Part shown: in pieces, positions 1 to 64,000 of the stretch
Layout: each line of letters opens with the position of its first letter
Numbering within the stretch: the first letter of the stretch is position 1
Source: Cloacibacillus evryensis DSM 19522
Lineage (GTDB): Bacteria; Synergistota; Synergistia; Synergistales; Synergistaceae
DNA length: 64,000 bases
Assembly (NCBI RefSeq): GCF_000585335.1
Contig: NZ_KK073872.1
Location: 847,317 to 911,316 of the forward strand
Direction: 5' to 3'
The notes under the pieces: generated by a model
Seen by the model: only the letters and a program-made list of their open reading frames with translations
Databases searched by the model: none
Told to the model about the DNA's origin: nothing
Translations under genes and position numbers: made by a program

Positions 1-2
1 CA

Positions 3-884
3 AATCGTTCGATCGAGGTGATCGGGTTCAACTTTGAGGAGGGCAGCGAACTGGGCGGGACCTTCGGCAGCCGCGCGATGATGGGCTGCGGCGACGCCCT
101 TCTGCCGGAGGTGAAACGCTATTTTGATAAATTCGGTCTGGACGAGCGGAAAGTTTCCGACGCGAAGATAGACGCCGGCCGGCTCTTCGCCTTTTTCGAG
201 CTGCACCCCGAGCAGGGGAGCCGGCTTGAAAAGCAGGGGCTGCCGATAGGGGTCGTAGACAGCATCATCGGCATCGAAAGGTATGTTGTCACCGTCAACG
301 GCGAATATAACGCGGCGGGAACGACGCCGATGTCCATGAGGAAGGATTCTCTCTTCGCCGCGGCGCGCCTGATCTGCGAGATTGAGAGGCTTTCCGGAGA
401 GCTGACGGACCCTTTCGTGGCCACCGTCGGCCGTATCGAGGCTTTTCCGGGGCTGCTCAACGTGATCCCCGGCAAAACGGAGCTCTATCTTGAGATACGC
501 GACATCAGGGCGGAAAATATGCGCGGCTTCATGGATCGGCTCAATGACTTTATCGCGGCGGAAAAAGACTTTAAAATCACGGTGGAACAGATCATCGATA
601 AACCGCCTCTCGCCCTTGACGCCGGGCTCGTCTCCATGCTGGAGGATCTTTGCCGCGAGCGCGGCATATCCTCCGTCACCCTGCCGAGCTTCGCGGGGCA
701 CGACGCAAAGGTGATGGCCGCCTACGTCCCCGCAGTGATGATCTTCGTCCCCAGCGCCGGAGGCATAAGCCACAACAAGCTGGAATACACCGACCCCGCC
801 GACATCAAGACCGGCACGGAATTGCTGCTCGAGGCGGTGCTTAAGCTCGACGCGGCCCCGGAAAGCGGAGCGTGCGCGTTATGA
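3..884 (+). CDS. M20-family amidohydrolase (allantoate / N-carbamoyl-amino-acid hydrolase type), 5' end cut off
   Basis: The reading frame is open from the left edge, so the N-terminus lies outside the window. What remains (about 293 codons) shows the family motif EEGSELGGTFGSRA near the left edge, a dimerisation-type middle (NGEYNAAGTTPMSMRKD) and the late motif PSFAGHDAKVM followed by SAGGISHN, typical of allantoate amidohydrolases and N-carbamoyl-L-amino-acid hydrolases. These are binuclear metal enzymes that split a carbamoyl or ureido group. The stop overlaps the next start (ATGA). With the allantoinase-like gene at 5352 it would form a two-step ring-opening and decarbamoylation route. 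The exact substrate is not decided by the sequence. Confidence 0.85.
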   Translation, partial: NRSIEVIGFNFEEGSELGGTFGSRAMMGCGDALLPEVKRYFDKFGLDERKVSDAKIDAGRLFAFFELHPEQGSRLEKQGLPIGVVDSIIGIERYVVTVNGEYNAAGTTPMSMRKDSLFAAARLICEIERLSGELTDPFVATVGRIEAFPGLLNVIPGKTELYLEIRDIRAENMRGFMDRLNDFIAAEKDFKITVEQIIDKPPLALDAGLVSMLEDLCRERGISSVTLPSFAGHDAKVMAAYVPAVMIFVPSAGGISHNKLEYTDPADIKTGTELLLEAVLKLDAAPESGACAL

Positions 885-1885
885 AGGTCCTTGTGACAGG
901 AAGCGGCGGATTCATCGGCTACAATATGTGCCTCGACCTGCTCAGGAGGGGACACAGCGTAGTGGCCGCCTACCGCAGCAGCATGCCCGACGACCTCGCC
1001 CGGGCGGCGCGGGAGTATGGCGGACGGCTGGAACCGGTCAAGGGCGACCTGCTGGACCCCGCCACATATGAGCGGCTGGCTCCGCTCGGGATCGAGGGCG
1101 TCGTCCACTCGGCCGTGATCACCTGCCCGAACATTTCCGAGCGGGACGCCTATGTCTATATGGTGCGCAATAACATCGACAGTACGGTCAACCTAGTTGA
1201 ATTTTGTATGAAGCATGAGATCATGAATTTCGTGTATGTCAGCTCATCCGGCGTTTACGGGTCGCTTTACGGAGCGGGCGCGACCGTTTCGGAGGAGGCC
1301 CCTCTAGACCTCTACAGCACCTATACCGTCACCAAACGCAGCTGTGAACTGATCGTGGCGCGCTTCGGCGCGATAACCGGCGCGCGCGCCGTTTCAGCGA
1401 GGATATCTTCTCCCTACGGGGATTTCGAGCGTGTTACCAACTCCCGCGCGAACATGAGCCCGCCCTACATGATGGTCCACGCGGCGCTGGATAAGCGCAG
1501 GCTCGTCATTCACGGCCCCGACCTCGGGCGTGACTGGACCTACGTCGACGACATCATAAACGGCATATATCTGCTGCTGACCGTGCCGCGCGAACAGCTC
1601 CGCCATACCGAATATAACGTCTCCTGCGGCGAGCCGGGTACAAACAGAGACATCGCCCAGGCCGTGCTGGCCGCGGAACCCGATTTTTCATATATTTTCT
1701 GCAAGGATACGGAAGAGGCGGATATGGTGCTCTTCCCGCCGATAACGCGCGGCGCTATGGATATCGGCAGGCTAAAAGCCGATACCGGTTTTCAGCCCCG
1801 CTTTTCCCTGAAAGAGGGCATCGCGAAATACTGCGCGCATCAGAAGAGGCAGAACGAACGTGCGGGGGACGGCGCAAATGGCTAG
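881..1885 (+). CDS. NAD-dependent epimerase/dehydratase (extended SDR)
   Basis: A 334-residue extended short-chain dehydrogenase. The N-terminal Rossmann motif is VTGSGGFIG, the catalytic pair is S-S-G followed by YSTYTVTK (YxxxK), and the PYGDFERVT and DWTYVDDIINGIYL regions match sugar-nucleotide epimerase/dehydratase relatives. I chose ATG 881 because it overlaps the preceding stop in an ATGA arrangement; an upstream GTG at 872 is possible. An SDR of this type is unexpected inside a ring-opening operon. It may act on a catabolic intermediate rather than on a nucleotide sugar. The substrate is unknown. Confidence 0.85.
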   Translation: MKVLVTGSGGFIGYNMCLDLLRRGHSVVAAYRSSMPDDLARAAREYGGRLEPVKGDLLDPATYERLAPLGIEGVVHSAVITCPNISERDAYVYMVRNNIDSTVNLVEFCMKHEIMNFVYVSSSGVYGSLYGAGATVSEEAPLDLYSTYTVTKRSCELIVARFGAITGARAVSARISSPYGDFERVTNSRANMSPPYMMVHAALDKRRLVIHGPDLGRDWTYVDDIINGIYLLLTVPREQLRHTEYNVSCGEPGTNRDIAQAVLAAEPDFSYIFCKDTEEADMVLFPPITRGAMDIGRLKADTGFQPRFSLKEGIAKYCAHQKRQNERAGDGANG

Positions 1886-2963
1886 CCGCGTGCTTTCCGT
1901 CAAAACTAAATATATGGAATTTGAGAGCCATGTCGGAGAAATTTTCGACTTCGCCGGCATGGAGCTTTCCGGCAAACGGGTGCTTATCAAGCCGAATATC
2001 CTCTATTACACGGAGGACGAGCAGGCGCGCAACACAAACCCCACAATGGTGGAGGCCGTAGCCAAAGAATGTGAACGGCGCGGCGCGGCGAGGGTGCAGA
2101 TCGGCGACAACGCGGGGCAGATGCTCTACGGCAACTCGCGCGACGCTTTCGACGTCAGTCCGGGCTTTGCCGACCGGATGGCGCGCTACTATGTCAACCT
2201 CGGCATCGACCTGGTCCCTGTCAGGCTAAAATCGGCGGAGCGGACGGTATACCTCTCCAAAGCGCTCTTTGAGGCCGACGTCGTCATCAATATGCCAAAA
2301 TTCAAGACTCACGGGCTGACCGGCGTATCGGCTGCCCTGAAAAACACCTTCGGCTATGTGCCCGGCGGGCAAAAGGCCAGGCTCCACGTCATACTTGGCG
2401 ATTACGACCCATTCGACAGACTGCTGGCCGAAATACATTCCATCCGCAGGCCTGACCTGAACATCGTGGATTCCGTCCTCTGTATGCAGGGGCGCGGCCC
2501 CTTCAGCAGATACCTCTATTACGCAGGGCATGTCGTAGTCTCGACAGATCCCGTGGCGCTCGACAGCGCGCTTTGCCGCATGATCGGCCTCGACCCGCAT
2601 ACTATCGGCCATATACGGTACGCGAACCAGATGGGGCTGGGCGACATCGACGGCTGCGAAATGGTGGGGGAACTGCCCTTCATCGACCGCTATCTGCTGC
2701 CGCCCGGCTTTGACGGCGAGAGAAAGCTCAATCCGGTCTTTTGCAGCCAGAGCATCAACATCGACGGCCATCGCACGAACTTTACGCTCGACCGCGCCAA
2801 ATGCGTCCGCTGCGGTAAATGCATAGAGCAGTGCCCCGTCGGCGCCATCGAGCCGGCGGAGGGCTATCCGCGGGCCACCGGACGGGAGTGCGTCAGCTGC
2901 CACGCCTGTCAGGAAGTCTGCGGCGCGAAAGCGATCACTATCGAATCAACTTACAAAGTATAA
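1878..2963 (+). CDS. DUF362 protein with C-terminal 2[4Fe-4S] ferredoxin domain
   Basis: About 361 residues. The N-terminal two thirds fits DUF362 (KRVLIKPNI, then INMPKFKTHGLTGVSAALKN, a motif typical of the family). The last 60 residues carry two ferredoxin motifs, CVRCGKCIEQCP and CVSCHACQEVC. DUF362 proteins are poorly characterised iron-sulfur proteins, so a redox role is likely but the partner is inferred: the flavoprotein and iron-sulfur pair downstream. The ATG at 1878 overlaps the stop of the previous gene. A GTG at 1860 would add six residues. Confidence 0.85.
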   Translation: MASRVLSVKTKYMEFESHVGEIFDFAGMELSGKRVLIKPNILYYTEDEQARNTNPTMVEAVAKECERRGAARVQIGDNAGQMLYGNSRDAFDVSPGFADRMARYYVNLGIDLVPVRLKSAERTVYLSKALFEADVVINMPKFKTHGLTGVSAALKNTFGYVPGGQKARLHVILGDYDPFDRLLAEIHSIRRPDLNIVDSVLCMQGRGPFSRYLYYAGHVVVSTDPVALDSALCRMIGLDPHTIGHIRYANQMGLGDIDGCEMVGELPFIDRYLLPPGFDGERKLNPVFCSQSINIDGHRTNFTLDRAKCVRCGKCIEQCPVGAIEPAEGYPRATGRECVSCHACQEVCGAKAITIESTYKV

Positions 2964-2996
2964 AAAGAAAGCTGTTTTTAGAGCTGAGGTGATTTT

Positions 2997-4664
2997 ATGA
3001 TTAAGCGTCGAACGGAGGTACTTATCGTCGGCGGAGGCGGCGCGGGGCTGATGGCCGCGGTGCGGGCCCGCCGTGAGGGGCGGCGCGCGGCGCTGGTCAC
3101 GAAAGGGCTGCTTATGCGCAGCGGTTCGACCGTCATGGCGCCCGGGGCCTTCGCCGCGGTGGGGCCATGGAGCCAGCCCGGCGACAGCGCCGCACGCCAC
3201 GAGCTTGACACGCTGATCGGAGGCGCGTGGCTGAACAACCAGCGTATAGTGCGCCGCTTCACAGGCGAGATGCGGAGCTTGATCCCGGAGCTGGAAGGGT
3301 TCGGCGCGCTGTTTGAACGCGGGAGCGATCCCTCGCGCCCGGCCCTCAAACGGGAGGGAGGCCACAGCTTCGCCCGCGCGGTCTATATGGAAAACCGCAT
3401 CGGGCGCGAGCTGATGCGCGCCTTGTATGGTGAGGCCGTGCGTCTGGGCGTTGAATTCTACGAACGGGTATTTATCGACCGCCTTTTGCTGAACGACAGC
3501 GGCGTCTGCGGAGCCGCCGGCCGCCGGATCGACGCTCCTGAGACGATGGCGTTTGAAAGCGGTTCCGTCATTCTGGCGACGGGCGGCGCGGCGATGACCT
3601 ATCGCCTCAACGACAACTCCACCGACTCGACGGGAGACGGCATGGCGCTCGCGCTGCGCGCCGGCGCGTCGCTGATGGATATGGAATTCGTCCAGGCCTT
3701 TCCCATCGGCTTTTTAGCCCCTCCCTGCGTCGAAGGTTCGGTCGCCGGCTTTCTGCCGCTTGCCAGGCTTTACAACAATCTGGGAGAACGCTTCATGTCC
3801 CGTTATGACCCGCGTCTGGAACAGGCGACGCGCGATAAAATATCCAGGGCGATAGCGACGGAGGTCCGGCAGGGCCGCGGAAGCCCCTTGGGAGGCGTTT
3901 ACTGCGTCTTTGAGGACGCGGAGCCGGGTTACATCGAAGAAAACCTGCCGGATTTTGCCTCCACTTACAAAATGTGCGGCATAGACCCGCTGCGCGAGCG
4001 TATCGAAGTCTGCCCGACCTGTCATTTCTTCATGGGCGGCGTGAAGGTGGACGACGATTGGCAGAGCGACATCCCCGGGCTTTATGCCGTTGGGGAGGCC
4101 GCGGCCGGCGCGCACGGAGCCAACCGTGTAGGACAGAACGCGCTCGCGGAGATGCTCGCCTCCGCCAGTATCGCCGCCGGGCACGCTTCGCAGAGGAACG
4201 CCCTTGTATCAGGGATCAACTGTATTCTTGAGGATGACGGCGGAGAGGCGTCAGGCGCTGCCATGCTCTCCGTCCCGCGCCTGCGTCTGGAGCTGCAGGC
4301 GCTCATGCAGCAAAACGCCTTTGTGGTGCGAAGCGGAGCCTCGCTCAGGCTGGCGCTCGAGGGGATAGAGAGGCTGCGGAGCATGGCGGGACGCGCCGTG
4401 GGTAAAGAGCGGCGGCATGGCCGCGCGGACATTGAGGCGCTGGAAAACGACAATATGCTGCTGGTCGCTCAGTGCGTCGTAAGTTCGGCGCTGGGCAGGA
4501 CCGAAAGCCGCGGCGCTCATTTCCGTACTGATTTTCCGGAGGCCGACGATGCCAACTGGCTTAAAAATACCGTGGTGAGGCGGCGTGGGGAGAATCTTTG
4601 CCTCTCCTACGAGCCGGTGGAATTCTGTTATCATTCCCCGCGGGAAGATGGAGGCGCGCAGTGA
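2997..4664 (+). CDS. Fumarate reductase / succinate dehydrogenase flavoprotein-like subunit
   Basis: A 555-residue FAD protein. LIVGGGGAGLMAAVRARREG is the dinucleotide-binding N-terminus, EGGHSFARAV and the HFFMGGVKV segment are substrate-domain motifs, GANRVGQNALAEM matches the GANRLG(S/G)NSL block of FrdA/SdhA, and ESRGAHFRTDFPEADDANW is the C-terminal signature. It lies directly before an FrdB-like gene. No membrane-anchor subunits (SdhC/D) are visible, so the pair could be a soluble reductase or oxidase for an unsaturated acid or ring intermediate. L-aspartate oxidase is less likely because of the linked iron-sulfur partner. Confidence 0.88.
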   Translation: MIKRRTEVLIVGGGGAGLMAAVRARREGRRAALVTKGLLMRSGSTVMAPGAFAAVGPWSQPGDSAARHELDTLIGGAWLNNQRIVRRFTGEMRSLIPELEGFGALFERGSDPSRPALKREGGHSFARAVYMENRIGRELMRALYGEAVRLGVEFYERVFIDRLLLNDSGVCGAAGRRIDAPETMAFESGSVILATGGAAMTYRLNDNSTDSTGDGMALALRAGASLMDMEFVQAFPIGFLAPPCVEGSVAGFLPLARLYNNLGERFMSRYDPRLEQATRDKISRAIATEVRQGRGSPLGGVYCVFEDAEPGYIEENLPDFASTYKMCGIDPLRERIEVCPTCHFFMGGVKVDDDWQSDIPGLYAVGEAAAGAHGANRVGQNALAEMLASASIAAGHASQRNALVSGINCILEDDGGEASGAAMLSVPRLRLELQALMQQNAFVVRSGASLRLALEGIERLRSMAGRAVGKERRHGRADIEALENDNMLLVAQCVVSSALGRTESRGAHFRTDFPEADDANWLKNTVVRRRGENLCLSYEPVEFCYHSPREDGGAQ

Positions 4665-5362
4665 TGATGAGCTGGGTGGATATTCGCCGCTTCGACCCGC
4701 TTGATAAAAACGCCTGCCGCACGCAGCGCTATCAGGTCTCACTCGCGCCCGGCATGTCGGTGCTCAACCTGCTGGAACAAATTTATTCCGAGCAGGACGA
4801 AACTCTCGCCTATAGCCGCTGCTGCCGCGCCGGGGTCTGCGGCCTCTGCGCCGTGATGGTGAACGGCGAGCCGCGCCTGGCCTGCCGCACTGCCGCGTCG
4901 CCGGAAATGCTGCTTGAACCGCTGCGGGGTTTCCCCGTCAGAAAAGACCTTCTGATCGACAGAGAAGCCTACGAGGCTCACCGGAGCCGGCTGCATCTAT
5001 ACCTCGAACGGCAGAGCTGCCGCGGGGCGCGGGCGGAGGCTCTCGAACCGGTCGCGAGGGAGGATTTTGAAAGGTTCAAGATCCCCAGCCGCTGTGTGGA
5101 ATGCTATTGCTGTGTGGCGGCCTGCCCCGCATACAAGGCGCACCCTGATACATTCCTGGGTCCCTGCTCGTTGGTACTGCTCGCGCGACACAGCTTCGAC
5201 CCCCGCGACACGATGGACAGGAGGCCGCTGGCGCTGGAGGCCGGCATATCACGCTGTATCAACTGCAAAAAATGCGACGCCGTCTGTCCGATGGGGATAT
5301 CCCCGTCTTCGGTCATCGCCGCTCTCAAACAACAAATAGAGGAGGAACATCATGATCTATGA
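4664..5362 (+). CDS. Fumarate reductase / succinate dehydrogenase iron-sulfur-like subunit
   Basis: About 232 residues. An N-terminal 2Fe-2S domain carries CCRAGVCGLCAVMVNG with a later Cys, and the C-terminal part carries two cysteine sets, CVECYCCVAACP and CINCKKCDAVCP, as in SdhB/FrdB. The start is at the TGATG junction with the flavoprotein gene (GTG 4661 and ATG 4667 are alternatives). An SD-like GGAGG lies just upstream, inside the flavoprotein gene. It should pass electrons from the flavoprotein to an unidentified acceptor. The DUF362 ferredoxin upstream is a candidate by position only. Confidence 0.88.
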   Translation: MMSWVDIRRFDPLDKNACRTQRYQVSLAPGMSVLNLLEQIYSEQDETLAYSRCCRAGVCGLCAVMVNGEPRLACRTAASPEMLLEPLRGFPVRKDLLIDREAYEAHRSRLHLYLERQSCRGARAEALEPVAREDFERFKIPSRCVECYCCVAACPAYKAHPDTFLGPCSLVLLARHSFDPRDTMDRRPLALEAGISRCINCKKCDAVCPMGISPSSVIAALKQQIEEEHHDL

Positions 5363-6743
5363 TCTTGTGATCAAAAATGCGAAAGTATATCTGAACGGAA
5401 CCTTTCAGCCCTGCGACGTGGCAGTGTCGGGAGAGACCATTTCATGCGTGGCGCCGTGGGGAAGCGAGTGGCAGGCGGCACGTGAAATAGAGGCCGGCGG
5501 ACAGTATCTTATCCCGGGGACGATCGACACTCACGTACACTTCCGCGATCCCGGCCATCCTGAGCGCGAGACCTTTTACACCGGCTCGATGGCGGCGGCG
5601 GCCGGCGGCGTGACGACCGTTCTTGAGCACCCGATCTCCAATCCGCCGCAGCATAACAAGGCCATTCTCGATCACCGTATTGAAGTCGCCAAGCCGCAGG
5701 CATGCGTAGACTTCGCCTTTTACGGAGCGGCAGGCGGACGGAGTCTGGAAGACATCGTACCGCTCTCGCACGAAGGGATCGTCGCCTACAAAACGTTCCT
5801 GCATGAGGCTCCCGAAGGACGCGCCGCCGAATTTGAAGGCCTCACGATGGGAGACGACGCCCAGCTCTATTACGGAATGCTCGAAGTGGCTAAAACAGGC
5901 CTCATGCTGGCCACGCACGCGGAAAACAACGACCTTGTGACGGAGATGACCAGGCGTATGCGCGCGTCCGGGCGCAGCGATCCCATGTCCCACAATGAAA
6001 GCCGCCCGCCGATCGTCGAGATCCAGACTGTCGAAAAACTCATCCGTTTCGTCCGCGAGACCGGCGTCAAACTTGAGCTGGCCCATATTTCGACCGACGG
6101 CGCGATGGAGCTGGCAAAGCGCGCCAAATATGAGGGGCTGCCGGTATTTCTCGAGACCTGCCCGCATTACCTGTTCCTCGACGAGAACGCCATCGTCGAA
6201 TACGGTTCGTTCGCCAAGTTCCAGCCCGCCCTTCGTAAACGGGAAACTGTCGATAAACTGTGGGACTACATCAACGACGGCACCGTCGATTATATCGGGA
6301 GCGACCACGGCCCATTCACGCTGGCGGAAAAACTTCGCGGCGGCGGCAATATCCACGACGCCTTTGCCGGCACGCCGGGGATAGACCTGCGGCTGCCGCT
6401 GATGCTCGACGCGGCCTATAAGGGAAAGGTCTCTTTGGAACGCTGTGTGGAACTGCTTTCCGTCAACCCAGCCAAGTGCTTCGACCTCTACCCCCAAAAG
6501 GGTTCGGTCTCTCCCGGCGCGGACGCCGACTTCGTGCTTTTCGACCTGGACGGCACGACGACGGTCCGCTGGGAAAACAGCTACTGCAAATCGAAAGACG
6601 CGGGCCACGTATACGAGGGCTGGGATCTGCACTGCCGCCTGCACAAGACGATCGTCCGCGGGCGCGTGGTGATGGACGAGGGCGCCGTCGACCCTTCGGC
6701 GCGCGGCTGGGGCGCGCTCGTCAAACCGCTTACGAAGCGTTAA
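5352..6743 (+). CDS. Allantoinase / dihydropyrimidinase-type cyclic amidohydrolase
   Basis: A 463-residue member of the dihydroorotase/allantoinase/hydantoinase group. The metal-binding motif is DTHVHFRDPGH (residues about 59-69). Lys in GIVAYKTFLHE is the likely carbamylated bridging lysine, and later metal ligands lie in LATHAENN, ELAHIST and IGSDHGPF. It overlaps the end of the iron-sulfur gene by 11 bp and has a strong AGGAGG before ATG 5352. These enzymes open five- or six-membered cyclic amides. The M20 enzyme at the head of the operon would act on the ureido or carbamoyl product. Allantoin, hydantoin and dihydropyrimidine remain possible substrates. Confidence 0.85.
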   Translation: MIYDLVIKNAKVYLNGTFQPCDVAVSGETISCVAPWGSEWQAAREIEAGGQYLIPGTIDTHVHFRDPGHPERETFYTGSMAAAAGGVTTVLEHPISNPPQHNKAILDHRIEVAKPQACVDFAFYGAAGGRSLEDIVPLSHEGIVAYKTFLHEAPEGRAAEFEGLTMGDDAQLYYGMLEVAKTGLMLATHAENNDLVTEMTRRMRASGRSDPMSHNESRPPIVEIQTVEKLIRFVRETGVKLELAHISTDGAMELAKRAKYEGLPVFLETCPHYLFLDENAIVEYGSFAKFQPALRKRETVDKLWDYINDGTVDYIGSDHGPFTLAEKLRGGGNIHDAFAGTPGIDLRLPLMLDAAYKGKVSLERCVELLSVNPAKCFDLYPQKGSVSPGADADFVLFDLDGTTTVRWENSYCKSKDAGHVYEGWDLHCRLHKTIVRGRVVMDEGAVDPSARGWGALVKPLTKR

Positions 6744-6769
6744 CCGGCATCAGGTTTTAAAATAGGAGG

Positions 6770-6808
6770 GTCCGTGTGAAAAGCAAACGCTTCACACGGA
6801 CTCTTTTT
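6770..6808 (+). terminator. Intrinsic terminator of the amidohydrolase operon
   Basis: An 11-bp perfect stem, GTCCGTGTGAA pairing with TTCACACGGAC, a 10-nt loop and then CTCTTTTTT, 27 bp after the last stop of the operon. Confidence 0.92.
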
Positions 6809-6878
6809 TAGCGGGAAGGGACGAACATGATATGCCTCTCAACGAAGGGAAACGGGGAGCTTAGCCGTCCCGTCAGAA

Positions 6879-6905
6879 GGGGCCTCTCAATTAATGGGAG
6901 GCCCC
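6879..6905 (-). terminator. Hairpin downstream of the glycerol-dehydrogenase-like gene
   Basis: GGGGCCTC pairs with GAGGCCCC around an 11-nt loop, 25 bp beyond the stop of the minus-strand gene at 6930. On the minus strand it is followed only by a short T-poor stretch, so it is a weak terminator or a processing hairpin. Confidence 0.55.
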
Positions 6906-6929
6906 CCGTTCGATCAGGCCTCCCGCCGT

Positions 6930-8003
6930 TTATTTTGTCCGGCCGCTGTATTCGTCCAGTTCCATAATTCCGGAGATTATCATATCCCTGGTGACCTCGT
7001 ACGGATATTTCCGCACGTCGATCCCCGCGAGCGCCTTCTCCGCCACGGCGGGGAGGTCCGCGGGCGATGCGTGGATGTCGGCGAGGCGCGTCGGCAGTCC
7101 GATGGAACGGCTGAAACGCAGGATCTTGTCGCGTTCGTCAAATTGCCCGTCGACGGTGAGCATCGCCAGGACGCCGAAGGATACCACCTCGCCGTGAAGA
7201 TGATGGTTCGCCTCCGTGCCTGGCAGAACGGTGAAGCCGTTGTAGATCGCGTGCGCCATGCCGGTCGTATAGTCCACCTGTACAAAATTTGAGACAAGGC
7301 CGGTGGAGACGATGATGCTGAGGATCACCTCGGACAGCTCATAGGTCACGCGCCCGGCACGGCAGTCGGCGAGGGCTTTTTCGCCCCAGCGCAGGATCGG
7401 CGCGGAGCACATGGGGCTGAGAGCGATGCCCATGGCGTCGGAATGAGAGGGGGTGTCTCCGCGGGAAGAGATCGTGCATTCATAACACTTTGCCATCGTA
7501 TCGCCCATCCCGGCCCAGAGATAACGGTCGGGAGCGTCGGCGATGATCTGCGTATCGATAAAAATATGGCAGGGCGGGACCTTGGAGAAGGAATAGTCCC
7601 GCAGGCTCCCGTCCGGGTGATAGACTATCCCCAGGCTTGTGCACGAGGCGCAGGTCGAGGCGATGGTGGGGAATGTGAAGAAAGGCCTCCCCGTGCGATG
7701 CGCCAGCACCTTGCAAGTGTCGATGGCTTTGCCGCCTCCGACCGCGAAAAGCATGTCGGCCTCCCGCACCTGCGGCTCCAGCATATCCACATTTTCATAA
7801 CTGCATTCGCCGCCGTACCAGAAACAGCCTAAAGATTCGATGGGGGAACCGTCGATGGCACGGAGGATCTTATCCCGCGCGGCGGCAAGAGCCTGCCTTC
7901 CCCCGATGATCGCGGCCTTCTTACCATATTGAGCGCAGATGTTCACGATGTCGTCATAGGCGTCGGCCCCGATGGTATAGCCGGGGATCAATGTTCTTTC
8001 CAT
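6930..8003 (-). CDS. Glycerol-dehydrogenase-like iron/zinc alcohol dehydrogenase
   Basis: A 357-residue group III alcohol dehydrogenase. FAVGGGKAIDTCK is the NAD-binding GGG motif, FPTIASTCASCTSLGIVY matches the substrate loop of GldA, and metal ligands are expected at GMGDTMAK (Asp), NGFTVLPGTEANHHLHGEVV (His) and the preceding MAHAIYNG. The gene follows the T-box-controlled transporter gene by 30 bp and is probably co-transcribed with it. If the T-box reads a leucine tRNA, the natural substrate may be linked to amino-acid metabolism rather than glycerol. That link is inference. Confidence 0.85.
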   Translation of the reverse strand: MERTLIPGYTIGADAYDDIVNICAQYGKKAAIIGGRQALAAARDKILRAIDGSPIESLGCFWYGGECSYENVDMLEPQVREADMLFAVGGGKAIDTCKVLAHRTGRPFFTFPTIASTCASCTSLGIVYHPDGSLRDYSFSKVPPCHIFIDTQIIADAPDRYLWAGMGDTMAKCYECTISSRGDTPSHSDAMGIALSPMCSAPILRWGEKALADCRAGRVTYELSEVILSIIVSTGLVSNFVQVDYTTGMAHAIYNGFTVLPGTEANHHLHGEVVSFGVLAMLTVDGQFDERDKILRFSRSIGLPTRLADIHASPADLPAVAEKALAGIDVRKYPYEVTRDMIISGIMELDEYSGRTK

Positions 8004-8033
8004 GTATAACCAGTCCTTTCAGAAACTTGTCTT

Positions 8034-9263
8034 TTATTCCGCTTTTCCGGGTTCCGCCCTATCAGGGGCAATTCTCCCGCCTATCCCCAGAGAACCGGCC
8101 CGCGCGGCGGAGCCGCGATATTCAGGGTGGACCTCCAGGAATTTTCTGTTTTTGTATATGCCGGCCGTCATAAAGGGAATGATGACGACGGCGATGGCAT
8201 AATAGCCGCAGTAGCCGTAGCCGTATTTGATGATGTTGGTCAGCCCCGCTAGGGAGATGCCCATGGAGAGCGCGATGATGAACGCCGCTACGATGGCGCT
8301 TCTGGCCGTTGAGGAGGAGATGCCGTGAAAGAGCGGCAGCTTCTCAAACCTTGCCACAAAGCCGAAGGTCGTTGTTACTCCGGTGGAAATCAGACACAGC
8401 AGCAGGCACATCCCGTACATCGCCGTCAGCCAGCCGATACCCATCTCTCGGCAGGAGGTCAGCGTGGGGATGACGGAGCCGCCGTCCACCGACGTATAAA
8501 AAGACTTCCAGGAGAGCAGCATGAGAACGGATAGTACCAGCGCCACGGTGTTCATGGCGAAGGATATCCACATGGAGCTGTCACAGGCCTTTTTGTTTAT
8601 CAGCGGCGTCCCGCAGGCGACCATCGTCGGCAGCGTCACGCACTGGAAGGCGGCATAGGTGAAGCCGTTGAGGATCGCCTGGGGAAGGTCGGAAAATCCG
8701 CCGGCCTTAAAATCCGCGGAGAGCACCGTGCCGATGCCGCCGTTTTTAACGATGCCTATAATGTAGATCGTAATGGCGGTCGCGAGGATGGCGATCCCCA
8801 TGTATGTCGTCGCCATTCGCACCAGCCGAGCGCCGAATATGGTGAGCGCCAGAACGAGGGCGCCGACGAGGGCGATGCCCAGATAGTAATTGAGGGCGAA
8901 GTACTCGCGCAGCGCGGAGGCCGCTCCCGAGATCGCCGCGGCTACGGCCATCAGCACCATGATGTAAAAGAATATCTCGAACATGACATACAGCCCGTCA
9001 AATGGGTGGTAGAGGGTCTGAAACAGCTCCTTGTAGGAGGAGAGCCCCCGTGAATTGTACATAAACATCGCCTCGCGCATGGTTATGGCCAACAGGAGCA
9101 TGGCGAGGACGGCGGAAAAAGGTCCGAGCCAGCCGAGGCTGACATAGTAGGTATTCGCCTGGTTTCCGGTGGCGAAACCGCCGCCGGCGTGGGCGGAAAA
9201 CAGCACCGAGCCAACGGAAAAGGCGACGGCAAAGGGTACTTTCACAGATACGTCTTTGTTCAT
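8034..9263 (-). CDS. YkvI-like multipass membrane transporter
   Basis: A 409-residue protein with about ten hydrophobic segments. The N-terminal SVGSVLFSAHAGGGFATGNQ block matches the glycine-rich first helix of YkvI-family proteins, relatives of the amino acid/polyamine/organocation superfamily. The start ATG 9263 has AAAGGA a few bases upstream. A complete T-box leader precedes it, so expression should rise when a specific tRNA is uncharged. That supports amino acid or related uptake. The ligand has not been deduced from the protein itself. Confidence 0.8.
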   Translation of the reverse strand: MNKDVSVKVPFAVAFSVGSVLFSAHAGGGFATGNQANTYYVSLGWLGPFSAVLAMLLLAITMREAMFMYNSRGLSSYKELFQTLYHPFDGLYVMFEIFFYIMVLMAVAAAISGAASALREYFALNYYLGIALVGALVLALTIFGARLVRMATTYMGIAILATAITIYIIGIVKNGGIGTVLSADFKAGGFSDLPQAILNGFTYAAFQCVTLPTMVACGTPLINKKACDSSMWISFAMNTVALVLSVLMLLSWKSFYTSVDGGSVIPTLTSCREMGIGWLTAMYGMCLLLCLISTGVTTTFGFVARFEKLPLFHGISSSTARSAIVAAFIIALSMGISLAGLTNIIKYGYGYCGYYAIAVVIIPFMTAGIYKNRKFLEVHPEYRGSAARAGSLGIGGRIAPDRAEPGKAE

Positions 9264-9353
9264 GTTAAAAATCCTTTCTTTCTTCTTTTTTCTTGCGCCG
9301 CACTGCGGCGCCTGGCCGAGTCCGCAGGCCAGGCCGAATCAGTTTTTCGGAAC

Positions 9354-9408
9354 AAAAAAACCCTTCCGTCTTTTCTGTTCCGAAACGGACAGAAGAGACG
9401 AAAGGGGA
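9354..9408 (-). terminator. Terminator of the T-box leader
   Basis: Read on the minus strand, CCCCTTTCGTCTCTTCTGTC pairs imperfectly with GACGGAAGGG-containing sequence, followed by seven T residues (A-run at 9354-9360 on the plus strand). It lies just after the T-box sequence and 90 bp before the transporter start, so the T-box decides whether transcription continues. Confidence 0.85.
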
Positions 9409-9643
9409 AGGCTTCCGCGGTACCACTCTTCATTCATTCTAAAAAGAATGCTCTTATAGGGGATACAGACATATCCCCGCCGCTGTAACGGGCGGCCGCC
9501 CGTCTGCGCTTACTGAAAAACTTCTGCGCAGCCGCTCCGTGACGAGTTCGGCAGCATACTCTTCGGATACCTTGCACCAACCGGCACCTCTCTGGATCGG
9601 TATGGCCGCCTACTACTTCACATCATTGCGTTGATCTCAACGA
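9354..9643 (-). promoter_or_regulatory. T-box riboswitch leader (likely Leu, CUC specifier)
   Basis: On the minus strand the leader holds all T-box landmarks in order: AGUAGUA on the 5' side of a specifier loop, CCAGAGAGGTG (AG bulge region), GGTTGGTGCAAGG (distal loop), then GCTGCC-GAACTCG, a strong hairpin GGGGATA..TATCCCC (stem III), and the T-box AGAGTGGTACCGCGG at 9416-9430, followed by the terminator. The GGCGGC/GCTGCC helix places GAA-CTC in the loop opposite AGUAGUA. The specifier would be CTC at 9544-9546 (minus), which is leucine. TGGT in the T-box pairs with an ACCA tRNA end, as in tRNA-Leu. Confidence 0.9.
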
Positions 9644-9649
9644 CGACTG

Positions 9650-9677
9650 ATTATAATAATTTATTTTTGAAAGTCAA
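9650..9677 (-). promoter_or_regulatory. Promoter of the T-box operon
   Basis: On the minus strand, TTGACT (9677-9672) and TATAAT (9655-9650) are separated by 16 bp. This puts the transcript start near 9643, directly before the first T-box helix. Confidence 0.85.
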
Positions 9678-9817
9678 GAGAAGATATTAATGTTTTTACG
9701 TGTTTTTACGATAATGTTATCTTTTAAAATTTCACGCGCGGCCGTGCTGTCGGCGGCGATGGATGCGTCCCGGGACAGCCCCGGCCTGTGTCCGCCGCCG
9801 GAACTGGCCGGTGGCAT

Positions 9818-9856
9818 AAGCAAGAGGACGCGGCCCGCAGCCGTGCCCTCTTGCTT
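9818..9856 (-). terminator. Hairpin after the ABC transporter operon
   Basis: AAGCAAGAGG (9818-9827) pairs perfectly with CCTCTTGCTT (9847-9856), 40 bp after the stop of the minus-strand permease fusion. There is no clear T-run, so termination by this hairpin alone is uncertain. The rest of the interval up to 9895 shows nothing else. Confidence 0.5.
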
Positions 9857-9895
9857 AACGTTAGATCATCTCAGTTGTCATGCGATGGCATATGC

Positions 9896-11479
9896 CTACA
9901 GATATCTTGTACTTCTTCTGTATATATTTTCCCTGTAGCTCTGCTTGCCGTCGTTTTCCGCGGCGGCGAGCCGCTTTTCCGTGAAGCGCGCGAAGCGCAC
10001 GAAGGGCAGGCCGAGGATCAGGTAGATGATCGCGACGATGATGCCGGGGCCGAAGTAGTCGTAGTAGGTCGCCGAGACCTGGCCGTAGACCTTGGTGAGG
10101 TCTACCATCGTGATGATCGAAACGAGCGAGGAGTCCTTCAGCAGCGAGATGAAGTCGTTCGTGATCGGCGGAATGACGACGCGGACGGCCTGCGGCAGGA
10201 TCACCTCGCGCATCGCCTGCCAGCGCGTCATGCCGAGCGCGAGAGCGGACTCCCACTGGGTGCGCGGAATGGCGAAGAGCCCCGTGCGGTAGATCTCCGC
10301 CTCGTAGGCGGCGTAGTTGAGGCCGAGGCCGATCGCGCCCGCCCAGAAGGGCGAGAACTTTATCCCCACCGAGGGCAGCCCGTAGAAGATGAAAAAGAGC
10401 TGTATCAGCACCGGCGTGCCGCGGACGATCTCCACGTACCAGGTGGCGATCAGCGCGAGCCAGCGGGGCGCGAAGACGCGCGTCACCGCGAGGAAGAGGC
10501 CGAGCGAGATCGCGATCACCATCGCGACGATGGAGACCTCCATCGTGACGAGCGCGCCCTTTGCGAAGAGCGGCATCGCGTCCCAGTATCTTTCAAGGCG
10601 CTTCTGCATCGTCAGGTCTGGCCTGTGGGCCTCGGCCCACTCGTTGTAATAGACCGGCTCGTACTTCGGCGGGTCGAAGTCGTTGAACTCCGTCGCCATC
10701 ACCGGTGTCCAGAGGTTCCACTTGTCATATATCTCGCGCAGCTTGCCGCTGTCGCGCAGCGCCACCAGAGCGCGGTTGATCTCCGTGAGCAGCTCTTTAT
10801 CCTGCTTGCGGATGGCGATGGCGTAGATTATCTCTCCGATCGGCGGTCCGACGAATTTGATCTCGGGGTTGAAGCCCGCCGAGTAGAGCGCGATCGGCTG
10901 GTCGAAGAGCGCCGCGTCGAGACGTCCGTTGGCGAGGTCCTCATAGGTGTTGGCCTCGACGATATAGGTGCGGATCTCAACATTCCCCACCTCTTCGAGG
11001 ACCATCTGCGCGTAGCTTTCCTTCAGCGTCCCCGCGACCTTGCCCTTCAGATCCTGAAGGCTCTTGATCGAATCGTCCTTGCGGCGCACGGCGAGCTGAA
11101 GGTAGGTCTTGTAGTAGGGGATCGAGAAGTTGACCGTCTCCTCATGCTCTGGGGTCACCTCAAGGCCGTTGATGGCGATGTCGTAAAGGTTGCGGTCGAG
11201 GCCGGGGATCAGGTTGTCCCAGGCGTTGTTGACATAGACGGGTTTGCGTCCCATCTCCGCGGCAAGCGCGTCGACGATGTCCACCTCGAAGCCGATGAGT
11301 TTCTTCGGGTCCTTCGGATCGGGGAACATATAGGGGAAGCCGCCCTCGGAGTCGCCGCCCCAGCGTAAGATCTTTTCCCCTTCCCCGGCGGAGACGGCCG
11401 CCTCGCCGGCAAAGAGCGCCGCCGGTGAGAGCAGCGTGAGAATAAGCGCAAAAAGCGCAATGAATTTTTTCATCAGCAT
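9896..11479 (-). CDS. Amino-acid ABC importer: fused substrate-binding protein and permease
   Basis: A 527-residue fusion. Residues 1-25 are a signal peptide. About 35-275 is a periplasmic amino-acid-binding domain (IGFEVDIVDALAAEMG, YDIAINGLEVTPE, NGRLDAALFDQP), and about 310-515 is a GlnP-type permease with the EAA loop (ESALALGMTRWQAMREVILPQA begins near residue 415). The ligand is probably a polar amino acid. The gene lies downstream of its ATPase gene. A 29-bp copy of the ATPase gene's 3' end lies across this gene's start. Confidence 0.9.
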   Translation of the reverse strand: MLMKKFIALFALILTLLSPAALFAGEAAVSAGEGEKILRWGGDSEGGFPYMFPDPKDPKKLIGFEVDIVDALAAEMGRKPVYVNNAWDNLIPGLDRNLYDIAINGLEVTPEHEETVNFSIPYYKTYLQLAVRRKDDSIKSLQDLKGKVAGTLKESYAQMVLEEVGNVEIRTYIVEANTYEDLANGRLDAALFDQPIALYSAGFNPEIKFVGPPIGEIIYAIAIRKQDKELLTEINRALVALRDSGKLREIYDKWNLWTPVMATEFNDFDPPKYEPVYYNEWAEAHRPDLTMQKRLERYWDAMPLFAKGALVTMEVSIVAMVIAISLGLFLAVTRVFAPRWLALIATWYVEIVRGTPVLIQLFFIFYGLPSVGIKFSPFWAGAIGLGLNYAAYEAEIYRTGLFAIPRTQWESALALGMTRWQAMREVILPQAVRVVIPPITNDFISLLKDSSLVSIITMVDLTKVYGQVSATYYDYFGPGIIVAIIYLILGLPFVRFARFTEKRLAAAENDGKQSYRENIYRRSTRYL

Positions 11480-11615
11480 GTCACCCCCGCGTTGACGAAT
11501 AAGCGGCGAACCAAAATCTTCGATTTTGTGCGAGCGCTTAGTCCCTTCATGTACAGGCCTGTTTGTGTATGAACAACGTAGGCTCTCATCAGCATGTTAC
11601 CCCCGCGTTGACGAA
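11471..11615. repeat. 29-bp direct repeat between the two ABC transporter genes
   Basis: The segment 11471-11499 and the segment 11587-11615 differ at one base over 29 bp. The right copy encodes the end of the ATPase (its last codons and stop). The left copy carries the start codon of the binding-protein fusion and a ghost of the ATPase end. The 87 bp between them look like inserted or duplicated material; I see no gene in it. Confidence 0.85.
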
Positions 11616-12377
11616 ATGGCGCAGGAACGCGCGCGTGCGGTCATTCTTCGGATTGGCGAAGAGGATGTCCCCGTCCTCGTATTCGACGATCTCGCCCTTA
11701 TCCATGAAGATGATATAGTCCGAGGCGTCCTTTGCGAACTTCATTTCGTGCGTGACGATGATCTGCGTCATTCCCTCGGCGTCGAGGTCCTTCATGACCT
11801 GGAGGACTTCGCCGACCAGTTCGGGGTCCAGCGCCGAGGTCGGTTCGTCATACAGCATCACGCGCGGATTCATCGCGAGAGCCCTTGCGATCGCCGCCCG
11901 CTGGCTCTGGCCGCCTGAGAGCGTCGAAGGGTATTTCTGCGCGAAACCTTTCAGCCCGACTTTTTCAAGCATCTTCATGCCGAGCTCGTGGGCCTCGTCC
12001 TTCTTCATCCCCTTGACGACCATCGGCGCGAGCATGATGTTCTGCAGCAGGTTCTTGTTAGGGAAAAGGTTGTAGCTCTGAAAGACCATGCCGACCTCTG
12101 TGCGCAGCTCGTGGACCTTTTGCAGCATCGCGTCGCTCGGCACCTCCCCCGGTTTGCGCGAGACGGTGACCCCCGCGACGGTGACGGAGCCGGAGTCCAT
12201 CAGCTCAAGACAGTTTATGCAGCGCAGGAAAGTCGACTTGCCGCAGCCCGAAGGCCCGATGATCGAGGCAAGGTCGCCTTCGCGGATGGTGAAACTGATG
12301 TTCCTGAGCACGTCGCCATCCTCGAAACTCTTACAGAGATTTTCGATTATTATCAATGGTTTGTTGGTAGTGTTCAT
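11589..12377 (-). CDS. Amino-acid ABC transporter ATPase (GlnQ type)
   Basis: A 262-residue ATPase with Walker A GPSGCGKST, Q-loop VFQSYNLFPN, signature LSGGQSQRAAIARALA, Walker B VMLYDEPTSALD and the H-loop IIVTHE. All catalytic motifs are intact. An insertion around residues 70-90 (KPGEVPSDAMLQKVHELR) is seen in some GlnQ-like proteins. It is the first gene of a two-gene minus-strand operon with the fused binding protein and permease, and should power that importer at the inner membrane. Confidence 0.93.
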   Translation of the reverse strand: MNTTNKPLIIIENLCKSFEDGDVLRNISFTIREGDLASIIGPSGCGKSTFLRCINCLELMDSGSVTVAGVTVSRKPGEVPSDAMLQKVHELRTEVGMVFQSYNLFPNKNLLQNIMLAPMVVKGMKKDEAHELGMKMLEKVGLKGFAQKYPSTLSGGQSQRAAIARALAMNPRVMLYDEPTSALDPELVGEVLQVMKDLDAEGMTQIIVTHEMKFAKDASDYIIFMDKGEIVEYEDGDILFANPKNDRTRAFLRHFVNAGVTC

Positions 12378-12793
12378 CTATATGCCCCCCTCTGGATTTT
12401 TATGTGAAGACCAAAGGAGTATGTCATATACGAAGATATTCGCCATATAACATCAAAGCTGACAGGCTGGCAGCTTTAGCCATAAAGCCGAAAGCGGTTC
12501 GGCGGGAAGTTAGCATGCGGAAGTTTTGGAGTTTCGCTCCATGTCTGACACACCAGACACCAGTGTTTTTTTTCAATTTACGTCTCACGTCCCTTCCGTG
12601 TAGCGACATAGGATGCATAAAGCAGGAACAGTTTAATTGTTTTCCCGATTAAATGCAAGGATTTGTTGGGACTGTTCCCGACGATATTTGCAAAATGAGA
12701 GAAAACATTTTGCAGTGCGGACGGCTGATATCTTTCGCGCGAAAACTGAGTATAATAATGAAGAAAATAAAAATCGCCGGGGAGGCGCCGCTC
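12378..12793. other. Divergent intergenic region with a small palindrome
   Basis: This 416-bp gap separates the ABC operon (minus) from the 4-hydroxybutyrate dehydrogenase gene (plus). I see no convincing gene. GCAAAATG (12690-12697) pairs with CATTTTGC (12706-12713), 80 bp before the dehydrogenase start. It could be an operator for that gene. AT-rich stretches at 12640-12770 are the likely promoter zone, without a consensus I would call. Confidence 0.4.
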
Positions 12794-13909
12794 ATGAAAG
12801 AAATCATCCTAAAGACGGAACTGCACAGATTCAAGACCTGTAAGGAGTTCGCGGAAGATTTTGCCCTTGGACGCGGGGATTTTATCTTCACCATCCGCCC
12901 CATATACGAGAAATACTTCGCTCCGCTGGGGCTGCCGCTCAAGAGCCTCTTCATGGAGGATTTCGGCGCGGGCGAGCCCACCGACGTGATGACGGACGAG
13001 ATAATCGAGGCTGTGACGGCGCTCGGCTTTGAACGCCTCATCGCCGTGGGCGGCGGCTCGATCGTAGACATCGCGAAGATCGTCGCGGCCTCCGGCGGCA
13101 AAAAGACCGACGAACTCTACGCCGCCCCTTCCGAAATACGGCGCGGGCGCGGCTTCGTCATCGTGCCGACGACCTGCGGCACCGGCAGCGAGGTGACGAA
13201 CATCTCGATCGTCAACCGAACGCGCGTCGGCACGAAGATGGGACTCGTTGCGGACGCCCTCTTTGCCGACCAGGCGGTCCTCATTCCCGAACTTCTGCAC
13301 GACCTGCCGTTCGACGTCTTTGCCGCGAGCTCGATAGACGCGCTTGTGCACGCCGTGGAGTCCGCGCTTTCACCGAAGGCGACCGCCTTCTCCAAACTGC
13401 TCTCCTGCAAAGCCGTAGAGATAATAATAAAAAACTACCTTAAAATAGCGGAAGAGGGCCGCAAGGCGCGCATCCCGCTGCTCGATTCCTTCCTTACCGC
13501 CGCCAACTACGCCGGCATCGCCTTCGGCACCGCCGGCTGCGCCGCCGTCCACGCGCTCTCCTACCCGCTCGGCGGAAAGTACCACGTTCCGCACGGCGAG
13601 AGCAATTACGCCGTCTTCACCGGCGTGATGAAGAACTACATCGAGATAAAAGAGGACGGGGAAATAGCGGAGATGATGGGCTTCATATCCTCCCTGCTCT
13701 GCTGCCGTAAAGACGATGCCTGGGAAGCGCTCGAAGACCTGCTTAACAAGATCCTCCCGAAAAAATCGCTGCACGAATACGGAGTGGAAGAAGAGGAACT
13801 CGAAGAGTTCACCGACTCCGTGATGCAGCGCCAGCAGCGCCTGATGTCGAACAACTTCGTCCCCCTCGACAGAGACCGCGTGCTGAAGATTTATATGGAG
13901 CTGTATTAA
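12794..13909 (+). CDS. 4-hydroxybutyrate dehydrogenase (iron-dependent ADH family)
   Basis: 371 residues, the usual length of clostridial 4-hydroxybutyrate dehydrogenase. From memory of the Clostridium kluyveri enzyme the similarity is strong along the length: KVGKGDF-like GRGDFIFT, GEPTDVMTDEII, RLIAVGGGSIVDIAKI, VPTTCGTGSEVTN, ALSYPLGGKYHVPHGESN, then QQRLMSNNFVPL. It should interconvert succinate semialdehyde and 4-hydroxybutyrate with NAD(H). Iron ligands are expected among D and H of the ASSIDALVHAVE, HALSYP and HVPHGE segments. ATG 12794 has GGGGAGG 9 bp upstream; the frame is open further upstream without a ribosome site. Confidence 0.85.
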   Translation: MKEIILKTELHRFKTCKEFAEDFALGRGDFIFTIRPIYEKYFAPLGLPLKSLFMEDFGAGEPTDVMTDEIIEAVTALGFERLIAVGGGSIVDIAKIVAASGGKKTDELYAAPSEIRRGRGFVIVPTTCGTGSEVTNISIVNRTRVGTKMGLVADALFADQAVLIPELLHDLPFDVFAASSIDALVHAVESALSPKATAFSKLLSCKAVEIIIKNYLKIAEEGRKARIPLLDSFLTAANYAGIAFGTAGCAAVHALSYPLGGKYHVPHGESNYAVFTGVMKNYIEIKEDGEIAEMMGFISSLLCCRKDDAWEALEDLLNKILPKKSLHEYGVEEEELEEFTDSVMQRQQRLMSNNFVPLDRDRVLKIYMELY

Positions 13910-14027
13910 AGGCATAGAAAACCATATAAGATACACGTTGGAATTTTGAAAGAGCCTCCTTTAAGCAGCGGCCTGGCAACAACCTATCTTGACCGGGGCG
14001 GTGCGTATTATGCCGGGTGACTTTCTG

Positions 14028-15476
14028 TCATGCGCCTGTTTCCCGTCTGCAATGCCGCATTGATCTTAACCTTTTATAAAGTCCGCATCGATGTGAAGGA
14101 TGGGCGCACTTGCCTATGATCTCTTTTGCCCGTTCGGTTCGAGTGAGTCCTCTTAAATCGGCGACGCCGTATTCTGTAATGATCACGTCGACATCGTGTT
14201 CCGTATGGTCGACATGTGAACAGTTAAATACGATATTTGAAGAACCGTCTGTTTTGTACAAAGACGGGCAGACGAATATAGTCAAATACGCGTTCCTTGC
14301 GAAATCACCGCTGCCGCCGATGCCATTTACTATGTCATAACCGTTATGGCTCGAGTTTACATTGCCGAAGATATCGGCTTCCAACGCGGTATTTACGGCG
14401 ATCACTCCCAGTCTGCGGATTATTTCCGGGCTATTGCTTATCTCTTCCGATCTCAGGAGTATTTTTTCTTTGTAATCTTCAAGATGCTGAAATAATCTTT
14501 GCAGGCCGCCTTTTGTCATCGTAAGAGAGGTGCCGGAGGCGAAAGCTAATTTCCCCGCGTCTATGAGGTCCAATACGGCGTCCTGTAAAACCTCGCTGTA
14601 GATTTTTATGTCACCGCGAACAGTCTTTGCCAGTTCCGACAAAACTATATTCGCCACCCTGCCGACGCCAAATTGAAGCGGCAGCTGATTTATGGGAATT
14701 ATCGGCCTTTTATTTTCCAGGTCTAAAAGGTTCAGTACGTTGGCGGCAATTTTTTCACTGACTGGGTCGCAGCGTTTGTCGTAGAGTACGCCGCAGTCAG
14801 GTACAGAAGAGGGAACGATTCCCAGTATCTTACCTGCGCCGCACTCAATAAACGGAACGCCTATCCTGTCTCGTACCGATCTCAATGGAAGAGGTTTCCT
14901 GTAAGGAGGGTCTTGGGGAATAAATATATCATGCATACCCTCTAATTCGGCAGGCTGTGTCAGGTTTATTTCAATAATGACCTTATTCGCGCAGCGAACA
15001 TAAGCGGCGGCGTCGCCGACGGCCGTGCTTGGTACGATTCCGCCGTTTTCCGTTATGGCGGCGGCCTCTATCAGCGCGACATCCATCTTTCCGTAGAATC
15101 CGTACCTTAAATTTTGTCCTCCCATTGAGAGGTGGATGTCCGAATATTCTATTTTCCCCTCGTTGATCATACTTCTCATTACCTTGTTCGATTGGTATGG
15201 GTACCGGCGCTTGATACAGCCTGATGAAGCAAGCTCTTCGTCTATCTCGCGTCCGGACGAGGCTCCGCACCATAAGGTCAGCGGCACAGGTCCTTCCGTT
15301 TCCGCTCTCTTTGCGAGAGCCGCGGGGATTACTTTAGGATATCCTACAGGGGTAAACCCGCTGCATCCGATGAGCATGTTCGGTTGAATATACTGAGATG
15401 CTTCTTCCGGCGACATGATTTTAGACAACAGAGATTTTTTTCTGATCCTATCCTTGAAGTTAGACAAGCTGTCCAT
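14028..15476 (-). CDS. Acetyl-CoA hydrolase/transferase family CoA-transferase
   Basis: 482 residues from ATG 15476, which has AAGGAG upstream. IGCSGFTPVGYPKVIP at the N-terminus, and NGIGGSGDFARNAYLTIF and EYGVADLRGLT near the C-terminus, are hallmarks of the succinyl-CoA:acetate / acetyl-CoA hydrolase (Cat1) family. The family glutamate is not located with certainty. With the neighbouring 4-hydroxybutyrate dehydrogenase a role in succinate or 4-hydroxybutyrate CoA chemistry is plausible, but they are convergent, not one operon. The last 20 residues are unlike the family's C-terminus, and a frameshift is possible there. Confidence 0.85.
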   Translation of the reverse strand: MDSLSNFKDRIRKKSLLSKIMSPEEASQYIQPNMLIGCSGFTPVGYPKVIPAALAKRAETEGPVPLTLWCGASSGREIDEELASSGCIKRRYPYQSNKVMRSMINEGKIEYSDIHLSMGGQNLRYGFYGKMDVALIEAAAITENGGIVPSTAVGDAAAYVRCANKVIIEINLTQPAELEGMHDIFIPQDPPYRKPLPLRSVRDRIGVPFIECGAGKILGIVPSSVPDCGVLYDKRCDPVSEKIAANVLNLLDLENKRPIIPINQLPLQFGVGRVANIVLSELAKTVRGDIKIYSEVLQDAVLDLIDAGKLAFASGTSLTMTKGGLQRLFQHLEDYKEKILLRSEEISNSPEIIRRLGVIAVNTALEADIFGNVNSSHNGYDIVNGIGGSGDFARNAYLTIFVCPSLYKTDGSSNIVFNCSHVDHTEHDVDVIITEYGVADLRGLTRTERAKEIIGKCAHPSHRCGLYKRLRSMRHCRRETGA

Positions 15477-15524
15477 AAAAACTCCTTCTTTGTAGTCAGT
15501 TCCGTTTGTCATTAACCGGTTTCA

Positions 15525-15564
15525 GCGAGCCCCGCCGCCGGAAATCCTCAGCGGCGGAGCTCGC
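15525..15564 (-). terminator. Strong GC hairpin between yjiG-like and CoA-transferase genes
   Basis: GCGAGCCCCGCCGCC pairs with GGCGGCGGAGCTCGC-type sequence (14-15 bp). It lies 5 bp after the stop of the YjiG-like gene on the minus strand. No T-run follows on that strand; it may attenuate read-through into the CoA-transferase gene. Confidence 0.55.
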
Positions 15565-15569
15565 GCGTT

Positions 15570-16037
15570 TTAAAAGGCGAGTATCACGAACTTCATGATC
15601 CACAGGGCGATCAGGCCGTTGCAGATTGAAATCAGACAATGCAGGACCCAATATTTTTTCCTGGCGTCCGCCGTCCCCAGGCAGCGTCCCATATACTGGA
15701 CCATTGCCCCGGAAAGCAGGACACAGGGAAGCAGCTGCGTCATATTATCCATACTCAGTTTACCGGCAGCTGCAAGGGCGGCGGCCGCGCCGCAGCCTCC
15801 TCCAATGCTCATGAAACCGGTAACCAGAACGATCATCGCGTCGCCCGGCAGGCCGAACAGCGCCATAACCGGAGCTGCGGCCTTAGATATCAGCGGCAGG
15901 AAACCGCTCATGTCGAGAAAACGGATTATAACAAATGCCATAACAACATTTGGCAGCATACCTGTCATACTGATGTTGAAACCGCGCCGCGCCCCGCTGA
16001 CAAACAGATCTATGATTCCGGGCCTCTTTTCAGCCAT
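15570..16037 (-). CDS. YjiG-like nucleoside-recognition membrane protein
   Basis: 155 residues, largely hydrophobic, with about four membrane segments and the block VTGFMSIGGGCGAAAALAAAG typical of YjiG/SpmB-type nucleoside-recognition domain proteins. AAGGAGG precedes ATG 16037. The YjiH partner ends 28 bp upstream. In E. coli yjiH-yjiG neighbour a dipeptidase gene (iadA); here the next gene is again an amidohydrolase, so a joint transporter role for peptides or related amides is inferred. Confidence 0.82.
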   Translation of the reverse strand: MAEKRPGIIDLFVSGARRGFNISMTGMLPNVVMAFVIIRFLDMSGFLPLISKAAAPVMALFGLPGDAMIVLVTGFMSIGGGCGAAAALAAAGKLSMDNMTQLLPCVLLSGAMVQYMGRCLGTADARKKYWVLHCLISICNGLIALWIMKFVILAF

Positions 16038-16065
16038 ATCTTTTACCTCCTTCTATCCTCGTGTC

Positions 16066-16710
16066 CTATCTTCCAGCCTGTCTTTTTAAATCCCAACGGA
16101 TGGCAAACCTCATGACATTCGCTCCGAATATCTTCATAATGAATACCATAAGCAGAGGAATTCCCAGCGGCACGGCAAGAAAAGGGAAGAACGCCGCCCC
16201 CGAACCGAAATAATTTGTGATCGTAGCGCCCGCGCTGAGCTGCAATTGACAAAATATCGACCGCTCCTCGTCTGTGATAAAGTTATTGTCAAAAAGCTCT
16301 TTCGTCATACCTGCACCGGTATCCGTGCTCTGCAAACTCGCGATAAACGCCAGCCCGCAGATTCCGGGGATTCCCAAAAGCGGTTTGAAAAAGGGAGACA
16401 TCAGCCTGTTGGCAGCCAAAAGCCCTCCGAACCCCTCGCAGACGGAGACTATCCCCAAAGCCAGAATCACGGCCGGCGTCAGTGTTATTGCCATCATAAA
16501 ACCATCTCTGGCCCCGGAGCCGCCCACCCCTTTGAAATTGAATCCTTTTTCAAAGGGGATATTTCCAAACTGGCCGTTAAGCTGACTGAAATCAAAGGCC
16601 TTCAAAATCCCGCCGCTGTTGGCGAATATCCCGGAAAACATGATTACCACGATAAACAGCGCCACATAACTTGCCCACGTCACTTTAGGTTCATTATTTA
16701 TATTTTCCAT
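16066..16710 (-). CDS. YjiH-like nucleoside-recognition membrane protein
   Basis: 214 residues with about five membrane segments. The core GIVSVCEGFGGLLAANRLMSP and LAFIASLQSTDTGAGMTKEL matches YjiH/SpmA-type nucleoside-recognition domain proteins, normally the partner of YjiG. AAGGAG precedes ATG 16710. It is transcribed in the same direction as the amidohydrolase gene (16833-18095) and YjiG. Confidence 0.82.
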   Translation of the reverse strand: MENINNEPKVTWASYVALFIVVIMFSGIFANSGGILKAFDFSQLNGQFGNIPFEKGFNFKGVGGSGARDGFMMAITLTPAVILALGIVSVCEGFGGLLAANRLMSPFFKPLLGIPGICGLAFIASLQSTDTGAGMTKELFDNNFITDEERSIFCQLQLSAGATITNYFGSGAAFFPFLAVPLGIPLLMVFIMKIFGANVMRFAIRWDLKRQAGR

Positions 16711-16742
16711 TGCCAGATTCTCCTTTACGGCATGCCAACATC

Positions 16743-16789
16743 AAGGGTAAGAGAAGAAGACGCCTGCCTGTTCGGCTTCACTTACCCTT
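16743..16789 (-). terminator. Hairpin between amidohydrolase and yjiH-like genes
   Basis: AAGGGTAAG (16743-16751) pairs perfectly with CTTACCCTT (16781-16789) in the 122-bp gap between the two genes. It may partly end transcription after the amidohydrolase or stabilise transcript ends. The T-run is poor. Confidence 0.5.
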
Positions 16790-16832
16790 ATATCAATAAA
16801 CTTATTACCGCTGCTTACTTAAGTTGCGTATA

Positions 16833-18095
16833 TTATTCGGATTTTTCGGTGGGGTAGGCTACTCCATCCTTCATTACGAAACAGCAGTCAAGGAGAGCTT
16901 TGGAATCCGTCATTAAATCACGGGGCCACGCGGAAATATCGGCGAATTTTCCGGGTTCTATCGTCCCTATCTCGTCGGCCATCTGCAAAATCCCGGCGTT
17001 TATGGAGGTGGCGGCCTTTAAAATGCGGAAGGGATCGATCTTGCTCAACATCCACGATTCATATTCGTACCCGCTGTCATACGGGTGGTGTACGGCGACA
17101 AAATCTGTCCCATAGCCGAGCCGCAAATTACTCTCCAGAATTATTTTGCGCCCCTCTATCAGTCTTCCCTGATATTCCCGCAGCTTCCGCTGGAAAAAGA
17201 TTGGCTTCTTGGCAAGGGACTCCTCATTGATATCGATCACGTCGTCATAGACCGCCATATTGGAAATCAAATAAATGTCGCGCTCTTCCATTATCCGGCA
17301 AGCCTCTTTATCTATCATTGCCCCGTGTTCCATGCCGTCTATCCCCATGAGCGCCAGCTTTTTCATCAACGGGCCGGCATATACGTGCGCGGTGCAGGTC
17401 TTGTGAAGCTCATGTGCCGTGTCTATGATAGCCTTCATTTCGTCGTCGCTGAGCTGCTGGTCTTCGGGAGAATCGTTGGGTGTTGAGAAACCGCCGGTCG
17501 CCATGATCTTTACAAACTCCGCGCCATATTTGACCTGCTCTCTGACGGAATTCCTGAAGAAATCAACGCCGCATCCCATTGTCGGCGCGGTCTTTGCCAT
17601 CAATTCCGAAATGGCCGGATTCTCCGCGAGATACTGGCTGTGGTCGCCGTGGCTTCCCGGGCTGTAATGATAATGCGGCAAAGCGACAAGCCGCGAGCCC
17701 TCAAAATATCCCATATTGATCAGCTTCTTAGCGTTGACCACTCCGTAAGCGTCATAGGTGGAACTGCCTACGGTCCTTATCGAGGTAAAGCCGCGGTGCA
17801 GGCTCTTGCGCGCGTTATAAAGAAAAGCCATCGCCTTCCATGACGCGTTGTGAAATACGATCTCATTGCGCCGCTCCTTCCAATTGAAGTGCTGAAAATG
17901 GACATGAGCGTCTATCAGCCCCGGCGTTACTGTAACGGAAGATAGGTCTATTACATTTACATTGTTGGGGACGCTTAAATTTTTGCCGACCTCTTCGATC
18001 TTGTTATCCTTAACGACGATTTCAACATTTTCTTGGAGCTCTTCTTTTATCCCGTCAAAAAGTTTCCCGCATTTGATCAGCGTGTAGTTACTCAT
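16833..18095 (-). CDS. Metal-dependent amidohydrolase (prolidase-like / imidazolonepropionase-like)
   Basis: 420 residues from ATG 18095, with GGGGG upstream. Metal motif DAHVHFQHF near residue 60, a lysine in GAEFVKIMATGG that would be the carboxylated bridge, HVYAGP and MEHGAMI histidines, and a final Asp in LGYGTDFVAV. This set matches the Xaa-Pro dipeptidase / Sgx9260-like group of amidohydrolases. Linkage to YjiH/YjiG suggests uptake and hydrolysis of a dipeptide or acylated amino acid. The substrate is not known. Confidence 0.82.
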   Translation of the reverse strand: MSNYTLIKCGKLFDGIKEELQENVEIVVKDNKIEEVGKNLSVPNNVNVIDLSSVTVTPGLIDAHVHFQHFNWKERRNEIVFHNASWKAMAFLYNARKSLHRGFTSIRTVGSSTYDAYGVVNAKKLINMGYFEGSRLVALPHYHYSPGSHGDHSQYLAENPAISELMAKTAPTMGCGVDFFRNSVREQVKYGAEFVKIMATGGFSTPNDSPEDQQLSDDEMKAIIDTAHELHKTCTAHVYAGPLMKKLALMGIDGMEHGAMIDKEACRIMEERDIYLISNMAVYDDVIDINEESLAKKPIFFQRKLREYQGRLIEGRKIILESNLRLGYGTDFVAVHHPYDSGYEYESWMLSKIDPFRILKAATSINAGILQMADEIGTIEPGKFADISAWPRDLMTDSKALLDCCFVMKDGVAYPTEKSE

Positions 18096-18728
18096 TTTTG
18101 TTCCCCCTATTTGTTCTCTTCGTTGAATACGCATGAAATGCATATAAAAAATGGATGGGTATAACTAGCTTTTTACCGACAGCGGTTAAAAACAGAAAGC
18201 CGCGCCGGTTGGAAAATAGGCGCTGTCCTTGCCCCGCGTATCGGCGGTGATAAAAAAAGATGCCTTGATAGCCGAATCTTTACGTCAAACCTCTCCATGA
18301 TGCCTACGCCTCCTGTGAGATAAAGATTTCCAACGCACGCTGCTTTATCTTTAAGAAACTGTTTCTGCGGAGCGTTGATAAAAAATAATTGTTAACACTC
18401 GTGTCACAACTGCCGCATTCTCCCGACAGTAGCCGCGTATTTTGTGTTCCTTCGCAATAGTCGTCTGCCTTAAGGACATACCTCCTTCCAATAAACGACA
18501 CATCCATGAAATTTTGAGGATTTTTTGGCACCTATTTTTGAGACAAAACGTTCCTTACAGCAGGCCGCATCGCTTCTTGTCTCGGTCCAAAGTGTTGTTT
18601 TTATTAAATCCTCAAATTGATAATAAGTATATTTGCAAATTGAAAAAAGTCAATCCTATAAAACATATTTCATGGTTATCTAAATATAGAAAATTCTTAT
18701 TTTGAGAATAAATCAGGAGGAGCTTTGA
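18096..18728. other. 633-bp intergenic region at the left edge of the CRISPR island
   Basis: No credible gene. Base composition falls sharply toward the right. A weak promoter candidate for the regulator is TTGCAA (18633-18638) with TATAAA (18657-18662), 18 bp apart. ATTCT and AGAAT (within 18694-18710) form a small dyad just before the ribosome site and could be an autoregulatory operator. Confidence 0.4.
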
Positions 18729-19142
18729 ATGATTGGCAAGGAAATTATAGTGAGAAGGAAAAGGATGAGCCTCACTCAGCGTGAACTTGCGAGATTAATA
18801 AACGTGAAATCAACGACGATGCACCAATATGAAGTTGGTTTGCGTAAAATCCCTCTCGAAGCGCTCGGAAACATCGCGAAGATACTGCAATGTTCCCCAG
18901 AAGATTTGGCCTTTGAAGAATTTGGGTTGCCGGCTCCATCGGAAACTACAGCGGGAGATTCGGAAATAAAAGGTAGTGCGAATGATGACGGCGGCAAACT
19001 AATTTTCGCCGACCCTCTGGATAACGAAATAGTGGCCCTATTAAAAGACCTGGACCAAATAGCGAAAGAAAAGGTAATTACATACATGAGAGACCAGAAG
19101 GTGATAACGGGATATTATCGGGCGGTGAGGGAGAGGAGGTGA
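18729..19142 (+). CDS. XRE-family helix-turn-helix regulator
   Basis: 137 residues. Residues 1-60 form a Cro/CI-type HTH (KEIIVRRKRMSLTQRELARLINVKST, then MHQYEVGLRKIP). The rest is an acidic linker and a short helical tail. AGGAGG lies 8-13 bp before ATG 18729. It borders the first CRISPR leader and has the same lower GC as the cas genes. Control of the CRISPR locus or of a lost mobile element are both possible; no target can be assigned. Confidence 0.85.
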   Translation: MIGKEIIVRRKRMSLTQRELARLINVKSTTMHQYEVGLRKIPLEALGNIAKILQCSPEDLAFEEFGLPAPSETTAGDSEIKGSANDDGGKLIFADPLDNEIVALLKDLDQIAKEKVITYMRDQKVITGYYRAVRERR

Positions 19143-19173
19143 AAGCTAGGAGGCTCATTATAGGGCCTTTTTG

Positions 19174-19340
19174 CTCGTCGATCGGCAATAGTGTTAAAAT
19201 GCAAGGGGATCGACAGACTTTGTGAAGAGTCAGATTAATTGCTGGCTGCCTAATGTTGTCGTATTTTGCCGGATCCCTATATCAAATGTAAAGGCAAGTG
19301 GTGAACCATGAAAATTGTTGCTATGGCTATGTTTTTGGGG
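19174..19340 (+). promoter_or_regulatory. CRISPR leader of array 1
   Basis: The block 19174-19226 (starts CTCGTCGATC, ends GACAGACTTTGTGAA) aligns without gaps to 28378-28430 ahead of array 2, 43 of 53 positions identical by my count. The distance from this block to the first repeat is 114 bp here and 115 bp there. This marks the leader side and means both arrays are read on the plus strand, with new spacers entering at the left. Confidence 0.85.
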
Positions 19341-20080
19341 GAAGATAAAGTTCCTTTGAGGATTGGAAAGCGGGCACCGGCTCGATATGGTATTTGTGCT
19401 GTCGGGAAGATAAAGTTCCTTTGAGGATTGGAAAGTGCCCTCGCGCGCGGCCTGTACGACCAGCGGTATAGAAGATAAAGTTCCTTTGAGGATTGGAAAG
19501 AGATAGGTCTGTCCCAGCCAGCGCGAGAAGGTTTCTTGAAGATAAAGTTCCTTTGAGGATTGGAAAGTAACTCTGTACAGATGCTGGCTTGATACCCCTA
19601 ACATCGAAGATAAAGTTCCTTTGAGGATTGGAAAGACGGCGACGGCGCGCCACGCAAGCTCGAGCTGAGCAGAAGATAAAGTTCCTTTGAGGATTGGAAA
19701 GTCGAGAGCCGTCCCGTGTCCGATACTGAGCATGTCAGAAGATAAAGTTCCTTTGAGGATTGGAAAGAATTTATTGGCCGCTGCGGTTCGGCTACGATGT
19801 CGCGAAGATAAAGTTCCTTTGAGGATTGGAAAGAGCGGCCGATCTGCTCGGCGAAGCCGTCTGTCGCTTGAAGATAAAGTTCCTTTGAGGATTGGAAAGA
19901 GCTGCTCGGTGATCGCCATCTCCGTCACGTCGTCGGGAAGATAAAGTTCCTTTGAGGATTGGAAAGGCACCTGCCGCTCGCGCGGCGTCCACGCCTCTTT
20001 GGAAGATAAAGTTCCTTTGAGGATTGGAAAGACACGTGATGGTGTTGCTTCTCGGCGGCTACCATGGAAGATAAAGTTCT
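19341..20080 (+). CRISPR. CRISPR array 1 (11 intact 30-bp repeats plus a truncated one, 11 spacers)
   Basis: Repeats start at 19341, 19406, 19471, 19538, 19606, 19672, 19738, 19804, 19870, 19937 and 20002. Each is 30 bp, begins GAAGATAAAG and ends GGATTGGAAAG. Spacers are 35-38 bp and all different. A twelfth repeat at 20067 keeps its first 13 bases and is then replaced by an inverted-repeat element at 20081. The last eight repeat bases (TTGGAAAG) would be the crRNA 5' handle. The intact repeats appear identical, so the array is likely maintained. Confidence 0.98.
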
Positions 20081-20241
20081 CTTAATCTCCAAGTTATCGG
20101 TTAAAAACTATTGCTGAAAGCTGTAATAGCCCGACAATATGAGTTTTTACGGATTCACCCATTGGGTTTTATATAAGGATTTATGGACGTTGACCGGCAC
20201 AGATAAGCCACTGGTATACGATGCGGAACTTGGAGATTAAG
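20081..20241. repeat. MITE-like element with 15-bp terminal inverted repeats
   Basis: CTTAATCTCCAAGTT (20081-20095) and its exact complement AACTTGGAGATTAAG (20227-20241) bound 131 bp with no gene. The left end begins exactly where the last repeat of array 1 breaks off. I see no target-site duplication and the missing repeat half does not resume at the right end, so a mobile origin is a suggestion only. From 20242 to 20426 nothing else is recognisable. Confidence 0.55.
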
Positions 20242-20426
20242 GATAACAGTTGACCTTGACACGCACAGACAATTATCATAAACTATCCACATACAATGAA
20301 TAGAAGATGGCGCGTGGTACGTGGTAGAATTTGTAGGCTTTGTCCAGGTAATTGTTGATGGCTGGAGCTCTTGGCTTCTACTTCTTTGTGCGGCGAACAT
20401 ATTATTACGCTCTTGTAGAAAAGAAA

Positions 20427-20508
20427 CGACAAATAGCGATAATAATCATTGTATATTTTTATCTTTTAATTATTGTTTGTAGTGACAATGATTTTTTGTC
20501 GTTATAAT
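20427..20508 (+). promoter_or_regulatory. Probable cas promoter with nested inverted repeats
   Basis: TATAAT at 20503-20508 is a good -10 box in an AT-rich zone; the -35 is poor. Upstream, CGACAA (20427-20432) and AATCATTGT (20444-20452) are repeated in inverse order as ACAATGATT (20485-20493) and TTGTCG (20496-20501), a dyad reaching into the promoter. It could be a repressor site or the edge of a small element. The leader to the cas8 gene is about 200 bp. Confidence 0.45.
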
Positions 20509-20513
20509 ATATA

Positions 20514-20540
20514 GCGGTATTCCTTATTAGGATTGGAAAG
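20514..20540 (+). repeat. Solitary degenerate CRISPR repeat upstream of cas8
   Basis: GGTATTCCTTATTAGGATTGG followed by AAAG ends with the same 3' block (AGGATTGGAAAG) as array 1, while its TATTCCT part resembles array 2. No second repeat follows within 70 bp, so this is an isolated relic lying just after the predicted cas promoter, in the transcript leader. Confidence 0.65.
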
Positions 20541-20715
20541 TTGCTCGTAGAAAGTTTGTGCCCGATTTTCCTAGAAGGTTTGTTGTCTTAAAACACAAAT
20601 ATCTTTAAGAACATCAACATAAGATATCAGTTAGTATCAGTTAGAAAATTTTTGTTGCGTTATCATTTTAATAATTTGCATTCCTGATACAAAGGTACAG
20701 AGAGAAAAATATCGC

Positions 20716-22512
20716 TTGGAGGTGAAGGATATAGATTATCTGTTCAAGCTCCGCAACCATTGGTGGTTTGATGCCGGAATCGCGGCGTTTTATGATATTG
20801 CTGGCAGACTTAAGAAAAGTGACCGGCAAAAGTGGTCGGAGGTTAAGGTAATAGTGCGTCCCGACGGTATCGTCGTCTCGGCGCCGGATAGATTGCTGAA
20901 GCCTTTCGTAGATGCGTGCTATGAATATTTGGGAGCCCAGTGGTGGAATGTTTCGTCCTCTAAGCAAGAAGAGGCGAAAGACCTTGTTGTTTATAATAAG
21001 AGTAAAAAAACTTTCTTATGCGTTCCGCGGCGTAATCCAACGCCTGTCGCGGCGCTTTCTGTCGGCGGCAGCAGCTGGAAGGCTGATTATGATATATACG
21101 ATGATCTCCCTGATGAAATGAAGAAAAAAACGGATGAATTTCTGAAAGAGAGCGGTAAAAGTCTTTGGGGGATAAAGAAGGACAAGCTCCCTTATGAACA
21201 ACCGGTGTGCCATCCGCATATAGAAACTTTTCCCGTTAAGGGCAAGAAAAGGGTCTGTTCTGTTTGCGGACAGGAGTTGGTCTGTGAGGGTGTGAATCAA
21301 ACGGTCTTTCCTCTCTTTTCCAGCCAAAGCGCGGCCTTTTCGTTTAATTCAAAATTCGGCACGCCGGATATCGTGTGCTGGGAGTGCGCGATGCTGGGGA
21401 AGTTTGCCGTTCACAGCGCCCTTTATAAGGTTGCTGATCCTTATACTCAGATTATGCAGATATATTCCAACAACATGGAGGCGTTGATCAACGCGCACGA
21501 TGTGATGGGAAATTCCAGCGATATCCGCATTTTTGAAAGAGATAAATTGTATTTCCGTGATTTTGGCACAAGTGAATCACTCGTAGAACTGGCAAGGCTG
21601 CCCTATGAGGTATTATGGAGCTTCTTCCTGGTTTCTTTTGATGAATTGGATAAGCGGAAAAAGAATGCCATCGACGCTGAGGATAAGCTGAAGCGGGTCG
21701 GGAGTCTTAGTGAAGAAGATTTGGATTGCCTTGCCGCAACTGGCGTGGTGACGATGTCGCTTGAAAAGAAGGGACAGACTTTCATCACGAAAGAGCTCGT
21801 TGACTTTCATGATTCGGTCTATATCTTCCGCCTGATTGATTATGTCGAAAGGGAGATAAGAGAAGATAAGATCATAAATAAGGACAAGGGTGATTTCTGG
21901 AAAAATTTGTTCTGGGACCTCCTTTTGGTACAGAACAAGCAGAAAAAATTTGACCCTGTGAATGGGCTTTACCGCAACAGAATGCTGCAGAAAGTTTTTG
22001 AGAAGAGTTCTATTTTGAGGGATGCCGAAAACTTTGTCTTTAAGAAATCTTTGATCGAGAACTATCCATATTTATATCGTATCTTATTTTTTGTCACACT
22101 GTATGAACGCGTAATCAACAAAAGAGATGGAGAGCATGAAGGGGGAAAGGGTATGACGAAGGAGCAGGTTGCGATAGCGACGAGCCTTGGAGCGCAGATT
22201 ATCATAGGTGGTAAGAAAGCGCTGATGGAGGATAGCAAAGACGTCAATAAATTAAAGCCTTTAAAGGGAGATTTGTTCTCTCTGCGAAAAACGAGGAGTG
22301 CTACGGATTTTTTAGAACAGCTTGGGAGATTGCAATTTAGATATGGCTTGGTGCTGAATCAAGAGATAATCAAGGGTATATTGGTCGAAAAAGATGTAAA
22401 ATTTGAAGATTTTAAAGCCTATTGCATGATTTCCGCTCTGAATGGTTACAACAGGGAGTTTGGGTTTGCGGAAAAATCAAACAGCGCTTCCGGCGCTGCG
22501 GAAAATAAATAA
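20716..22512 (+). CDS. cas8b1: Type I-B CRISPR large subunit Cas8b1/Cst1
   Basis: About 598 residues. Two CxxC pairs, CSVCGQ near residue 180 and CWEC near 220, give the CXXC-CXXC signature of Cst1, the large subunit of type I-B (Tneap) Cascade. The rest is diverged, as usual for Cas8, and the first 60 residues (NHWWFDAGIAAFYDI) fit the family. It should hold the crRNA 5' end and help recognise the PAM. The start is uncertain: TTG 20716 or GTG 20722, neither with a good ribosome site. It opens an operon of seven cas genes. Confidence 0.88.
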   Translation: MEVKDIDYLFKLRNHWWFDAGIAAFYDIAGRLKKSDRQKWSEVKVIVRPDGIVVSAPDRLLKPFVDACYEYLGAQWWNVSSSKQEEAKDLVVYNKSKKTFLCVPRRNPTPVAALSVGGSSWKADYDIYDDLPDEMKKKTDEFLKESGKSLWGIKKDKLPYEQPVCHPHIETFPVKGKKRVCSVCGQELVCEGVNQTVFPLFSSQSAAFSFNSKFGTPDIVCWECAMLGKFAVHSALYKVADPYTQIMQIYSNNMEALINAHDVMGNSSDIRIFERDKLYFRDFGTSESLVELARLPYEVLWSFFLVSFDELDKRKKNAIDAEDKLKRVGSLSEEDLDCLAATGVVTMSLEKKGQTFITKELVDFHDSVYIFRLIDYVEREIREDKIINKDKGDFWKNLFWDLLLVQNKQKKFDPVNGLYRNRMLQKVFEKSSILRDAENFVFKKSLIENYPYLYRILFFVTLYERVINKRDGEHEGGKGMTKEQVAIATSLGAQIIIGGKKALMEDSKDVNKLKPLKGDLFSLRKTRSATDFLEQLGRLQFRYGLVLNQEIIKGILVEKDVKFEDFKAYCMISALNGYNREFGFAEKSNSASGAAENK

Positions 22513-22538
22513 GACTTTACGAGAGGAGATTTGCCAAG

Positions 22539-23411
22539 ATGGAAGACAAGTGCCTAACGATAACATATTTGACCCGCGCCTCCTATGCTTCGCTTAACGG
22601 TTCCGATAAAGAGGCTGATAATATCTCCAGCATTAAAAAGATAAGGATGAATGACGGGCGGGAATATCCCTATAAATCGTCGCAGGCGATCAGACGCGAT
22701 ATCAGAGAGCAGCTGGCGGTGATGGGATGGGAGCTTTCCGAGGCTGCGGTCGCCAAGCAGGCGAAGGGCGCCTCTTCCACGATGGGCGAGCCGGAAAAGT
22801 ACATAGACGACGATCTCTTTGGTTTTATGATCGCCGATACGAACACGACGAAGAGAACCGGCCCAGTACGCGTTTCCCCTCTGATTTCACTTGAGCCGTA
22901 CCGCGGCGACTTGGATTTTGCCACAAATTACATGGGGGTAAAGGCCGGCGGCAATCCCAATATATTCGAGACAGAAATTCACTCCGGCGTTTACAGGGGG
23001 ACTATCCTTGTTGAATTGGATAGGGTCGGAGTTGCCGACGCAGCCAATTATGATCTTGAACTTAAGGCGGATGAAAAGAGAAAACGTGTGGAGGCTCTGG
23101 TCGACGCGATTCAAAACTTGTGGGGCATTGGACGCCAAAGCCGTTTCCTCGCCGATATATCGCCCAAGTTTATTTGTGCCGCACTGATGAAGGTAAAAAA
23201 TCCCATCTATATGGAGTGCCTGCGGGTCAAAGACAATTGTGTTGATGAAGAACTGATCAAAAATACGGAGGCTGATTTCAAGAACCAAATCAGCAAGTCT
23301 GTCATTGGCGAAAGAAAAGGCTTTTTTGAAAAGGATACGACGGGCGCGAAGCCGTTGGGCGAGGCCTTTGACGAAATCAGAAAGTGGGTCGCCGAGACCT
23401 ATAAAGGCTAG
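22539..23411 (+). CDS. cas7: Type I-B Cascade backbone Cas7 (Cst2/DevR family)
   Basis: 290 residues beginning TITYLTRASYASLNGSDKEA, with SSQAIRRDIREQL, the usual start of the DevR/Cst2 group of Cas7 proteins. Cas7 subunits form the crRNA-binding filament of Cascade. GAGGAG lies upstream of ATG 22539, 27 bp after cas8. The gene is followed after 4 bp by cas5. Confidence 0.9.
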   Translation: MEDKCLTITYLTRASYASLNGSDKEADNISSIKKIRMNDGREYPYKSSQAIRRDIREQLAVMGWELSEAAVAKQAKGASSTMGEPEKYIDDDLFGFMIADTNTTKRTGPVRVSPLISLEPYRGDLDFATNYMGVKAGGNPNIFETEIHSGVYRGTILVELDRVGVADAANYDLELKADEKRKRVEALVDAIQNLWGIGRQSRFLADISPKFICAALMKVKNPIYMECLRVKDNCVDEELIKNTEADFKNQISKSVIGERKGFFEKDTTGAKPLGEAFDEIRKWVAETYKG

Positions 23412-23415
23412 ACTC

Positions 23416-24195
23416 ATGTATGGTTTTTCTGTGAGCCTTGCCGCGCAGACGGCTTCATTTCGTGAGCCGTCGGCGCATCTATACCAGAAAACTTATCCTC
23501 TGCCGCCGATTTCGACTATCGCCGGTATAGCTGGCGCCGCCTGTGGGTTGGAGTTTTCGCGGGCTTGGCGGTATCTCAAGGAAAATAACCTTTATCTAGG
23601 CGTCACCGGCAGCTTCTGTGGCACTGGCATTGATCTGTGGCGTTACAATAAGATAGCCGTACCCAAAAGTAAGGAAGAAAGAGATAGCGCCAAAAAACTA
23701 AATCTGGCGAAAATACTGAGAAATGACATCCTTAATAGAGAGTTTCTCTATGATACTAAGTTTACTCTCTATTACGCTGCTCAAAACAGTGATTTTGTGT
23801 GCCGTCTAGCCGAAGCTTTCAAAGATCCGGGATATGCAATCTCTCTCGGAAACAGCGACGATATAGCAATGGTGCGATCTGTCTCCGATATATATGAGGT
23901 CGGCACGTCTGCCGCCACATCGTTGAAAAATACTGTCATTGAGGGAGACCTCTCAAAAGAAGTCGGTTTCGACTGGGATGCTTTGCAGAAAACCAGCGTG
24001 TCGCAGACTTTAAGAGCGCCGGTTATCGGCAGGTTGATAGTGGACTTTGAATTTAATGATATGGAGCGAAAGCCCAAAGCTTATCAGCAGTTCACTTTTT
24101 TGTTCGGCGAACATGTTTTGCGCACACCGCGGCCGGCACATTCTTTCTGCGGCACGAATGTCTCTCTCTACTGCATTGGCGATAGGCATCCGTGA
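23416..24195 (+). CDS. cas5: Type I-B Cas5
   Basis: 259 residues from ATG 23416. The N-terminus (MYGFSVSLAAQTASFREPSA, then YPLPPISTIAGIAGAA) is the Cas5 ferredoxin-like fold with the PP-STI-GI-G motif. It should cap the crRNA 5' handle in Cascade. A GTG/ATG-initiated extension into cas7 is open but would overlap that gene by over 100 bp and has no ribosome site. Confidence 0.88.
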   Translation: MYGFSVSLAAQTASFREPSAHLYQKTYPLPPISTIAGIAGAACGLEFSRAWRYLKENNLYLGVTGSFCGTGIDLWRYNKIAVPKSKEERDSAKKLNLAKILRNDILNREFLYDTKFTLYYAAQNSDFVCRLAEAFKDPGYAISLGNSDDIAMVRSVSDIYEVGTSAATSLKNTVIEGDLSKEVGFDWDALQKTSVSQTLRAPVIGRLIVDFEFNDMERKPKAYQQFTFLFGEHVLRTPRPAHSFCGTNVSLYCIGDRHP

Positions 24196-26567
24196 TGACG
24201 CGTTATTATGCGAAGCCTCTGGTCGGCGAAGAGGGAAGTTACGAATATCATGTAACGAGATGTCTTGAAGTGGCTAACAATTTTTTCAAAGTGAATCGCC
24301 AAGCCATCGAATCATTTTGTCAGATCAACGGTCTTTCCTGCGATGTCATGAAGCGTATATGCTTCATGGCAATTTTTTTACATGACCTTGGCAAACTGGG
24401 GACTTCATTTCAAAACCGGATGGAACATATTGTAAACAAGGTGAGTGGCAAAGAGCTCGTCTATTTCAGGCACGAATTGATTTCGGCGTTGATTCTGTGG
24501 CAGCGCTATGAATACTTTGGCGGCAAATATTCCGCCGAGGATTTTCCTTATGAGATATTTGCCGTTTTGGGACATCACAAAGGGCTCGATAAAAAATGGC
24601 AAAGTTTTGAGAGAGAAAGAGAAAAACAGGCCGATAAAATTTCACGCGAAGCTTTAGCTTTTGCTCTTGCTGTTGAATTTCCCCATAAAGATTTAATAAA
24701 GGAGTTGCTGGACGGAATCTGTTTTGATGAGAACCTGTTTGCTTACAGGGAAGATACGAATGAAAATTGGGTAGAATATTTTTTCCGCCATCTCGACAAA
24801 CATTTTAAGAGAACGTCGTTAGATAGATTAAAAGATAAAGACAGGCTGACGAGAATCTGTACGTTTGTCAGAGGGGTGCTTTGCTATTGCGATTGGCAGG
24901 CATCGTCGTCGGGAAGCGAAAGATTGAGCTTTTCTCACGGCTATGACAGCGAAATAATGGAATCAAAGATAAACGCCGCCATGCTTGCAGAGAATGGAAA
25001 ACCGTTTATTAAAAGGAATTTCCAGTGCCGGTGCTGTCGGAAAAAAGGAAATGTGCTGGCTATCGCACCGACTGGAAGCGGTAAGACTGAGGCGGCCTTG
25101 TTATGGGCGACGTGCGTAGCGTCGAATAAAATTATCTTATTGATGCCGACGAAGGTTACCTCCAATAGTCTGTATGAGCGGATGATAAAATACTTTGCCG
25201 AGGCAGACTGCGGCATCACCCATTCAGGCGCGGCGATGTATCTTTCCATGTCTAAAGGCGATTCTTATGGGGCTTCTGATGAAGAGCACGGAGATGTATT
25301 TAAGCTCTTGAATAAATATCGCACTTTTATGGCACCGGTCACAGTCGCTACGGTTGATCAACTGCTTTCGGCCAATTTCAGAGTGGGACACTGGTATCTG
25401 AAAGAAATTGCGACGTTGGGAGCCTCCGTTATCTTTGATGAAATACACTCTTACGATCCATATATGCTTGGCCTGATAACGAAAAGTATCGAACGTATCA
25501 TGCGTATGCAAGGGCGTGTAATGGTGATGAGTGCCACAATGCCAAGGGCACTGAGGGAACACTTTCAGGATTTGTTGGGCGTAGATGAACCGATAACAGC
25601 CGATGAATTGATGGGACGCAGTAATTGCACCTGGGAATATACCGACAATAGCATCGAAGGGTACATGGCTGAGATAAAAGATGCGCTGGCGGCGGGGCGG
25701 AAGGTCGCTGTCGTGGTAAATTCCATAGGCAGGGCGCAGGAGCTATATAGGATGTGGGAACGCGAACTTGAAGGTACCGAGTTGGCGGATAAGATCATGT
25801 GCTATCACAGCGCCTTTATTATGCGGGACCGCATTGCGAAGGAAGAGAAGCTGATAGGTACCGGCAAACGCGATGAATATGGCAGGCCGAAAGAGATATC
25901 TCTCATCATCGCAACGCAGACGATAGAGGTATCGCTCGATATCAGTTTTGACTATATGTACAGCGAACTGGCGCCGCTGGACAGCCTTATCCAGCGGGCG
26001 GGAAGATGCAACAGGAAGGGAAATATTGAGGGAGCTAGGTTTATTGTATTTCCAATAAGCGACGTAGCCCAGAAATATGTATATAAAGACGCTGTCGCCA
26101 TTATTGGCAAGACTGATGAGATATTGAGGAAACGGCAAGGTAAACTGAGCGAGAATGAGATCGGAGCAATGCTCGAAGATGCCTACCAAAACTACAGCTT
26201 TACCGACCATAAGGATTACAAGACGGCGCGTGATAATATAGAGGTGATTTGGGATGAGAGGGCGCCAATATTTGATACGGTTGATTACAATGAAGAGTGC
26301 GTGACTCGTCTCATAAGTTATGTCAAGGTACCGATAATTCCACAAAAGTTTTATGGTGAAGTTACAGAACTCTGTCGTAGCGGTGAAAAGAAGGATAAAC
26401 TGAAGGTCGCGCTTTATGAGGTGCCTGTTGGAATGAAAACCTTGAAGCTATTTAACAATAAAAAATGTGTAATGCCTCCGGATTTGGCGTATTTGGATAT
26501 ATATGAGATTCCGTATGATGAGAAAATAGGTGTTCCAAGCAACAATGATGATCCGCTCTTATACTGA
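24195..26567 (+). CDS. cas3: Cas3 nuclease-helicase (HD fused to DEAD/DExH)
   Basis: About 790 residues. HD domain: YHVTRCLEVA, FLHDLGKLG and a later H-H pair (AVLGHHKG) in residues 15-200. Helicase: Walker A APTGSGKTEAAL near 290, DEIH in VIFDEIHSYD near 420, and motif VI QRAGRCNRKG near 600. All motifs are intact. It is recruited by Cascade to cut and unwind target DNA. The start at the TGATG junction with cas5 is preferred; GTG 24192 is equivalent. Confidence 0.95.
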   Translation: MTRYYAKPLVGEEGSYEYHVTRCLEVANNFFKVNRQAIESFCQINGLSCDVMKRICFMAIFLHDLGKLGTSFQNRMEHIVNKVSGKELVYFRHELISALILWQRYEYFGGKYSAEDFPYEIFAVLGHHKGLDKKWQSFEREREKQADKISREALAFALAVEFPHKDLIKELLDGICFDENLFAYREDTNENWVEYFFRHLDKHFKRTSLDRLKDKDRLTRICTFVRGVLCYCDWQASSSGSERLSFSHGYDSEIMESKINAAMLAENGKPFIKRNFQCRCCRKKGNVLAIAPTGSGKTEAALLWATCVASNKIILLMPTKVTSNSLYERMIKYFAEADCGITHSGAAMYLSMSKGDSYGASDEEHGDVFKLLNKYRTFMAPVTVATVDQLLSANFRVGHWYLKEIATLGASVIFDEIHSYDPYMLGLITKSIERIMRMQGRVMVMSATMPRALREHFQDLLGVDEPITADELMGRSNCTWEYTDNSIEGYMAEIKDALAAGRKVAVVVNSIGRAQELYRMWERELEGTELADKIMCYHSAFIMRDRIAKEEKLIGTGKRDEYGRPKEISLIIATQTIEVSLDISFDYMYSELAPLDSLIQRAGRCNRKGNIEGARFIVFPISDVAQKYVYKDAVAIIGKTDEILRKRQGKLSENEIGAMLEDAYQNYSFTDHKDYKTARDNIEVIWDERAPIFDTVDYNEECVTRLISYVKVPIIPQKFYGEVTELCRSGEKKDKLKVALYEVPVGMKTLKLFNNKKCVMPPDLAYLDIYEIPYDEKIGVPSNNDDPLLY

Positions 26568-26579
26568 TGAGGTGTTATC

Positions 26580-27086
26580 ATGTTCTCTGAGAAGGCCAGA
26601 ATAACCGGAATGATTTTACAGGCGTATGGTATATGCCATAGACAGGTATGGTTCTTAACGCACAGTGTGTTTGCCGACCAGGAAAACGAACTCCTTTCGT
26701 TGGGGCGCATTGTTGATGAGAATAGTTATGCCAGAGAAAAACATCAGGTAATGTTCGGAGGAAACAAGTTCGACTTTATGCGAAATCAAGATGGCCTCCT
26801 TGTCATCTCTGAAATAAAAAAGAGCAGCCGTGCGGAAAAATCCTCAATACTACAACTTGCGCATTATCTCTACGAACTTGAAAAGGAGGGAATCGCGTCA
26901 ATGGGGGTGCTGTTATATCCGACAGAAAAGAAACGAACAGCGGTTATTTTGACAGAAGAATTGAAAAGAGTCCTTGATCAGTCATATGCCGTTATAGAAG
27001 AGCTTGCGTTGTCAGAGAAACCACCGCATCTGGTGCAATGTAAGTATTGCAAAAAATGTGCCTATGGAGATTATTGCTGGAGTTAA
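26580..27086 (+). CDS. cas4: Cas4 exonuclease
   Basis: 168 residues with the Cas4a layout: an N-terminal cysteine (GICHRQVWF, Cys about 19), nuclease motifs around KFDFM and ISEIKKS, and the C-terminal CKYCKKCAYGDYCW cluster that completes a 4Fe-4S site. It takes part in prespacer trimming with Cas1 and Cas2, whose genes follow. An 18-bp gap to cas1. Confidence 0.92.
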   Translation: MFSEKARITGMILQAYGICHRQVWFLTHSVFADQENELLSLGRIVDENSYAREKHQVMFGGNKFDFMRNQDGLLVISEIKKSSRAEKSSILQLAHYLYELEKEGIASMGVLLYPTEKKRTAVILTEELKRVLDQSYAVIEELALSEKPPHLVQCKYCKKCAYGDYCWS

Positions 27087-27107
27087 GCAAGGCAGGGGGG
27101 AATATTG

Positions 27108-28109
27108 ATGGGAAAGACACTTTACCTCTTAAGTAACGGTGAATTAAAAAGAAAAGACAACACGCTGTTTATCGCCAGAGAGAACGAGAATCCTAAGTTC
27201 CTGCCGGTAGAGACATTAGATGAGATAAATATATTTGGTGAGGTGGATTTCAACAAAAGCCTGCTGGAATTTATATCGCAAAAAGAGGTCATCCTGCATT
27301 TTTATAATCATTATGGGTATTATGTCGGAACGTTTTATCCAAGGGAACACCTAAACTCAGGGGCAGTGATCCTCGCGCAGGCGGCGTATTATATGGACGC
27401 TGCGAAAAGAATAGAAATAGCTTCTTCATTTGTTATTGGTGCTATAGATAATATGAAGAGGGTGATGGAATATTACCAGCGCAGGGCGATGGTGGAGATA
27501 AGCGATATCGTCGAAGCTTTAGACGTTTACAGCGAGCGGGCGCCGCAAAGTAAAGATGTGGCTGAATTGATGGGAATAGAGGGCAACTCGCGGGAGAAGT
27601 ATTATGAATTCTTCGACCGTGTCGTGAAGGATGACGCCTTTAAGATGGTAAACAGAACCCGGCGTCCGCCGTCAAACCGCATGAACGCTTTGATAAGTTT
27701 TTTAAATACGATGTGCTATACACTGGTCCTATCCCAAATCTACCGAACGCATCTGGATCCGAGGATCGGTTTTCTACATGAGACGAATTTTCGCCGGTTC
27801 AGCCTGAATCTTGACGTCGCGGAAATCTTTAAACCGATTTTGGTGGACAGGCTGATATTCTCACTTATCAACAAACGTGAGATCCAAGAAAAGCATTTTG
27901 AAAAACAGAGCGGCGGAGGGATTTATTTAAGCGAAAGCGGCCGCGAGATCGTCTTGCGCGCGTGGGAAGGGCGGCTCAATGAAACGATCGAACATCCGGC
28001 GCTTGGCAGGAAGGTCAGTTACCGTGGCCTGGTACGCATGGAGATATATAAACTGCAAAAGCACATGATGGAGAATATAAAATACGTGCCATATACGAGC
28101 AGGTGGTAA
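27108..28109 (+). CDS. cas1: Cas1 spacer integrase
   Basis: 333 residues. Catalytic Glu lies in LMGIEGNSREKYYEFF and the catalytic His and acidic residue in IGFLHETNFRRFSLNLDVAE, as in Cas1b. ATG 27108 has GGGGGG upstream; a TTG three bases earlier is less likely. It should form the Cas1-Cas2 integrase with the next product. Confidence 0.95.
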   Translation: MGKTLYLLSNGELKRKDNTLFIARENENPKFLPVETLDEINIFGEVDFNKSLLEFISQKEVILHFYNHYGYYVGTFYPREHLNSGAVILAQAAYYMDAAKRIEIASSFVIGAIDNMKRVMEYYQRRAMVEISDIVEALDVYSERAPQSKDVAELMGIEGNSREKYYEFFDRVVKDDAFKMVNRTRRPPSNRMNALISFLNTMCYTLVLSQIYRTHLDPRIGFLHETNFRRFSLNLDVAEIFKPILVDRLIFSLINKREIQEKHFEKQSGGGIYLSESGREIVLRAWEGRLNETIEHPALGRKVSYRGLVRMEIYKLQKHMMENIKYVPYTSRW

Positions 28110-28110
28110 G

Positions 28111-28374
28111 ATGTTTGTCATCATGTTTTATGATGTGGGGGAAAAAAGGGTAAATAAAGTTTTGAAAACGGCAAGAAAGTATTTGACGTGGATTCAAAAC
28201 TCCGTGTTAGAAGGCGAACTGACACCGGCGACGCTCGAAGCGCTGAAAGTCGATGTAAAAAATATCATTGACAATGAATATGATAGCGTACTGTTTTATG
28301 TGTGGAGGACAGAGCGGTATATGACGCGAGACACTATTGGCATAAAACGTGGCAGCGTTGACTCATTTATTTAG
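28111..28374 (+). CDS. cas2: Cas2
   Basis: 87 residues beginning MFVIMFYDVGEKRVNKVLK, the typical beta-alpha start of Cas2 with the conserved Asp in YDV. It lies one base after cas1. It bridges Cas1 dimers in spacer integration. Its stop lies just before the conserved leader block of array 2. Confidence 0.94.
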   Translation: MFVIMFYDVGEKRVNKVLKTARKYLTWIQNSVLEGELTPATLEALKVDVKNIIDNEYDSVLFYVWRTERYMTRDTIGIKRGSVDSFI

Positions 28375-28377
28375 AAC

Positions 28378-28545
28378 CTCGTCGATCTGCAATAGCGTAA
28401 AAACCGCCGGGGGGCGACAGACTTTGTGAAATGGCTGTTTTTATAGCAATGCCCCAGCATGTTTAACTTTACCTTGTTCAAAATATAGCGCATGGCGCTA
28501 TGTTTGGCATAGTCAAAGATGCAGTTAAAATCATAGTTGGGACGG
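28378..28545 (+). promoter_or_regulatory. CRISPR leader of array 2
   Basis: The block 28378-28430 begins three bases after the cas2 stop and aligns gap-free with the leader block of array 1, with near-identical spacing to the first repeat. It fixes the reading direction of array 2 as plus. Confidence 0.85.
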
Positions 28546-29234
28546 GCTTAGGATATTCCTGTAAGGATTGGAAACCGGATACCATTATTCCGCATGAAGT
28601 ATCCGAACGCCCGCTTAGGATATTCCTGTAAGGATTGGAAACAAATATGCGTCAATTTGTCCATAGTTTTGGCGCTGGCTTAGGATATTCCTGTAAGGAT
28701 TGGAAACAAAACAAAATTGGCCGAAAGCGCTTTTTTCGGGTTGGCTTAGGATATTCCTGTAAGGATTGGAAACTGTTCCTGCAAATTCACATCAGCCCCG
28801 GCATCTATGCTTAGGATATTCCTGTAAGGATTGGAAACGTTATTAGCTCGATCCTTGCATAGAACTGAGGTTTTTGCTTAGGATATTCCTGTAAGGATTG
28901 GAAACTAAAACCTTGTAATACATTATTATCCATAGTAACACGCTTAGGATATTCCTGTAAGGATTGGAAACTACGATATGGGCCAGCTGGGGGCCCCGAC
29001 CCCGGGCGCTTAGGATATTCCTGTAAGGATTGGAAACCCATGACGTCCATGTCGATGATAGTGAGCTGAACTTGCTTAGGATATTCCTGTGAGGATTAGA
29101 AACTTTCCAGCGGCCTACAAAAAGCACTTTCGCGTTGCGCTTAGGATATTTCTATAAAGATTGAAAATTACACCTAAAAACGCTGCTCCTCCGGGCTGAC
29201 CCTAATTTCGAACCTTCCTATGAGGAGTTTAATC
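28546..29234 (+). CRISPR. CRISPR array 2 (10 clear 30-bp repeats, 9 spacers, plus one decayed repeat)
   Basis: Repeats start at 28546, 28613, 28678, 28744, 28809, 28876, 28942, 29008, 29074 and 29139. The consensus begins GCTTAGGATATTCCTG and ends GGATTGGAAAC. Spacers are 35-37 bp. Repeat 9 has two changes, repeat 10 five, and a candidate repeat 11 in exact register (29205-29234) keeps about 18 of 30 bases. The repeat differs from array 1 in its 5' half and shares the 3' GGATTGGAAA, so one Cas6 can plausibly cut both. Confidence 0.97.
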
Positions 29235-29351
29235 ACTGTGGTTGGTATCGTGCCTTGAGATGTTCATCTTGTTTTTTGTTTTCAAAAGGAGCCGGTCATG
29301 GTAATCTTGGGGTAGGTAAAAAGTATAACTACGGTAATTGGAGGTGTGGAA

Positions 29352-30104
29352 ATGCACATATCGCTGTTTATTAATTCTCATGAATCGAGAGTATTAAGGC
29401 TGCCATGCTCCAACTTGCATCTTTTCCAATCGTTGATATATAAACTTCTTCCTCCTGACAGGGCTGCGTTTCTCCATGATCAGGGCTATATAATCGATAA
29501 CCGTCCGCTAAAATTATTCGCGATGAGCTGGCCAATAGCGGAAAAGCCCCCAAGACTTGCCGGAGGTTTTTTAGAATTTGATTTGCCGATTCGTTTAGTA
29601 GTATCCACTCCGATAACGTCGACAATGGATGGCATTGCGAGCGGTGCGTTAATGAATAAATATATGCATATAGGGGCAAATACTGTGTGCTGCGAAAGGG
29701 TTGAGGTGAATTGTTACAATGCCGCATCTGATGAAATAATGATCAGGACGCTTTCTCCGATTAGTTGTTATTCGCAGATGCTGCGGCATGACGGGCGTAA
29801 ATACACGGCTTACTTTTCTCCATTTGAAAAGGACTTTTCAAATTCTATACATAACAATCTTAATCGAAAATTTCGGGCAATACACACAGCGGCCGAAGTT
29901 CCGGAAGGCGTTGTTGAAATACTTCCAATAGGCGTGCCAAAAGAGCGAGTTGCGAAATTCAAGGAGGACAACTCTTTCCCCATAAAGGGCTGGGAGGGCA
30001 GATTCAAACTGAAAGGCCCCAAAGAGTTGCTTCAGGTGGCTTTAGACTGCGGCCTGGGGGCAAAGAACAGCCTGGGCTTCGGCTGTATCATGCCAGCCTG
30101 TTAG
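29352..30104 (+). CDS. cas6: Cas6 crRNA endonuclease
   Basis: About 250 residues. The C-terminal glycine-rich loop GLGAKNSLGFGCI is the Cas6 signature, and the N-terminal half (SLFINSHESRVLRLP, SNLHLFQSLIYKLL) is a RAMP fold with a likely catalytic His in the 25-45 region. GGAGG lies 8 bp before ATG 29352. In most type I-B loci cas6 sits at the head of the cas operon; here it stands alone behind array 2. It should process transcripts of both arrays. Confidence 0.9.
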   Translation: MHISLFINSHESRVLRLPCSNLHLFQSLIYKLLPPDRAAFLHDQGYIIDNRPLKLFAMSWPIAEKPPRLAGGFLEFDLPIRLVVSTPITSTMDGIASGALMNKYMHIGANTVCCERVEVNCYNAASDEIMIRTLSPISCYSQMLRHDGRKYTAYFSPFEKDFSNSIHNNLNRKFRAIHTAAEVPEGVVEILPIGVPKERVAKFKEDNSFPIKGWEGRFKLKGPKELLQVALDCGLGAKNSLGFGCIMPAC

Positions 30105-30222
30105 GCAGTGTCGATGTCCACTCGTATAAAAATACGCAAATAGACGTACATTAAACATTAAATTTCAGCTGCAATCACCCCTCTCACGAGATTCTGCCTG
30201 CACAATATCTGATGTCATTCCC

Positions 30223-30265
30223 CCGGTTCCTCTGCGCAAAATACGCAGGGGGACCGGTTTTTTTT
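30223..30265 (+). terminator. Intrinsic terminator between cas6 and the eut locus
   Basis: CCGGTTCCTCTGCG pairs with CGCAGGGGGACCGG and is followed by eight T residues. It can end the cas6 transcript. The 106 bp from here to eutG hold a possible promoter (TATGAT near 30332) without a good -35. I see no cobalamin riboswitch and no clear dual-hexaloop ANTAR site. Confidence 0.93.
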
Positions 30266-30371
30266 GCCTACCTTCCGTTGCGTAGATAGACCGTGGTGTG
30301 GCCGTCTTTTATTCTTATACTTAACTTACGTATGATAAATAGATCTCCGGTAATGTTTAAGGAGGAAAGTT

Positions 30372-31508
30372 ATGGAAAAATTTTCTTCAATTACCACTAT
30401 ATACATGGGAAAAGACGCATTGGCCGATGCCGTAGGCGGCGCGCGGCGGGTCTTCATCGTCTCCGACCCTTTTATGGTTTCAAGCGGCAAGGTATCCTAT
30501 GTCACCGATTATCTTCAGGGCTCCGGAGCGGAATATGAGATTTTCTCCGATGTGCAGGCCGACCCGGATATAGAGACCGTCGCCGCGGGGATGGCGCGCA
30601 TCGTGGAGTTCAAGCCAGATCACGTCGTCGTGCTCGGCGGCGGTTCGCCGATCGACGCGGCGAAGGCGATCGTCTTTTTCGCGCACCGTCAGGGGGCTAT
30701 TCCTCCCTGTCCTTTCACTGCGATCCCGACTACGAGCGGCACGGGCTCCGAGGTGAGCAGTTTCGCCGTCATTACGGATCATAAAAAGAATGTCAAATAC
30801 CCGATGGTAGACGACAGTTTGCTGCCGACCTCGGCGGTGCTGAACGCGGAGCTTGTGATGAGCGTGCCGCCGAAGGTGACGGCCGACGCGGGGCTGGATG
30901 TGCTGACGCACGCCATAGAGGCTTTTGTCTCAACGAACCGCACGGATTTTACGGACGCGATGGCGGAGAAGGCGATCAAGCTCATTTACCGCTATCTGCT
31001 CACCGTCTATCGGGAGCCGGGCGATTATGAGGCGCGGCAGCGCGTGCACAACGCCTCCTGCATGGCGGGCATCGCCTTTTCCAACGCCGGGCTAGGCCTC
31101 AACCACGCGATGGCGCACACGCTCGGCGCGAAGTTCCATATCGCCCACGGGCGCGCGAACGCGATCCTGCTGCCCTATGTGATGAGTTTCAACGCCGGCT
31201 GCGCGACCCAATTGACGGATACGGCGAAGCGTTACGCGAAGATAGCCTATCTTTGCGATATTTCGACGGTCAGCGTAAGGCAGAGCGCGCTGAACGTCAT
31301 CCGCACGATACGTTCGTGGACCAGGAAGATGGATATCCCCCCGACGATCAGGGAGGCCGGCGTCAGCGAGGCGGATTTCCGCGGGAAGCTGCCGGAGATG
31401 GTGGAGGACGCCCTGGCCGACGGCTGTCTCACGACCGCGCCGCGCCGCTGCACCGGGGATGATATCCGTCAGGTCTTTGAAAACGCCTATAACGGCAAAC
31501 TGCCATGA
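30372..31508 (+). CDS. eutG: Microcompartment alcohol dehydrogenase (EutG/PduQ)
   Basis: 378 residues, iron-dependent alcohol dehydrogenase. VVLGGGSPIDAAKA binds NAD, AIPTTSGTGSEVSSFAV is the substrate loop, and iron ligands lie in DVLTHAIEAF, LNHAMAHTLG and FHIAHG. It reduces acetaldehyde to ethanol and regenerates NAD inside the ethanolamine compartment. AAGGAGG precedes ATG 30372. It opens the eut operon and overlaps eutS by 4 bp. Confidence 0.93.
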   Translation: MEKFSSITTIYMGKDALADAVGGARRVFIVSDPFMVSSGKVSYVTDYLQGSGAEYEIFSDVQADPDIETVAAGMARIVEFKPDHVVVLGGGSPIDAAKAIVFFAHRQGAIPPCPFTAIPTTSGTGSEVSSFAVITDHKKNVKYPMVDDSLLPTSAVLNAELVMSVPPKVTADAGLDVLTHAIEAFVSTNRTDFTDAMAEKAIKLIYRYLLTVYREPGDYEARQRVHNASCMAGIAFSNAGLGLNHAMAHTLGAKFHIAHGRANAILLPYVMSFNAGCATQLTDTAKRYAKIAYLCDISTVSVRQSALNVIRTIRSWTRKMDIPPTIREAGVSEADFRGKLPEMVEDALADGCLTTAPRRCTGDDIRQVFENAYNGKLP

Positions 31509-31858
31509 CCGGTGAATTTGAGAATAAACAGCGGATAATCCAGGAGTTTGTGCCGGGTAAACAAGTCACCTTGGCGCATGTCATCGCTCATCCTGTGGCG
31601 GATCTTTACGGGAAGCTCGGCCTCTTCGAGACGGAGGGGGCGATCGGCATCTTCACGATCACGCCGAGCGAGGGCGCGATGATCGCCGCCGATATCGCCT
31701 CCAAGGCGGCGAATATCTCGATCGGCTACGTGGACCGTTTCAACGGCTCGCTGCTCATTACGGGAGATGTGGCGGCGGTGGAGGCGGCGATGCGCGACGT
31801 CATGTCGGTGCTTTGCGACCTGATGGCCTTTACGCCGGCGCGCATAACGCGCACCTGA
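31505..31858 (+). CDS. eutS: EutS hexameric shell protein
   Basis: 117 residues, the EutS/PduU type of circularly permuted BMC domain. The N-terminal FVPGKQVTLAHVIAHP matches EutS closely, and TPSEGAMIAADIASKAANISIGYVDRFNGSLLITG is the shared core. It builds facets of the shell. It overlaps eutG by 4 bp and eutP by 1 bp, showing tight translational coupling. Confidence 0.95.
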   Translation: MTGEFENKQRIIQEFVPGKQVTLAHVIAHPVADLYGKLGLFETEGAIGIFTITPSEGAMIAADIASKAANISIGYVDRFNGSLLITGDVAAVEAAMRDVMSVLCDLMAFTPARITRT

Positions 31859-32313
31859 TGTCCGTCGCCGGCAAGGGGCGGCGCGTCATCTTTATCGGAG
31901 CCTCGATGGCGGGCAAGACGACGCTGACGCAGGCGATGATGCGCGAAGAGCTGCGCTACCGCAAGACGCAGACGCTCGACATCGTCGGAGGCTTCATCAT
32001 CGACACGCCGGGCGAGTACCTTGAGAGGGGCGGCCTGCGCGGGGCGCTCTCTGTGGCGTCCGCGGAGGCGGGGCTCATCGTATTTCTCCAGAGCGCGGCC
32101 GCCGTACAGAGTTTTTTCCCGCCGGCGTTCGCCTCGATGTTCGGCAAGCCGGTCGCCGGAGTGGTGACCAAGGCCGACATCGCCTCGCCGGAGGAGATCG
32201 AAGAGGCGAAGCGGCGGCTGGCGCGCGCGGGAGTGAAGCGGGTATTTGTTACCAGCGCCTATACGGGCGAGGGTATTCAGGAATTTATAGATTTCATTGA
32301 TTCATTAGATTAA
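31858..32313 (+). CDS. eutP: EutP P-loop protein
   Basis: 151 residues from ATG 31858 at the TGATG junction. Walker A GASMAGKTT, a TKAD box (VVTKADIA) and SAYTGEGI correspond to small-GTPase motifs G1, G4 and G5. EutP proteins are reported to have acetate kinase activity, which would yield ATP from the acetyl-phosphate made by the PduL-type enzyme. That role here is inferred. Confidence 0.9.
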   Translation: MSVAGKGRRVIFIGASMAGKTTLTQAMMREELRYRKTQTLDIVGGFIIDTPGEYLERGGLRGALSVASAEAGLIVFLQSAAAVQSFFPPAFASMFGKPVAGVVTKADIASPEEIEEAKRRLARAGVKRVFVTSAYTGEGIQEFIDFIDSLD

Positions 32314-32329
32314 GAAAGAGGTGGGCAGA

Positions 32330-33766
32330 TTGGGCGGAGAGACGATCACAAGCGTCGGCATAGATGTCGGCACATCGACGACGCAGCTCATTTTCAGCAG
32401 GATCAAGATAGAGAACCGCGCCAGTTCTTACACGGCTCCGCGCATTTCCATTGTCGGCAAAGAGGTCTTTTACCGGAGCCCCATTTACTTCACTCCGCTG
32501 CTCTCGTCGACGGAGATCGACGCGGAGGCGGTGAAGAGGATCGTCACCGAGGAGTACAAACGGGCGGGAATGACGCCGGCCATGGTGAATACGGGGGCGA
32601 TCATCATCACCGGAGACACGGCGCGCAAGAAGAATGCCAACCAGCTGCTTTCGGCGCTCTCCGCGCTGAGCGGCGATTTCGTGGTGGCGACGGCGGGGCC
32701 GGACCTTGAGTCCGTCCTGTCGGCGCGCGGCGCGGGTACGGACAAGATATCCGAGGACAACCGCGCGGTGGTCGCGAATCTGGATGTCGGCGGCGGCACG
32801 AGCAACATCGCGCTCTATGAGAAGGGCAGCCTGCGCGGCGTCACCTGCCTCGACATCGGCGGCCGCCTTGTGAAGGTGGAGAACGACTTCATCACCTACG
32901 TCTATCCGAAGATAGAAAAGATCGCCGCCGACAACGGGCTCGCCGTCAAAGCGGGCGAGAGGGCGGACGCGGAGCGGCTGCGCAGCCTCTGCCGCCTGAT
33001 GGCGGGATACCTCGCGGAGGCTGTCGGCCTTCTGCCGCGGTCGGAGAGCTGCCGTTACCTTTATACGAACGACGGCAAGGGGCTCCCCGAGGGGCTTCCC
33101 GCTATCACGGGAGTGACCTTCTCGGGCGGCGTGGCAGACTTTGTTTACAGCCCTTCGCAGGGCGACCTTTTCCGTTTCGGAGACATCGGCGTCATCCTAG
33201 GGGACGAGATCAGAAAGCAGCCCGCCTTCTCGCAGGTGAAGCTCTATACGCCGGCGGAGACGATCCGGGCGACGGTGGTCGGCGCGGGGACCTGCGCCAC
33301 GGAGATCAGCGGCAGCACGATCGCCTACACGCCGGGGATACTGCCGATACAGAATATCCCGATCCTGCGCGTGCCGGATGAGGATGAGGCTACTCCCGAA
33401 AGGGTGGAGCGCTCGATAAAGTTCCAGCTGCCGCTCTTTATGCCGGAGGGGCGGCAGGAGCAGATCGCGATCTCGCTCTCGGGCGACCGCTATAAGTCGT
33501 TTTCCGCGGTACAGCGGCTGGCCGAGGCGGTGATCTCCGGAGCCCGCACGCTGATAGACGGCCCCTTCCCGCTGATAGTCGTCGTCGAGACGGATATCGG
33601 CAAGGCGCTGGGGCACGCGCTCAATGTAAAGCTTGATCACAAAAAGCCGGTGATCTGTATCGACGGGATACATTCAGCCAGCGGTGATTATATAGATTTA
33701 GGCGAGCCTGTATTTGGAGGACATGTGCTGCCGGTCGTGATAAAGACGCTTATTTTCAATTCCTGA
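32330..33766 (+). CDS. eutA: EutA ethanolamine ammonia-lyase reactivating factor
   Basis: About 478 residues. ITSVGIDVGTSTTQLIFSRI matches EutA N-termini, and NLDVGGGTSNIALYE is an Hsp70/actin-type phosphate-binding motif. EutA exchanges damaged cobalamin for fresh adenosylcobalamin on EutBC using ATP. I prefer TTG 32330, which has AGAGGTG at the right distance, over GTG 32321. Confidence 0.93.
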   Translation: MGGETITSVGIDVGTSTTQLIFSRIKIENRASSYTAPRISIVGKEVFYRSPIYFTPLLSSTEIDAEAVKRIVTEEYKRAGMTPAMVNTGAIIITGDTARKKNANQLLSALSALSGDFVVATAGPDLESVLSARGAGTDKISEDNRAVVANLDVGGGTSNIALYEKGSLRGVTCLDIGGRLVKVENDFITYVYPKIEKIAADNGLAVKAGERADAERLRSLCRLMAGYLAEAVGLLPRSESCRYLYTNDGKGLPEGLPAITGVTFSGGVADFVYSPSQGDLFRFGDIGVILGDEIRKQPAFSQVKLYTPAETIRATVVGAGTCATEISGSTIAYTPGILPIQNIPILRVPDEDEATPERVERSIKFQLPLFMPEGRQEQIAISLSGDRYKSFSAVQRLAEAVISGARTLIDGPFPLIVVVETDIGKALGHALNVKLDHKKPVICIDGIHSASGDYIDLGEPVFGGHVLPVVIKTLIFNS

Positions 33767-33831
33767 GCGGAAAATTTTTCTTCCGGCCTCAGATTTCGTA
33801 GTTACATCAAAAATGGAGAGGTGATAGCTGC

Positions 33832-35202
33832 ATGAAGCTCAAGACAAAACTTTTGGGCCATACCTATGAATTTAAGTCACTGCGCGAGGTAATGGCCAAA
33901 GCGAACGAGGAGAAGTCGGGCGACAAACTTGCCGGGATCGCCGCGGAAAACGCGGAGGAACGGGTCGCCGCGAAGGTCGTCCTTTCCGAAGTGACGCTCG
34001 CGGAGCTGCGCAACACCCCCGCCGTGCCCTATGAGCAGGACGAGGTTACGCGCATCATCCAGGACGACATCAGCGAAAGGATCTATGACGAACATAAGAA
34101 TATGACGGTCAGCGAATTCCGCGAATGGCTTCTGGACGAGGAGACGACGACGGCGATGATCCGCCGCGCTTCGCGCGGGCTGACGTCGGAGATGGTCTCC
34201 GCCGTCTGCAAGCTGATGGGCAACCTTGATCTCATCTACGCGGCGAAGAAGATCCCCGTCACGGCCCACTGCAACACGACGATCGGCCTGCCGGGGACCT
34301 TCTCGTCGCGCCTTCAGCCCAACAACACGACCGATGATCCCAAGGGCATCATCGCCTCGGTGATGGAGGGTTTCAGCCTCGGCTGCGGCGACGCGGTGCT
34401 CGGGCTCAACCCTGTTGACGACAGCGTTGAGTCGGTGGCGCGCATCCTGAAGATGTTCGACGAGTTCAAGAACAAGTGGGAAGTCCCGACGCAGATCTGC
34501 GTTCTGGCGCACGTTACGACGCAGACGGAGGCGGTGCGCAAGTTCAACGCGCCGATAGACCTCATGTTCCAGTCGATCGCCGGCTCCCAGAAGGGCAACG
34601 AGGCCTTCGGGCTCACCGCCGCGATGCTTGAGGAGGGGCGTGAAATGATGCTCCGCCACGGCACCTCGACGGGGCCGAATGTAATGTATTTCGAGACGGG
34701 GCAGGGCTCCGAGCTCTCCTCCGACGCGCATAACGGCTGGGACCAGCTGACGATGGAGGCGCGCTGCTACGGCTTCGCCCGCCATTACCACCCGTTCCTG
34801 GTCAACACCGTCGTCGGCTTCATCGGGCCGGAATATCTCTATGACTCGAAGCAGGTGACGCGCGCGGGGCTGGAGGACCATTTCATGGGCAAGCTGTCCG
34901 GGATACCGATGGGCTGCGACGCCTGCTATACAAACCATATGAAGGCCGATCAGAACGACATCGAGAACCTCGCGGCGCTGCTCGTGGCGGCCGGCTGCAA
35001 CTACATCATGGGCGTCCCCCAGGGCGACGACTGCATGCTCATGTACCAGTGCACGGGCTATCACGAGGCCCAGACGCTGCGCGAGATATTCGGCCTGCGC
35101 CCGATCAAGCCCTTCGAGAAGTGGCTCGAGAAGATGGGCTTCCTCAAAGACGGCCGCCTCACGCCGCTGGCGGGAGACGCCTCGGCATTCGCGGGCAGAT
35201 AG
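33832..35202 (+). CDS. eutB: Ethanolamine ammonia-lyase large subunit EutB
   Basis: 456 residues, full family length. The whole chain reads as EutB, including HCNTTIGLPGTFSSRLQPNN, LGLNPVDDSVES, QSIAGSQKGNEAFG and the GCDACYTNHMKADQND region of the active-site barrel. It converts ethanolamine to acetaldehyde and ammonia with adenosylcobalamin held between EutB and EutC. A 65-bp gap to eutA contains only a small A/T hairpin. Confidence 0.97.
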   Translation: MKLKTKLLGHTYEFKSLREVMAKANEEKSGDKLAGIAAENAEERVAAKVVLSEVTLAELRNTPAVPYEQDEVTRIIQDDISERIYDEHKNMTVSEFREWLLDEETTTAMIRRASRGLTSEMVSAVCKLMGNLDLIYAAKKIPVTAHCNTTIGLPGTFSSRLQPNNTTDDPKGIIASVMEGFSLGCGDAVLGLNPVDDSVESVARILKMFDEFKNKWEVPTQICVLAHVTTQTEAVRKFNAPIDLMFQSIAGSQKGNEAFGLTAAMLEEGREMMLRHGTSTGPNVMYFETGQGSELSSDAHNGWDQLTMEARCYGFARHYHPFLVNTVVGFIGPEYLYDSKQVTRAGLEDHFMGKLSGIPMGCDACYTNHMKADQNDIENLAALLVAAGCNYIMGVPQGDDCMLMYQCTGYHEAQTLREIFGLRPIKPFEKWLEKMGFLKDGRLTPLAGDASAFAGR

Positions 35203-35214
35203 GAGGCTTTGAAA

Positions 35215-36138
35215 ATGGTAGATCAGAATATGCTTAAAACGATCATAGAGCAGGTACTGACGGAGATGAATCTTGGAAACGCCGCTCCGGTCCGGTCGCC
35301 GGCCGCCGCCGAGGTCGCGGACGTCGTTAAAAATTCCGACGGGCTGACCACGGAAAGCGTCGTGAAGGTGGACGACGGCTTCATCCCCGACGTTTCGGCG
35401 ATCGATATCCGCAAACAGTATCTGGTGGAAACCCCGCTGAACCGCGACGCCTATTACGACCTCAAGCAGTACGCTCCCGCCCGCCTCGGCATCGGCAAAG
35501 CGGGCGCCCGCTACAAGACGCTGCCGGTGCTTGAGTTCCGCGCCGCGCACTCCGCGGCGCAGGACGCGGTATTCTCGCCGATGGATCTGGAGTTCGTCGA
35601 GAAGCTGAACCTCTTCGTCGTCCGCACCATGTGCACCAGCAAGGACGAATACCTGACGCGGCCGGACCTCGGCCGCAAGCTGACTCCCGAGGGAGTGGCG
35701 ATGATAAAGGAAAAATGCAAGAAGAACCCCACGGTGCAGATATTCGTCTCCGACGGGCTCTCGTCGGCGGCGGTAGTGGCGAACATCCCCGACCTGCTTC
35801 CGGCTCTCATGCAGGGACTTCAGAGCTACGGCATCGACGTAGGCACTCCCTTCTTTGTGGAATATGGGCGCGTCGGCGTCGAGGATGAGATCACGGAGAT
35901 CACGGGAGCCACCGTCACCTGCGACCTCGTGGGCGAACGCCCCGGCCTGATCACCGCCGAATCGATGTCGGCCTACATCACCTATAAGGGTACGGTCGGC
36001 ATGCCCGAGGCACGAAGGACGGTAATCTCAAACATCCATAAAGACGGCACGCCGCCTGTCGAGGCGGGGGCCCACATCGCGGAAGTCATCAAGATAATGC
36101 TGGAAAAGAAGGCCAGCGGAACAGACCTGAAACTGTAA
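35215..36138 (+). CDS. eutC: Ethanolamine ammonia-lyase small subunit EutC
   Basis: 307 residues from ATG 35215, with AGGAGG upstream. Residues 1-20 (NMLKTIIEQVLTEM) form an amphipathic helix of the kind that targets enzymes to the compartment interior. After a linker the EutC core follows, with the cobalamin-contacting SDGLSSAAVVANIPDLLPAL and GERPGL regions. It is 6-12 bp after eutB. Confidence 0.96.
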   Translation: MVDQNMLKTIIEQVLTEMNLGNAAPVRSPAAAEVADVVKNSDGLTTESVVKVDDGFIPDVSAIDIRKQYLVETPLNRDAYYDLKQYAPARLGIGKAGARYKTLPVLEFRAAHSAAQDAVFSPMDLEFVEKLNLFVVRTMCTSKDEYLTRPDLGRKLTPEGVAMIKEKCKKNPTVQIFVSDGLSSAAVVANIPDLLPALMQGLQSYGIDVGTPFFVEYGRVGVEDEITEITGATVTCDLVGERPGLITAESMSAYITYKGTVGMPEARRTVISNIHKDGTPPVEAGAHIAEVIKIMLEKKASGTDLKL

Positions 36139-36155
36139 CAGGGGAGGCACGGGCT

Positions 36156-36806
36156 ATGAAAAGAGATCCTTTAAAGGCTAATGTACTTGCAACACAGATA
36201 ATTCCCAACGTTGACCCCTCTCTCGCCAAAGAGCTGGGGCTGTCGCCCTCTCAGCGTTCGCTGGCGCTCATCACCTCGGACTCCGACGACGTCACCTACA
36301 CGGCGCTCGACGAGGCGACGAAAGCCGCCGACGTTCAGGTCGTATACGCGAAGAGCATGTACGCCGGGGCCGGCAACGCGACGACGAAGTACGTGGGAGA
36401 GATAATCGGCATCCTCGCGGGGCCGAACCCCGCCGAGGTCAAGAGCGGTCTGGCCGCCGCGGTGGATATGATAGAAAATGTGGCGCACTTCGTCTCGGCG
36501 AACGACGACGACTCGGTGCCCTACTACGCCTTCTGCATATCGCGCACCGGCTCCTATCTCTCGAAGGTGGCGGGCATCGCCGAGGGAGAGGCGCTCGCCT
36601 ACCTCATCGCGCCGCCGCTGGAGGCGGTCTACGGCATGGACGCCGCGATGAAAGCCGCCGACGTCAGCATGTGCGCATTCTACGCGCCGCCCTCCGAAAC
36701 AAACTTTGGCGGCGGCCTGCTCACCGGCTCACAGTCGGCTTGCAAGGCGGCCTGCGACGCCTTCGCGGCGGCGATAGAGTACGTCGCGGAGAACCCGAAA
36801 GTATAG
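36156..36806 (+). CDS. eutL: EutL trimeric shell protein
   Basis: 216 residues with two BMC domains, beginning KANVLATQIIPNVDPSLAKELG as EutL does. EutL trimers carry a gated central pore, thought to pass large molecules such as ethanolamine or cofactors. GGGGAGG precedes ATG 36156. Confidence 0.96.
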   Translation: MKRDPLKANVLATQIIPNVDPSLAKELGLSPSQRSLALITSDSDDVTYTALDEATKAADVQVVYAKSMYAGAGNATTKYVGEIIGILAGPNPAEVKSGLAAAVDMIENVAHFVSANDDDSVPYYAFCISRTGSYLSKVAGIAEGEALAYLIAPPLEAVYGMDAAMKAADVSMCAFYAPPSETNFGGGLLTGSQSACKAACDAFAAAIEYVAENPKV

Positions 36807-36809
36807 ACG

Positions 36810-37376
36810 ATGAAAGCGTTGGGGCTGATGGAATTTCTCGGATACCTGCCCGCGGTAGACGGGTTGGACGTCGCGCTGAAAGCGGCCGGCGTCCGGCTTC
36901 AGAGCTGCCGCCGCGACGGAGGCGGCCTCGTCTCGCTCCTGATAACGGGCGAGGTGGCCGCGGTCAAGGCGTCGCTCTCCGCGGTGCGGGCGGCGTCCGG
37001 AAAGGCGCTGCTCTCATCGTCAGTGATAGCGCGCCCCGCGGATCAGCTTGCCGCGATGCTCGAGGGGATGTCTCCCTCTCCTCTGAGAGCTCCCGGGGCC
37101 GAAAAGAGGGAAGCGGGCGCGGATAAGTCCGAAAAAAAGTCACTCCTGCCGGCGGCGCTTCCGCCGGAACGTGAAGAAGAGGCGGCTCCATCAAAAGAGC
37201 CGGAAAAGGAGCTGAAGCGCGAAGAAAGCTTCGTCGATAAGGAACTCGGCGCAATGACGCTCAGAGAGCTCCGCGCGCTGGCGCGCCGGCTGGGGCTCTC
37301 CATGGGCGAGGAAAAGATACGGACCTCCAACAGGAAGACCCTCATTGCGGCGATAGAAAGGGAACAGGGGAGATAA
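36810..37376 (+). CDS. BMC shell protein with C-terminal SAP/Rho-N-like domain (EutK position)
   Basis: 188 residues. Residues 1-90 are a single BMC domain (ALGLMEFLGYLPAVDGLDVA, GGLVSLLITGEVAAVKAS). Residues about 92-145 are a charged, low-complexity linker rich in E, K, A and P. Residues about 148-186 (MTLRELRALARRLGLSM, then RKTLIAAIEREQ) resemble SAP or Rho N-terminal domains, which often bind nucleic acid. Enteric EutK also has a C-terminal DNA-binding-like domain, but of a winged-helix type. Role in the shell is unknown. Confidence 0.82.
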   Translation: MKALGLMEFLGYLPAVDGLDVALKAAGVRLQSCRRDGGGLVSLLITGEVAAVKASLSAVRAASGKALLSSSVIARPADQLAAMLEGMSPSPLRAPGAEKREAGADKSEKKSLLPAALPPEREEEAAPSKEPEKELKREESFVDKELGAMTLRELRALARRLGLSMGEEKIRTSNRKTLIAAIEREQGR

Positions 37377-37377
37377 T

Positions 37378-38865
37378 ATGCAGCTGCGTGACAAAGACCT
37401 TCTGTCCGTTCAAGAGGTGCGCGAACTGGTGAGCGCGGCGAAAGAGGCGCAGGCGGAACTTGCGGGCAAGAACCAGGAATACGTCGACCGGCTTGTGAAG
37501 TCGATCGCCGGCGCGGGCGTGAGAAACGCCGAACGCCTGGGACTCATGGCCTGCGAAGAGACCGGCTTCGGCATCCCCGCGGACAAAAAAATAAAGAATG
37601 TATTCGGAAGCCGCGCGGTCTATGAATATATCAAAGACCTGAAGACCGTCGGCGTAATAGACTGGGATGAAAAGAAACGGGTGCGCACGATCGCCGTCCC
37701 GCTCGGCGTCATCGCCGGGATCATCCCCTCGACGAACCCGACCTCGACGACCTTCTACAAGGCGCTCATCTCGCTGAAGGCGGGAAACGCCATCGTCTTC
37801 TCGCCGCACCCGCAGGCGAAGCGCTGCATCATGGAATCCGTCAAGGTGATAAAACAGGCGATCAGCGAGGCGGGCGGCAACGAAGACCTTGTCGGCTGCA
37901 TCTCCATGCCGACGATGCAGGCGACCGAGTCGCTGATGCGCCACACGGACGTCGCGCTCATCCTGGCGACGGGCGGCGCGGCGATGGTGCGCGCGGCCTA
38001 CTCCTCGGGAAATCCGGCGATCGGCGTCGGTCCCGGAAACGGGCCCTCCTTCATCGAGCGCTCCGCCGACCTCAAAGAGGCGGTGGCGCAGATAGTCGCC
38101 TCCAAGACCTTCGACAACGGCACGATCTGCGCCTCGGAACAGTCCGTGATCTGCACGGACGACTACTTTGAGGAGGTCAAGGCCGAGATGGAGCGGCAGG
38201 GCTGCTGCTTCCTCGACGACGGCGAACGGGCGAAGCTCGGCAAGTACATCCTCCGCGCGAACGGAACGATGAACCCCGAGATCGTCGGCAAAAGTGCGCA
38301 GGTCATCGCGAAACTCGCGGATATCACGATCCCCGCCGGCACCAGGATAATCGTAGCGCCGGAGGACGGCGTCGGCTACGGCCACCCATACTCGAACGAG
38401 AAACTCGCGCCGATACTGGCCTTCTACCGCGCGCCCGATTATAAGCAGGTCTGCGAAAAATGCGAAGAGATCCTTTGCTACGAGGGGGCGGGGCATACCT
38501 TCTCCATCCATTCGCAGAACGAGGAGATCATCGCCCACTTCTCGGCGCGCATCCCCGTTTCGCGCGTCATCGTCAACGGGGGAAGCACGCTGGGAGGGAT
38601 AGGCGCGACGACGGGACTGGTGCCCGCGCTGACGCTCGGCTGCGGCGCGGAGGGCGGCAGCTCCACCTCCGACAACGTCGGGCCGCTCAACCTCATCAAC
38701 AAGCGCCTCGTCGCCTATCCGCTGAAAACGACGGCGGAGGTGAGGGCCTCGATGCCGCCGTGTCCCGACGGCATCTGCGAAAGCGGCATCGACGAGGCGG
38801 CGCGGTTTGACAACGTGGACGTGAACGCGGTCGTGGCGGAAATACTGAAAAGATTAAGAGCCTAG
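37378..38865 (+). CDS. eutE: CoA-acylating acetaldehyde dehydrogenase EutE
   Basis: 495 residues. Catalytic Cys is in DNGTICASEQSV, near residue 245, with the SNPTSTTFYK-type nucleotide-site loop PSTNPTSTTF near 120 and GGAAMVRAAYSSGNPAIGVG. It oxidises acetaldehyde to acetyl-CoA with NAD. The N-terminal region (LSVQEVRELVSAAKEAQAEL) is helical and could serve encapsulation. It starts one base after the BMC-SAP stop. Confidence 0.95.
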   Translation: MQLRDKDLLSVQEVRELVSAAKEAQAELAGKNQEYVDRLVKSIAGAGVRNAERLGLMACEETGFGIPADKKIKNVFGSRAVYEYIKDLKTVGVIDWDEKKRVRTIAVPLGVIAGIIPSTNPTSTTFYKALISLKAGNAIVFSPHPQAKRCIMESVKVIKQAISEAGGNEDLVGCISMPTMQATESLMRHTDVALILATGGAAMVRAAYSSGNPAIGVGPGNGPSFIERSADLKEAVAQIVASKTFDNGTICASEQSVICTDDYFEEVKAEMERQGCCFLDDGERAKLGKYILRANGTMNPEIVGKSAQVIAKLADITIPAGTRIIVAPEDGVGYGHPYSNEKLAPILAFYRAPDYKQVCEKCEEILCYEGAGHTFSIHSQNEEIIAHFSARIPVSRVIVNGGSTLGGIGATTGLVPALTLGCGAEGGSSTSDNVGPLNLINKRLVAYPLKTTAEVRASMPPCPDGICESGIDEAARFDNVDVNAVVAEILKRLRA

Positions 38866-38931
38866 CCGCCGGACGATACCGGACAGCGGTCAGGCAAAGT
38901 TTAAAAAATAAACTGACGGAGGAATGTAAAG

Positions 38932-39222
38932 ATGATGAATCAGCAGGCGCTTGGAATGATAGAGACAAAAGGGCTCGTCCCCGCCATCGAGGCGGCGGAT
39001 GCGATGGTAAAGGCGGCTAACGTCAACCTCATCGGCAAGGTTCAGGTGGGCGGCGGCCTCGTCACCGTCATGGTGCGCGGGGACGTCGGCGCGGTCAAGG
39101 CGGCGACTGACGCCGGCGCGGCGGCGGCGGAGCGCGTCGGAGAGCTTCTCTCCGTGCATGTGATCCCGCGCCCCGCGGAGGACGTGGACTACCTTCTGCC
39201 CACACTTAAAACAGAGGCGTAA
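38932..39222 (+). CDS. eutM: EutM hexameric shell protein, copy 1
   Basis: 96 residues, canonical single-BMC-domain protein: [40 protein letters not shown]. It forms the main shell facets. GGAGG precedes the ATG. It is nearly identical to the second copy 100 bp downstream. Confidence 0.96.
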
Positions 39223-39242
39223 GCGCGCCGAAAACATCGTGA

Positions 39243-39277
39243 GCCTCCGCCCGGCCGTTCACGGCCCGGACGGAGGC
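39243..39277 (+). terminator. GC-rich hairpin between the two eutM copies
   Basis: GCCTCCG pairs with CGGAGGC and an inner GGCCG with CGGCC. No T-run follows. It probably marks an RNA processing or stability site that sets relative shell-protein levels, as seen for abundant shell genes in other operons (inference). Confidence 0.6.
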
Positions 39278-39332
39278 CCATATCGGAGACTGTCAGCGAG
39301 ACAGGATTAAAAAGACAAAAGGAGTGGCGAAA

Positions 39333-39614
39333 ATGGCAGACCAGCAGGCGCTTGGAATGATAGAGACAAAGGGGCTCGTCCCCGCGATAGAGGCCTCCGA
39401 CGCGATGGTGAAGGCGGCCAACGTGAAACTTATCGGCAAGGTGCAGGTGGGCGGCGGCCTTGTGACCGTCATGGTACGCGGAGACGTCGGCGCGGTCAAG
39501 GCGGCGACTGACGCCGGCGCGGCGGCGGCCGAGCGTGTCGGCGAGCTGCTTTCCGTTCATGTGATCCCGCGTCCCGCGGCGGATGTCGACTACCTTCTGC
39601 CGACCTTGAAGTAA
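39333..39614 (+). CDS. eutM: EutM hexameric shell protein, copy 2
   Basis: 93 residues from ATG 39333, with AAGGAG upstream. It differs from copy 1 at only a few residues (for instance Ala to Ser after GLVPAIEA, Asn to Lys in AANVxLIG, and Glu to Ala in RPAxDVD) and lacks the final TEA. A recent tandem duplication, or copies kept alike by conversion. Confidence 0.96.
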
Positions 39615-39642
39615 ACCGGGACGCTCTTAGGAGTTGATTCCC

Positions 39643-40407
39643 TTGAGAGTTATTACAGAGGCGATGCTGCGCGACGAACTCAAAAGAAGCGAAATCGCTG
39701 AATATCGCGTGCCGGCGGGCATGATGCTCTCGCCCGCGGCGCGCGAGTATCTGCAGCAGCGGAAGATAAAGATAGGCAGGGAGTCCGCCTCCGAGCGCCC
39801 GCAGGCGGCGGCTCCCGCCGAAAAAAAGCCTGAGACGGCGCTCCCGCCGCAGGCGAAATACAGGGATTACGAGACGGGCGCGCTCTATCTTGAAAAACCG
39901 GAGTACATGACTCAGATCGAGGGAGACATGCTGGTGGTGAAAAACCATCCGCGGATAGCCTTTCGCGGCAAGCTGGACAGCCTCCAGGCGCTCATCGTGC
40001 TCGACCAGGCGATCTTGAGCGAAAAGGCGGGCTACGGCAAAGTGATCGCGGACCTTGACGACATCCTCGGCGTGCTGCGCGAGATAATGCGCTGCGACGC
40101 CCTGAACGAGCCGCTGCGTGTGGAGAAGATAATCGGCTTCACATCCGCAGAACTGCGCGAGCGTTCGCACGCGCCGATGAAATTCTTCCATGTGAAATAC
40201 ATGCGTCTGCCCGATTACAAGATGGGTGTCGCATACGCCCTGCTGAACCAACTGCGCGCGGCGGTGCGCGAAGCGGAGGTGACGGCGGTGAACGCCTTTA
40301 AGAACGGTACGAACTATGAGCGGCAGGATATCCTCGAAATATTCAACCGCCTCTCGAGCGCCGTACACATCATGATGTGCCTCTATTTGCAGGAGAACAA
40401 CATATGA
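39643..40407 (+). CDS. eutT: EutT-type corrinoid adenosyltransferase
   Basis: 254 residues from TTG 39643 (AGGAG 9 bp upstream; TTG 39634 is too close). The first 45 residues, VITEAMLRDEL then MLSPAAREYLQQRKIKIG, match the EutT N-terminal domain, and KPEYMTQIEGDMLVVKNHPR through MRCDALNEPL, NRLSSAVHIMM match its catalytic part. It makes adenosylcobalamin for EutBC. The HX11CCX2C metal motif of Salmonella EutT is absent, which points to the other class of EutT. Confidence 0.9.
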   Translation: MRVITEAMLRDELKRSEIAEYRVPAGMMLSPAAREYLQQRKIKIGRESASERPQAAAPAEKKPETALPPQAKYRDYETGALYLEKPEYMTQIEGDMLVVKNHPRIAFRGKLDSLQALIVLDQAILSEKAGYGKVIADLDDILGVLREIMRCDALNEPLRVEKIIGFTSAELRERSHAPMKFFHVKYMRLPDYKMGVAYALLNQLRAAVREAEVTAVNAFKNGTNYERQDILEIFNRLSSAVHIMMCLYLQENNI

Positions 40408-41057
40408 GCGGCGCGATGAACGGAATAACGGCGGAGATCGTGAACCGCGTGCTTGAAGCGATCGCGGAGGCCGGGCTCGTCGAGGTCGAGGTCTCGGCGC
40501 GCCATGTGCACCTCTCGGAAAAAGACTGGGAGATACTTTTCGGCTCCGCCCAAAAAGACCTGACGCCCAAGCGCCCCCTGTCCCAGCCCGGGCAATACCT
40601 CTCGGAAGAGCGCGTCAGCCTCATCACTCCGAAGGGCAGGATGGACAGGGTCGCGGTACTCGGCCCCTTCCGGGGCCAGACGCAGGTCGAACTTTCAAAG
40701 AGCGACTGCGTCTCCCTCGGCATCGACGCGCCGATAAGGGAGTCTGGGCATATCGACGGCAGCGGCCGCATCACGATAGAGGGGCCCAAGGGAGCGGTGA
40801 CGATCCCCCAGGGCGTGATCATCGCGAAGCGCCACGTGCATGTGCCGGAGGCCGCCGCGCGGCACCTCGGCTTCAAAAACGGCGAGATCGTCAGCGTGCA
40901 GCTCTTCACCGACAGGCCGGTAATATTGCAGGACGTCGTGCTGCGCGTAAGCGATAAATTCAGCTACCGTATGCACATAGACTTTGACGAGGCGAACGCC
41001 GCGGACGTGCGCGGCTTCACGCTGGGACAGATATTGAAACAGGGGCCCGTCAAATGA
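40404..41057 (+). CDS. pduL: PduL-type phosphotransacetylase (EutD role)
   Basis: 217 residues from ATG 40404, overlapping eutT by 4 bp. Residues 1-25 are an amphipathic targeting helix (GITAEIVNRVLEAIAEAG). The first PduL domain carries VSARHVHLSEKDW and the second IIAKRHVHVPEAAA, the two zinc histidine motifs. It converts acetyl-CoA and phosphate to acetyl-phosphate and releases CoA inside the compartment. It replaces the unrelated EutD of enteric bacteria. Confidence 0.95.
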   Translation: MSGAMNGITAEIVNRVLEAIAEAGLVEVEVSARHVHLSEKDWEILFGSAQKDLTPKRPLSQPGQYLSEERVSLITPKGRMDRVAVLGPFRGQTQVELSKSDCVSLGIDAPIRESGHIDGSGRITIEGPKGAVTIPQGVIIAKRHVHVPEAAARHLGFKNGEIVSVQLFTDRPVILQDVVLRVSDKFSYRMHIDFDEANAADVRGFTLGQILKQGPVK

Positions 41058-41872
41058 TGGACCTGAAAAGGGTGAACGCCTGCATGGCGAAGGTGGCGGC
41101 CTCCGAAAAGAGATGCTTCAAGCCGGCGGGGAAAAAACTCAAGGCCGGCCTCGATCTCGGTACCGCCTACATTGTCATCGTCGTGCTCGACGAAAACGAC
41201 GACCCCGTGGCCTGTGAAAAAGAGGGGGCAAGCGTGCTCCGCGACGGCGTCGTCGTCGACTACCAGGGGGCGCTTGCGGTAGTGCGCCGGCTCAAAGGCG
41301 AGCTCGAAAGGCGGCTCGGCACCGAGCTCGGCAAGTGCGCGATCGCGATGCCCGCCGGGACCGAAAGCAGCGCCCGCACCCACCGGTACATCGCGGAGGG
41401 CGCAGGCTTCGAGGTGACCGAGATACTTGACGAGCCGACGGCGGCGAACTCCGTCTACAAGATAGAAAACGGCGTAGTCGTGGACATCGGCGGCGGTACG
41501 ACGGGGCTCGCGATATTCAAAGACGGCGTCGTGGAGAAGATCTACGACGAACCGACCGGGGGGACGCACCTCAGCCTCGTCCTTTCGGGCAACTACCGGA
41601 TACCTTTTGACCAGGCCGAGGTGATAAAGCAGGACTATCGGAAGCACGCGGAGATATTCCCCATCGTGCGCCCCGTGATCGAGAAGATGGCGACGATCGT
41701 CGCGCGCAACATAGACACGGACGAGACCGACACGATATACCTCTGCGGCGGAACGAGCTGCCTCACCGGCATCGAGGAGGTCTTTGAAAAGGTTACCGGC
41801 GTTCATACGGTGAAACCGGAAAATCCCTTCCTCGTCACCCCGACGGGGATCGCGATGAACTGCAAGGTATAG
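41054..41872 (+). CDS. eutJ: EutJ Hsp70-like chaperone
   Basis: 272 residues. An actin/Hsp70-type ATPase domain: KAGLDLGTAYIVIVVLD (phosphate 1), VVDIGGGTTGLAIF (phosphate 2) and YLCGGTSCLTGIEEVF (adenosine). The substrate-binding domain of Hsp70 is absent, as in EutJ. Its task in the pathway is not settled; chaperoning of lyase or shell parts is usually proposed. It overlaps pduL by 4 bp. Confidence 0.93.
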   Translation: MMDLKRVNACMAKVAASEKRCFKPAGKKLKAGLDLGTAYIVIVVLDENDDPVACEKEGASVLRDGVVVDYQGALAVVRRLKGELERRLGTELGKCAIAMPAGTESSARTHRYIAEGAGFEVTEILDEPTAANSVYKIENGVVVDIGGGTTGLAIFKDGVVEKIYDEPTGGTHLSLVLSGNYRIPFDQAEVIKQDYRKHAEIFPIVRPVIEKMATIVARNIDTDETDTIYLCGGTSCLTGIEEVFEKVTGVHTVKPENPFLVTPTGIAMNCKV

Positions 41873-41894
41873 AGGGAAGGAGGCCTGCTTGAAA

Positions 41895-42161
41895 ATGATC
41901 AACGAAGAGCTGATCGCGGAGATCGTGACGCGCGTCATTGAGAAACTGGCGGCGCTGGAAAACGCGCCCTGCGCCGCGGCCCCGGAGACGGGGAAAGACG
42001 CCGGCGAGATAAAGATCGAAAAACGCGTGATAACGGAAAAAGACATCATCGCCGCGCGCGGCGGCGGGGCCTCGGCGGTCTGTGTCGCGCGGCGCGCGAT
42101 AATGACGGACCTGGCCAAAGAATACGCGCAGGCGCACGGGATCGTTATAAAACGCTGCTGA
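41895..42161 (+). CDS. Small protein: encapsulation-type helix plus stand-alone EutQ N-terminal-like domain
   Basis: 88 residues from ATG 41895 (TTG 41889 is an alternative; AAGGAGG lies upstream of both). Residues 1-20 (INEELIAEIVTRVIEKLA) form an amphipathic helix of the compartment-targeting type. After an Ala/Pro linker, RVITEKDIIAARGGGASAVC then AIMTDLAKEYAQAHGIVIKR resembles the first 50 residues of enteric EutQ and also the EutT N-terminus. The EutQ at 45719 lacks this part. The domain's function is unknown. Confidence 0.8.
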   Translation: MINEELIAEIVTRVIEKLAALENAPCAAAPETGKDAGEIKIEKRVITEKDIIAARGGGASAVCVARRAIMTDLAKEYAQAHGIVIKRC

Positions 42162-42176
42162 CGGAGGGAAGATACG

Positions 42177-42461
42177 ATGAAGGTCGCAAGAGTGATCGGC
42201 AATATATGGGCTACGCGCAAAGAACAGAAGCTCTCCGGCTTCACGCTCTTGATCCTTCAGCGCATAGATATAACGACGGGTCAGGACGACGGGGCGCCGA
42301 TAGTCGCGGTCGACCTGATCGGCGCGGGCTGCGGCGAGATGGTGATATTTGTCGGAGGAAGCTCGGCGCGCAGCGCCGCGGGCGACATGTCAGTCCCCGT
42401 GGACGCCACGGTGGTGGCGATAGTTGACAACTTTGAACTGCCCGGCTGCAAGAGGGAGTGA
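42177..42461 (+). CDS. eutN: EutN pentameric shell vertex protein
   Basis: 94 residues of the EutN/CcmL family: KVARVIGNIWATRKEQKLSG at the start, LIGAGCGEMVIFVGGSSAR in the middle. Pentamers close the shell's vertices. GGAGGG precedes ATG 42177. Confidence 0.95.
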   Translation: MKVARVIGNIWATRKEQKLSGFTLLILQRIDITTGQDDGAPIVAVDLIGAGCGEMVIFVGGSSARSAAGDMSVPVDATVVAIVDNFELPGCKRE

Positions 42462-42465
42462 AAAG

Positions 42466-43812
42466 ATGGAATTATTAGAGGCGATAAAATGGGCGGGGGT
42501 AGTCGGCGAGGGCGGCGCGGGCTTTCCGACCTACGCGAAGCTTGATACGCGGGCCGAGTGCTTCATCGTCAACGGGGCCGAATGCGAGCCGCTCATCGAG
42601 ACGGACAAATACCTCATGCGCACCTTCCCCGACGAGATCGTCGCGGGGACGGCGGCGGTGTCCGCCCACCTCGGCGCCAAACGTACCGTTATCGCGCTCA
42701 AGTCAAAATACAAGGCGGAGTCGGAGGCCCTCTCGCGGGCGATCGAAAAAAGCGGCGCGGCAATCGAGATCGTGAAAATGCCCGCCTTCTACCCGGCGGG
42801 AGACGAGCATACAATGGTCTACTACGTGACGGGCCGCAGCATCCCCGCGCGTGGCATCCCGATCAGCGTCGGCTGTGTCGTGGACAACGTCGGAACGATG
42901 CGGAGCGTTTACGAGGCGCTTGAGGGCAGGCCGGTGACGGACAAATACCTCTCCGTCACCGGGGACGTGCGCGAGCCGGTCATGCTGCGCGTGCCGATCG
43001 GCACATATTTCCGCGAATGCGTGGCGCTCGCGGGGACCGGGCTCTCCGAATACGCGGCCGTCAACGGCGGCCCGATGATGGGGCTGGTCCTCTCGGAAAA
43101 AGAAAAGATCGACGCGGCGGTGGTGACGAAGACGACGGGCAATATACTCGTCCTGCCGCCCGACCATTACCTTGTGGAACGTTCAAAACTCAAGATGCAG
43201 CGGATACGCCTCCAGTCACGCAGCGCCTGCATACAGTGCCGCTACTGCACCGACCTCTGCCCGCGCTGGCTCATCGGGCAGGAGATGGAGCCCCACCTGG
43301 TGATGCGCGGGCTGTGGATGGAGAGCCGGATAAAAGACGACGCGGAATTCGTGCGCGCCTTCGGCGACGCGATGAACTGCTGCAGCTGCGGGATATGCGA
43401 ACTCTACGCCTGTCCGATGAACCTCTCGCCGCGCCGCGTCAACGAATACTTCAAAGGAGTATTGCGCTCGCGCGGCCTTGAATCCAAAGTCGAGCCGCAT
43501 CCGGCGGCGCGCGGCTCGTTCGGCGACAGGCTGATACCGACGGAGAGGCTCGTCGCGCGCCTCGGCCTCCGGGACTACTATCCGGGACACGCCGGCCGGT
43601 GTATCGAATACCGGCCGAAAGAGGTCTTCATACCATTCCGGCAGAGCATCGGCAGGGCGGCGGAGGCGGTGGCGGAGAACGGCGCGCGGGTGCGCCGCGG
43701 CGACCTTATCGCGAAGGCGGCCGAGGGCCTTTCCTCGAATATCTACGCAAGCATAGACGGGACTGTAACAGATATCGGCGTGCAGGGCGCGCGCATAGTA
43801 AGCGGGGTGTAA
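42466..43812 (+). CDS. pduS: PduS-type RnfC-like flavin/iron-sulfur protein
   Basis: 448 residues. The N-terminal half is the RnfC/NuoF-like nucleotide and flavin domain (AGVVGEGGAGFPTYAKLD, NGAECEPLIETDKYLM). Two 4Fe-4S motifs follow: CIQCRYCTDLCP near 260 and CCSCGICELYACP near 305, then a C-terminal SLBB/barrel-like part. PduS reduces cobalamin in propanediol compartments. In this eut locus it could reduce cobalamin for EutT or vent electrons with PduT. Confidence 0.92.
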   Translation: MELLEAIKWAGVVGEGGAGFPTYAKLDTRAECFIVNGAECEPLIETDKYLMRTFPDEIVAGTAAVSAHLGAKRTVIALKSKYKAESEALSRAIEKSGAAIEIVKMPAFYPAGDEHTMVYYVTGRSIPARGIPISVGCVVDNVGTMRSVYEALEGRPVTDKYLSVTGDVREPVMLRVPIGTYFRECVALAGTGLSEYAAVNGGPMMGLVLSEKEKIDAAVVTKTTGNILVLPPDHYLVERSKLKMQRIRLQSRSACIQCRYCTDLCPRWLIGQEMEPHLVMRGLWMESRIKDDAEFVRAFGDAMNCCSCGICELYACPMNLSPRRVNEYFKGVLRSRGLESKVEPHPAARGSFGDRLIPTERLVARLGLRDYYPGHAGRCIEYRPKEVFIPFRQSIGRAAEAVAENGARVRRGDLIAKAAEGLSSNIYASIDGTVTDIGVQGARIVSGV

Positions 43813-44358
43813 ATGAAGATGGGAAACGCTATCGGAATGATAGAACTATCGAGCATCGCGGAGGGCGTCAACACCGCCGACGTGATGGTGAAGGCGGCGA
43901 ACGTCGAACTTATCCATGCCTCGACCGTCTGCCCCGGGAAATATGTGGCCATCGTCCACGGCGAGGTCGGCGCGGTGCGCGCCTCGATGAAGGCGGGGCT
44001 GGGCGCGGCGGGGCATTACGTCGTCGACGACCTGCTGATACCGAACATCGACCCGCAGATATGCCCGGCGATCATGATGACCACCGAGCCGGGGGAGATC
44101 GAGGCCGTGGGCGTCATAGAATACTTCTCCGTAGCCTCGGCGATAATGGCGGCCGACGTCGCGGTGAAAGCGGCTAATGTGAGGCTCATCGAAATACGCA
44201 TCGGCTTCGCGATCGGCGGCAAAGGCTTCGTCACCCTCACGGGGGACGTCGGCTCGGTGCGCGCCGCCGTCGCCGCGGCTGCGAAAGAGGAGGCGCTGCT
44301 GGTTTCAAAGACGGTCATACCGAAGCCGTCGCGCCAGCTCGTAGAGAAACTTATATGA
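43813..44358 (+). CDS. pduT: PduT-type trimeric shell protein with pore iron-sulfur cysteine
   Basis: 181 residues with two BMC domains. HASTVCPGKYVAI places a cysteine near residue 38, where PduT trimers bind a 4Fe-4S cluster in the central pore. Next to pduS this supports electron transfer across the shell. It starts directly after the pduS stop (TAAATG), so translation is probably coupled. Confidence 0.93.
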   Translation: MKMGNAIGMIELSSIAEGVNTADVMVKAANVELIHASTVCPGKYVAIVHGEVGAVRASMKAGLGAAGHYVVDDLLIPNIDPQICPAIMMTTEPGEIEAVGVIEYFSVASAIMAADVAVKAANVRLIEIRIGFAIGGKGFVTLTGDVGSVRAAVAAAAKEEALLVSKTVIPKPSRQLVEKLI

Positions 44359-44371
44359 ACCAAAACCGGAA

Positions 44372-44397
44372 ACGCCGGGCCACGGCAGTGCCGGCGT
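44372..44397 (+). terminator. Hairpin between pduT and eutH
   Basis: ACGCCGG (44372-44378) pairs with CCGGCGT (44391-44397), followed by CTTTGT. Weak terminator or stability hairpin in the 69-bp gap. Confidence 0.5.
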
Positions 44398-44427
44398 CTT
44401 TGTAAAACAGGAAAGAGGGAATGAAAA

Positions 44428-45651
44428 ATGTTCGACGAACTGATCAGCAACCTTTCAAACATACAGGTATTCACGGAAAGCCTGCATGGCTGGGTCAGCG
44501 GCCTCTCTGTCAACTCGGCGATCATCTTCGTGATGATGCTGTTCATGCTCCTGGGCGCGGTCGACAAGATCCGCGGCAACAAATGGGGCTACGGAGAGGA
44601 ATTTGACAACGGATTCAACGCGATGGGCCCGCTCGCCATCGCGATGGCCGGCGTCGTCGCCGCCGCGCCGGTGCTCGCGATAATCCTCAAACCGATCATC
44701 GTTCCCATCTACGGCATGGTCGGCTCCGACGCCTCGATGTTCGCGACGACGCTGCTCGCCTGCGACATGGGAGGCTATCCGCTCGCGATGAAACTTGCCG
44801 CCAACGAATCGATCGGCAACTTCTCGGGGCTGATACTCGGCACGATGATGGGGCCGACGATCGTCTTCACGATACCCGTAGCGCTGTCGATCATCAAAGT
44901 GCAGGACCGCCCCTACCTCGGCGCGGGCGTCCTCGCGGGACTCATCACCGTCCCGCTCGGCTGCATCGCGGGCGGCCTGCTGATGAACATGACGCCCTAC
45001 AAGATAGACCTGGGGACGATCCTCGTGAACCTCATCCCCGTCATAATAATCGCCGGCCTCATCTGCATCGGCCTCTGGTTCAAGCCGCAGAAGATGATAA
45101 ACGGCTTCAACGTCTTCGGCACGGCGGTCACGATCCTGATCACCATCCTCACCGCCGTCGCGGTATTCGAATACCAAACCGGCATCCACTTCCCCCTCTT
45201 TGATAAGATGGTAGTTCCCGCGGAAGAGGGCGGCAGCGTGCCGCTTGAAGACGGACTGCTGATATGCGGACAGATCGCGACGGTACTCATCGGGGCCTTC
45301 CCGATGGTCAAGTGGATCACGCGCACCTTCGGCGGCGCGCTTGAGACGGTAGGACGCCATCTCGGAATGAACGAGGACGCGGCGGCCGGCATGGTGGCCA
45401 ACCTCGCCAACAACATTGCGATGTTCAACATCTTTGAGAAGATGGACCCGAAGGGCAAACTGCTCAACGTCGCCTTCACCGTCTCCGCGGCCTTCGTCTT
45501 CGGCGACCACCTCGGCTTCACCGCCGGCGCGAACCCCGAGATGATATTCCCCGTCGTCGTCGGTAAACTCGTCGCCGGCATCACGGCGGTCATCCTCGCG
45601 AACTTCCTCGCGCCGATGCTGCTCGCGAAAATAAAGGAAGCAAAGGCCTGA
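44428..45651 (+). CDS. eutH: EutH ethanolamine permease
   Basis: 407 residues, about eleven membrane segments. FVMMLFMLLGAVDKIRGNKW, EFDNGFNAMGPLAIAMAG and FGDHLGFTAGANPEMI are EutH blocks. It brings in ethanolamine, mainly needed when the amine is scarce or protonated. AAAGAGGGA precedes ATG 44428. Confidence 0.96.
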   Translation: MFDELISNLSNIQVFTESLHGWVSGLSVNSAIIFVMMLFMLLGAVDKIRGNKWGYGEEFDNGFNAMGPLAIAMAGVVAAAPVLAIILKPIIVPIYGMVGSDASMFATTLLACDMGGYPLAMKLAANESIGNFSGLILGTMMGPTIVFTIPVALSIIKVQDRPYLGAGVLAGLITVPLGCIAGGLLMNMTPYKIDLGTILVNLIPVIIIAGLICIGLWFKPQKMINGFNVFGTAVTILITILTAVAVFEYQTGIHFPLFDKMVVPAEEGGSVPLEDGLLICGQIATVLIGAFPMVKWITRTFGGALETVGRHLGMNEDAAAGMVANLANNIAMFNIFEKMDPKGKLLNVAFTVSAAFVFGDHLGFTAGANPEMIFPVVVGKLVAGITAVILANFLAPMLLAKIKEAKA

Positions 45652-45718
45652 TGAAATGCCGGCCCTTTGCGAAGGCGGCTGCGCGGGCTGCCCGATAGCG
45701 AAACAGGAGGCGAAAAAA

Positions 45719-46174
45719 ATGGAAAATACCAGCGGAATGAACGTAAGCGAAAAAATGCTGCGCGAGATCGTGACCGAGGTCGTGCAGAGCATGGCCGCCC
45801 GCCAACCGGCCACAGGCGGCTTCACGAAGATCGTGGACCCGAGCGGCATAATCCTCATAAAAAGCGAAACGGTCAAGTGCGAGCCCTTTCACGGCGAGGC
45901 GGGAGTGAAACTCAAAGACGTCGTGACGCTCGAAGAGGCGCCGCGCATCGGCGCCGGGATCATGGAGCTGGACAGGACGAGCTTTGAGTGGACCCTCACC
46001 TACGACGAATACGACGTCGTATTCGAGGGCGTTCTCGAAATAGAGATAGACGGCCGCGTAGTCACGGGCAAGCCGGGAGACATCATCTACATCCCGAAGG
46101 GGAGCCACATCCACTTCCGGACGCCCGACAAGGCGAGGTATGCGTACTTCGTTTATCCCGCCAACTGGCAGTAA
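45719..46174 (+). CDS. eutQ: EutQ cupin domain with N-terminal encapsulation helix
   Basis: 151 residues from ATG 45719, which has AGGAGG 8 bp upstream. Residues 8-23 (EKMLREIVTEVVQSMA) are an amphipathic targeting helix. Residues about 60-150 are the EutQ cupin (MELDRTSFEWTLTYDEYDVV, EGVLEIEIDGRVVTGKPGDI, IPKGSHIHFRT). The EutQ N-terminal domain is missing here and appears as its own gene at 41895. The frame is open upstream to ATG 45656, giving a Cys-rich extension, but that start has no ribosome site. Confidence 0.92.
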   Translation: MENTSGMNVSEKMLREIVTEVVQSMAARQPATGGFTKIVDPSGIILIKSETVKCEPFHGEAGVKLKDVVTLEEAPRIGAGIMELDRTSFEWTLTYDEYDVVFEGVLEIEIDGRVVTGKPGDIIYIPKGSHIHFRTPDKARYAYFVYPANWQ

Positions 46175-46178
46175 CACT

Positions 46179-46308
46179 GTAAATCGGCGTTTATAAGCAC
46201 GATTTGCGTCATAACTTAGGGCTCTGGCGTCCTCGCCGTATTAATATACGGCTCCGGTTCCAGAGCCCTAAGTTATTTAGCAACTCGCACTTCTAAACGC
46301 CGATTTAC
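46179..46308 (+). repeat. Covarying hairpin element, copy A (after eutQ)
   Basis: A 130-bp imperfect palindrome that starts 4 bp after the eutQ stop. Outer stem GTAAATCGGCGTTTA / TAAACGCCGATTTAC, then conserved strands GCGTCATAA and TTATTTAGC around a second helix with one T-C mismatch, a variable stem CTTAGGGCTCTGG / CCAGAGCCCTAAG, and a terminal GTAT-TAAT-ATAC hairpin. Copies B and C keep the skeleton but change the stem letters in a compensating way. Confidence 0.88.
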
Positions 46309-46418
46309 GCGATTGCGGGGGAAGAGAAACTGGGATTTAGCGGGCACCCACAAAAAACAATATGTCGATATTCAGCGATTTTAATTTATGCCTTTAAAGG
46401 CCCCCTCCCCGAGGCGGC

Positions 46419-46639
46419 CAGGGAGCCAAATCAGTGTTTTTCTGATTTGTGCGAATCGGCTGGTAGTTACACCAGGGCTGGCTCGGCGGTGTTTTTCCGC
46501 CGAGACTGGAGGAGTTTTGACCTTGGGTTTTGTTTTAATTCAGACCAGAAAAACAAAACTCAAAGTCAACCCTCCTCCACCGGCTTCGCTGGAGCTAAGC
46601 GACTCGCACAAAACGAAAAAACATCGTTTTGGCTCCCTG
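46419..46639. repeat. 221-bp imperfect palindrome
   Basis: CAGGGAGCCAAA (46419-46430) matches the complement of 46628-46639; between them 46508-46536 and 46550-46578 are 29-bp arms ending at GGAGGAG / CTCCTCC, and a nested CTCGGCGG / CCGCCGAG hairpin sits at 46482-46504. A further copy of GGGAGCCAAA lies at 46652-46661. No believable protein is encoded. The interval between elements A and B otherwise shows nothing recognisable. Confidence 0.8.
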
Positions 46640-46734
46640 CTTATCGGAGAGGGAGCCAAAGGTCTTAGATAAATCGCAGTTTATCTTTCTCCTCTCCCAA
46701 AGGAAATCAACAATAGCAGTTTTGCATAATAACA

Positions 46735-46865
46735 AAAAATCGGCGCGAAGAAGTGCCGTAGGCTAAATAAGCCGGTCTCTGAGTACCGGAGCCGTATTCT
46801 CCATACGGCGAGGACACTCAGGGGCCGGCTTATGACGCATACGGTGCTTATTCGCGCCGATTTTT
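46735..46865 (-). repeat. Covarying hairpin element, copy B (after metQ)
   Basis: A 131-bp copy in minus orientation, 17 bp past the metQ stop on metQ's own strand. Outer stem AAAAATCGGCGCGAA / TTCGCGCCGATTTTT. On the minus strand it reads ATAAGCAC, TGCGTCATAA, variable stem GCCGGCCCCTGAG, GTCCTCGCCGTAT hairpin, then TTATTTAGC and GCACTTCT, matching copy A in all conserved strands. A separate TAAACGCCGATTTAC at 46866-46880 repeats copy A's right arm. Confidence 0.88.
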
Positions 46866-46882
46866 ATAAACGCCGATTTACA

Positions 46883-47659
46883 TTAGAAGGCGGGAATGAC
46901 CCCCTTGGAGCCCAGCTTTTCGGTGATGAACTTTTTCACTTCGGGCGAATTTAACGCCTTGGCGAGCGCCTTTATCTTCGCGCTGTTCTTGTCGCCGCTG
47001 CGGCAGGCGAGCACCACCGCGTAGGGGGAATCCTTCGATTCGAGCGCGAGGGCGTCTTTTGAGGGATCAAGTCCCGCGTCTACGGCGAAGTTCATGTTGA
47101 TGACGGAGATGGTCGTGTCGGGGAGCGTGCGCGGGAGCTGCGGCGCTTCGAGCTCTCTTATTTTAAGCTTTTTGGGGTTCTCGACGATGTCGGCGGCGGT
47201 CAGCTTGTTGCCGGGCTTCATCTTCAGCAGTCCCTCGCGTTCAAGCAGCTTATAGGCGCGGAAGCCGTTGGTCGGATCGTTGGGGACCGCGACGACCGCC
47301 TTTTCTTTGACATCCTTCAGCGACTTTATCTTCTGCGAATAGATGCCGATGGGCAGGAGGTGGACCTTCACGAGCGGCACGATGTCGAGCTTCTTTTCGC
47401 TCTTCATGTTCTCAAGGTAGGGGATGTGCTGGAAGAAGTTGGCGTCGAGGCTTTTGTCCTCCAGCGCGTAATTCGGCTGCACAAAGTCGGTGAATTCTTT
47501 GATGTCCAGTTCGTAGCCCTGTTTCGCGAGCACCTCTTTGGCGACGTCGGCGATCTCCTTCGCGGGGAAGGGGGTGACGCCGAGGACGATCTTTTCCGCC
47601 GCGCAGGCCGACGACGATATTACCAGCAACGCTAAAACCGCGAGAAAAACTTTTTTCAC
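46883..47659 (-). CDS. metQ: MetQ/NlpA-family methionine-binding protein
   Basis: 258 residues from GTG 47659, which has GGAGG 7 bp upstream. Residues 1-22 are an export signal (VFLAVLALLVISSSACAAE); the cysteine lies at a lipobox-like site but lacks the usual Leu at -3. The mature chain has LGVTPFPAKEIADVAKEVL, NYALEDKSLDANFFQHIPYL and VAVPNDPTNGFRAYKLLE, MetQ/NlpA signatures. The MetN ATPase and MetI permease genes are not beside it. Expression is predicted to be attenuated by an upstream leader. Confidence 0.93.
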   Translation of the reverse strand: MKKVFLAVLALLVISSSACAAEKIVLGVTPFPAKEIADVAKEVLAKQGYELDIKEFTDFVQPNYALEDKSLDANFFQHIPYLENMKSEKKLDIVPLVKVHLLPIGIYSQKIKSLKDVKEKAVVAVPNDPTNGFRAYKLLEREGLLKMKPGNKLTAADIVENPKKLKIRELEAPQLPRTLPDTTISVINMNFAVDAGLDPSKDALALESKDSPYAVVLACRSGDKNSAKIKALAKALNSPEVKKFITEKLGSKGVIPAF

Positions 47660-47770
47660 AATGATACCTCCAGTAAGATTTAATATATTTATCTGCGTAT
47701 TTATATTGAAAACCGCTTCACCGTCTTTTGAACCGCAAAGTCCCCCTTCCGCCAAGACTTCAAAAGACAT

Positions 47771-47806
47771 AAAAAAGGACCGGCCCCGCAGCGGCGGACC
47801 CGGTCC
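47771..47806 (-). terminator. Attenuator terminator upstream of metQ
   Basis: On the minus strand GGACCGG (47806-47800) pairs with CCGGTCC (47783-47777) through a GC-rich stem and is followed by six T residues. It lies 19 bp after the leader peptide stop and 112 bp before the metQ start, inside the metQ transcript. A second inverted repeat, GTCTTTTGAA / TTCAAAAGAC (47723-47768), follows it. Confidence 0.88.
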
Positions 47807-47824
47807 TGTAACGACAACGCGTGC

Positions 47825-47908
47825 TTAAGCGCCGGCCATTTCAGGAGAGGACCCGCAGTGAGCGCACATCATCATGTACATTATCGAAGAACAGTTTATC
47901 AAATACAC
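47825..47908 (-). CDS. Met/Cys-rich leader peptide of metQ
   Basis: A 27-codon frame on the minus strand. It starts with GTG 47908, has GGAGG exactly 7 bp upstream, and ends with TAA 47825. The product has Met at 10, 12, 13, 14 and 24 (core IMYMMMCAHC) and Cys at 6, 15 and 18. It lies between the metQ promoter and the terminator. Clustered Met codons are what a ribosome-stalling attenuator for methionine would use. A small functional protein is the alternative. Confidence 0.72.
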   Translation of the reverse strand: MYLINCSSIMYMMMCAHCGSSPEMAGA

Positions 47909-47960
47909 GGCGTTTCCTCCTTTCCTCCAAAATGGACGCTGAAAAATCATTGGGGATGAT

Positions 47961-47988
47961 TTTATACTCAACGGTCTGGAAATGTCAA
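47961..47988 (-). promoter_or_regulatory. metQ promoter
   Basis: TTGACA (47988-47983) and TATAAA (47966-47961) on the minus strand with a 16-bp spacer. The transcript would start near 47954, 46 bp before the leader peptide start. Confidence 0.82.
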
Positions 47989-48119
47989 GCACGTCGATCA
48001 TTATTTTGGCGGGCCGGTGTTAAAAGTCTTTAGCAGAAGAGACTGAGCATGCAGTGCTATGCCTGAAAAGCGGATTTGTATTATAATAGAAAAAGTTATA
48101 AAAAATTAGGAGTGTTCTT

Positions 48120-48656
48120 ATGAAAAAGATATTCATCATCGCGTTGTTTTTACTTTTTGCCTGCGCGGCGGCCGCTTCCGCCGCCTCTCCGTGGTCGCCG
48201 AAGGCGGGGGAGTATTGGATCAAGGTCAACAAGCAGCAGCTGCGGCTCACGCTCTTTAAGGGCGGGGAGGTCGTCAAGAGCTGGCCTGTCTCCATCGGCA
48301 AGGGGCGCGGCAAGGTCAAGAGCTCGCGCCTGGATCTGATCACGCCGACGGGGACTTTTACCATTTACAGGGTCATTCCCGACGCCACAAAGCTTGTATT
48401 TGACCCCGCGTGGTTCGATGAACCGGGAAAGGCCGCCCCGGGAGCCTATGGCTCAAAGCTGATCTCTTTTTACAACAAGTGGGAGATCGCGATCCACGGG
48501 ACCAACAATCCCGGCTCTGTGGGGCGATGGGCGACGCACGGCTGCATCAGGCTCAAAAATCCCGATATCGAGGACCTCGTAAACTATGTCAAGCCGAAGA
48601 TGAAGATCGTGATCGTCGAAAACAACGATATACCGTTTTTGAAGGAGACGATATAA
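48120..48656 (+). CDS. L,D-transpeptidase (YkuD domain)
   Basis: 178 residues. Residues 1-21 are a signal peptide. The rest is one YkuD domain with the catalytic motif HGTNNP followed by THGCIRL (His and Cys in register). These enzymes form 3-3 cross-links in peptidoglycan or attach proteins to it in the periplasm. TATAAT at 48082-48087 is a plausible -10 box and TAGGAG is the ribosome site. Confidence 0.92.
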   Translation: MKKIFIIALFLLFACAAAASAASPWSPKAGEYWIKVNKQQLRLTLFKGGEVVKSWPVSIGKGRGKVKSSRLDLITPTGTFTIYRVIPDATKLVFDPAWFDEPGKAAPGAYGSKLISFYNKWEIAIHGTNNPGSVGRWATHGCIRLKNPDIEDLVNYVKPKMKIVIVENNDIPFLKETI

Positions 48657-48713
48657 TCAGCGGATGGATCGGCGTCGCTTATGAAATAAAAATTGAAAGG
48701 AGGCGGTACGCCC

Positions 48714-48938
48714 ATGAGTCGCGCATTTGTGAAAGAGGATGACGGAGAACGCGGAAACGCCGTCGCCGACATACAGTTCCGCGAGGAGAAGGTCGAGTGG
48801 CTCCGGATACAGGAGAAGAAGCTAGACACGTTGCTGAACGACCCGAAATCAAAAAAGATAAAGCCGGAGACGCTCGCCCGCTGGATAAAGGAGACCGAGG
48901 CCGACATTACTAAGACGAAAAAAGAGCTAGGTTACTAG
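48714..48938 (+). CDS. Small conserved-looking hypothetical protein
   Basis: 74 residues from ATG 48714, with AGGAGG upstream. It begins MSRAFVKEDDGE, an opening I also associate with GreA-like and other small proteins, then forms two charged helices (EEKVEWLRIQEKKLDTLL and KPETLARWIKETEADITKTK). No membrane segment. Probably cytosolic and helical; function unknown. It is 57 bp after the transpeptidase gene and may be co-transcribed. Confidence 0.65.
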   Translation: MSRAFVKEDDGERGNAVADIQFREEKVEWLRIQEKKLDTLLNDPKSKKIKPETLARWIKETEADITKTKKELGY

Positions 48939-48945
48939 TGAACCA

Positions 48946-49061
48946 CTGATTATATGCACCATCCGCGTCACAAGCAGCCCCCGACCGAGGCTCCAACGTA
49001 TTAATATACGCCTCCGCCCCGCTCGGGGGCTGCCTGTTTAGCGGCTGGTACATCTAATCAG
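48946..49061 (+). repeat. Covarying hairpin element, copy C
   Basis: A 116-bp copy starting 8 bp after the stop of the preceding plus-strand gene. Outer stem CTGATTA / TAATCAG, helix ACCATCCGC / GCGGCTGGT with the same central T-C mismatch as in A and B, conserved GCGTCACAA and TGTTTAGC strands, variable stem GCAGCCCCCGA / TCGGGGGCTGC, and terminal CGTATTAATATACG. It is the most diverged copy, and nearly all changes in stems are compensated. Confidence 0.85.
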
Positions 49062-49135
49062 CGGACGATACGTCAGGTTTTATATGGCAAAGAGAATTAA
49101 TCAATAGTTCTATAGGGATAAATAACTATCTGACA

Positions 49136-49173
49136 AATAAAGGCTCCCGCCCGCAAAACTGCGGCGGGAGCCT
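49136..49173 (-). terminator. Terminator of the FAD-oxidase gene
   Basis: AGGCTCCCGCC-type arm (49141-49150) pairs with GCGGGAGCCT (49164-49173). On the minus strand it is followed by TTTATTTG, 17 bp after the stop at 49190. Confidence 0.82.
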
Positions 49174-49189
49174 TTCGCTTTTCGCGCGT

Positions 49190-50620
49190 TTATCTCTCCC
49201 AGTCCACGAGTTTGCCGGGGTTCAGGATGTTTTGAGGGTCGAAGGCGAGTTTTACGCGCTTTATCAGCTCCAACTGCGCCTCGTTGAGGAAGAATTTCAT
49301 GTAGCCTTTGCGTTTGAAACCGATGCCGTGTTCGCCGGAGAGGGTGCCGCCCATTTTGAGCAGCTCCGCGTATATCCGTTCCTGTACCGCGTGCAGCCGT
49401 TCGTGCCAGTCCTCGCAGTCGGGGGAGATTATCGTGCAGTGCATGTTGCCGTCGCCCGCGTGGCCGTAGGCGATCCATTCGAGGCCGTCCGCCTCGGCTT
49501 TTTCGCGGATCATTTCCAGCAGCTGCGGCACCAGCGCGGTGGGGACGACGAGGTCTTCTTTCGTGTAGCGGCTGTAGAAGAAGGAGACCGCCTCCGGCAC
49601 GGCTTTGCGCGCCTGCCAGATGCGATCTTTGGTAGTGCGGGTGTCGGCGACGTAGACTTCGCTGGCCCCGTGTTTCTGCGACAGTTTGCCGATCTCCTCG
49701 AATTCTTTCTCAATGAGGCCGGCGTCGTTGTTTTCCAGTTGGATGATGAGGGCCGCGCCCGCGTCTCCCGCCGGTACCTGGGTGTTGAGGTATCTCTCCG
49801 TGAGTTTCAGAGCTTTTTGATCGAGGAATTCTATGGATGCGGGGATGAGGCCGCCCTCGGTGATGATGCGCGGCACGAAGTCGATCGCGCTGCGCGCGTC
49901 GGGGAAGGCGGCAAGCAGGTCCACGGAATGGCGCGGCAGCGGCATCAGCTTGAGCACCGCCTTGGTGATTATCCCGAGTATCCCCTCGGAGCCGGCCATC
50001 AGATGGACGAAGTCCAGCCCAGTGACGTCCTTGCGGCGTTTGCCGCCGAACCAGGTGACCGAGCCGTCGGCGAGCACGACTTCCAGGGCGAGCAGCTGCG
50101 CGCCGGTCGCGCCGTATTTTATGACTTTGTTGCCGCCGGCGTTTTCGGCGATGTTGCCTCCGATGAAGGAGGCGTCGCCGCTGCAGGGGTCTCCGGCGTA
50201 GAGCAGGCCGTGCTGCGCCGCCGTGCGGCTGATCTCCGCCGTCACGACGCCGGGCTCGGCGGTGATCGTGAGGTTTTCCTCGTCAAGTTCGAGGATGCGG
50301 TTCATCTTCTCAAAGCTCATGACGATGCCGCCCCAGGCCGGGAGCGCGCCGCCGGAGAGGCCGGTGCCGGCCCCGCGCGGCGTGACCGGTATCTTGCGTT
50401 CGTGGGCGATTTTCATTATTTCGGAGACATGCGCGGTGCTTTCGGGGAAGAGAAGCAGCTCCGCGGTATATTTTTTCTCGTAGGCGCTCTGCGGCACTTC
50501 GTCGTGCGAGTAGGTTTCGAGCTTTTCCTCGTCGGCGCAGACGTTGTTCGCGCCTATTTTTTCCTTGAGGGCCTCTATGATTTCCACTGTGATTTTATTG
50601 TAAGAAAAGAGATCGTTCAT
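49190..50620 (-). CDS. FAD-linked oxidase, GlcD/D-lactate dehydrogenase type
   Basis: 476 residues from ATG 50620 (GGAGG 8 bp upstream; ATG 50626 is too close). The FAD-binding PCMH domain shows VTPRGAGTGLSGGALP and YAGDPCSGDASFIGGNIAENAGG; the C-terminal half has IAYGHAGDGNMHCTI and SGEHGIGFKRKGYM of the GlcD family. It oxidises a 2-hydroxy acid such as D-lactate or glycolate. The cysteine-rich partner often encoded alongside is not here. Confidence 0.9.
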   Translation of the reverse strand: MNDLFSYNKITVEIIEALKEKIGANNVCADEEKLETYSHDEVPQSAYEKKYTAELLLFPESTAHVSEIMKIAHERKIPVTPRGAGTGLSGGALPAWGGIVMSFEKMNRILELDEENLTITAEPGVVTAEISRTAAQHGLLYAGDPCSGDASFIGGNIAENAGGNKVIKYGATGAQLLALEVVLADGSVTWFGGKRRKDVTGLDFVHLMAGSEGILGIITKAVLKLMPLPRHSVDLLAAFPDARSAIDFVPRIITEGGLIPASIEFLDQKALKLTERYLNTQVPAGDAGAALIIQLENNDAGLIEKEFEEIGKLSQKHGASEVYVADTRTTKDRIWQARKAVPEAVSFFYSRYTKEDLVVPTALVPQLLEMIREKAEADGLEWIAYGHAGDGNMHCTIISPDCEDWHERLHAVQERIYAELLKMGGTLSGEHGIGFKRKGYMKFFLNEAQLELIKRVKLAFDPQNILNPGKLVDWER

Positions 50621-50682
50621 TGACATACCTCCGAACCTAATATCAGGATATAATAACATAAATATGGCTGGAGGCGATGTGT

Positions 50683-52599
50683 ATGCAAAACGAGATAATT
50701 TATGGCCCGACGCTTGCAGGCGAGGAAGACGTTTATCTCTTCCGTGAGGGGACCCACAGACGGATATATGATTTTCTCGGCGCGCATCCGCTGGAGCACG
50801 AGGGGCGTCCGGGCGTCCTCTTCGCTCTCTGGGCTCCCGGCGCGAAAGACGTCTATGTCATGGGCGATTTCAATTCATGGGACCGCGAGGGCTGCCCGCT
50901 CTCGCCTCGGTGGGATTCGTCCGGCATCTGGGAGGGGTTCGTCCCCGACGCGGCCCCCGGGCACCGTTATAAATACCTGATAAGGACCGCCGGCGGCGGG
51001 ATGCTTGAAAAGAGCGACCCCCTGGCGTTTGGTACCGAGCTGCCGCCCGCCTCGGCCTCCGTGGTCTGCGACCCCGCGCATGAGTGGCTGGACGCGGAGT
51101 GGATGGCGAAGCGCGCGGGGCGGAACGCCGTGGACGCGCCGCAGTCGATATATGAGATGCACGCCGGTTCGTGGCGGCGCGGCGACGGCGACGGCATCCT
51201 CTCATGGCGCGACCTCGCGGGGGAGCTGCCGCCCTATCTTGAGGCGAACGGCTTCACTCACGTTGAATTCATGCCCGTCATGGAGCATCCCTTTTACGGC
51301 TCATGGGGCTATCAGACGACGGGATATTTCGCGCCGACCTCGCGCTACGGTTCGCCGGAGGATTTCATGGCGCTTGTAGACGCGCTGCACGCGCGCGGCA
51401 TCGGCGTCATCCTCGACTGGGTGCCGTCGCATTTCCCGACGGACTCATACGGCCTCTCGCGCTTCGACGGCACGGCGCTCTACGAACACGAGGACCCGCG
51501 CCAGGGTTTCCACCCGGACTGGAAGAGCGCTATCTTCAACTACGGACGCAACGAGGTGCGGAGCTTCCTCATCTCTTCGGCGCATTACTGGCTCGACCGC
51601 TATCACGCGGACGGACTGCGCGTCGACGCCGTGGCCTCGATGCTCTATCTCGATTATTCGCGCCGCGGCGGCGAGTGGATACCGAATAAGTACGGCGGCA
51701 AAGAGAATATAGAGGCGATCGCCTTCCTGCGCGAGATGAACGGCGCGCTCTACGCGGATTTCCCCGGCATCTCGGTGACGGCGGAGGAGTCGACCTCGTG
51801 GCCGATGGTGACGAAGCCGGTCTGGCTGGGCGGCCTGGGCTTCGGCTATAAGTGGAATATGGGCTGGATGAACGACTTTATCTCCTATATGTCGCAGGAC
51901 CCCGTCTACCGCAAGTACCGCCACGACCAGCTCACCTTCGGCATGTGGTACGCCTACTCGGAGAATTTCGTGCTGCCTTTCTCGCACGACGAGGTCGTAT
52001 ACGGCAAATGTTCGCTGCTGGAGAAGATGCCCGGAGACGGCTGGCAGAAGGCGGCCAATCTGCGCCTGATGTTCGGCTGGATGTTCGGCCACCCCGGCAA
52101 GAAGCTTGTTTTTATGGGAGGGGAGTTTGGGCAGAGCCGCGAATGGAACCACGACCGCAGCCTCGACTGGCATGAGCTTGGCGACCCCCGGCACGCCGGG
52201 ATCGCGCGCTGGTTTGCCGACGTCAATAATTTTTATCGGAGCAGGCCGGAATTGTGGGAGCTCGATTCGTCTCCTGACGGTTTTGAGTGGATAGACTGCA
52301 GCGACCGCGACGCGGGGGTCGTCTCATTCATACGCCGCGACAGGGAGGGGCGCTCCGTCGTCTTTGCCGCGAATTTCACGCCGGTAGTGCGTTACGGCTA
52401 CCGCGTCGGCCTACCCGCCGGCGGACGCTGGGACGAGGCGCTTAACAGCGACGCGGAGATCTACGGCGGCTCGGGAGTCGGCAACATGGGCGGCGTCGAG
52501 GCAGAAGAGGTCCCGTTTCACGGGCAGGATTTTTCCGCGGCGCTGACGCTGCCGCCGCTTGGAATAATAATTTTGCGCGCTCCGGCGCTATGTTTATAA
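50683..52599 (+). CDS. glgB: 1,4-alpha-glucan branching enzyme
   Basis: 638 residues from ATG 50683 (GGAGG 9 bp upstream). N-terminal CBM48 (VYVMGDFNSWDREGCPLS), then a GH13 barrel: MPVMEHPFYGSWGYQTTGYF, DWVPSHFPTD, DGLRVDAVASMLYLDY (nucleophile Asp), TAEESTSWP (acid Glu) and PFSHDEVVYGK (third Asp). It adds alpha-1,6 branches to glycogen. It precedes malQ, so a glycogen turnover pair. Confidence 0.95.
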   Translation: MQNEIIYGPTLAGEEDVYLFREGTHRRIYDFLGAHPLEHEGRPGVLFALWAPGAKDVYVMGDFNSWDREGCPLSPRWDSSGIWEGFVPDAAPGHRYKYLIRTAGGGMLEKSDPLAFGTELPPASASVVCDPAHEWLDAEWMAKRAGRNAVDAPQSIYEMHAGSWRRGDGDGILSWRDLAGELPPYLEANGFTHVEFMPVMEHPFYGSWGYQTTGYFAPTSRYGSPEDFMALVDALHARGIGVILDWVPSHFPTDSYGLSRFDGTALYEHEDPRQGFHPDWKSAIFNYGRNEVRSFLISSAHYWLDRYHADGLRVDAVASMLYLDYSRRGGEWIPNKYGGKENIEAIAFLREMNGALYADFPGISVTAEESTSWPMVTKPVWLGGLGFGYKWNMGWMNDFISYMSQDPVYRKYRHDQLTFGMWYAYSENFVLPFSHDEVVYGKCSLLEKMPGDGWQKAANLRLMFGWMFGHPGKKLVFMGGEFGQSREWNHDRSLDWHELGDPRHAGIARWFADVNNFYRSRPELWELDSSPDGFEWIDCSDRDAGVVSFIRRDREGRSVVFAANFTPVVRYGYRVGLPAGGRWDEALNSDAEIYGGSGVGNMGGVEAEEVPFHGQDFSAALTLPPLGIIILRAPALCL

Positions 52600-52670
52600 T
52601 GTTGGTCTTCCCTTAATGTTTCAGTGTATAATATGTTCCAGCAATTTTGTGTAATACGGAGGGCGCTTTT

Positions 52671-54227
52671 TTGGAAAAAGGACGCAGAAGCGGAGTGTTG
52701 CTGCATATATCGTCGCTGCCGGGGGCTTTCGGCGTTGGGGACTTCGGCCCGGAGGCGTTTGCTTTCGCAGATTATCTTCACGGCGCGGGCTTTTCCGTCT
52801 GGCAGATACTCCCGCTTTCTCCGGCGATTTCGATATTCGGTTATTCGCCCTACAGCAGTCCCTCCGCCTTTGCCGGCAATATGCTTTTTATCAGCCCCCG
52901 CCGACTGTGCGCGGAAGGGCTCATAACGGAGGCGGAGCTTTCTTCTCACATGCTGCCCGCGGCTTCCGCGGCGGATTTCGACGCGGCGGGGCGCTGCCGC
53001 CGGGATCTGCTCTCCCTAAGCTGGAAAAGATTCAACGGCGACCCCGAAGCCTTCTCCGGCCTCCGCGGGCCGTTTGAGGATTTTCGCGGGAGAGAATCCT
53101 TCTGGCTCCGCGATTACGCCCTCTTTACACTGCTGAAAGAAAGATATGGGGACCGCTGCTGGCCCGAGTGGCCACGGGAGTTTGCGTCCCGGGACGAGGG
53201 GGCGCTGGCCGCGTTCGCCGCGAAAAATGAAGAGGCGCTCTCCTTCATCGAATTCACTCAGTTTATCTTTTATCGGCAGCTTGAGGCCCTCTCTGAATAT
53301 TGTGCCGCGCGCGGCGTGACGCTGATGGGGGACCTGCCGATATATGTCGCCTGGGACAGCGCCGACGTATGGTCGCACCCCGGCGCTTTCGATCTTGACG
53401 CCGAAGGACGGCCGCGCTGCGTGGCCGGCGTGCCCCCGGACTATTTCAGCGCTACCGGGCAGCGCTGGGGCAATCCTCTGTATAACTGGGAGGCGATGCG
53501 CGCCGACGGCTTCGCCTGGTGGAGGGGAAGGCTGGCGCACAGCCTTAAATACTGCGGGCTGATGCGCATAGACCATTTCCGGGGATTATGCGCCTATTGG
53601 GAGATCCCCGCCTCCGAGCGCACGGCGCAGAACGGATGCTGGCGTCCCGCGCCGGGGCGCGAGATGCTCGAGGCCTTTTGTTCCGACCTCGGCGCGGGCG
53701 CGGGAGAGCTGCCGTTTATCGCCGAAGATCTCGGGGTCATAACGGACGATGTGCGCGCGCTGATGGAGGAGTTTTCTCTTCCGGGCATGAAGGTGCTGAT
53801 GTTCGCTTTCGGAGACGGCGTCGCGGACAACCCCTACGCGCCGCACAACATCAGGCCGCGCAGCGCCGTCTACACCGGGACTCATGACAACGATACGGCG
53901 GTCGGCTGGTGGCGCGGCAGCTCCACCGTGCGCGAGCGCGTCAACTTCGCCGCCTACGCGGGGCGGGAGGTGACGCGTGAGAATGTCAGCCGCGTCATGA
54001 TACAGATGGCGCTCTCTTCAGTCGCCGATCTCGCCGTCATCCCCGCGCAGGACCTTCTCGGCCTCGACGGCTCGTGCCGCATGAACAGGCCGGCGGCGGC
54101 GCGGGGAAACTGGAGCTGGCGGCTGCTCCCCGCGGAGTTTTGTTCGCTCCTGCCCGGCGGCCATGATTTCTCTGAAAGGCTCAGAGAGCTGAATATATTA
54201 TACGGGCGTTTTAAAGAGGCTGATTAA
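52671..54227 (+). CDS. malQ: 4-alpha-glucanotransferase (amylomaltase)
   Basis: About 518 residues from TTG 52671, with CGGAGGG 7 bp upstream. GH77 motifs: SGVLLHISSLPGAFGVGDFG, GDLPIYVAWDSADVW, MRIDHFRGLCAYWEIP (nucleophile region), PFIAEDLGVITDDV and YTGTHDNDTAVGWW. It moves glucan chains between maltodextrins. The end abuts the next ATG directly. Confidence 0.95.
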   Translation: MEKGRRSGVLLHISSLPGAFGVGDFGPEAFAFADYLHGAGFSVWQILPLSPAISIFGYSPYSSPSAFAGNMLFISPRRLCAEGLITEAELSSHMLPAASAADFDAAGRCRRDLLSLSWKRFNGDPEAFSGLRGPFEDFRGRESFWLRDYALFTLLKERYGDRCWPEWPREFASRDEGALAAFAAKNEEALSFIEFTQFIFYRQLEALSEYCAARGVTLMGDLPIYVAWDSADVWSHPGAFDLDAEGRPRCVAGVPPDYFSATGQRWGNPLYNWEAMRADGFAWWRGRLAHSLKYCGLMRIDHFRGLCAYWEIPASERTAQNGCWRPAPGREMLEAFCSDLGAGAGELPFIAEDLGVITDDVRALMEEFSLPGMKVLMFAFGDGVADNPYAPHNIRPRSAVYTGTHDNDTAVGWWRGSSTVRERVNFAAYAGREVTRENVSRVMIQMALSSVADLAVIPAQDLLGLDGSCRMNRPAAARGNWSWRLLPAEFCSLLPGGHDFSERLRELNILYGRFKEAD

Positions 54228-56132
54228 ATGAACCATCTTCTGAATTCAAGGGCCGTCTACCGGGCGGCCGGACGTGATTACCGCGAGCTGATATTTTTCT
54301 CCTTTATGATCCTGGCCATCTTCCTCAAGTTTTATTTTCTTGAGTATGAGGTCTCAAGGGCGGTCACGCGCGTGCCGTTTTCCGTCGCCGCCTCTTTGGC
54401 GATCGCGGCGGCGCTGGTCCTTCCCGCGTCGCTCTTCTGGCACAGGGGACGCCTCGCGCTTTCGCTGCTGCTGGATTTCATGCTGACGGCGCTGGTGATA
54501 ACCGACATTCTGCACATGCGCTACTATTCTGACCTCTTTACCTTTCACAACCTTGGGCTTTCCGCGCAGGTGGGAGAGGTCTCGGAGTCTGTATTCGCCC
54601 TTTTTTCGGCGAAGGACCTGCTTTACTTTTTTGACATTCCGGTGCTGTTCGGTTATTTCCGGATATTCCGGCACATTTCCGTGCATCCCTTTTTCCACCG
54701 GATCACCCGCCGGCGATTTTTCCGGACATGCCTGCTGTTCGCGGCGGCGGTCGCCGTCGTCGCCTTTCATATCAGCGGCTATAATAAAAAAGTGCCAGGC
54801 GTTCTGCGTTCTATGTGGGACCGCCCCGCCGTCTGCAACAACGTCGGCGCGCTGACCTATCACCTGGCGGACAGTTGGAATACGCTGACCGACAGGGCCG
54901 CCCGCCCGAAATTGTCGGCGTCGGAGCTTGAAGGCGTGCGGGAATGGTTTGAGGGGCATCTCTCCCGGCAGCGCCGCCCGCAGGGTGTATTCGGCATAGC
55001 CAGGGGCAAAAACCTCATCGTGATCCAGGTGGAGTCGCTTCAGAGCTTCGCCGTCGGCCTCAAGGTCGGCGGGCGTGAGGTGACGCCGAACCTCAACGCC
55101 TTTGTAAGGGAGGCTTCGCTGGCTTCCAACGTCTATAACCAGACCGGCTCCGGCAACAGTTCCGACGCGGAGTTCCTCGCGAACGCGGCGCTCTACCCGG
55201 CGGCCTCTGGCGTAGCCTATACCCGCTTTGCCGGCAATCATTACGCGGCTCTTCCCGGAGTGCTGCGGGAGAACGGCTATCGCGCGGTCGCGATGCACGG
55301 AGACCGCGCCGGCTTCTGGAACCGCGGGCATATGTATCCAGCGCTCGGCTTTGAGAGGTTTATCAGTAAGAAGGATTACGTGAACGACGAATCGATCGGC
55401 ATGGGGCTAAGCGACAGAAGCTTTTTCCGCCAGTCGCTCGCAATGCTTTCGCGGGAGCGACAGCCCTTCTACGCCTTTATGATAACGCTCACCAGCCACT
55501 ATCCCTATAGTTTCCCGAAACTTCTCGAGCAGGCCGCGTTTGACGCCGGCGAATATAAAGGTACGGTCGTCGGCAGCTACCTCGCGGCGATCCATTATCT
55601 GGACCGGGAGTTCGGCGCTTTTATCAAGGGGCTGAAAAAGTCGGGACTTTACGATAAGAGCGTCATCGCCCTTTACGGCGACCATAACGCGATCCCGCGC
55701 TGGGATTCCCCGACGCTCTCCAAGCTGCTGGGGATAGACTTCACAAAGGATCATAACTGGCGCTATGTGCAGCGCGTGCCGCTGGTGATAAACGTTCCCG
55801 GCGTAAAAAAGCTTGGCTGGAATCATAAGATGGCGCTGGGACTTGTCAACCTTCCCCGCTCTCTGGCGCTGCTGCTGGGAATAGATTTTGAGAGCGGCCT
55901 CGGAACCGACATCTTCGACGGGAGTGATGCCCCCGTGATCTTCCGCAACGGCTCCTACGTCACGGGCGAGATATTTGTCGAACCGGCGAAGAAGAGCGCC
56001 GTCAACGTCAGGAGCGGCGAGCCCCGGGACTATTCGGTGTATGCGGAGATGACGGAGAGGGTCAAAAAGACGCTCGATATAAGTGACAAGATATTGGAAT
56101 ATGACCTGATGCCTCAAATTTACAATAAATAG
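54228..56132 (+). CDS. LtaS-like alkaline-phosphatase-superfamily membrane enzyme, copy 1
   Basis: 634 residues: about five N-terminal membrane segments (residues 20-185), then an extracytoplasmic sulfatase-like domain from about 240. NLIVIQVESLQSFAVGLKV holds the metal Glu, GSGNSSDAEFLANAALYP the nucleophile site, and YGDHNAIP the late metal Asp/His. LtaS-type enzymes transfer glycerophosphate. Where LtaS has KTSDAE this has NSSDAE, so Ser replaces the catalytic Thr. Acceptor unknown. Confidence 0.85.
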   Translation: MNHLLNSRAVYRAAGRDYRELIFFSFMILAIFLKFYFLEYEVSRAVTRVPFSVAASLAIAAALVLPASLFWHRGRLALSLLLDFMLTALVITDILHMRYYSDLFTFHNLGLSAQVGEVSESVFALFSAKDLLYFFDIPVLFGYFRIFRHISVHPFFHRITRRRFFRTCLLFAAAVAVVAFHISGYNKKVPGVLRSMWDRPAVCNNVGALTYHLADSWNTLTDRAARPKLSASELEGVREWFEGHLSRQRRPQGVFGIARGKNLIVIQVESLQSFAVGLKVGGREVTPNLNAFVREASLASNVYNQTGSGNSSDAEFLANAALYPAASGVAYTRFAGNHYAALPGVLRENGYRAVAMHGDRAGFWNRGHMYPALGFERFISKKDYVNDESIGMGLSDRSFFRQSLAMLSRERQPFYAFMITLTSHYPYSFPKLLEQAAFDAGEYKGTVVGSYLAAIHYLDREFGAFIKGLKKSGLYDKSVIALYGDHNAIPRWDSPTLSKLLGIDFTKDHNWRYVQRVPLVINVPGVKKLGWNHKMALGLVNLPRSLALLLGIDFESGLGTDIFDGSDAPVIFRNGSYVTGEIFVEPAKKSAVNVRSGEPRDYSVYAEMTERVKKTLDISDKILEYDLMPQIYNK

Positions 56133-56146
56133 GTGATCGTTGACTG

Positions 56147-58063
56147 ATGTTTTTCCCGCATAAGGATAAACCGGTTTCCATAAGCGGATATCTGTTCGCG
56201 GCCGTCGTCGCCGCGGCGGTCTGGCTCAAGTTCCTCTCGGTGGACTATGCCGTCGCCGACGTGCTCAACTGGCCCACCTTCGGCGTGCTGACGATGCACG
56301 CGCTGCGCCATACGGCGCGCGCGCTCGCCGTCTCGCCGTCCTCGCTCGGGGCCATCCTCTGCCTGCTGCTGCCGCTGATGTTCTTCCCGCCGCGCCGGCG
56401 GGCGGCTGCGCTCGTAGTCATGGACCTGCTGCTTTCGGCGCTCGTGCTCACCGACAGGCTCTTTATACGCTATTACGCCGATATCTTTATCTTCCACGAC
56501 CTGATGCTCGTGCCGCAGACCGGGCTCATCGCGAAGTCGATCTGGGCGCTGCTGAAACCGTGGGACCTGCTGATCTTTGCCGATATCCCCCTTATCGTCT
56601 GGCTGATGCGCGGCGGCAGGCTTCGCGTCGTCTTCAAACGGGAGCGGAGGCGAGACGCGGCCCTGCTGCTCGCCCTCTTCCTCTGTGCGGCGGCGGTTCA
56701 GGGAGCCGCCGTATGGCACATCATAAAGTTCCGTCCGAACATCATCGACGCGATGTACGACCGCCTCTCCGTCTGCGCCTGGGTCGGCACCGCCACCTTC
56801 CACTGGTGGGACTTCTTTTCTCTGACGCGCAAGGCGCTGAAGCCGCAGAATGTTTCGCCGGAGACGGTGGACGAGATACGCGGATGGTTCGCGGCGCACC
56901 GCACCGTGCCGCACGGGGGCACGAGCGCGAAAAACCTGATCCTCGTGCAGTGCGAGGCGCTGCAGTATTTTGCCGTTGATCTGGAGATAGGCGGCGTGCC
57001 CGTGACTCCGAACCTCAACCGGTTCAAAAACGAGTGCCTCTATTTTCCCAACACCTGGAGCCAGGCCGCGGGAGGCAACAGCTCGGACGCGGAGTTTATG
57101 GCCAATACCGGCCTTTTCCCCGCCGCCTTCGGAGCCGCCTATACGCTCTACGCGGACAACGATTATAATTCCCTCGCGCGCGCGATGCGCCGGCGCGGGG
57201 CGCGCGCCGTCGTCGTGCAGGGCACGCGCAGCGCCTTCTGGAACTGCCACCGGATGCACCCGAAGCTCTGGTTCCACCGGCAGTACAGCCAGAATACCTT
57301 TCCCAACGACGAGGCGATCGGCCTCGGCCTGAGCGACGAGGCGATCTTCTCACGGGCGCTTCAGATATTCAGAGAAATGAAAGGCCCGTTCTATGGCTTC
57401 ATCGTCACCCTCTCGAGCCACCACCCCTTCGACTTCGCGGAGCTGCCGCGGGATACGCTGCCGCTGCCGCCCGAGCTGCGGGGAACGCTCATCGGCAGCT
57501 ATCTGCTGTCGATAAACTATTTTGACCGGCAGTTCGGAATGTTCATCGACGGGCTTCGGAGCTCAGGGTTGCTCGATAAGAGCCTTGTCGTGGTCTACGG
57601 TGACCATCCGGCCATTCCGATCGCCTATAAAGAGGACATGGAAAAACTTCTCGGGAGAAAGATAGAAGAGGCGGTCGACTGGAAGGCTACGCGGCGCATC
57701 CCGCTCCTCTTCCGCACGCCGGAGACGGCGAAAGCTCCGCGCGTCGATGAGAGAAACGTCGGGCAGATGGATATTCTGCCGACCGTTTCGGGGCTGATGC
57801 GGCTCGATATCGGCACCGCTTTCGGAAATGACCTGCTGGGCAAGGATGCCGTCGGCCCGGTCATCTTCCGCAACGGCAGTTATATCGAGGGGAACGTCTA
57901 TGTCGAACCAGCCGCGGGGCGCGCCACCGATCTGAATACCGGCGAACGCCTCGACTGCTCCGCCTATGACGGACTGACGGACGAGGCGGAACGCCGCCTC
58001 CGATACAACGACCTGATCCTTGAAAAGAACCTGATCGAAAAAATTATCGGGAAACAACAGTAG
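56147..58063 (+). CDS. LtaS-like alkaline-phosphatase-superfamily membrane enzyme, copy 2
   Basis: 638 residues with the same plan as copy 1: membrane part to about residue 190, then NLILVQCEALQYFAVDLEI, GGNSSDAEFMANTGLFP and YGDHPAIP. It is a clear but diverged paralog, 14 bp downstream. It too has Ser in the nucleophile position. The pair may act on different acceptors or one may prime and the other extend, as known for some LtaS pairs (inference). Confidence 0.85.
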   Translation: MFFPHKDKPVSISGYLFAAVVAAAVWLKFLSVDYAVADVLNWPTFGVLTMHALRHTARALAVSPSSLGAILCLLLPLMFFPPRRRAAALVVMDLLLSALVLTDRLFIRYYADIFIFHDLMLVPQTGLIAKSIWALLKPWDLLIFADIPLIVWLMRGGRLRVVFKRERRRDAALLLALFLCAAAVQGAAVWHIIKFRPNIIDAMYDRLSVCAWVGTATFHWWDFFSLTRKALKPQNVSPETVDEIRGWFAAHRTVPHGGTSAKNLILVQCEALQYFAVDLEIGGVPVTPNLNRFKNECLYFPNTWSQAAGGNSSDAEFMANTGLFPAAFGAAYTLYADNDYNSLARAMRRRGARAVVVQGTRSAFWNCHRMHPKLWFHRQYSQNTFPNDEAIGLGLSDEAIFSRALQIFREMKGPFYGFIVTLSSHHPFDFAELPRDTLPLPPELRGTLIGSYLLSINYFDRQFGMFIDGLRSSGLLDKSLVVVYGDHPAIPIAYKEDMEKLLGRKIEEAVDWKATRRIPLLFRTPETAKAPRVDERNVGQMDILPTVSGLMRLDIGTAFGNDLLGKDAVGPVIFRNGSYIEGNVYVEPAAGRATDLNTGERLDCSAYDGLTDEAERRLRYNDLILEKNLIEKIIGKQQ

Positions 58064-58138
58064 CTTTTAAGTTGTCATCCGCCCATTCTGAGGGTATGAT
58101 TACTTCATGTGTGAAAAATAGACAGAGGTGGCCTTATT

Positions 58139-59452
58139 ATGGATAAGACGGAACTTTTTTATTGGCTGATATGGTGGGGCTGGTGGCTGGTCCAGTTCGT
58201 CCTCTACATATTGCTGGGAGCTCTGATGTGCGACGGCGTATATCAGATAATAGTCAGCCTGCGCGGTTTCTGGAGCCAGAAAAAAATGCCCCAGGCAAAG
58301 CGTTACCGCCGCTTTGCGGTGCTGGTCCCCGCCCACAACGAGGCGATGGTCATCGTGCCGCTTCTCAAAAGCCTGGCGGGACAGAATTACCCGAAGAACT
58401 GTTACAAGGTCTACGCCTCCTGCGACAACTGCACCGACAACACCGCGGAGCTTGCGCGCGAGAACGGCGCCGTGGCGCTGGAACGCTTCGACGACGAACA
58501 CAACGGCAAGACCTGGAACGTGCGCTGGGCGCTGACGAAGATACCGTTTGAGGAATACGACGCCCTCGCGATGTTCGACGCCGACAACCTCGCCGAGCAC
58601 AACTTCCTGATGGCGATGAACAACTACATGGAGCTGCACCCGGAGGCCGAGGCCATCCAGGGCGTGCTGGACGTGAAAAACCCTGACGATAACTGGCTGA
58701 CGCGCTCCTACGCGCTCGCCTACTGGTTCACGAACCGTTTCTGGCAGCTCGCGCGCGGCCTTTGGGGGCTCTCCTGCACGCTCGGCGGCACGGGGCTCGT
58801 CATCCGCACGGCGACGCTCGAACGTATCGGCTGGAACCTCCAGAGCCTCACGGAGGACCTTGAAATGTCGACGCGCCTCATCCTTTCCGGCAGCCGCGTC
58901 CACTGGAACGACGCCGCGGTCATCTACGACGAAAAGCCGCAGGACATGGCCGTCTCCAAGCGCCAGCGCACGCGCTGGATGCAGGGGCACTACTGGGTCT
59001 TCTGGACTTACGGCTGGGATTCTTTGAAGGCTTTCTTTGTAACGCGCAGGCTGCAGTACCTCGACCTCTTCCTCTATCTGCTCGCGCCCGCGAAGTCCTG
59101 TCTCGGCATCATCATCATGATCGCCGGCATGGCCTTTACCCTCGTGAACAACATGGTGCTCTATCCCTCGTCGGATATCCCGCAGTCGATGCTTGAATGG
59201 ACGCTCTTCTTCGGACTGCCGATCTTTTCGATCATCGCCTTCTGCCTGCTCTGCGCCATCGCGGGGCCCTCGATGCATGAAAAAAAATTTACTCTGCGCT
59301 ACGTGAAGGATACCTTCGCCTACTTCTGGTTCGGCCTCACCTGGATACCGATCCTCTTCAAGGCGGCCTTCCTCGCGAAGGATCAGGGCAAGTGGGTGAA
59401 GACGGAACACACGCGCGGCATCTCGCTTGACGATGTAAAGCCCAAGAGTTAA
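58139..59452 (+). CDS. Membrane glycosyltransferase family 2
   Basis: 437 residues. A membrane segment at about 10-35, a GT2 domain with VLVPAHNEAMVI, DADN (metal Asp pair), LTEDLEMSTRL (catalytic ED) and QRTRWMQGHYW (QxxRW), then three to four C-terminal membrane segments. This is the processive BcsA/NodC-like arrangement. It may make a cell-surface polysaccharide or glycolipid with the adjacent LtaS-like enzymes. Confidence 0.88.
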   Translation: MDKTELFYWLIWWGWWLVQFVLYILLGALMCDGVYQIIVSLRGFWSQKKMPQAKRYRRFAVLVPAHNEAMVIVPLLKSLAGQNYPKNCYKVYASCDNCTDNTAELARENGAVALERFDDEHNGKTWNVRWALTKIPFEEYDALAMFDADNLAEHNFLMAMNNYMELHPEAEAIQGVLDVKNPDDNWLTRSYALAYWFTNRFWQLARGLWGLSCTLGGTGLVIRTATLERIGWNLQSLTEDLEMSTRLILSGSRVHWNDAAVIYDEKPQDMAVSKRQRTRWMQGHYWVFWTYGWDSLKAFFVTRRLQYLDLFLYLLAPAKSCLGIIIMIAGMAFTLVNNMVLYPSSDIPQSMLEWTLFFGLPIFSIIAFCLLCAIAGPSMHEKKFTLRYVKDTFAYFWFGLTWIPILFKAAFLAKDQGKWVKTEHTRGISLDDVKPKS

Positions 59453-59461
59453 GGGGGGATC

Positions 59462-60748
59462 GTGATAGAAACACAATTCTCCCTCCTTGCGAAGCGCCGC
59501 TTTCTGCCGCTCTTCCTGACGCAGTTTCTCGGGGCCTTCAACGACAACCTCTTTAAGAGCGCGCTTGTGATCCTCATCACCTTCCGCCTTGCGGAGACCT
59601 ACAACGTCAACGCGCAGATCATGATCACGGCGGTGGCGGGACTGTTCATCCTGCCGTTCTTTCTCTTCTCGTCCCTCGCCGGGCAGATCGCCGACAAATA
59701 CGAGAAGTCGTTCCTCATCCGCATAATAAAGCTTGTAGAGATAATCCTCATGTGCCTTACGGCGGCGGCCTTTGAGACGATGCACCTGTGGTGGCTGATC
59801 TTCCTGCTATTCTGTATGGGGACGCAGTCTACCTTTTTCGGCCCGCTGAAGTTCAGCATCCTGCCCCAGCTTCTTAATGACGATGAACTGGTGGCCGGCA
59901 ACGGCCTGGTAAACGCGGGAACTAATATCGCGATACTGACGGGGACGCTTTGCGGCGGCCTCTTTATCCTCTCCCCGCTTGGGCGGCACTACATATCGGC
60001 CGGCGTCGTCGGCGTGGCCGTCGCCGGATATGCCGCGAGCCGCTTCATACCGACGGCGGAGCCCTCCTCCCCCGGGCTGCGGATCGACCGCAACCTCTTC
60101 CGCTCCACCTGGGAGATGCTCGTCTATCCGTTCTGCAACAGGGACGTCTTTCGTTCGATAATCGGCATCAGTTGGTTCTGGTTCCTCGGTTCGGTCTTCC
60201 TCGCGCAGTTTCCCTCCTTCGCCAAAGACGCGCTCGGCGGCGACGAACAGGTCTCGACCCTCTTTCTCGTCCTCTTCTCCGTCGGCGTCGGCGCGGGCGC
60301 GACCTTCTGCAACAAGCTGCTCAAGGGACGCGTCTCCGGAAAGTACCTCTCCTGCAGCCTTATCGGAATGAGCCTGTTCATAGTGATGCTCTATATATTC
60401 AGCGCAGCCGCGCCCGCGGGAGGCGAATTGATCTCGGCCCTGCAGTTCATACGCGGGCCGCGGGCCGCGGGCATCGTCTTCGCGATGTTTATGATCGCCG
60501 CCTGCGGCGGTCTCTACAGCGTGCCGATGTACGCGATGATGCAGAGGATGACGCCGGAGTCGCACATGGCGCGTGTCATCGCCTCCCTCAATATAATTGA
60601 TTCTCTCGGGATGGTGGCGGCCGCCATGCTTACGGCGCTGATGATTTCCGCCGGCGTGTCCATATCGGGGATATTTCTTTCCATGGCCTTTCTCAACCTG
60701 CTGATGCTGCCGCTGACGATAAAATTATCGAGGATAAGCTATGACTGA
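59462..60748 (+). CDS. LplT-like MFS transporter
   Basis: 428 residues, about twelve membrane segments, from GTG 59462. FLTQFLGAFNDNLFKSALVIL and GTQSTFFGPLKFSILPQLL match the LplT group of lysophospholipid flippases in the major facilitator superfamily. The stand-alone form is seen here, without an acyltransferase domain. It follows the glycosyltransferase by 9 bp and overlaps the aldolase gene by 8 bp. Confidence 0.88.
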   Translation: MIETQFSLLAKRRFLPLFLTQFLGAFNDNLFKSALVILITFRLAETYNVNAQIMITAVAGLFILPFFLFSSLAGQIADKYEKSFLIRIIKLVEIILMCLTAAAFETMHLWWLIFLLFCMGTQSTFFGPLKFSILPQLLNDDELVAGNGLVNAGTNIAILTGTLCGGLFILSPLGRHYISAGVVGVAVAGYAASRFIPTAEPSSPGLRIDRNLFRSTWEMLVYPFCNRDVFRSIIGISWFWFLGSVFLAQFPSFAKDALGGDEQVSTLFLVLFSVGVGAGATFCNKLLKGRVSGKYLSCSLIGMSLFIVMLYIFSAAAPAGGELISALQFIRGPRAAGIVFAMFMIAACGGLYSVPMYAMMQRMTPESHMARVIASLNIIDSLGMVAAAMLTALMISAGVSISGIFLSMAFLNLLMLPLTIKLSRISYD

Positions 60749-61382
60749 TCTTGAAATAAGAAAAGATATCATCGAAACCGCCCGCCGGATGCTGGAAAAG
60801 GGCCTTGTGCAGGGGACCGGAGGCAATTTCAGCGTCCGCTGCGAAGAGGGGTTCATAATAACGCCCAGCGGGATGGATTACGCGACGCTCACGTCCGGAG
60901 ATCTGCCGAAGCTGTCGCCAGGCGGAGCCGTGCTTGAGGGCGAACGCCGCCCCTCTATTGAAAAAGAGCTCCACCGGGAGGTCTACCTCGCGCGCCGTGA
61001 CGTATGCGCCGTCGTCCATACCCATTCCGTCTACGCGACCGCCGCCGCCGCGATGCGCCTCCCGCTTCCGGTCCTGACCGACAACCAGGCCGTGCTGTTC
61101 GGAGGTCCCGTCCCCGTTGCGGAATACGCGCCGATCGGCACGCCGGAGCTCGCGCGCGGCACGGCAAGGGCGCTGGGAGATGGAGCCGGCGTGCTGATGG
61201 CCAACCACGGAGCGCTCTGTGTCGGAGCGACGCTCCGCGAGGCGGCCCAGAGATGCGAGATGCTGGAAATATTCGCGAAGATATTCTTCCTCACGAAGAG
61301 CTGCGGCGGGGGAGTCTGCCTCACCGCGGAGCAGGCCGGCAGCGAGGCGGCCGACCTGGCGGAACGTTACGGCCAGCGCTGA
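60741..61382 (+). CDS. Class II aldolase/adducin-family protein (fuculose-phosphate aldolase type)
   Basis: 213 residues. GLVQGTGGNFSVR at the N-terminus binds the phosphate or substrate, THSVYATA with the preceding His and the NHGALCVGATL His are zinc ligands, with Glu in the IEKELHREVYLAR helix as acid-base residue. It cleaves or forms sugar phosphates such as fuculose-1-phosphate. The last gene before a strong terminator. Confidence 0.88.
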   Translation: MTDLEIRKDIIETARRMLEKGLVQGTGGNFSVRCEEGFIITPSGMDYATLTSGDLPKLSPGGAVLEGERRPSIEKELHREVYLARRDVCAVVHTHSVYATAAAAMRLPLPVLTDNQAVLFGGPVPVAEYAPIGTPELARGTARALGDGAGVLMANHGALCVGATLREAAQRCEMLEIFAKIFFLTKSCGGGVCLTAEQAGSEAADLAERYGQR

Positions 61383-61407
61383 ACCGCCGGATTTGCCGGA
61401 CCGACAT

Positions 61408-61448
61408 AAAAAAACAGGCCGAAGAAATCTCTCTTCGGTCTGTTTTTT
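61408..61448. terminator. Bidirectional terminator between the aldolase and ferredoxin genes
   Basis: AACAGGCCGAAGA (61413-61425) pairs with TCTTCGGTCTGTT (61432-61444) with A-run before and T-run after, so it serves the convergent genes on both strands. Confidence 0.93.
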
Positions 61449-61474
61449 ATTTTTTTCCGTAAGATAAATATAAC

Positions 61475-61648
61475 TTACTGGGAAATCGCGCTTACCGGGC
61501 AGGTAGCTACGCAGGCACCGCACTCCACGCATGTATCGCCGTCAACGTGAGCCTTGCCGTCTTCCATCGATATCGCCGATGTGGGGCATACGCCTACGCA
61601 AGCCTCGCAGCCTACGCAAACCGACTGATCAACTGATGCTTTAGCCAT
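61475..61648 (-). CDS. 2[4Fe-4S] ferredoxin
   Basis: 57 residues from ATG 61648, with GGAGG upstream. CVGCEACVGVCP and CVECGACVATCP give two cubane clusters in a bacterial ferredoxin of normal size. A general low-potential electron carrier for fermentation. Monocistronic between its own promoter and the shared terminator. Confidence 0.95.
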   Translation of the reverse strand: MAKASVDQSVCVGCEACVGVCPTSAISMEDGKAHVDGDTCVECGACVATCPVSAISQ

Positions 61649-61715
61649 AGTAAGAAGTCCTCCTTCAATTTTATACTCCCTTGATAATGCGGGACTGTTT
61701 CCCGCATACCGTCCT

Positions 61716-61744
61716 ATTCTAGCGTGAAACCCCAGAACCTTCAA
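61716..61744 (-). promoter_or_regulatory. Ferredoxin promoter
   Basis: On the minus strand TTGAAG (61744-61739) and TAGAAT (61721-61716) with a 17-bp spacer. A hairpin TGCGGGA / TCCCGCA (61688-61706) lies in the short leader before the gene. Confidence 0.75.
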
Positions 61745-62031
61745 CTATTTTTTGACATATTTGAAAGATGAACATAATCAGACAAATAGTAAAGATATAT
61801 CAGATGTATTTGCTGTATTCATTGTACGAAGTATAGACAAACTAGATAAAAGAGTTATAAAATATTCACATAGGTTGAGTCAAAGTTTTTTAATTCTCAG
61901 TTTTCTGTTTTTTCAGTTACAAATTCTTACATCTTTCTCTTTGAGGAGGTGGTAATTGAAGGTGTAAGGGTCCTGTATTTTTGTTTTGCTTTTGCGTTAT
62001 CTTCACAAAACGAAAGGAGAGTTGCTTTATT
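61745..62031. other. AT-rich gap before nhaC
   Basis: 287 bp, notably AT-rich against the surrounding genes. A 67-codon frame at 61752-61955 begins with TTG, has no ribosome site and no recognisable motif; I do not call it a gene. The right part must hold the nhaC promoter, but I see no clear consensus pair. Confidence 0.4.
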
Positions 62032-63579
62032 ATGGAACAGGTCAAGGAACCGAAAATACCATCGTTGGGTTTATCTATTCTGGTTTTTCTCGCAGTTGCG
62101 GTTATGATTGCGGCGGCTGTTCTGGTATGGGAGACTGATATTCATATCGTTCTCATCTTCGGCGCGCTTCTCGCCGGTCTTGTCGGAGTATTTTATCTCG
62201 GAAATCCCTATTCAAAGATCGAGAAGGGAATCATTGACGGCATCATGGTCGGCATGCAGGCCTGCCTTATCCTTTATACGGTCGGCCCGCTCGTCGGTAC
62301 CTGGATCTGCAGCGGCGTCGTGCCGAGCATGATCTACTACGGGCTGTCGATACTCTCGCCGTCGATCTTCCTTCTCGCGACGCTCATCATTTGCTCCATC
62401 GTCTCGCTTGCCACAGGAACCTCGTGGGGCACGGCGGGAACGGTAGGCATCGCCCTTCTCGGCATTGCTCTCGGCCTCGGAGTCCCGGCGCCGCTGACGG
62501 TCGGCATCATCATTTCCGGCGGTTATTTCGGCGACAAGATGTCCCCCCTCTCCGACACGACGAACCTCGCCCCGGGCGTGGCCGGCACCGACCTCTTCCA
62601 GCATATCCGCGCGATGTGCTGGACCTCGGGCCCGACATACGCCATCGTCGTCTGCATCACGCTCTTCCTCGGGTTCCAGTATTCGCAGGGAGATTTGGAT
62701 TATACGAAGATCGAGGCGCTTAAAACCATCCTCGCCAGTGAATTCTGGATCAGCCCGATATCGCTGATCGCCCCGCTCGCGGTCATCGTCCTCTCGGCGA
62801 TGCGCAAGCCCGCCCTGCCCGCACTCTGGGTCGGCGTTTTCATCGCCGTCGTTTTTGCCCTTGTACAGGGAACGAACTTCGGCGATATCCTCAATATCAT
62901 GCAGAACGGCTATGTCCCGATGCTCTCGGCGGAGATCGCCGGGACCGGCGAAGACGCTGCGGCGCTTGCGAAGATACTCGCCGACAACAGCATCAGCCTT
63001 GACCCGAAGATCGCCCTCGAGGCGGCCAACGACATCGTCTCCCTTATGGAACGCGGCGGCCTCCAGTCGATGAACTGGACGATCTCCCTCATCCTCTGCG
63101 CCTTCACCTTCGGTTCGACGATGGATGTCTGCGGATTCCTCAAGGTCATGCTCCAGGCGATCATGAAGCCGATCAAGTCCGTCGGCGGAATGATCACGGC
63201 GGTCATCCTCTCCTGCTTCGTCTGCGACATCTTCCTCGGCGACCAGTACCTTGCGATCGCGATGCCGGGAACGATGTTCAAGAGTGAATTCGATAAATCC
63301 GGACTTCACCCGAGGATGCTCTCCCGCTCGCTCGAAGACGCCGGCACGCTCCTCTCCGTCCTCGTTCCGTGGAACACCTGCGGAGCCTACCACGCCGGAG
63401 TTCTCGGAGTGCCGACCTTTGAATATCTGCCTTACGCTTTCTTCAACTACCTGAACCCGATCGTGGCCATCGTGATGACCTTCATGGGCATAGGCATCTT
63501 CTGGCGCGGCAAGAACGGCGAACCTGTGAAGGGCGGAAAGACGCGTCCCGCGGAGCTTGGCCCGAAGGTCGATCTTTAG
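62032..63579 (+). CDS. nhaC: NhaC-family Na+/H+ antiporter
   Basis: 515 residues from ATG 62032, with AAAGGAG upstream, about twelve membrane segments. ATGTSWGTAGTVGIALLGI and SGGYFGDKMSPLSDTTNLAP are the NhaC blocks with conserved polar residues in membrane. It exchanges sodium for protons; some relatives exchange malate/lactate or other organic acids instead, which cannot be excluded here. Confidence 0.9.
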   Translation: MEQVKEPKIPSLGLSILVFLAVAVMIAAAVLVWETDIHIVLIFGALLAGLVGVFYLGNPYSKIEKGIIDGIMVGMQACLILYTVGPLVGTWICSGVVPSMIYYGLSILSPSIFLLATLIICSIVSLATGTSWGTAGTVGIALLGIALGLGVPAPLTVGIIISGGYFGDKMSPLSDTTNLAPGVAGTDLFQHIRAMCWTSGPTYAIVVCITLFLGFQYSQGDLDYTKIEALKTILASEFWISPISLIAPLAVIVLSAMRKPALPALWVGVFIAVVFALVQGTNFGDILNIMQNGYVPMLSAEIAGTGEDAAALAKILADNSISLDPKIALEAANDIVSLMERGGLQSMNWTISLILCAFTFGSTMDVCGFLKVMLQAIMKPIKSVGGMITAVILSCFVCDIFLGDQYLAIAMPGTMFKSEFDKSGLHPRMLSRSLEDAGTLLSVLVPWNTCGAYHAGVLGVPTFEYLPYAFFNYLNPIVAIVMTFMGIGIFWRGKNGEPVKGGKTRPAELGPKVDL

Positions 63580-63627
63580 TATAATATCCGTATGATCCGT
63601 CGATATTAGATTGAAAGAAGAATGTAA

Positions 63628-64000
63628 TTGGCAGAAAAACTGGCACCTTTAGAGAGCCTTCTGGTCTCGGCCTCCGGCAGAGAGGCGGGAAAATGGAAAT
63701 CGATCACCTTCGCGATGATCGCCGCCTATTTGTTGCTTACGGCTGTGTGGCAATTTTCGCACGAAGAAGTGACCCAGAGGGCTCTGCTCAACCTTTTTCT
63801 CGGCTGCTGCAGCGTGGTGGTGATCAAGTACGAGAAGCTGATCTATGTCTCTCCGCTCGGTTTTGTGAAGGAGACGCATACTTGGGTATCGCACCATCGT
63901 GAACTCCTCCCCTGGAACGAGGTGAAGTATGTCACCCTGACCACGAGGGGCAGCCGCCTGATGGCTCTTATTGAGAAGGATGAAATAGGCTGGAAGCTCT
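63628..64000 (+). CDS. Membrane protein of unknown function, 3' end cut off
   Basis: Open from TTG 63628 (GAAAGAAG upstream) to the right edge, 124 codons seen. Residues about 26-42 (ITFAMIAAYLLLTAVW) and 51-66 (LLNLFLGCCSVVVIKY) are two membrane segments, followed by a beta-rich part (LIYVSPLGFVKETHTWVSHH, LPWNEVKYVTLTTRG) that looks like a bacterial PH-type domain. I do not recognise the family with certainty. Confidence 0.6.
   Translation, partial: MAEKLAPLESLLVSASGREAGKWKSITFAMIAAYLLLTAVWQFSHEEVTQRALLNLFLGCCSVVVIKYEKLIYVSPLGFVKETHTWVSHHRELLPWNEVKYVTLTTRGSRLMALIEKDEIGWKL

Follow-up and report, generated by a model that had tools for sequence, protein, structure and literature searches.

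Three hairpins stand at the 3' ends of genes in a stretch of 64,000 nucleotides from Cloacibacillus evryensis DSM 19522 (contig NZ_KK073872.1, positions 847,317 to 911,316; hereafter the window). A first-pass annotation had described them as copies of one element and offered two readings, an RNA structure selected in 3' UTRs or a family of mobile palindromes that is folded when recognised. The question addressed here is what kind of element this is and which of its strands folds. The positions and strands of the three hairpins were verified, and the features concerned are as follows (window coordinates).

45656..46174, + strand: EutQ-like gene; its stop ends at 46174, then copy A. In the sister species an element, of a different variant, likewise stands after the orthologue
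46178..46309, + strand: copy A (subtype A), 3' of the EutQ-like gene; outer stem GTAAATCGGCGTTTA/TAAACGCCGATTTAC, inner stems, tip CCTCGCCGTAT..ATACGGCTCCGG
46310..46340, + strand: tail of copy A (CGATTGCGGGGGAAGAGAAACTGGGATTTA-type), a module repeated 3' of many copies in the C. evryensis genome
46734..46866, - strand: copy B (subtype B), downstream of metQ
46867..46881, - strand: relic of an older element's 5' outer arm (GTAAATCGGCGTTTATA), separating copy B from the metQ stop
46883..47662, - strand: metQ, MetQ/NlpA lipoprotein gene; stop at 46883, then copy B. The sister species has the same arrangement with another variant
48693..48938, + strand: 81-aa ORF; its TAG stop ends at 48938 and is abutted by copy C. 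The sister species has no element here
48937..49067, + strand: copy C (subtype C), overlapping the TAG stop of the 81-aa ORF
49068..49115, + strand: C-unit tail, ending with a degenerate inverted copy of the C outer arm (AATTAATCA...CTATAG)

The fold energies of A, B and C were -76, -75 and -68 kcal/mol, with z-scores against dinucleotide shuffles of -12.5, -9.8 and -8.8, respectively. The skeleton described as common to the three copies is real. The conserved T-C mismatch is present, but it is one of two, since T.C and C.A mismatches also occur in the outer part of the stem. Each copy lies next to a same-strand stop in the orientation of its gene (EutQ-like gene, metQ and 81-aa ORF), a placement that extends to other phyla (see below). 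Copy B is 17 nt from the metQ stop because the older-arm relic at 46867-46881 intervenes.

Copies in the genome and in relatives

A DNA search with copy A against its own 3.49-Mb genome returned many dispersed copies, several of them 98-100% identical at unlinked sites. A covariance model built from ten copies (R1) found about 54 places in the C. evryensis genome (G000) and about 53 in that of the sister species (G001), matches on the two strands being merged by hand for these counts. The same model gave matches in 14 of 61 related genomes. A broader model built from 41 sequences (R2) was positive in 33 of the 188 genomes of the phylum, nearly all of them from one family. Genome-wide statistics are based on individually retrieved loci, among which chimeric copies and tandem copies were seen. 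The covariance-model search of the genome and its relatives, which the annotation had proposed as a check, returned many copies beside unrelated genes, with covariation. A, B and C are members of a dispersed, structurally conserved non-coding family of ~130 bp.

The structural alignment comprised 41 copies from 11 genomes with pairwise identities below 86% and a mean column identity of 59%. RNAalifold gave 40 pairs, 36 of which were changed on both sides. Paired cells made up 89.3%, compared with 60.9% after shuffling of the 3' letters and 28-38% after sliding of the partners, and the covariation score was 0.708 against 0.209; the structure was taken from this same alignment, which biases the slide control in its favour, and the counts are of sequences rather than independent events. 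That the stems vary and stay paired while the unpaired strands stay fixed was thus borne out by 41 divergent copies, well beyond chance. In the wider alignment the unpaired strands read (G/T)TC(A/G) on the 5' side opposite TTTA, TTTC or CTTC. The tip, TCCTCG(A/C)CGTAT..ATACG(C/G)CTCCGG, is fixed, as are the internal loops, and the stems are free. Templated repair of quasi-palindromes is another possible source of compensatory changes.

The tip motif was found in at least 116 stretches on searching 84,980 species genomes, and Desulfobacterota, Clostridia, Treponema putidum, Bdellovibrio, Planctomycetes, Acidobacteriota and others were among the matches listed. Full-length elements were verified by R2 in many of the tip-motif genomes outside the phylum, and single genomes gave as many as about 26 matches. 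The same core is hosted by Treponema, Desulfobacterota, Clostridia, Bdellovibrio and Acidobacteria, often 3' of full-length housekeeping genes (thiC, mreC and ftsK). The exact tip motif was absent from viral contigs; plasmids gave no match with two elements from other phyla as probes, and phages and E. coli gave none with one out-of-phylum element as a probe. With these probes, such an absence is unusual for a mobile element and speaks against reading the element as a mobile hairpin.

Position relative to stop codons

A copy was counted as docked when its start lay between -20 and +13 nt relative to the stop codon of an ORF of 100 aa or more on the same strand. In the two Cloacibacillus species this was the case for 66 of 107 copies, compared with 3.3% for random positions in the same loci; the 3' ends of the elements coincided with opposite-strand stops in 3 of 107. 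Docking was likewise found for 20 of 26 copies in eight other genomes. By our own reading, 14 of 33 out-of-phylum matches lay within -20 to +16 of a same-strand stop (ORF of at least 100 aa), two of the 14 being from a record (L297) that resembles a misassigned Synergistota contig. In one relative (G004), in which a C-type unit has amplified, only five of 20 copies stood at stops.

A simple ORF finder was used, and a TAA near the start of the element itself supplies part of the class at +5, +19 and +37. Docking as an artefact of this TAA shortening the ORFs was rejected, since many ORFs run no further than the start of the element and, judged by Pfam/NCBIfam, several of the genes upstream are complete. 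The complete genes include ketol-acid reductoisomerase (1-332 of 337), a decarboxylase beta subunit, ThiC, MreC, FtsK with its gamma domain and pyruvoyl arginine decarboxylase. At ilvC in two genera, the last codons and the stop lie inside the outer stem. The gene following a docked copy was co-directional in 36 cases of 66 and convergent in 30, which resembles control gene ends; restriction to convergent gene pairs was rejected on these counts.

Strand preference

With DNA parameters the antisense strand, opposite to the gene, was the stabler one in 102 of 103 non-redundant copies, by a mean of -7.3 kcal/mol, and with RNA parameters in 101 of 103, by a mean of -11.4 kcal/mol. The strand difference of random 132-mers averages -0.4. 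G.T wobbles on the antisense strand (A.C on the sense strand) numbered 306, against 93 for the converse (sense G.U), although some wobble positions are fixed in the family and these counts are not all independent. Eleven copies from other phyla were tested as well, and each showed a bias of the same sign.

The strand preference bears on both readings of the annotation. An mRNA 3'-UTR element on the sense transcript (a terminator or an exonuclease blocker), spread by gene conversion, would sit as observed in sense orientation directly after the stop; the sense strand folds strongly too, and some sites are conserved across genera (the sodium-pump decarboxylase beta subunit and ilvC). This half of the annotation is disfavoured because the antisense strand folds better in nearly every copy. 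In addition, a T-run (five T or more) was present at the 3' foot in just 11 of 153 copies, on which count an intrinsic terminator was rejected, the gene at site C retains its own terminator downstream, and the element is absent at some genes in neighbouring species. We consider a sense-strand 3'-UTR element very doubtful. The other half, a mobile palindrome folded when recognised, is supported by the results given below.

Alternatively, the antisense strand could be transcribed into a structured RNA, with purine-rich internal loops and tandem G.A pairs, terminating at the 3' end of the adjacent gene or acting on it. The advantage of the antisense strand under RNA parameters agrees with this, as do the proportion of G.U-type pairs (about 6% of antisense-strand pairs) and the purine-rich internal loops GAA/GAA and GGAG/CGAGG. 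However, neither a promoter nor a conserved flank was found beyond the outer stem in the flanks compared, and with so many co-directional next genes (36 of 66) no systematic antisense transcript is expected. The tip loops of the antisense strand include no GNRA and no UNCG loops, and the element has no Rfam match above the gathering score. From the missing promoter-like flank and GNRA tip, a folded DNA strand is therefore preferred to an antisense RNA, which we regard as unlikely. Antisense-strand G.T pairs are common enough to fit RNA as well.

Filled and empty sites

Two pairs of filled and empty sites were compared between the sister species. At the first, the junction at the stop reads TTCTAG/AAATCGG in the filled site of G001 (the slash marks the junction) and TTCTAAAAAACACG in the empty site of G000; at the second, G000 has AAAATAAGGTAAATCGG and G001 AAAATAAGATAACTAT. 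At site C the sister species has no element and an ordinary terminator follows shortly after the stop; in C. evryensis this terminator persists, now on the far side of the element, downstream.

At 15 gene ends an element is present in both species, against a chance expectation of about one (own estimate), with flanks 82-92% identical. One set of guessed syntenic windows was used, which recovered only some of the orthologous sites. The elements at the 15 shared sites are 56-84% identical and mostly differ in subtype, while the best paralogue within the same genome is 95-100% identical. Shared sites thus hold divergent elements with close paralogues elsewhere, and it follows that sites persist while elements turn over. 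Turnover would proceed by gene conversion or replacement, and ordinary gene conversion alone could account for it. B-type copies are nested in the relic of an older 5' arm.

The mobile-palindrome reading is favoured by the near-identical unlinked copies, the swaps at shared sites, the tandem copies and, in one relative, 4-bp target duplications. Our likeliest reading, to which we give a little less than an even chance, is a non-coding mobile DNA hairpin of the chromosome, ~130 bp long and recognised in the form of a folded single strand. A candidate recombinase or host factor would bind the folded antisense strand and might copy or swap elements between gene ends. No enzyme among the four families tested tracks the element, which counts against the mobile-hairpin reading.

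Candidate machinery

Y1 transposase (PF01797) was not found in G000, G004, G015, G026 or G033 and does not track the element. Integron integrase (TIGR02249) was above the cut-off only in G041, a genome without copies. Reverse transcriptase (PF00078) was absent from the carriers G002, G004, G008, G010, G015 and G033; mobility by reverse transcriptase, including template jumping onto mRNA ends, was rejected as several rich carriers lack RVT_1. DDE_Tnp_1 (PF01609) was absent from G001, G004, G008, G010, G015 and G026 and was rejected as the driver on account of its absence from several carriers.

In G004 the C-type units have inverted repeats at their ends, and 12 of 18 are flanked by exact target duplications of 4 bp (CTAA, TTAG, TTAA, TAAA, ATAA, CTTA and CAAA). 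These duplications point to a classical transposase in that genome, and with the inverted repeats they are the evidence for an ordinary MITE mobilised by a transposase of the DDE type, its position at stops arising from a YTAR-like target containing TAA or TAG together with selection against other sites. Against such a MITE, no target duplication was found among the A-type copies of G000 or G001 (33-43 copies per test), and the carriers named above lack PF01609, the only DDE family covered. The low docking of the G004 copies indicates that transposition alone gives no stop docking, and the conserved internal loops and the strand bias are left unexplained. We rate an ordinary MITE as distinctly unlikely for the family.

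Comparison with known systems

No description of the element was found in the literature searched, including by its core sequence, which gave unrelated matches only; subscription journals were thinly covered. With no Rfam match either, its description as undescribed-looking stands as far as tested.

The MITEs ERIC, RPE, Correia and RUP are likewise dispersed, mostly intergenic imperfect palindromes of 100-170 bp, but they are lineage-restricted, and we know of no exact docking at stop codons or antisense-strand fold among them. The hairpins of REP/RAYT and IS200/IS605 are recognised as single strands, a further likeness. These systems depend on a Y1 transposase, and membership in them was rejected as this enzyme is missing in C. 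evryensis and several other carriers.

There is a close likeness to the attC sites of integrons, in which the folded strand is the one opposite to the gene, the site directly follows the stop of the gene, the stems vary and unpaired features are kept. The present element shares the better fold of the antisense (bottom) strand, the position right after the stop in the orientation of the gene, the variable stems and the fixed unpaired features, and in the main genus it is without target duplication. It differs in that attC carries the core boxes RYYYAAC (5') and GTTRRRY (3'), neither of which was found at the termini of 152 of 153 copies. Moreover, attC sites form cassette arrays, whereas the present copies are scattered after housekeeping genes in carriers without integron integrase. 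Membership in attC is refuted by the absence of the core boxes, and that the copies are scattered integron attC sites is extremely improbable. On our analysis the element is real, widespread and structurally conserved, and it docks at stop codons; it is attC-like in its logic, with neither the chemistry nor the enzyme of integrons.

To our knowledge, no known repeat class predicts docking at the stops of unrelated housekeeping genes in one orientation across several phyla with a fold of the non-coding strand. It is conceivable, if on the unlikely side, that the family represents a new multi-phylum class of mobile or exchangeable elements that act as folded single strands and dock at the stop codons of chromosomal genes, with machinery outside the known hairpin-recognising systems. 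The observations imply either that a mobile element reaches gene ends by a new route or that a function is tied to the stop codon through the template strand. A covariance model is now available for finding further copies.

Three published repeats come near in single features. YPAL/RU-2 of Yersinia is a folded mobile repeat of 168 bp known from filled and empty sites (PMC2229807), as here; compared by description, it differs in its target duplications of 3-26 bp and is listed only for Yersinia and Erwinia (PMC2229807). QMITE2 of Coxiella burnetii is a stem-loop of 150-190 bp that, like the present element, lies mainly at the 3' ends of ORFs (PMC5896051); by its description it is set apart by direct repeats of 7-11 nt and a GTAG REP core (PMC5896051). 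The nearest published idea is OTH-22-1, an attC-like motif of predicted structured DNA that numbers 1887 members and is described as bearing RYYYAAC at its 5' terminus (PMC8632094). It resembles the present element in occurring in many phyla, in its predicted single-stranded-DNA structure and in not being annotated as attC; it is set apart, by its text description only, by the RYYYAAC terminus, which is lacking here (PMC8632094). A distant relationship between the two is possible.

Modules within the element and in its tails

The hairpin tip was found to be interrupted at a single fixed point, CCT^CG, by a structured module of ~83 bp (GCGGCAAACGCACCCGCATGCTGC...GTTGCCTTGCAA), which is present in several element subtypes; the hairpins that carry it are frequently chimeras. 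Ahead of the 3' outer arm sits a second inserted module (GGTGAACAAA...CGATTCACAC...GGTTCACTGCTTAT), with variable cargo of up to ~190 bp, which gave no match to Rfam. The loci bearing these modules are as follows.

L013, L014, L029 and, in the sister species, L182 (G001): ~83 bp tip module
L006, L007, L022 and L030: second module, before the 3' outer arm

A further repeat (GGCTCCCT...GGGAGCC), which lies between copies A and B at 46388-46672 of the window and contains the paired modules CGAxTCGCACAAA...TTTGGCTCCCTG, is kin to the second module and frequent in element tails. Repeats of TGTCATGCCGGGCTTGACCCGGCATCCAG...GGCTCCGGCTCGGAGGCCGGAGCGACGG occur in the tails of many copies (e.g. loci L003 and L016) as a component of intergenic mosaics.

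Within repeat tails of the window's own genome (G000), ~1-2 kb or less downstream of element copies, reverse-transcriptase domains were located; these are probably group II introns.

451523-452144: reverse-transcriptase domain
1290437-1292941: reverse-transcriptase domain
1662474-1663094: reverse-transcriptase domain
2348959-2349579: reverse-transcriptase domain

Comparison with other genomes

In Treponema putidum (G188, the genome of locus L268), ~15 element copies were found at 2576053-2643918, all on a single strand and spaced 1-5 kb apart, within an array of repeat-rich gene fragments that lie on the opposite strand. In several of these fragments an identical hairpin base is followed by differing downstream protein sequence, in the manner of a cassette junction. 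Element copies were absent from G041, a genome of a different family in the same order, which carries a true integron integrase (G041:C2:299469-300414, 294 bits).

The window also carries a T-box leader.

9391-9635, - strand: T-box leader (Rfam RF00230, 123 bits)
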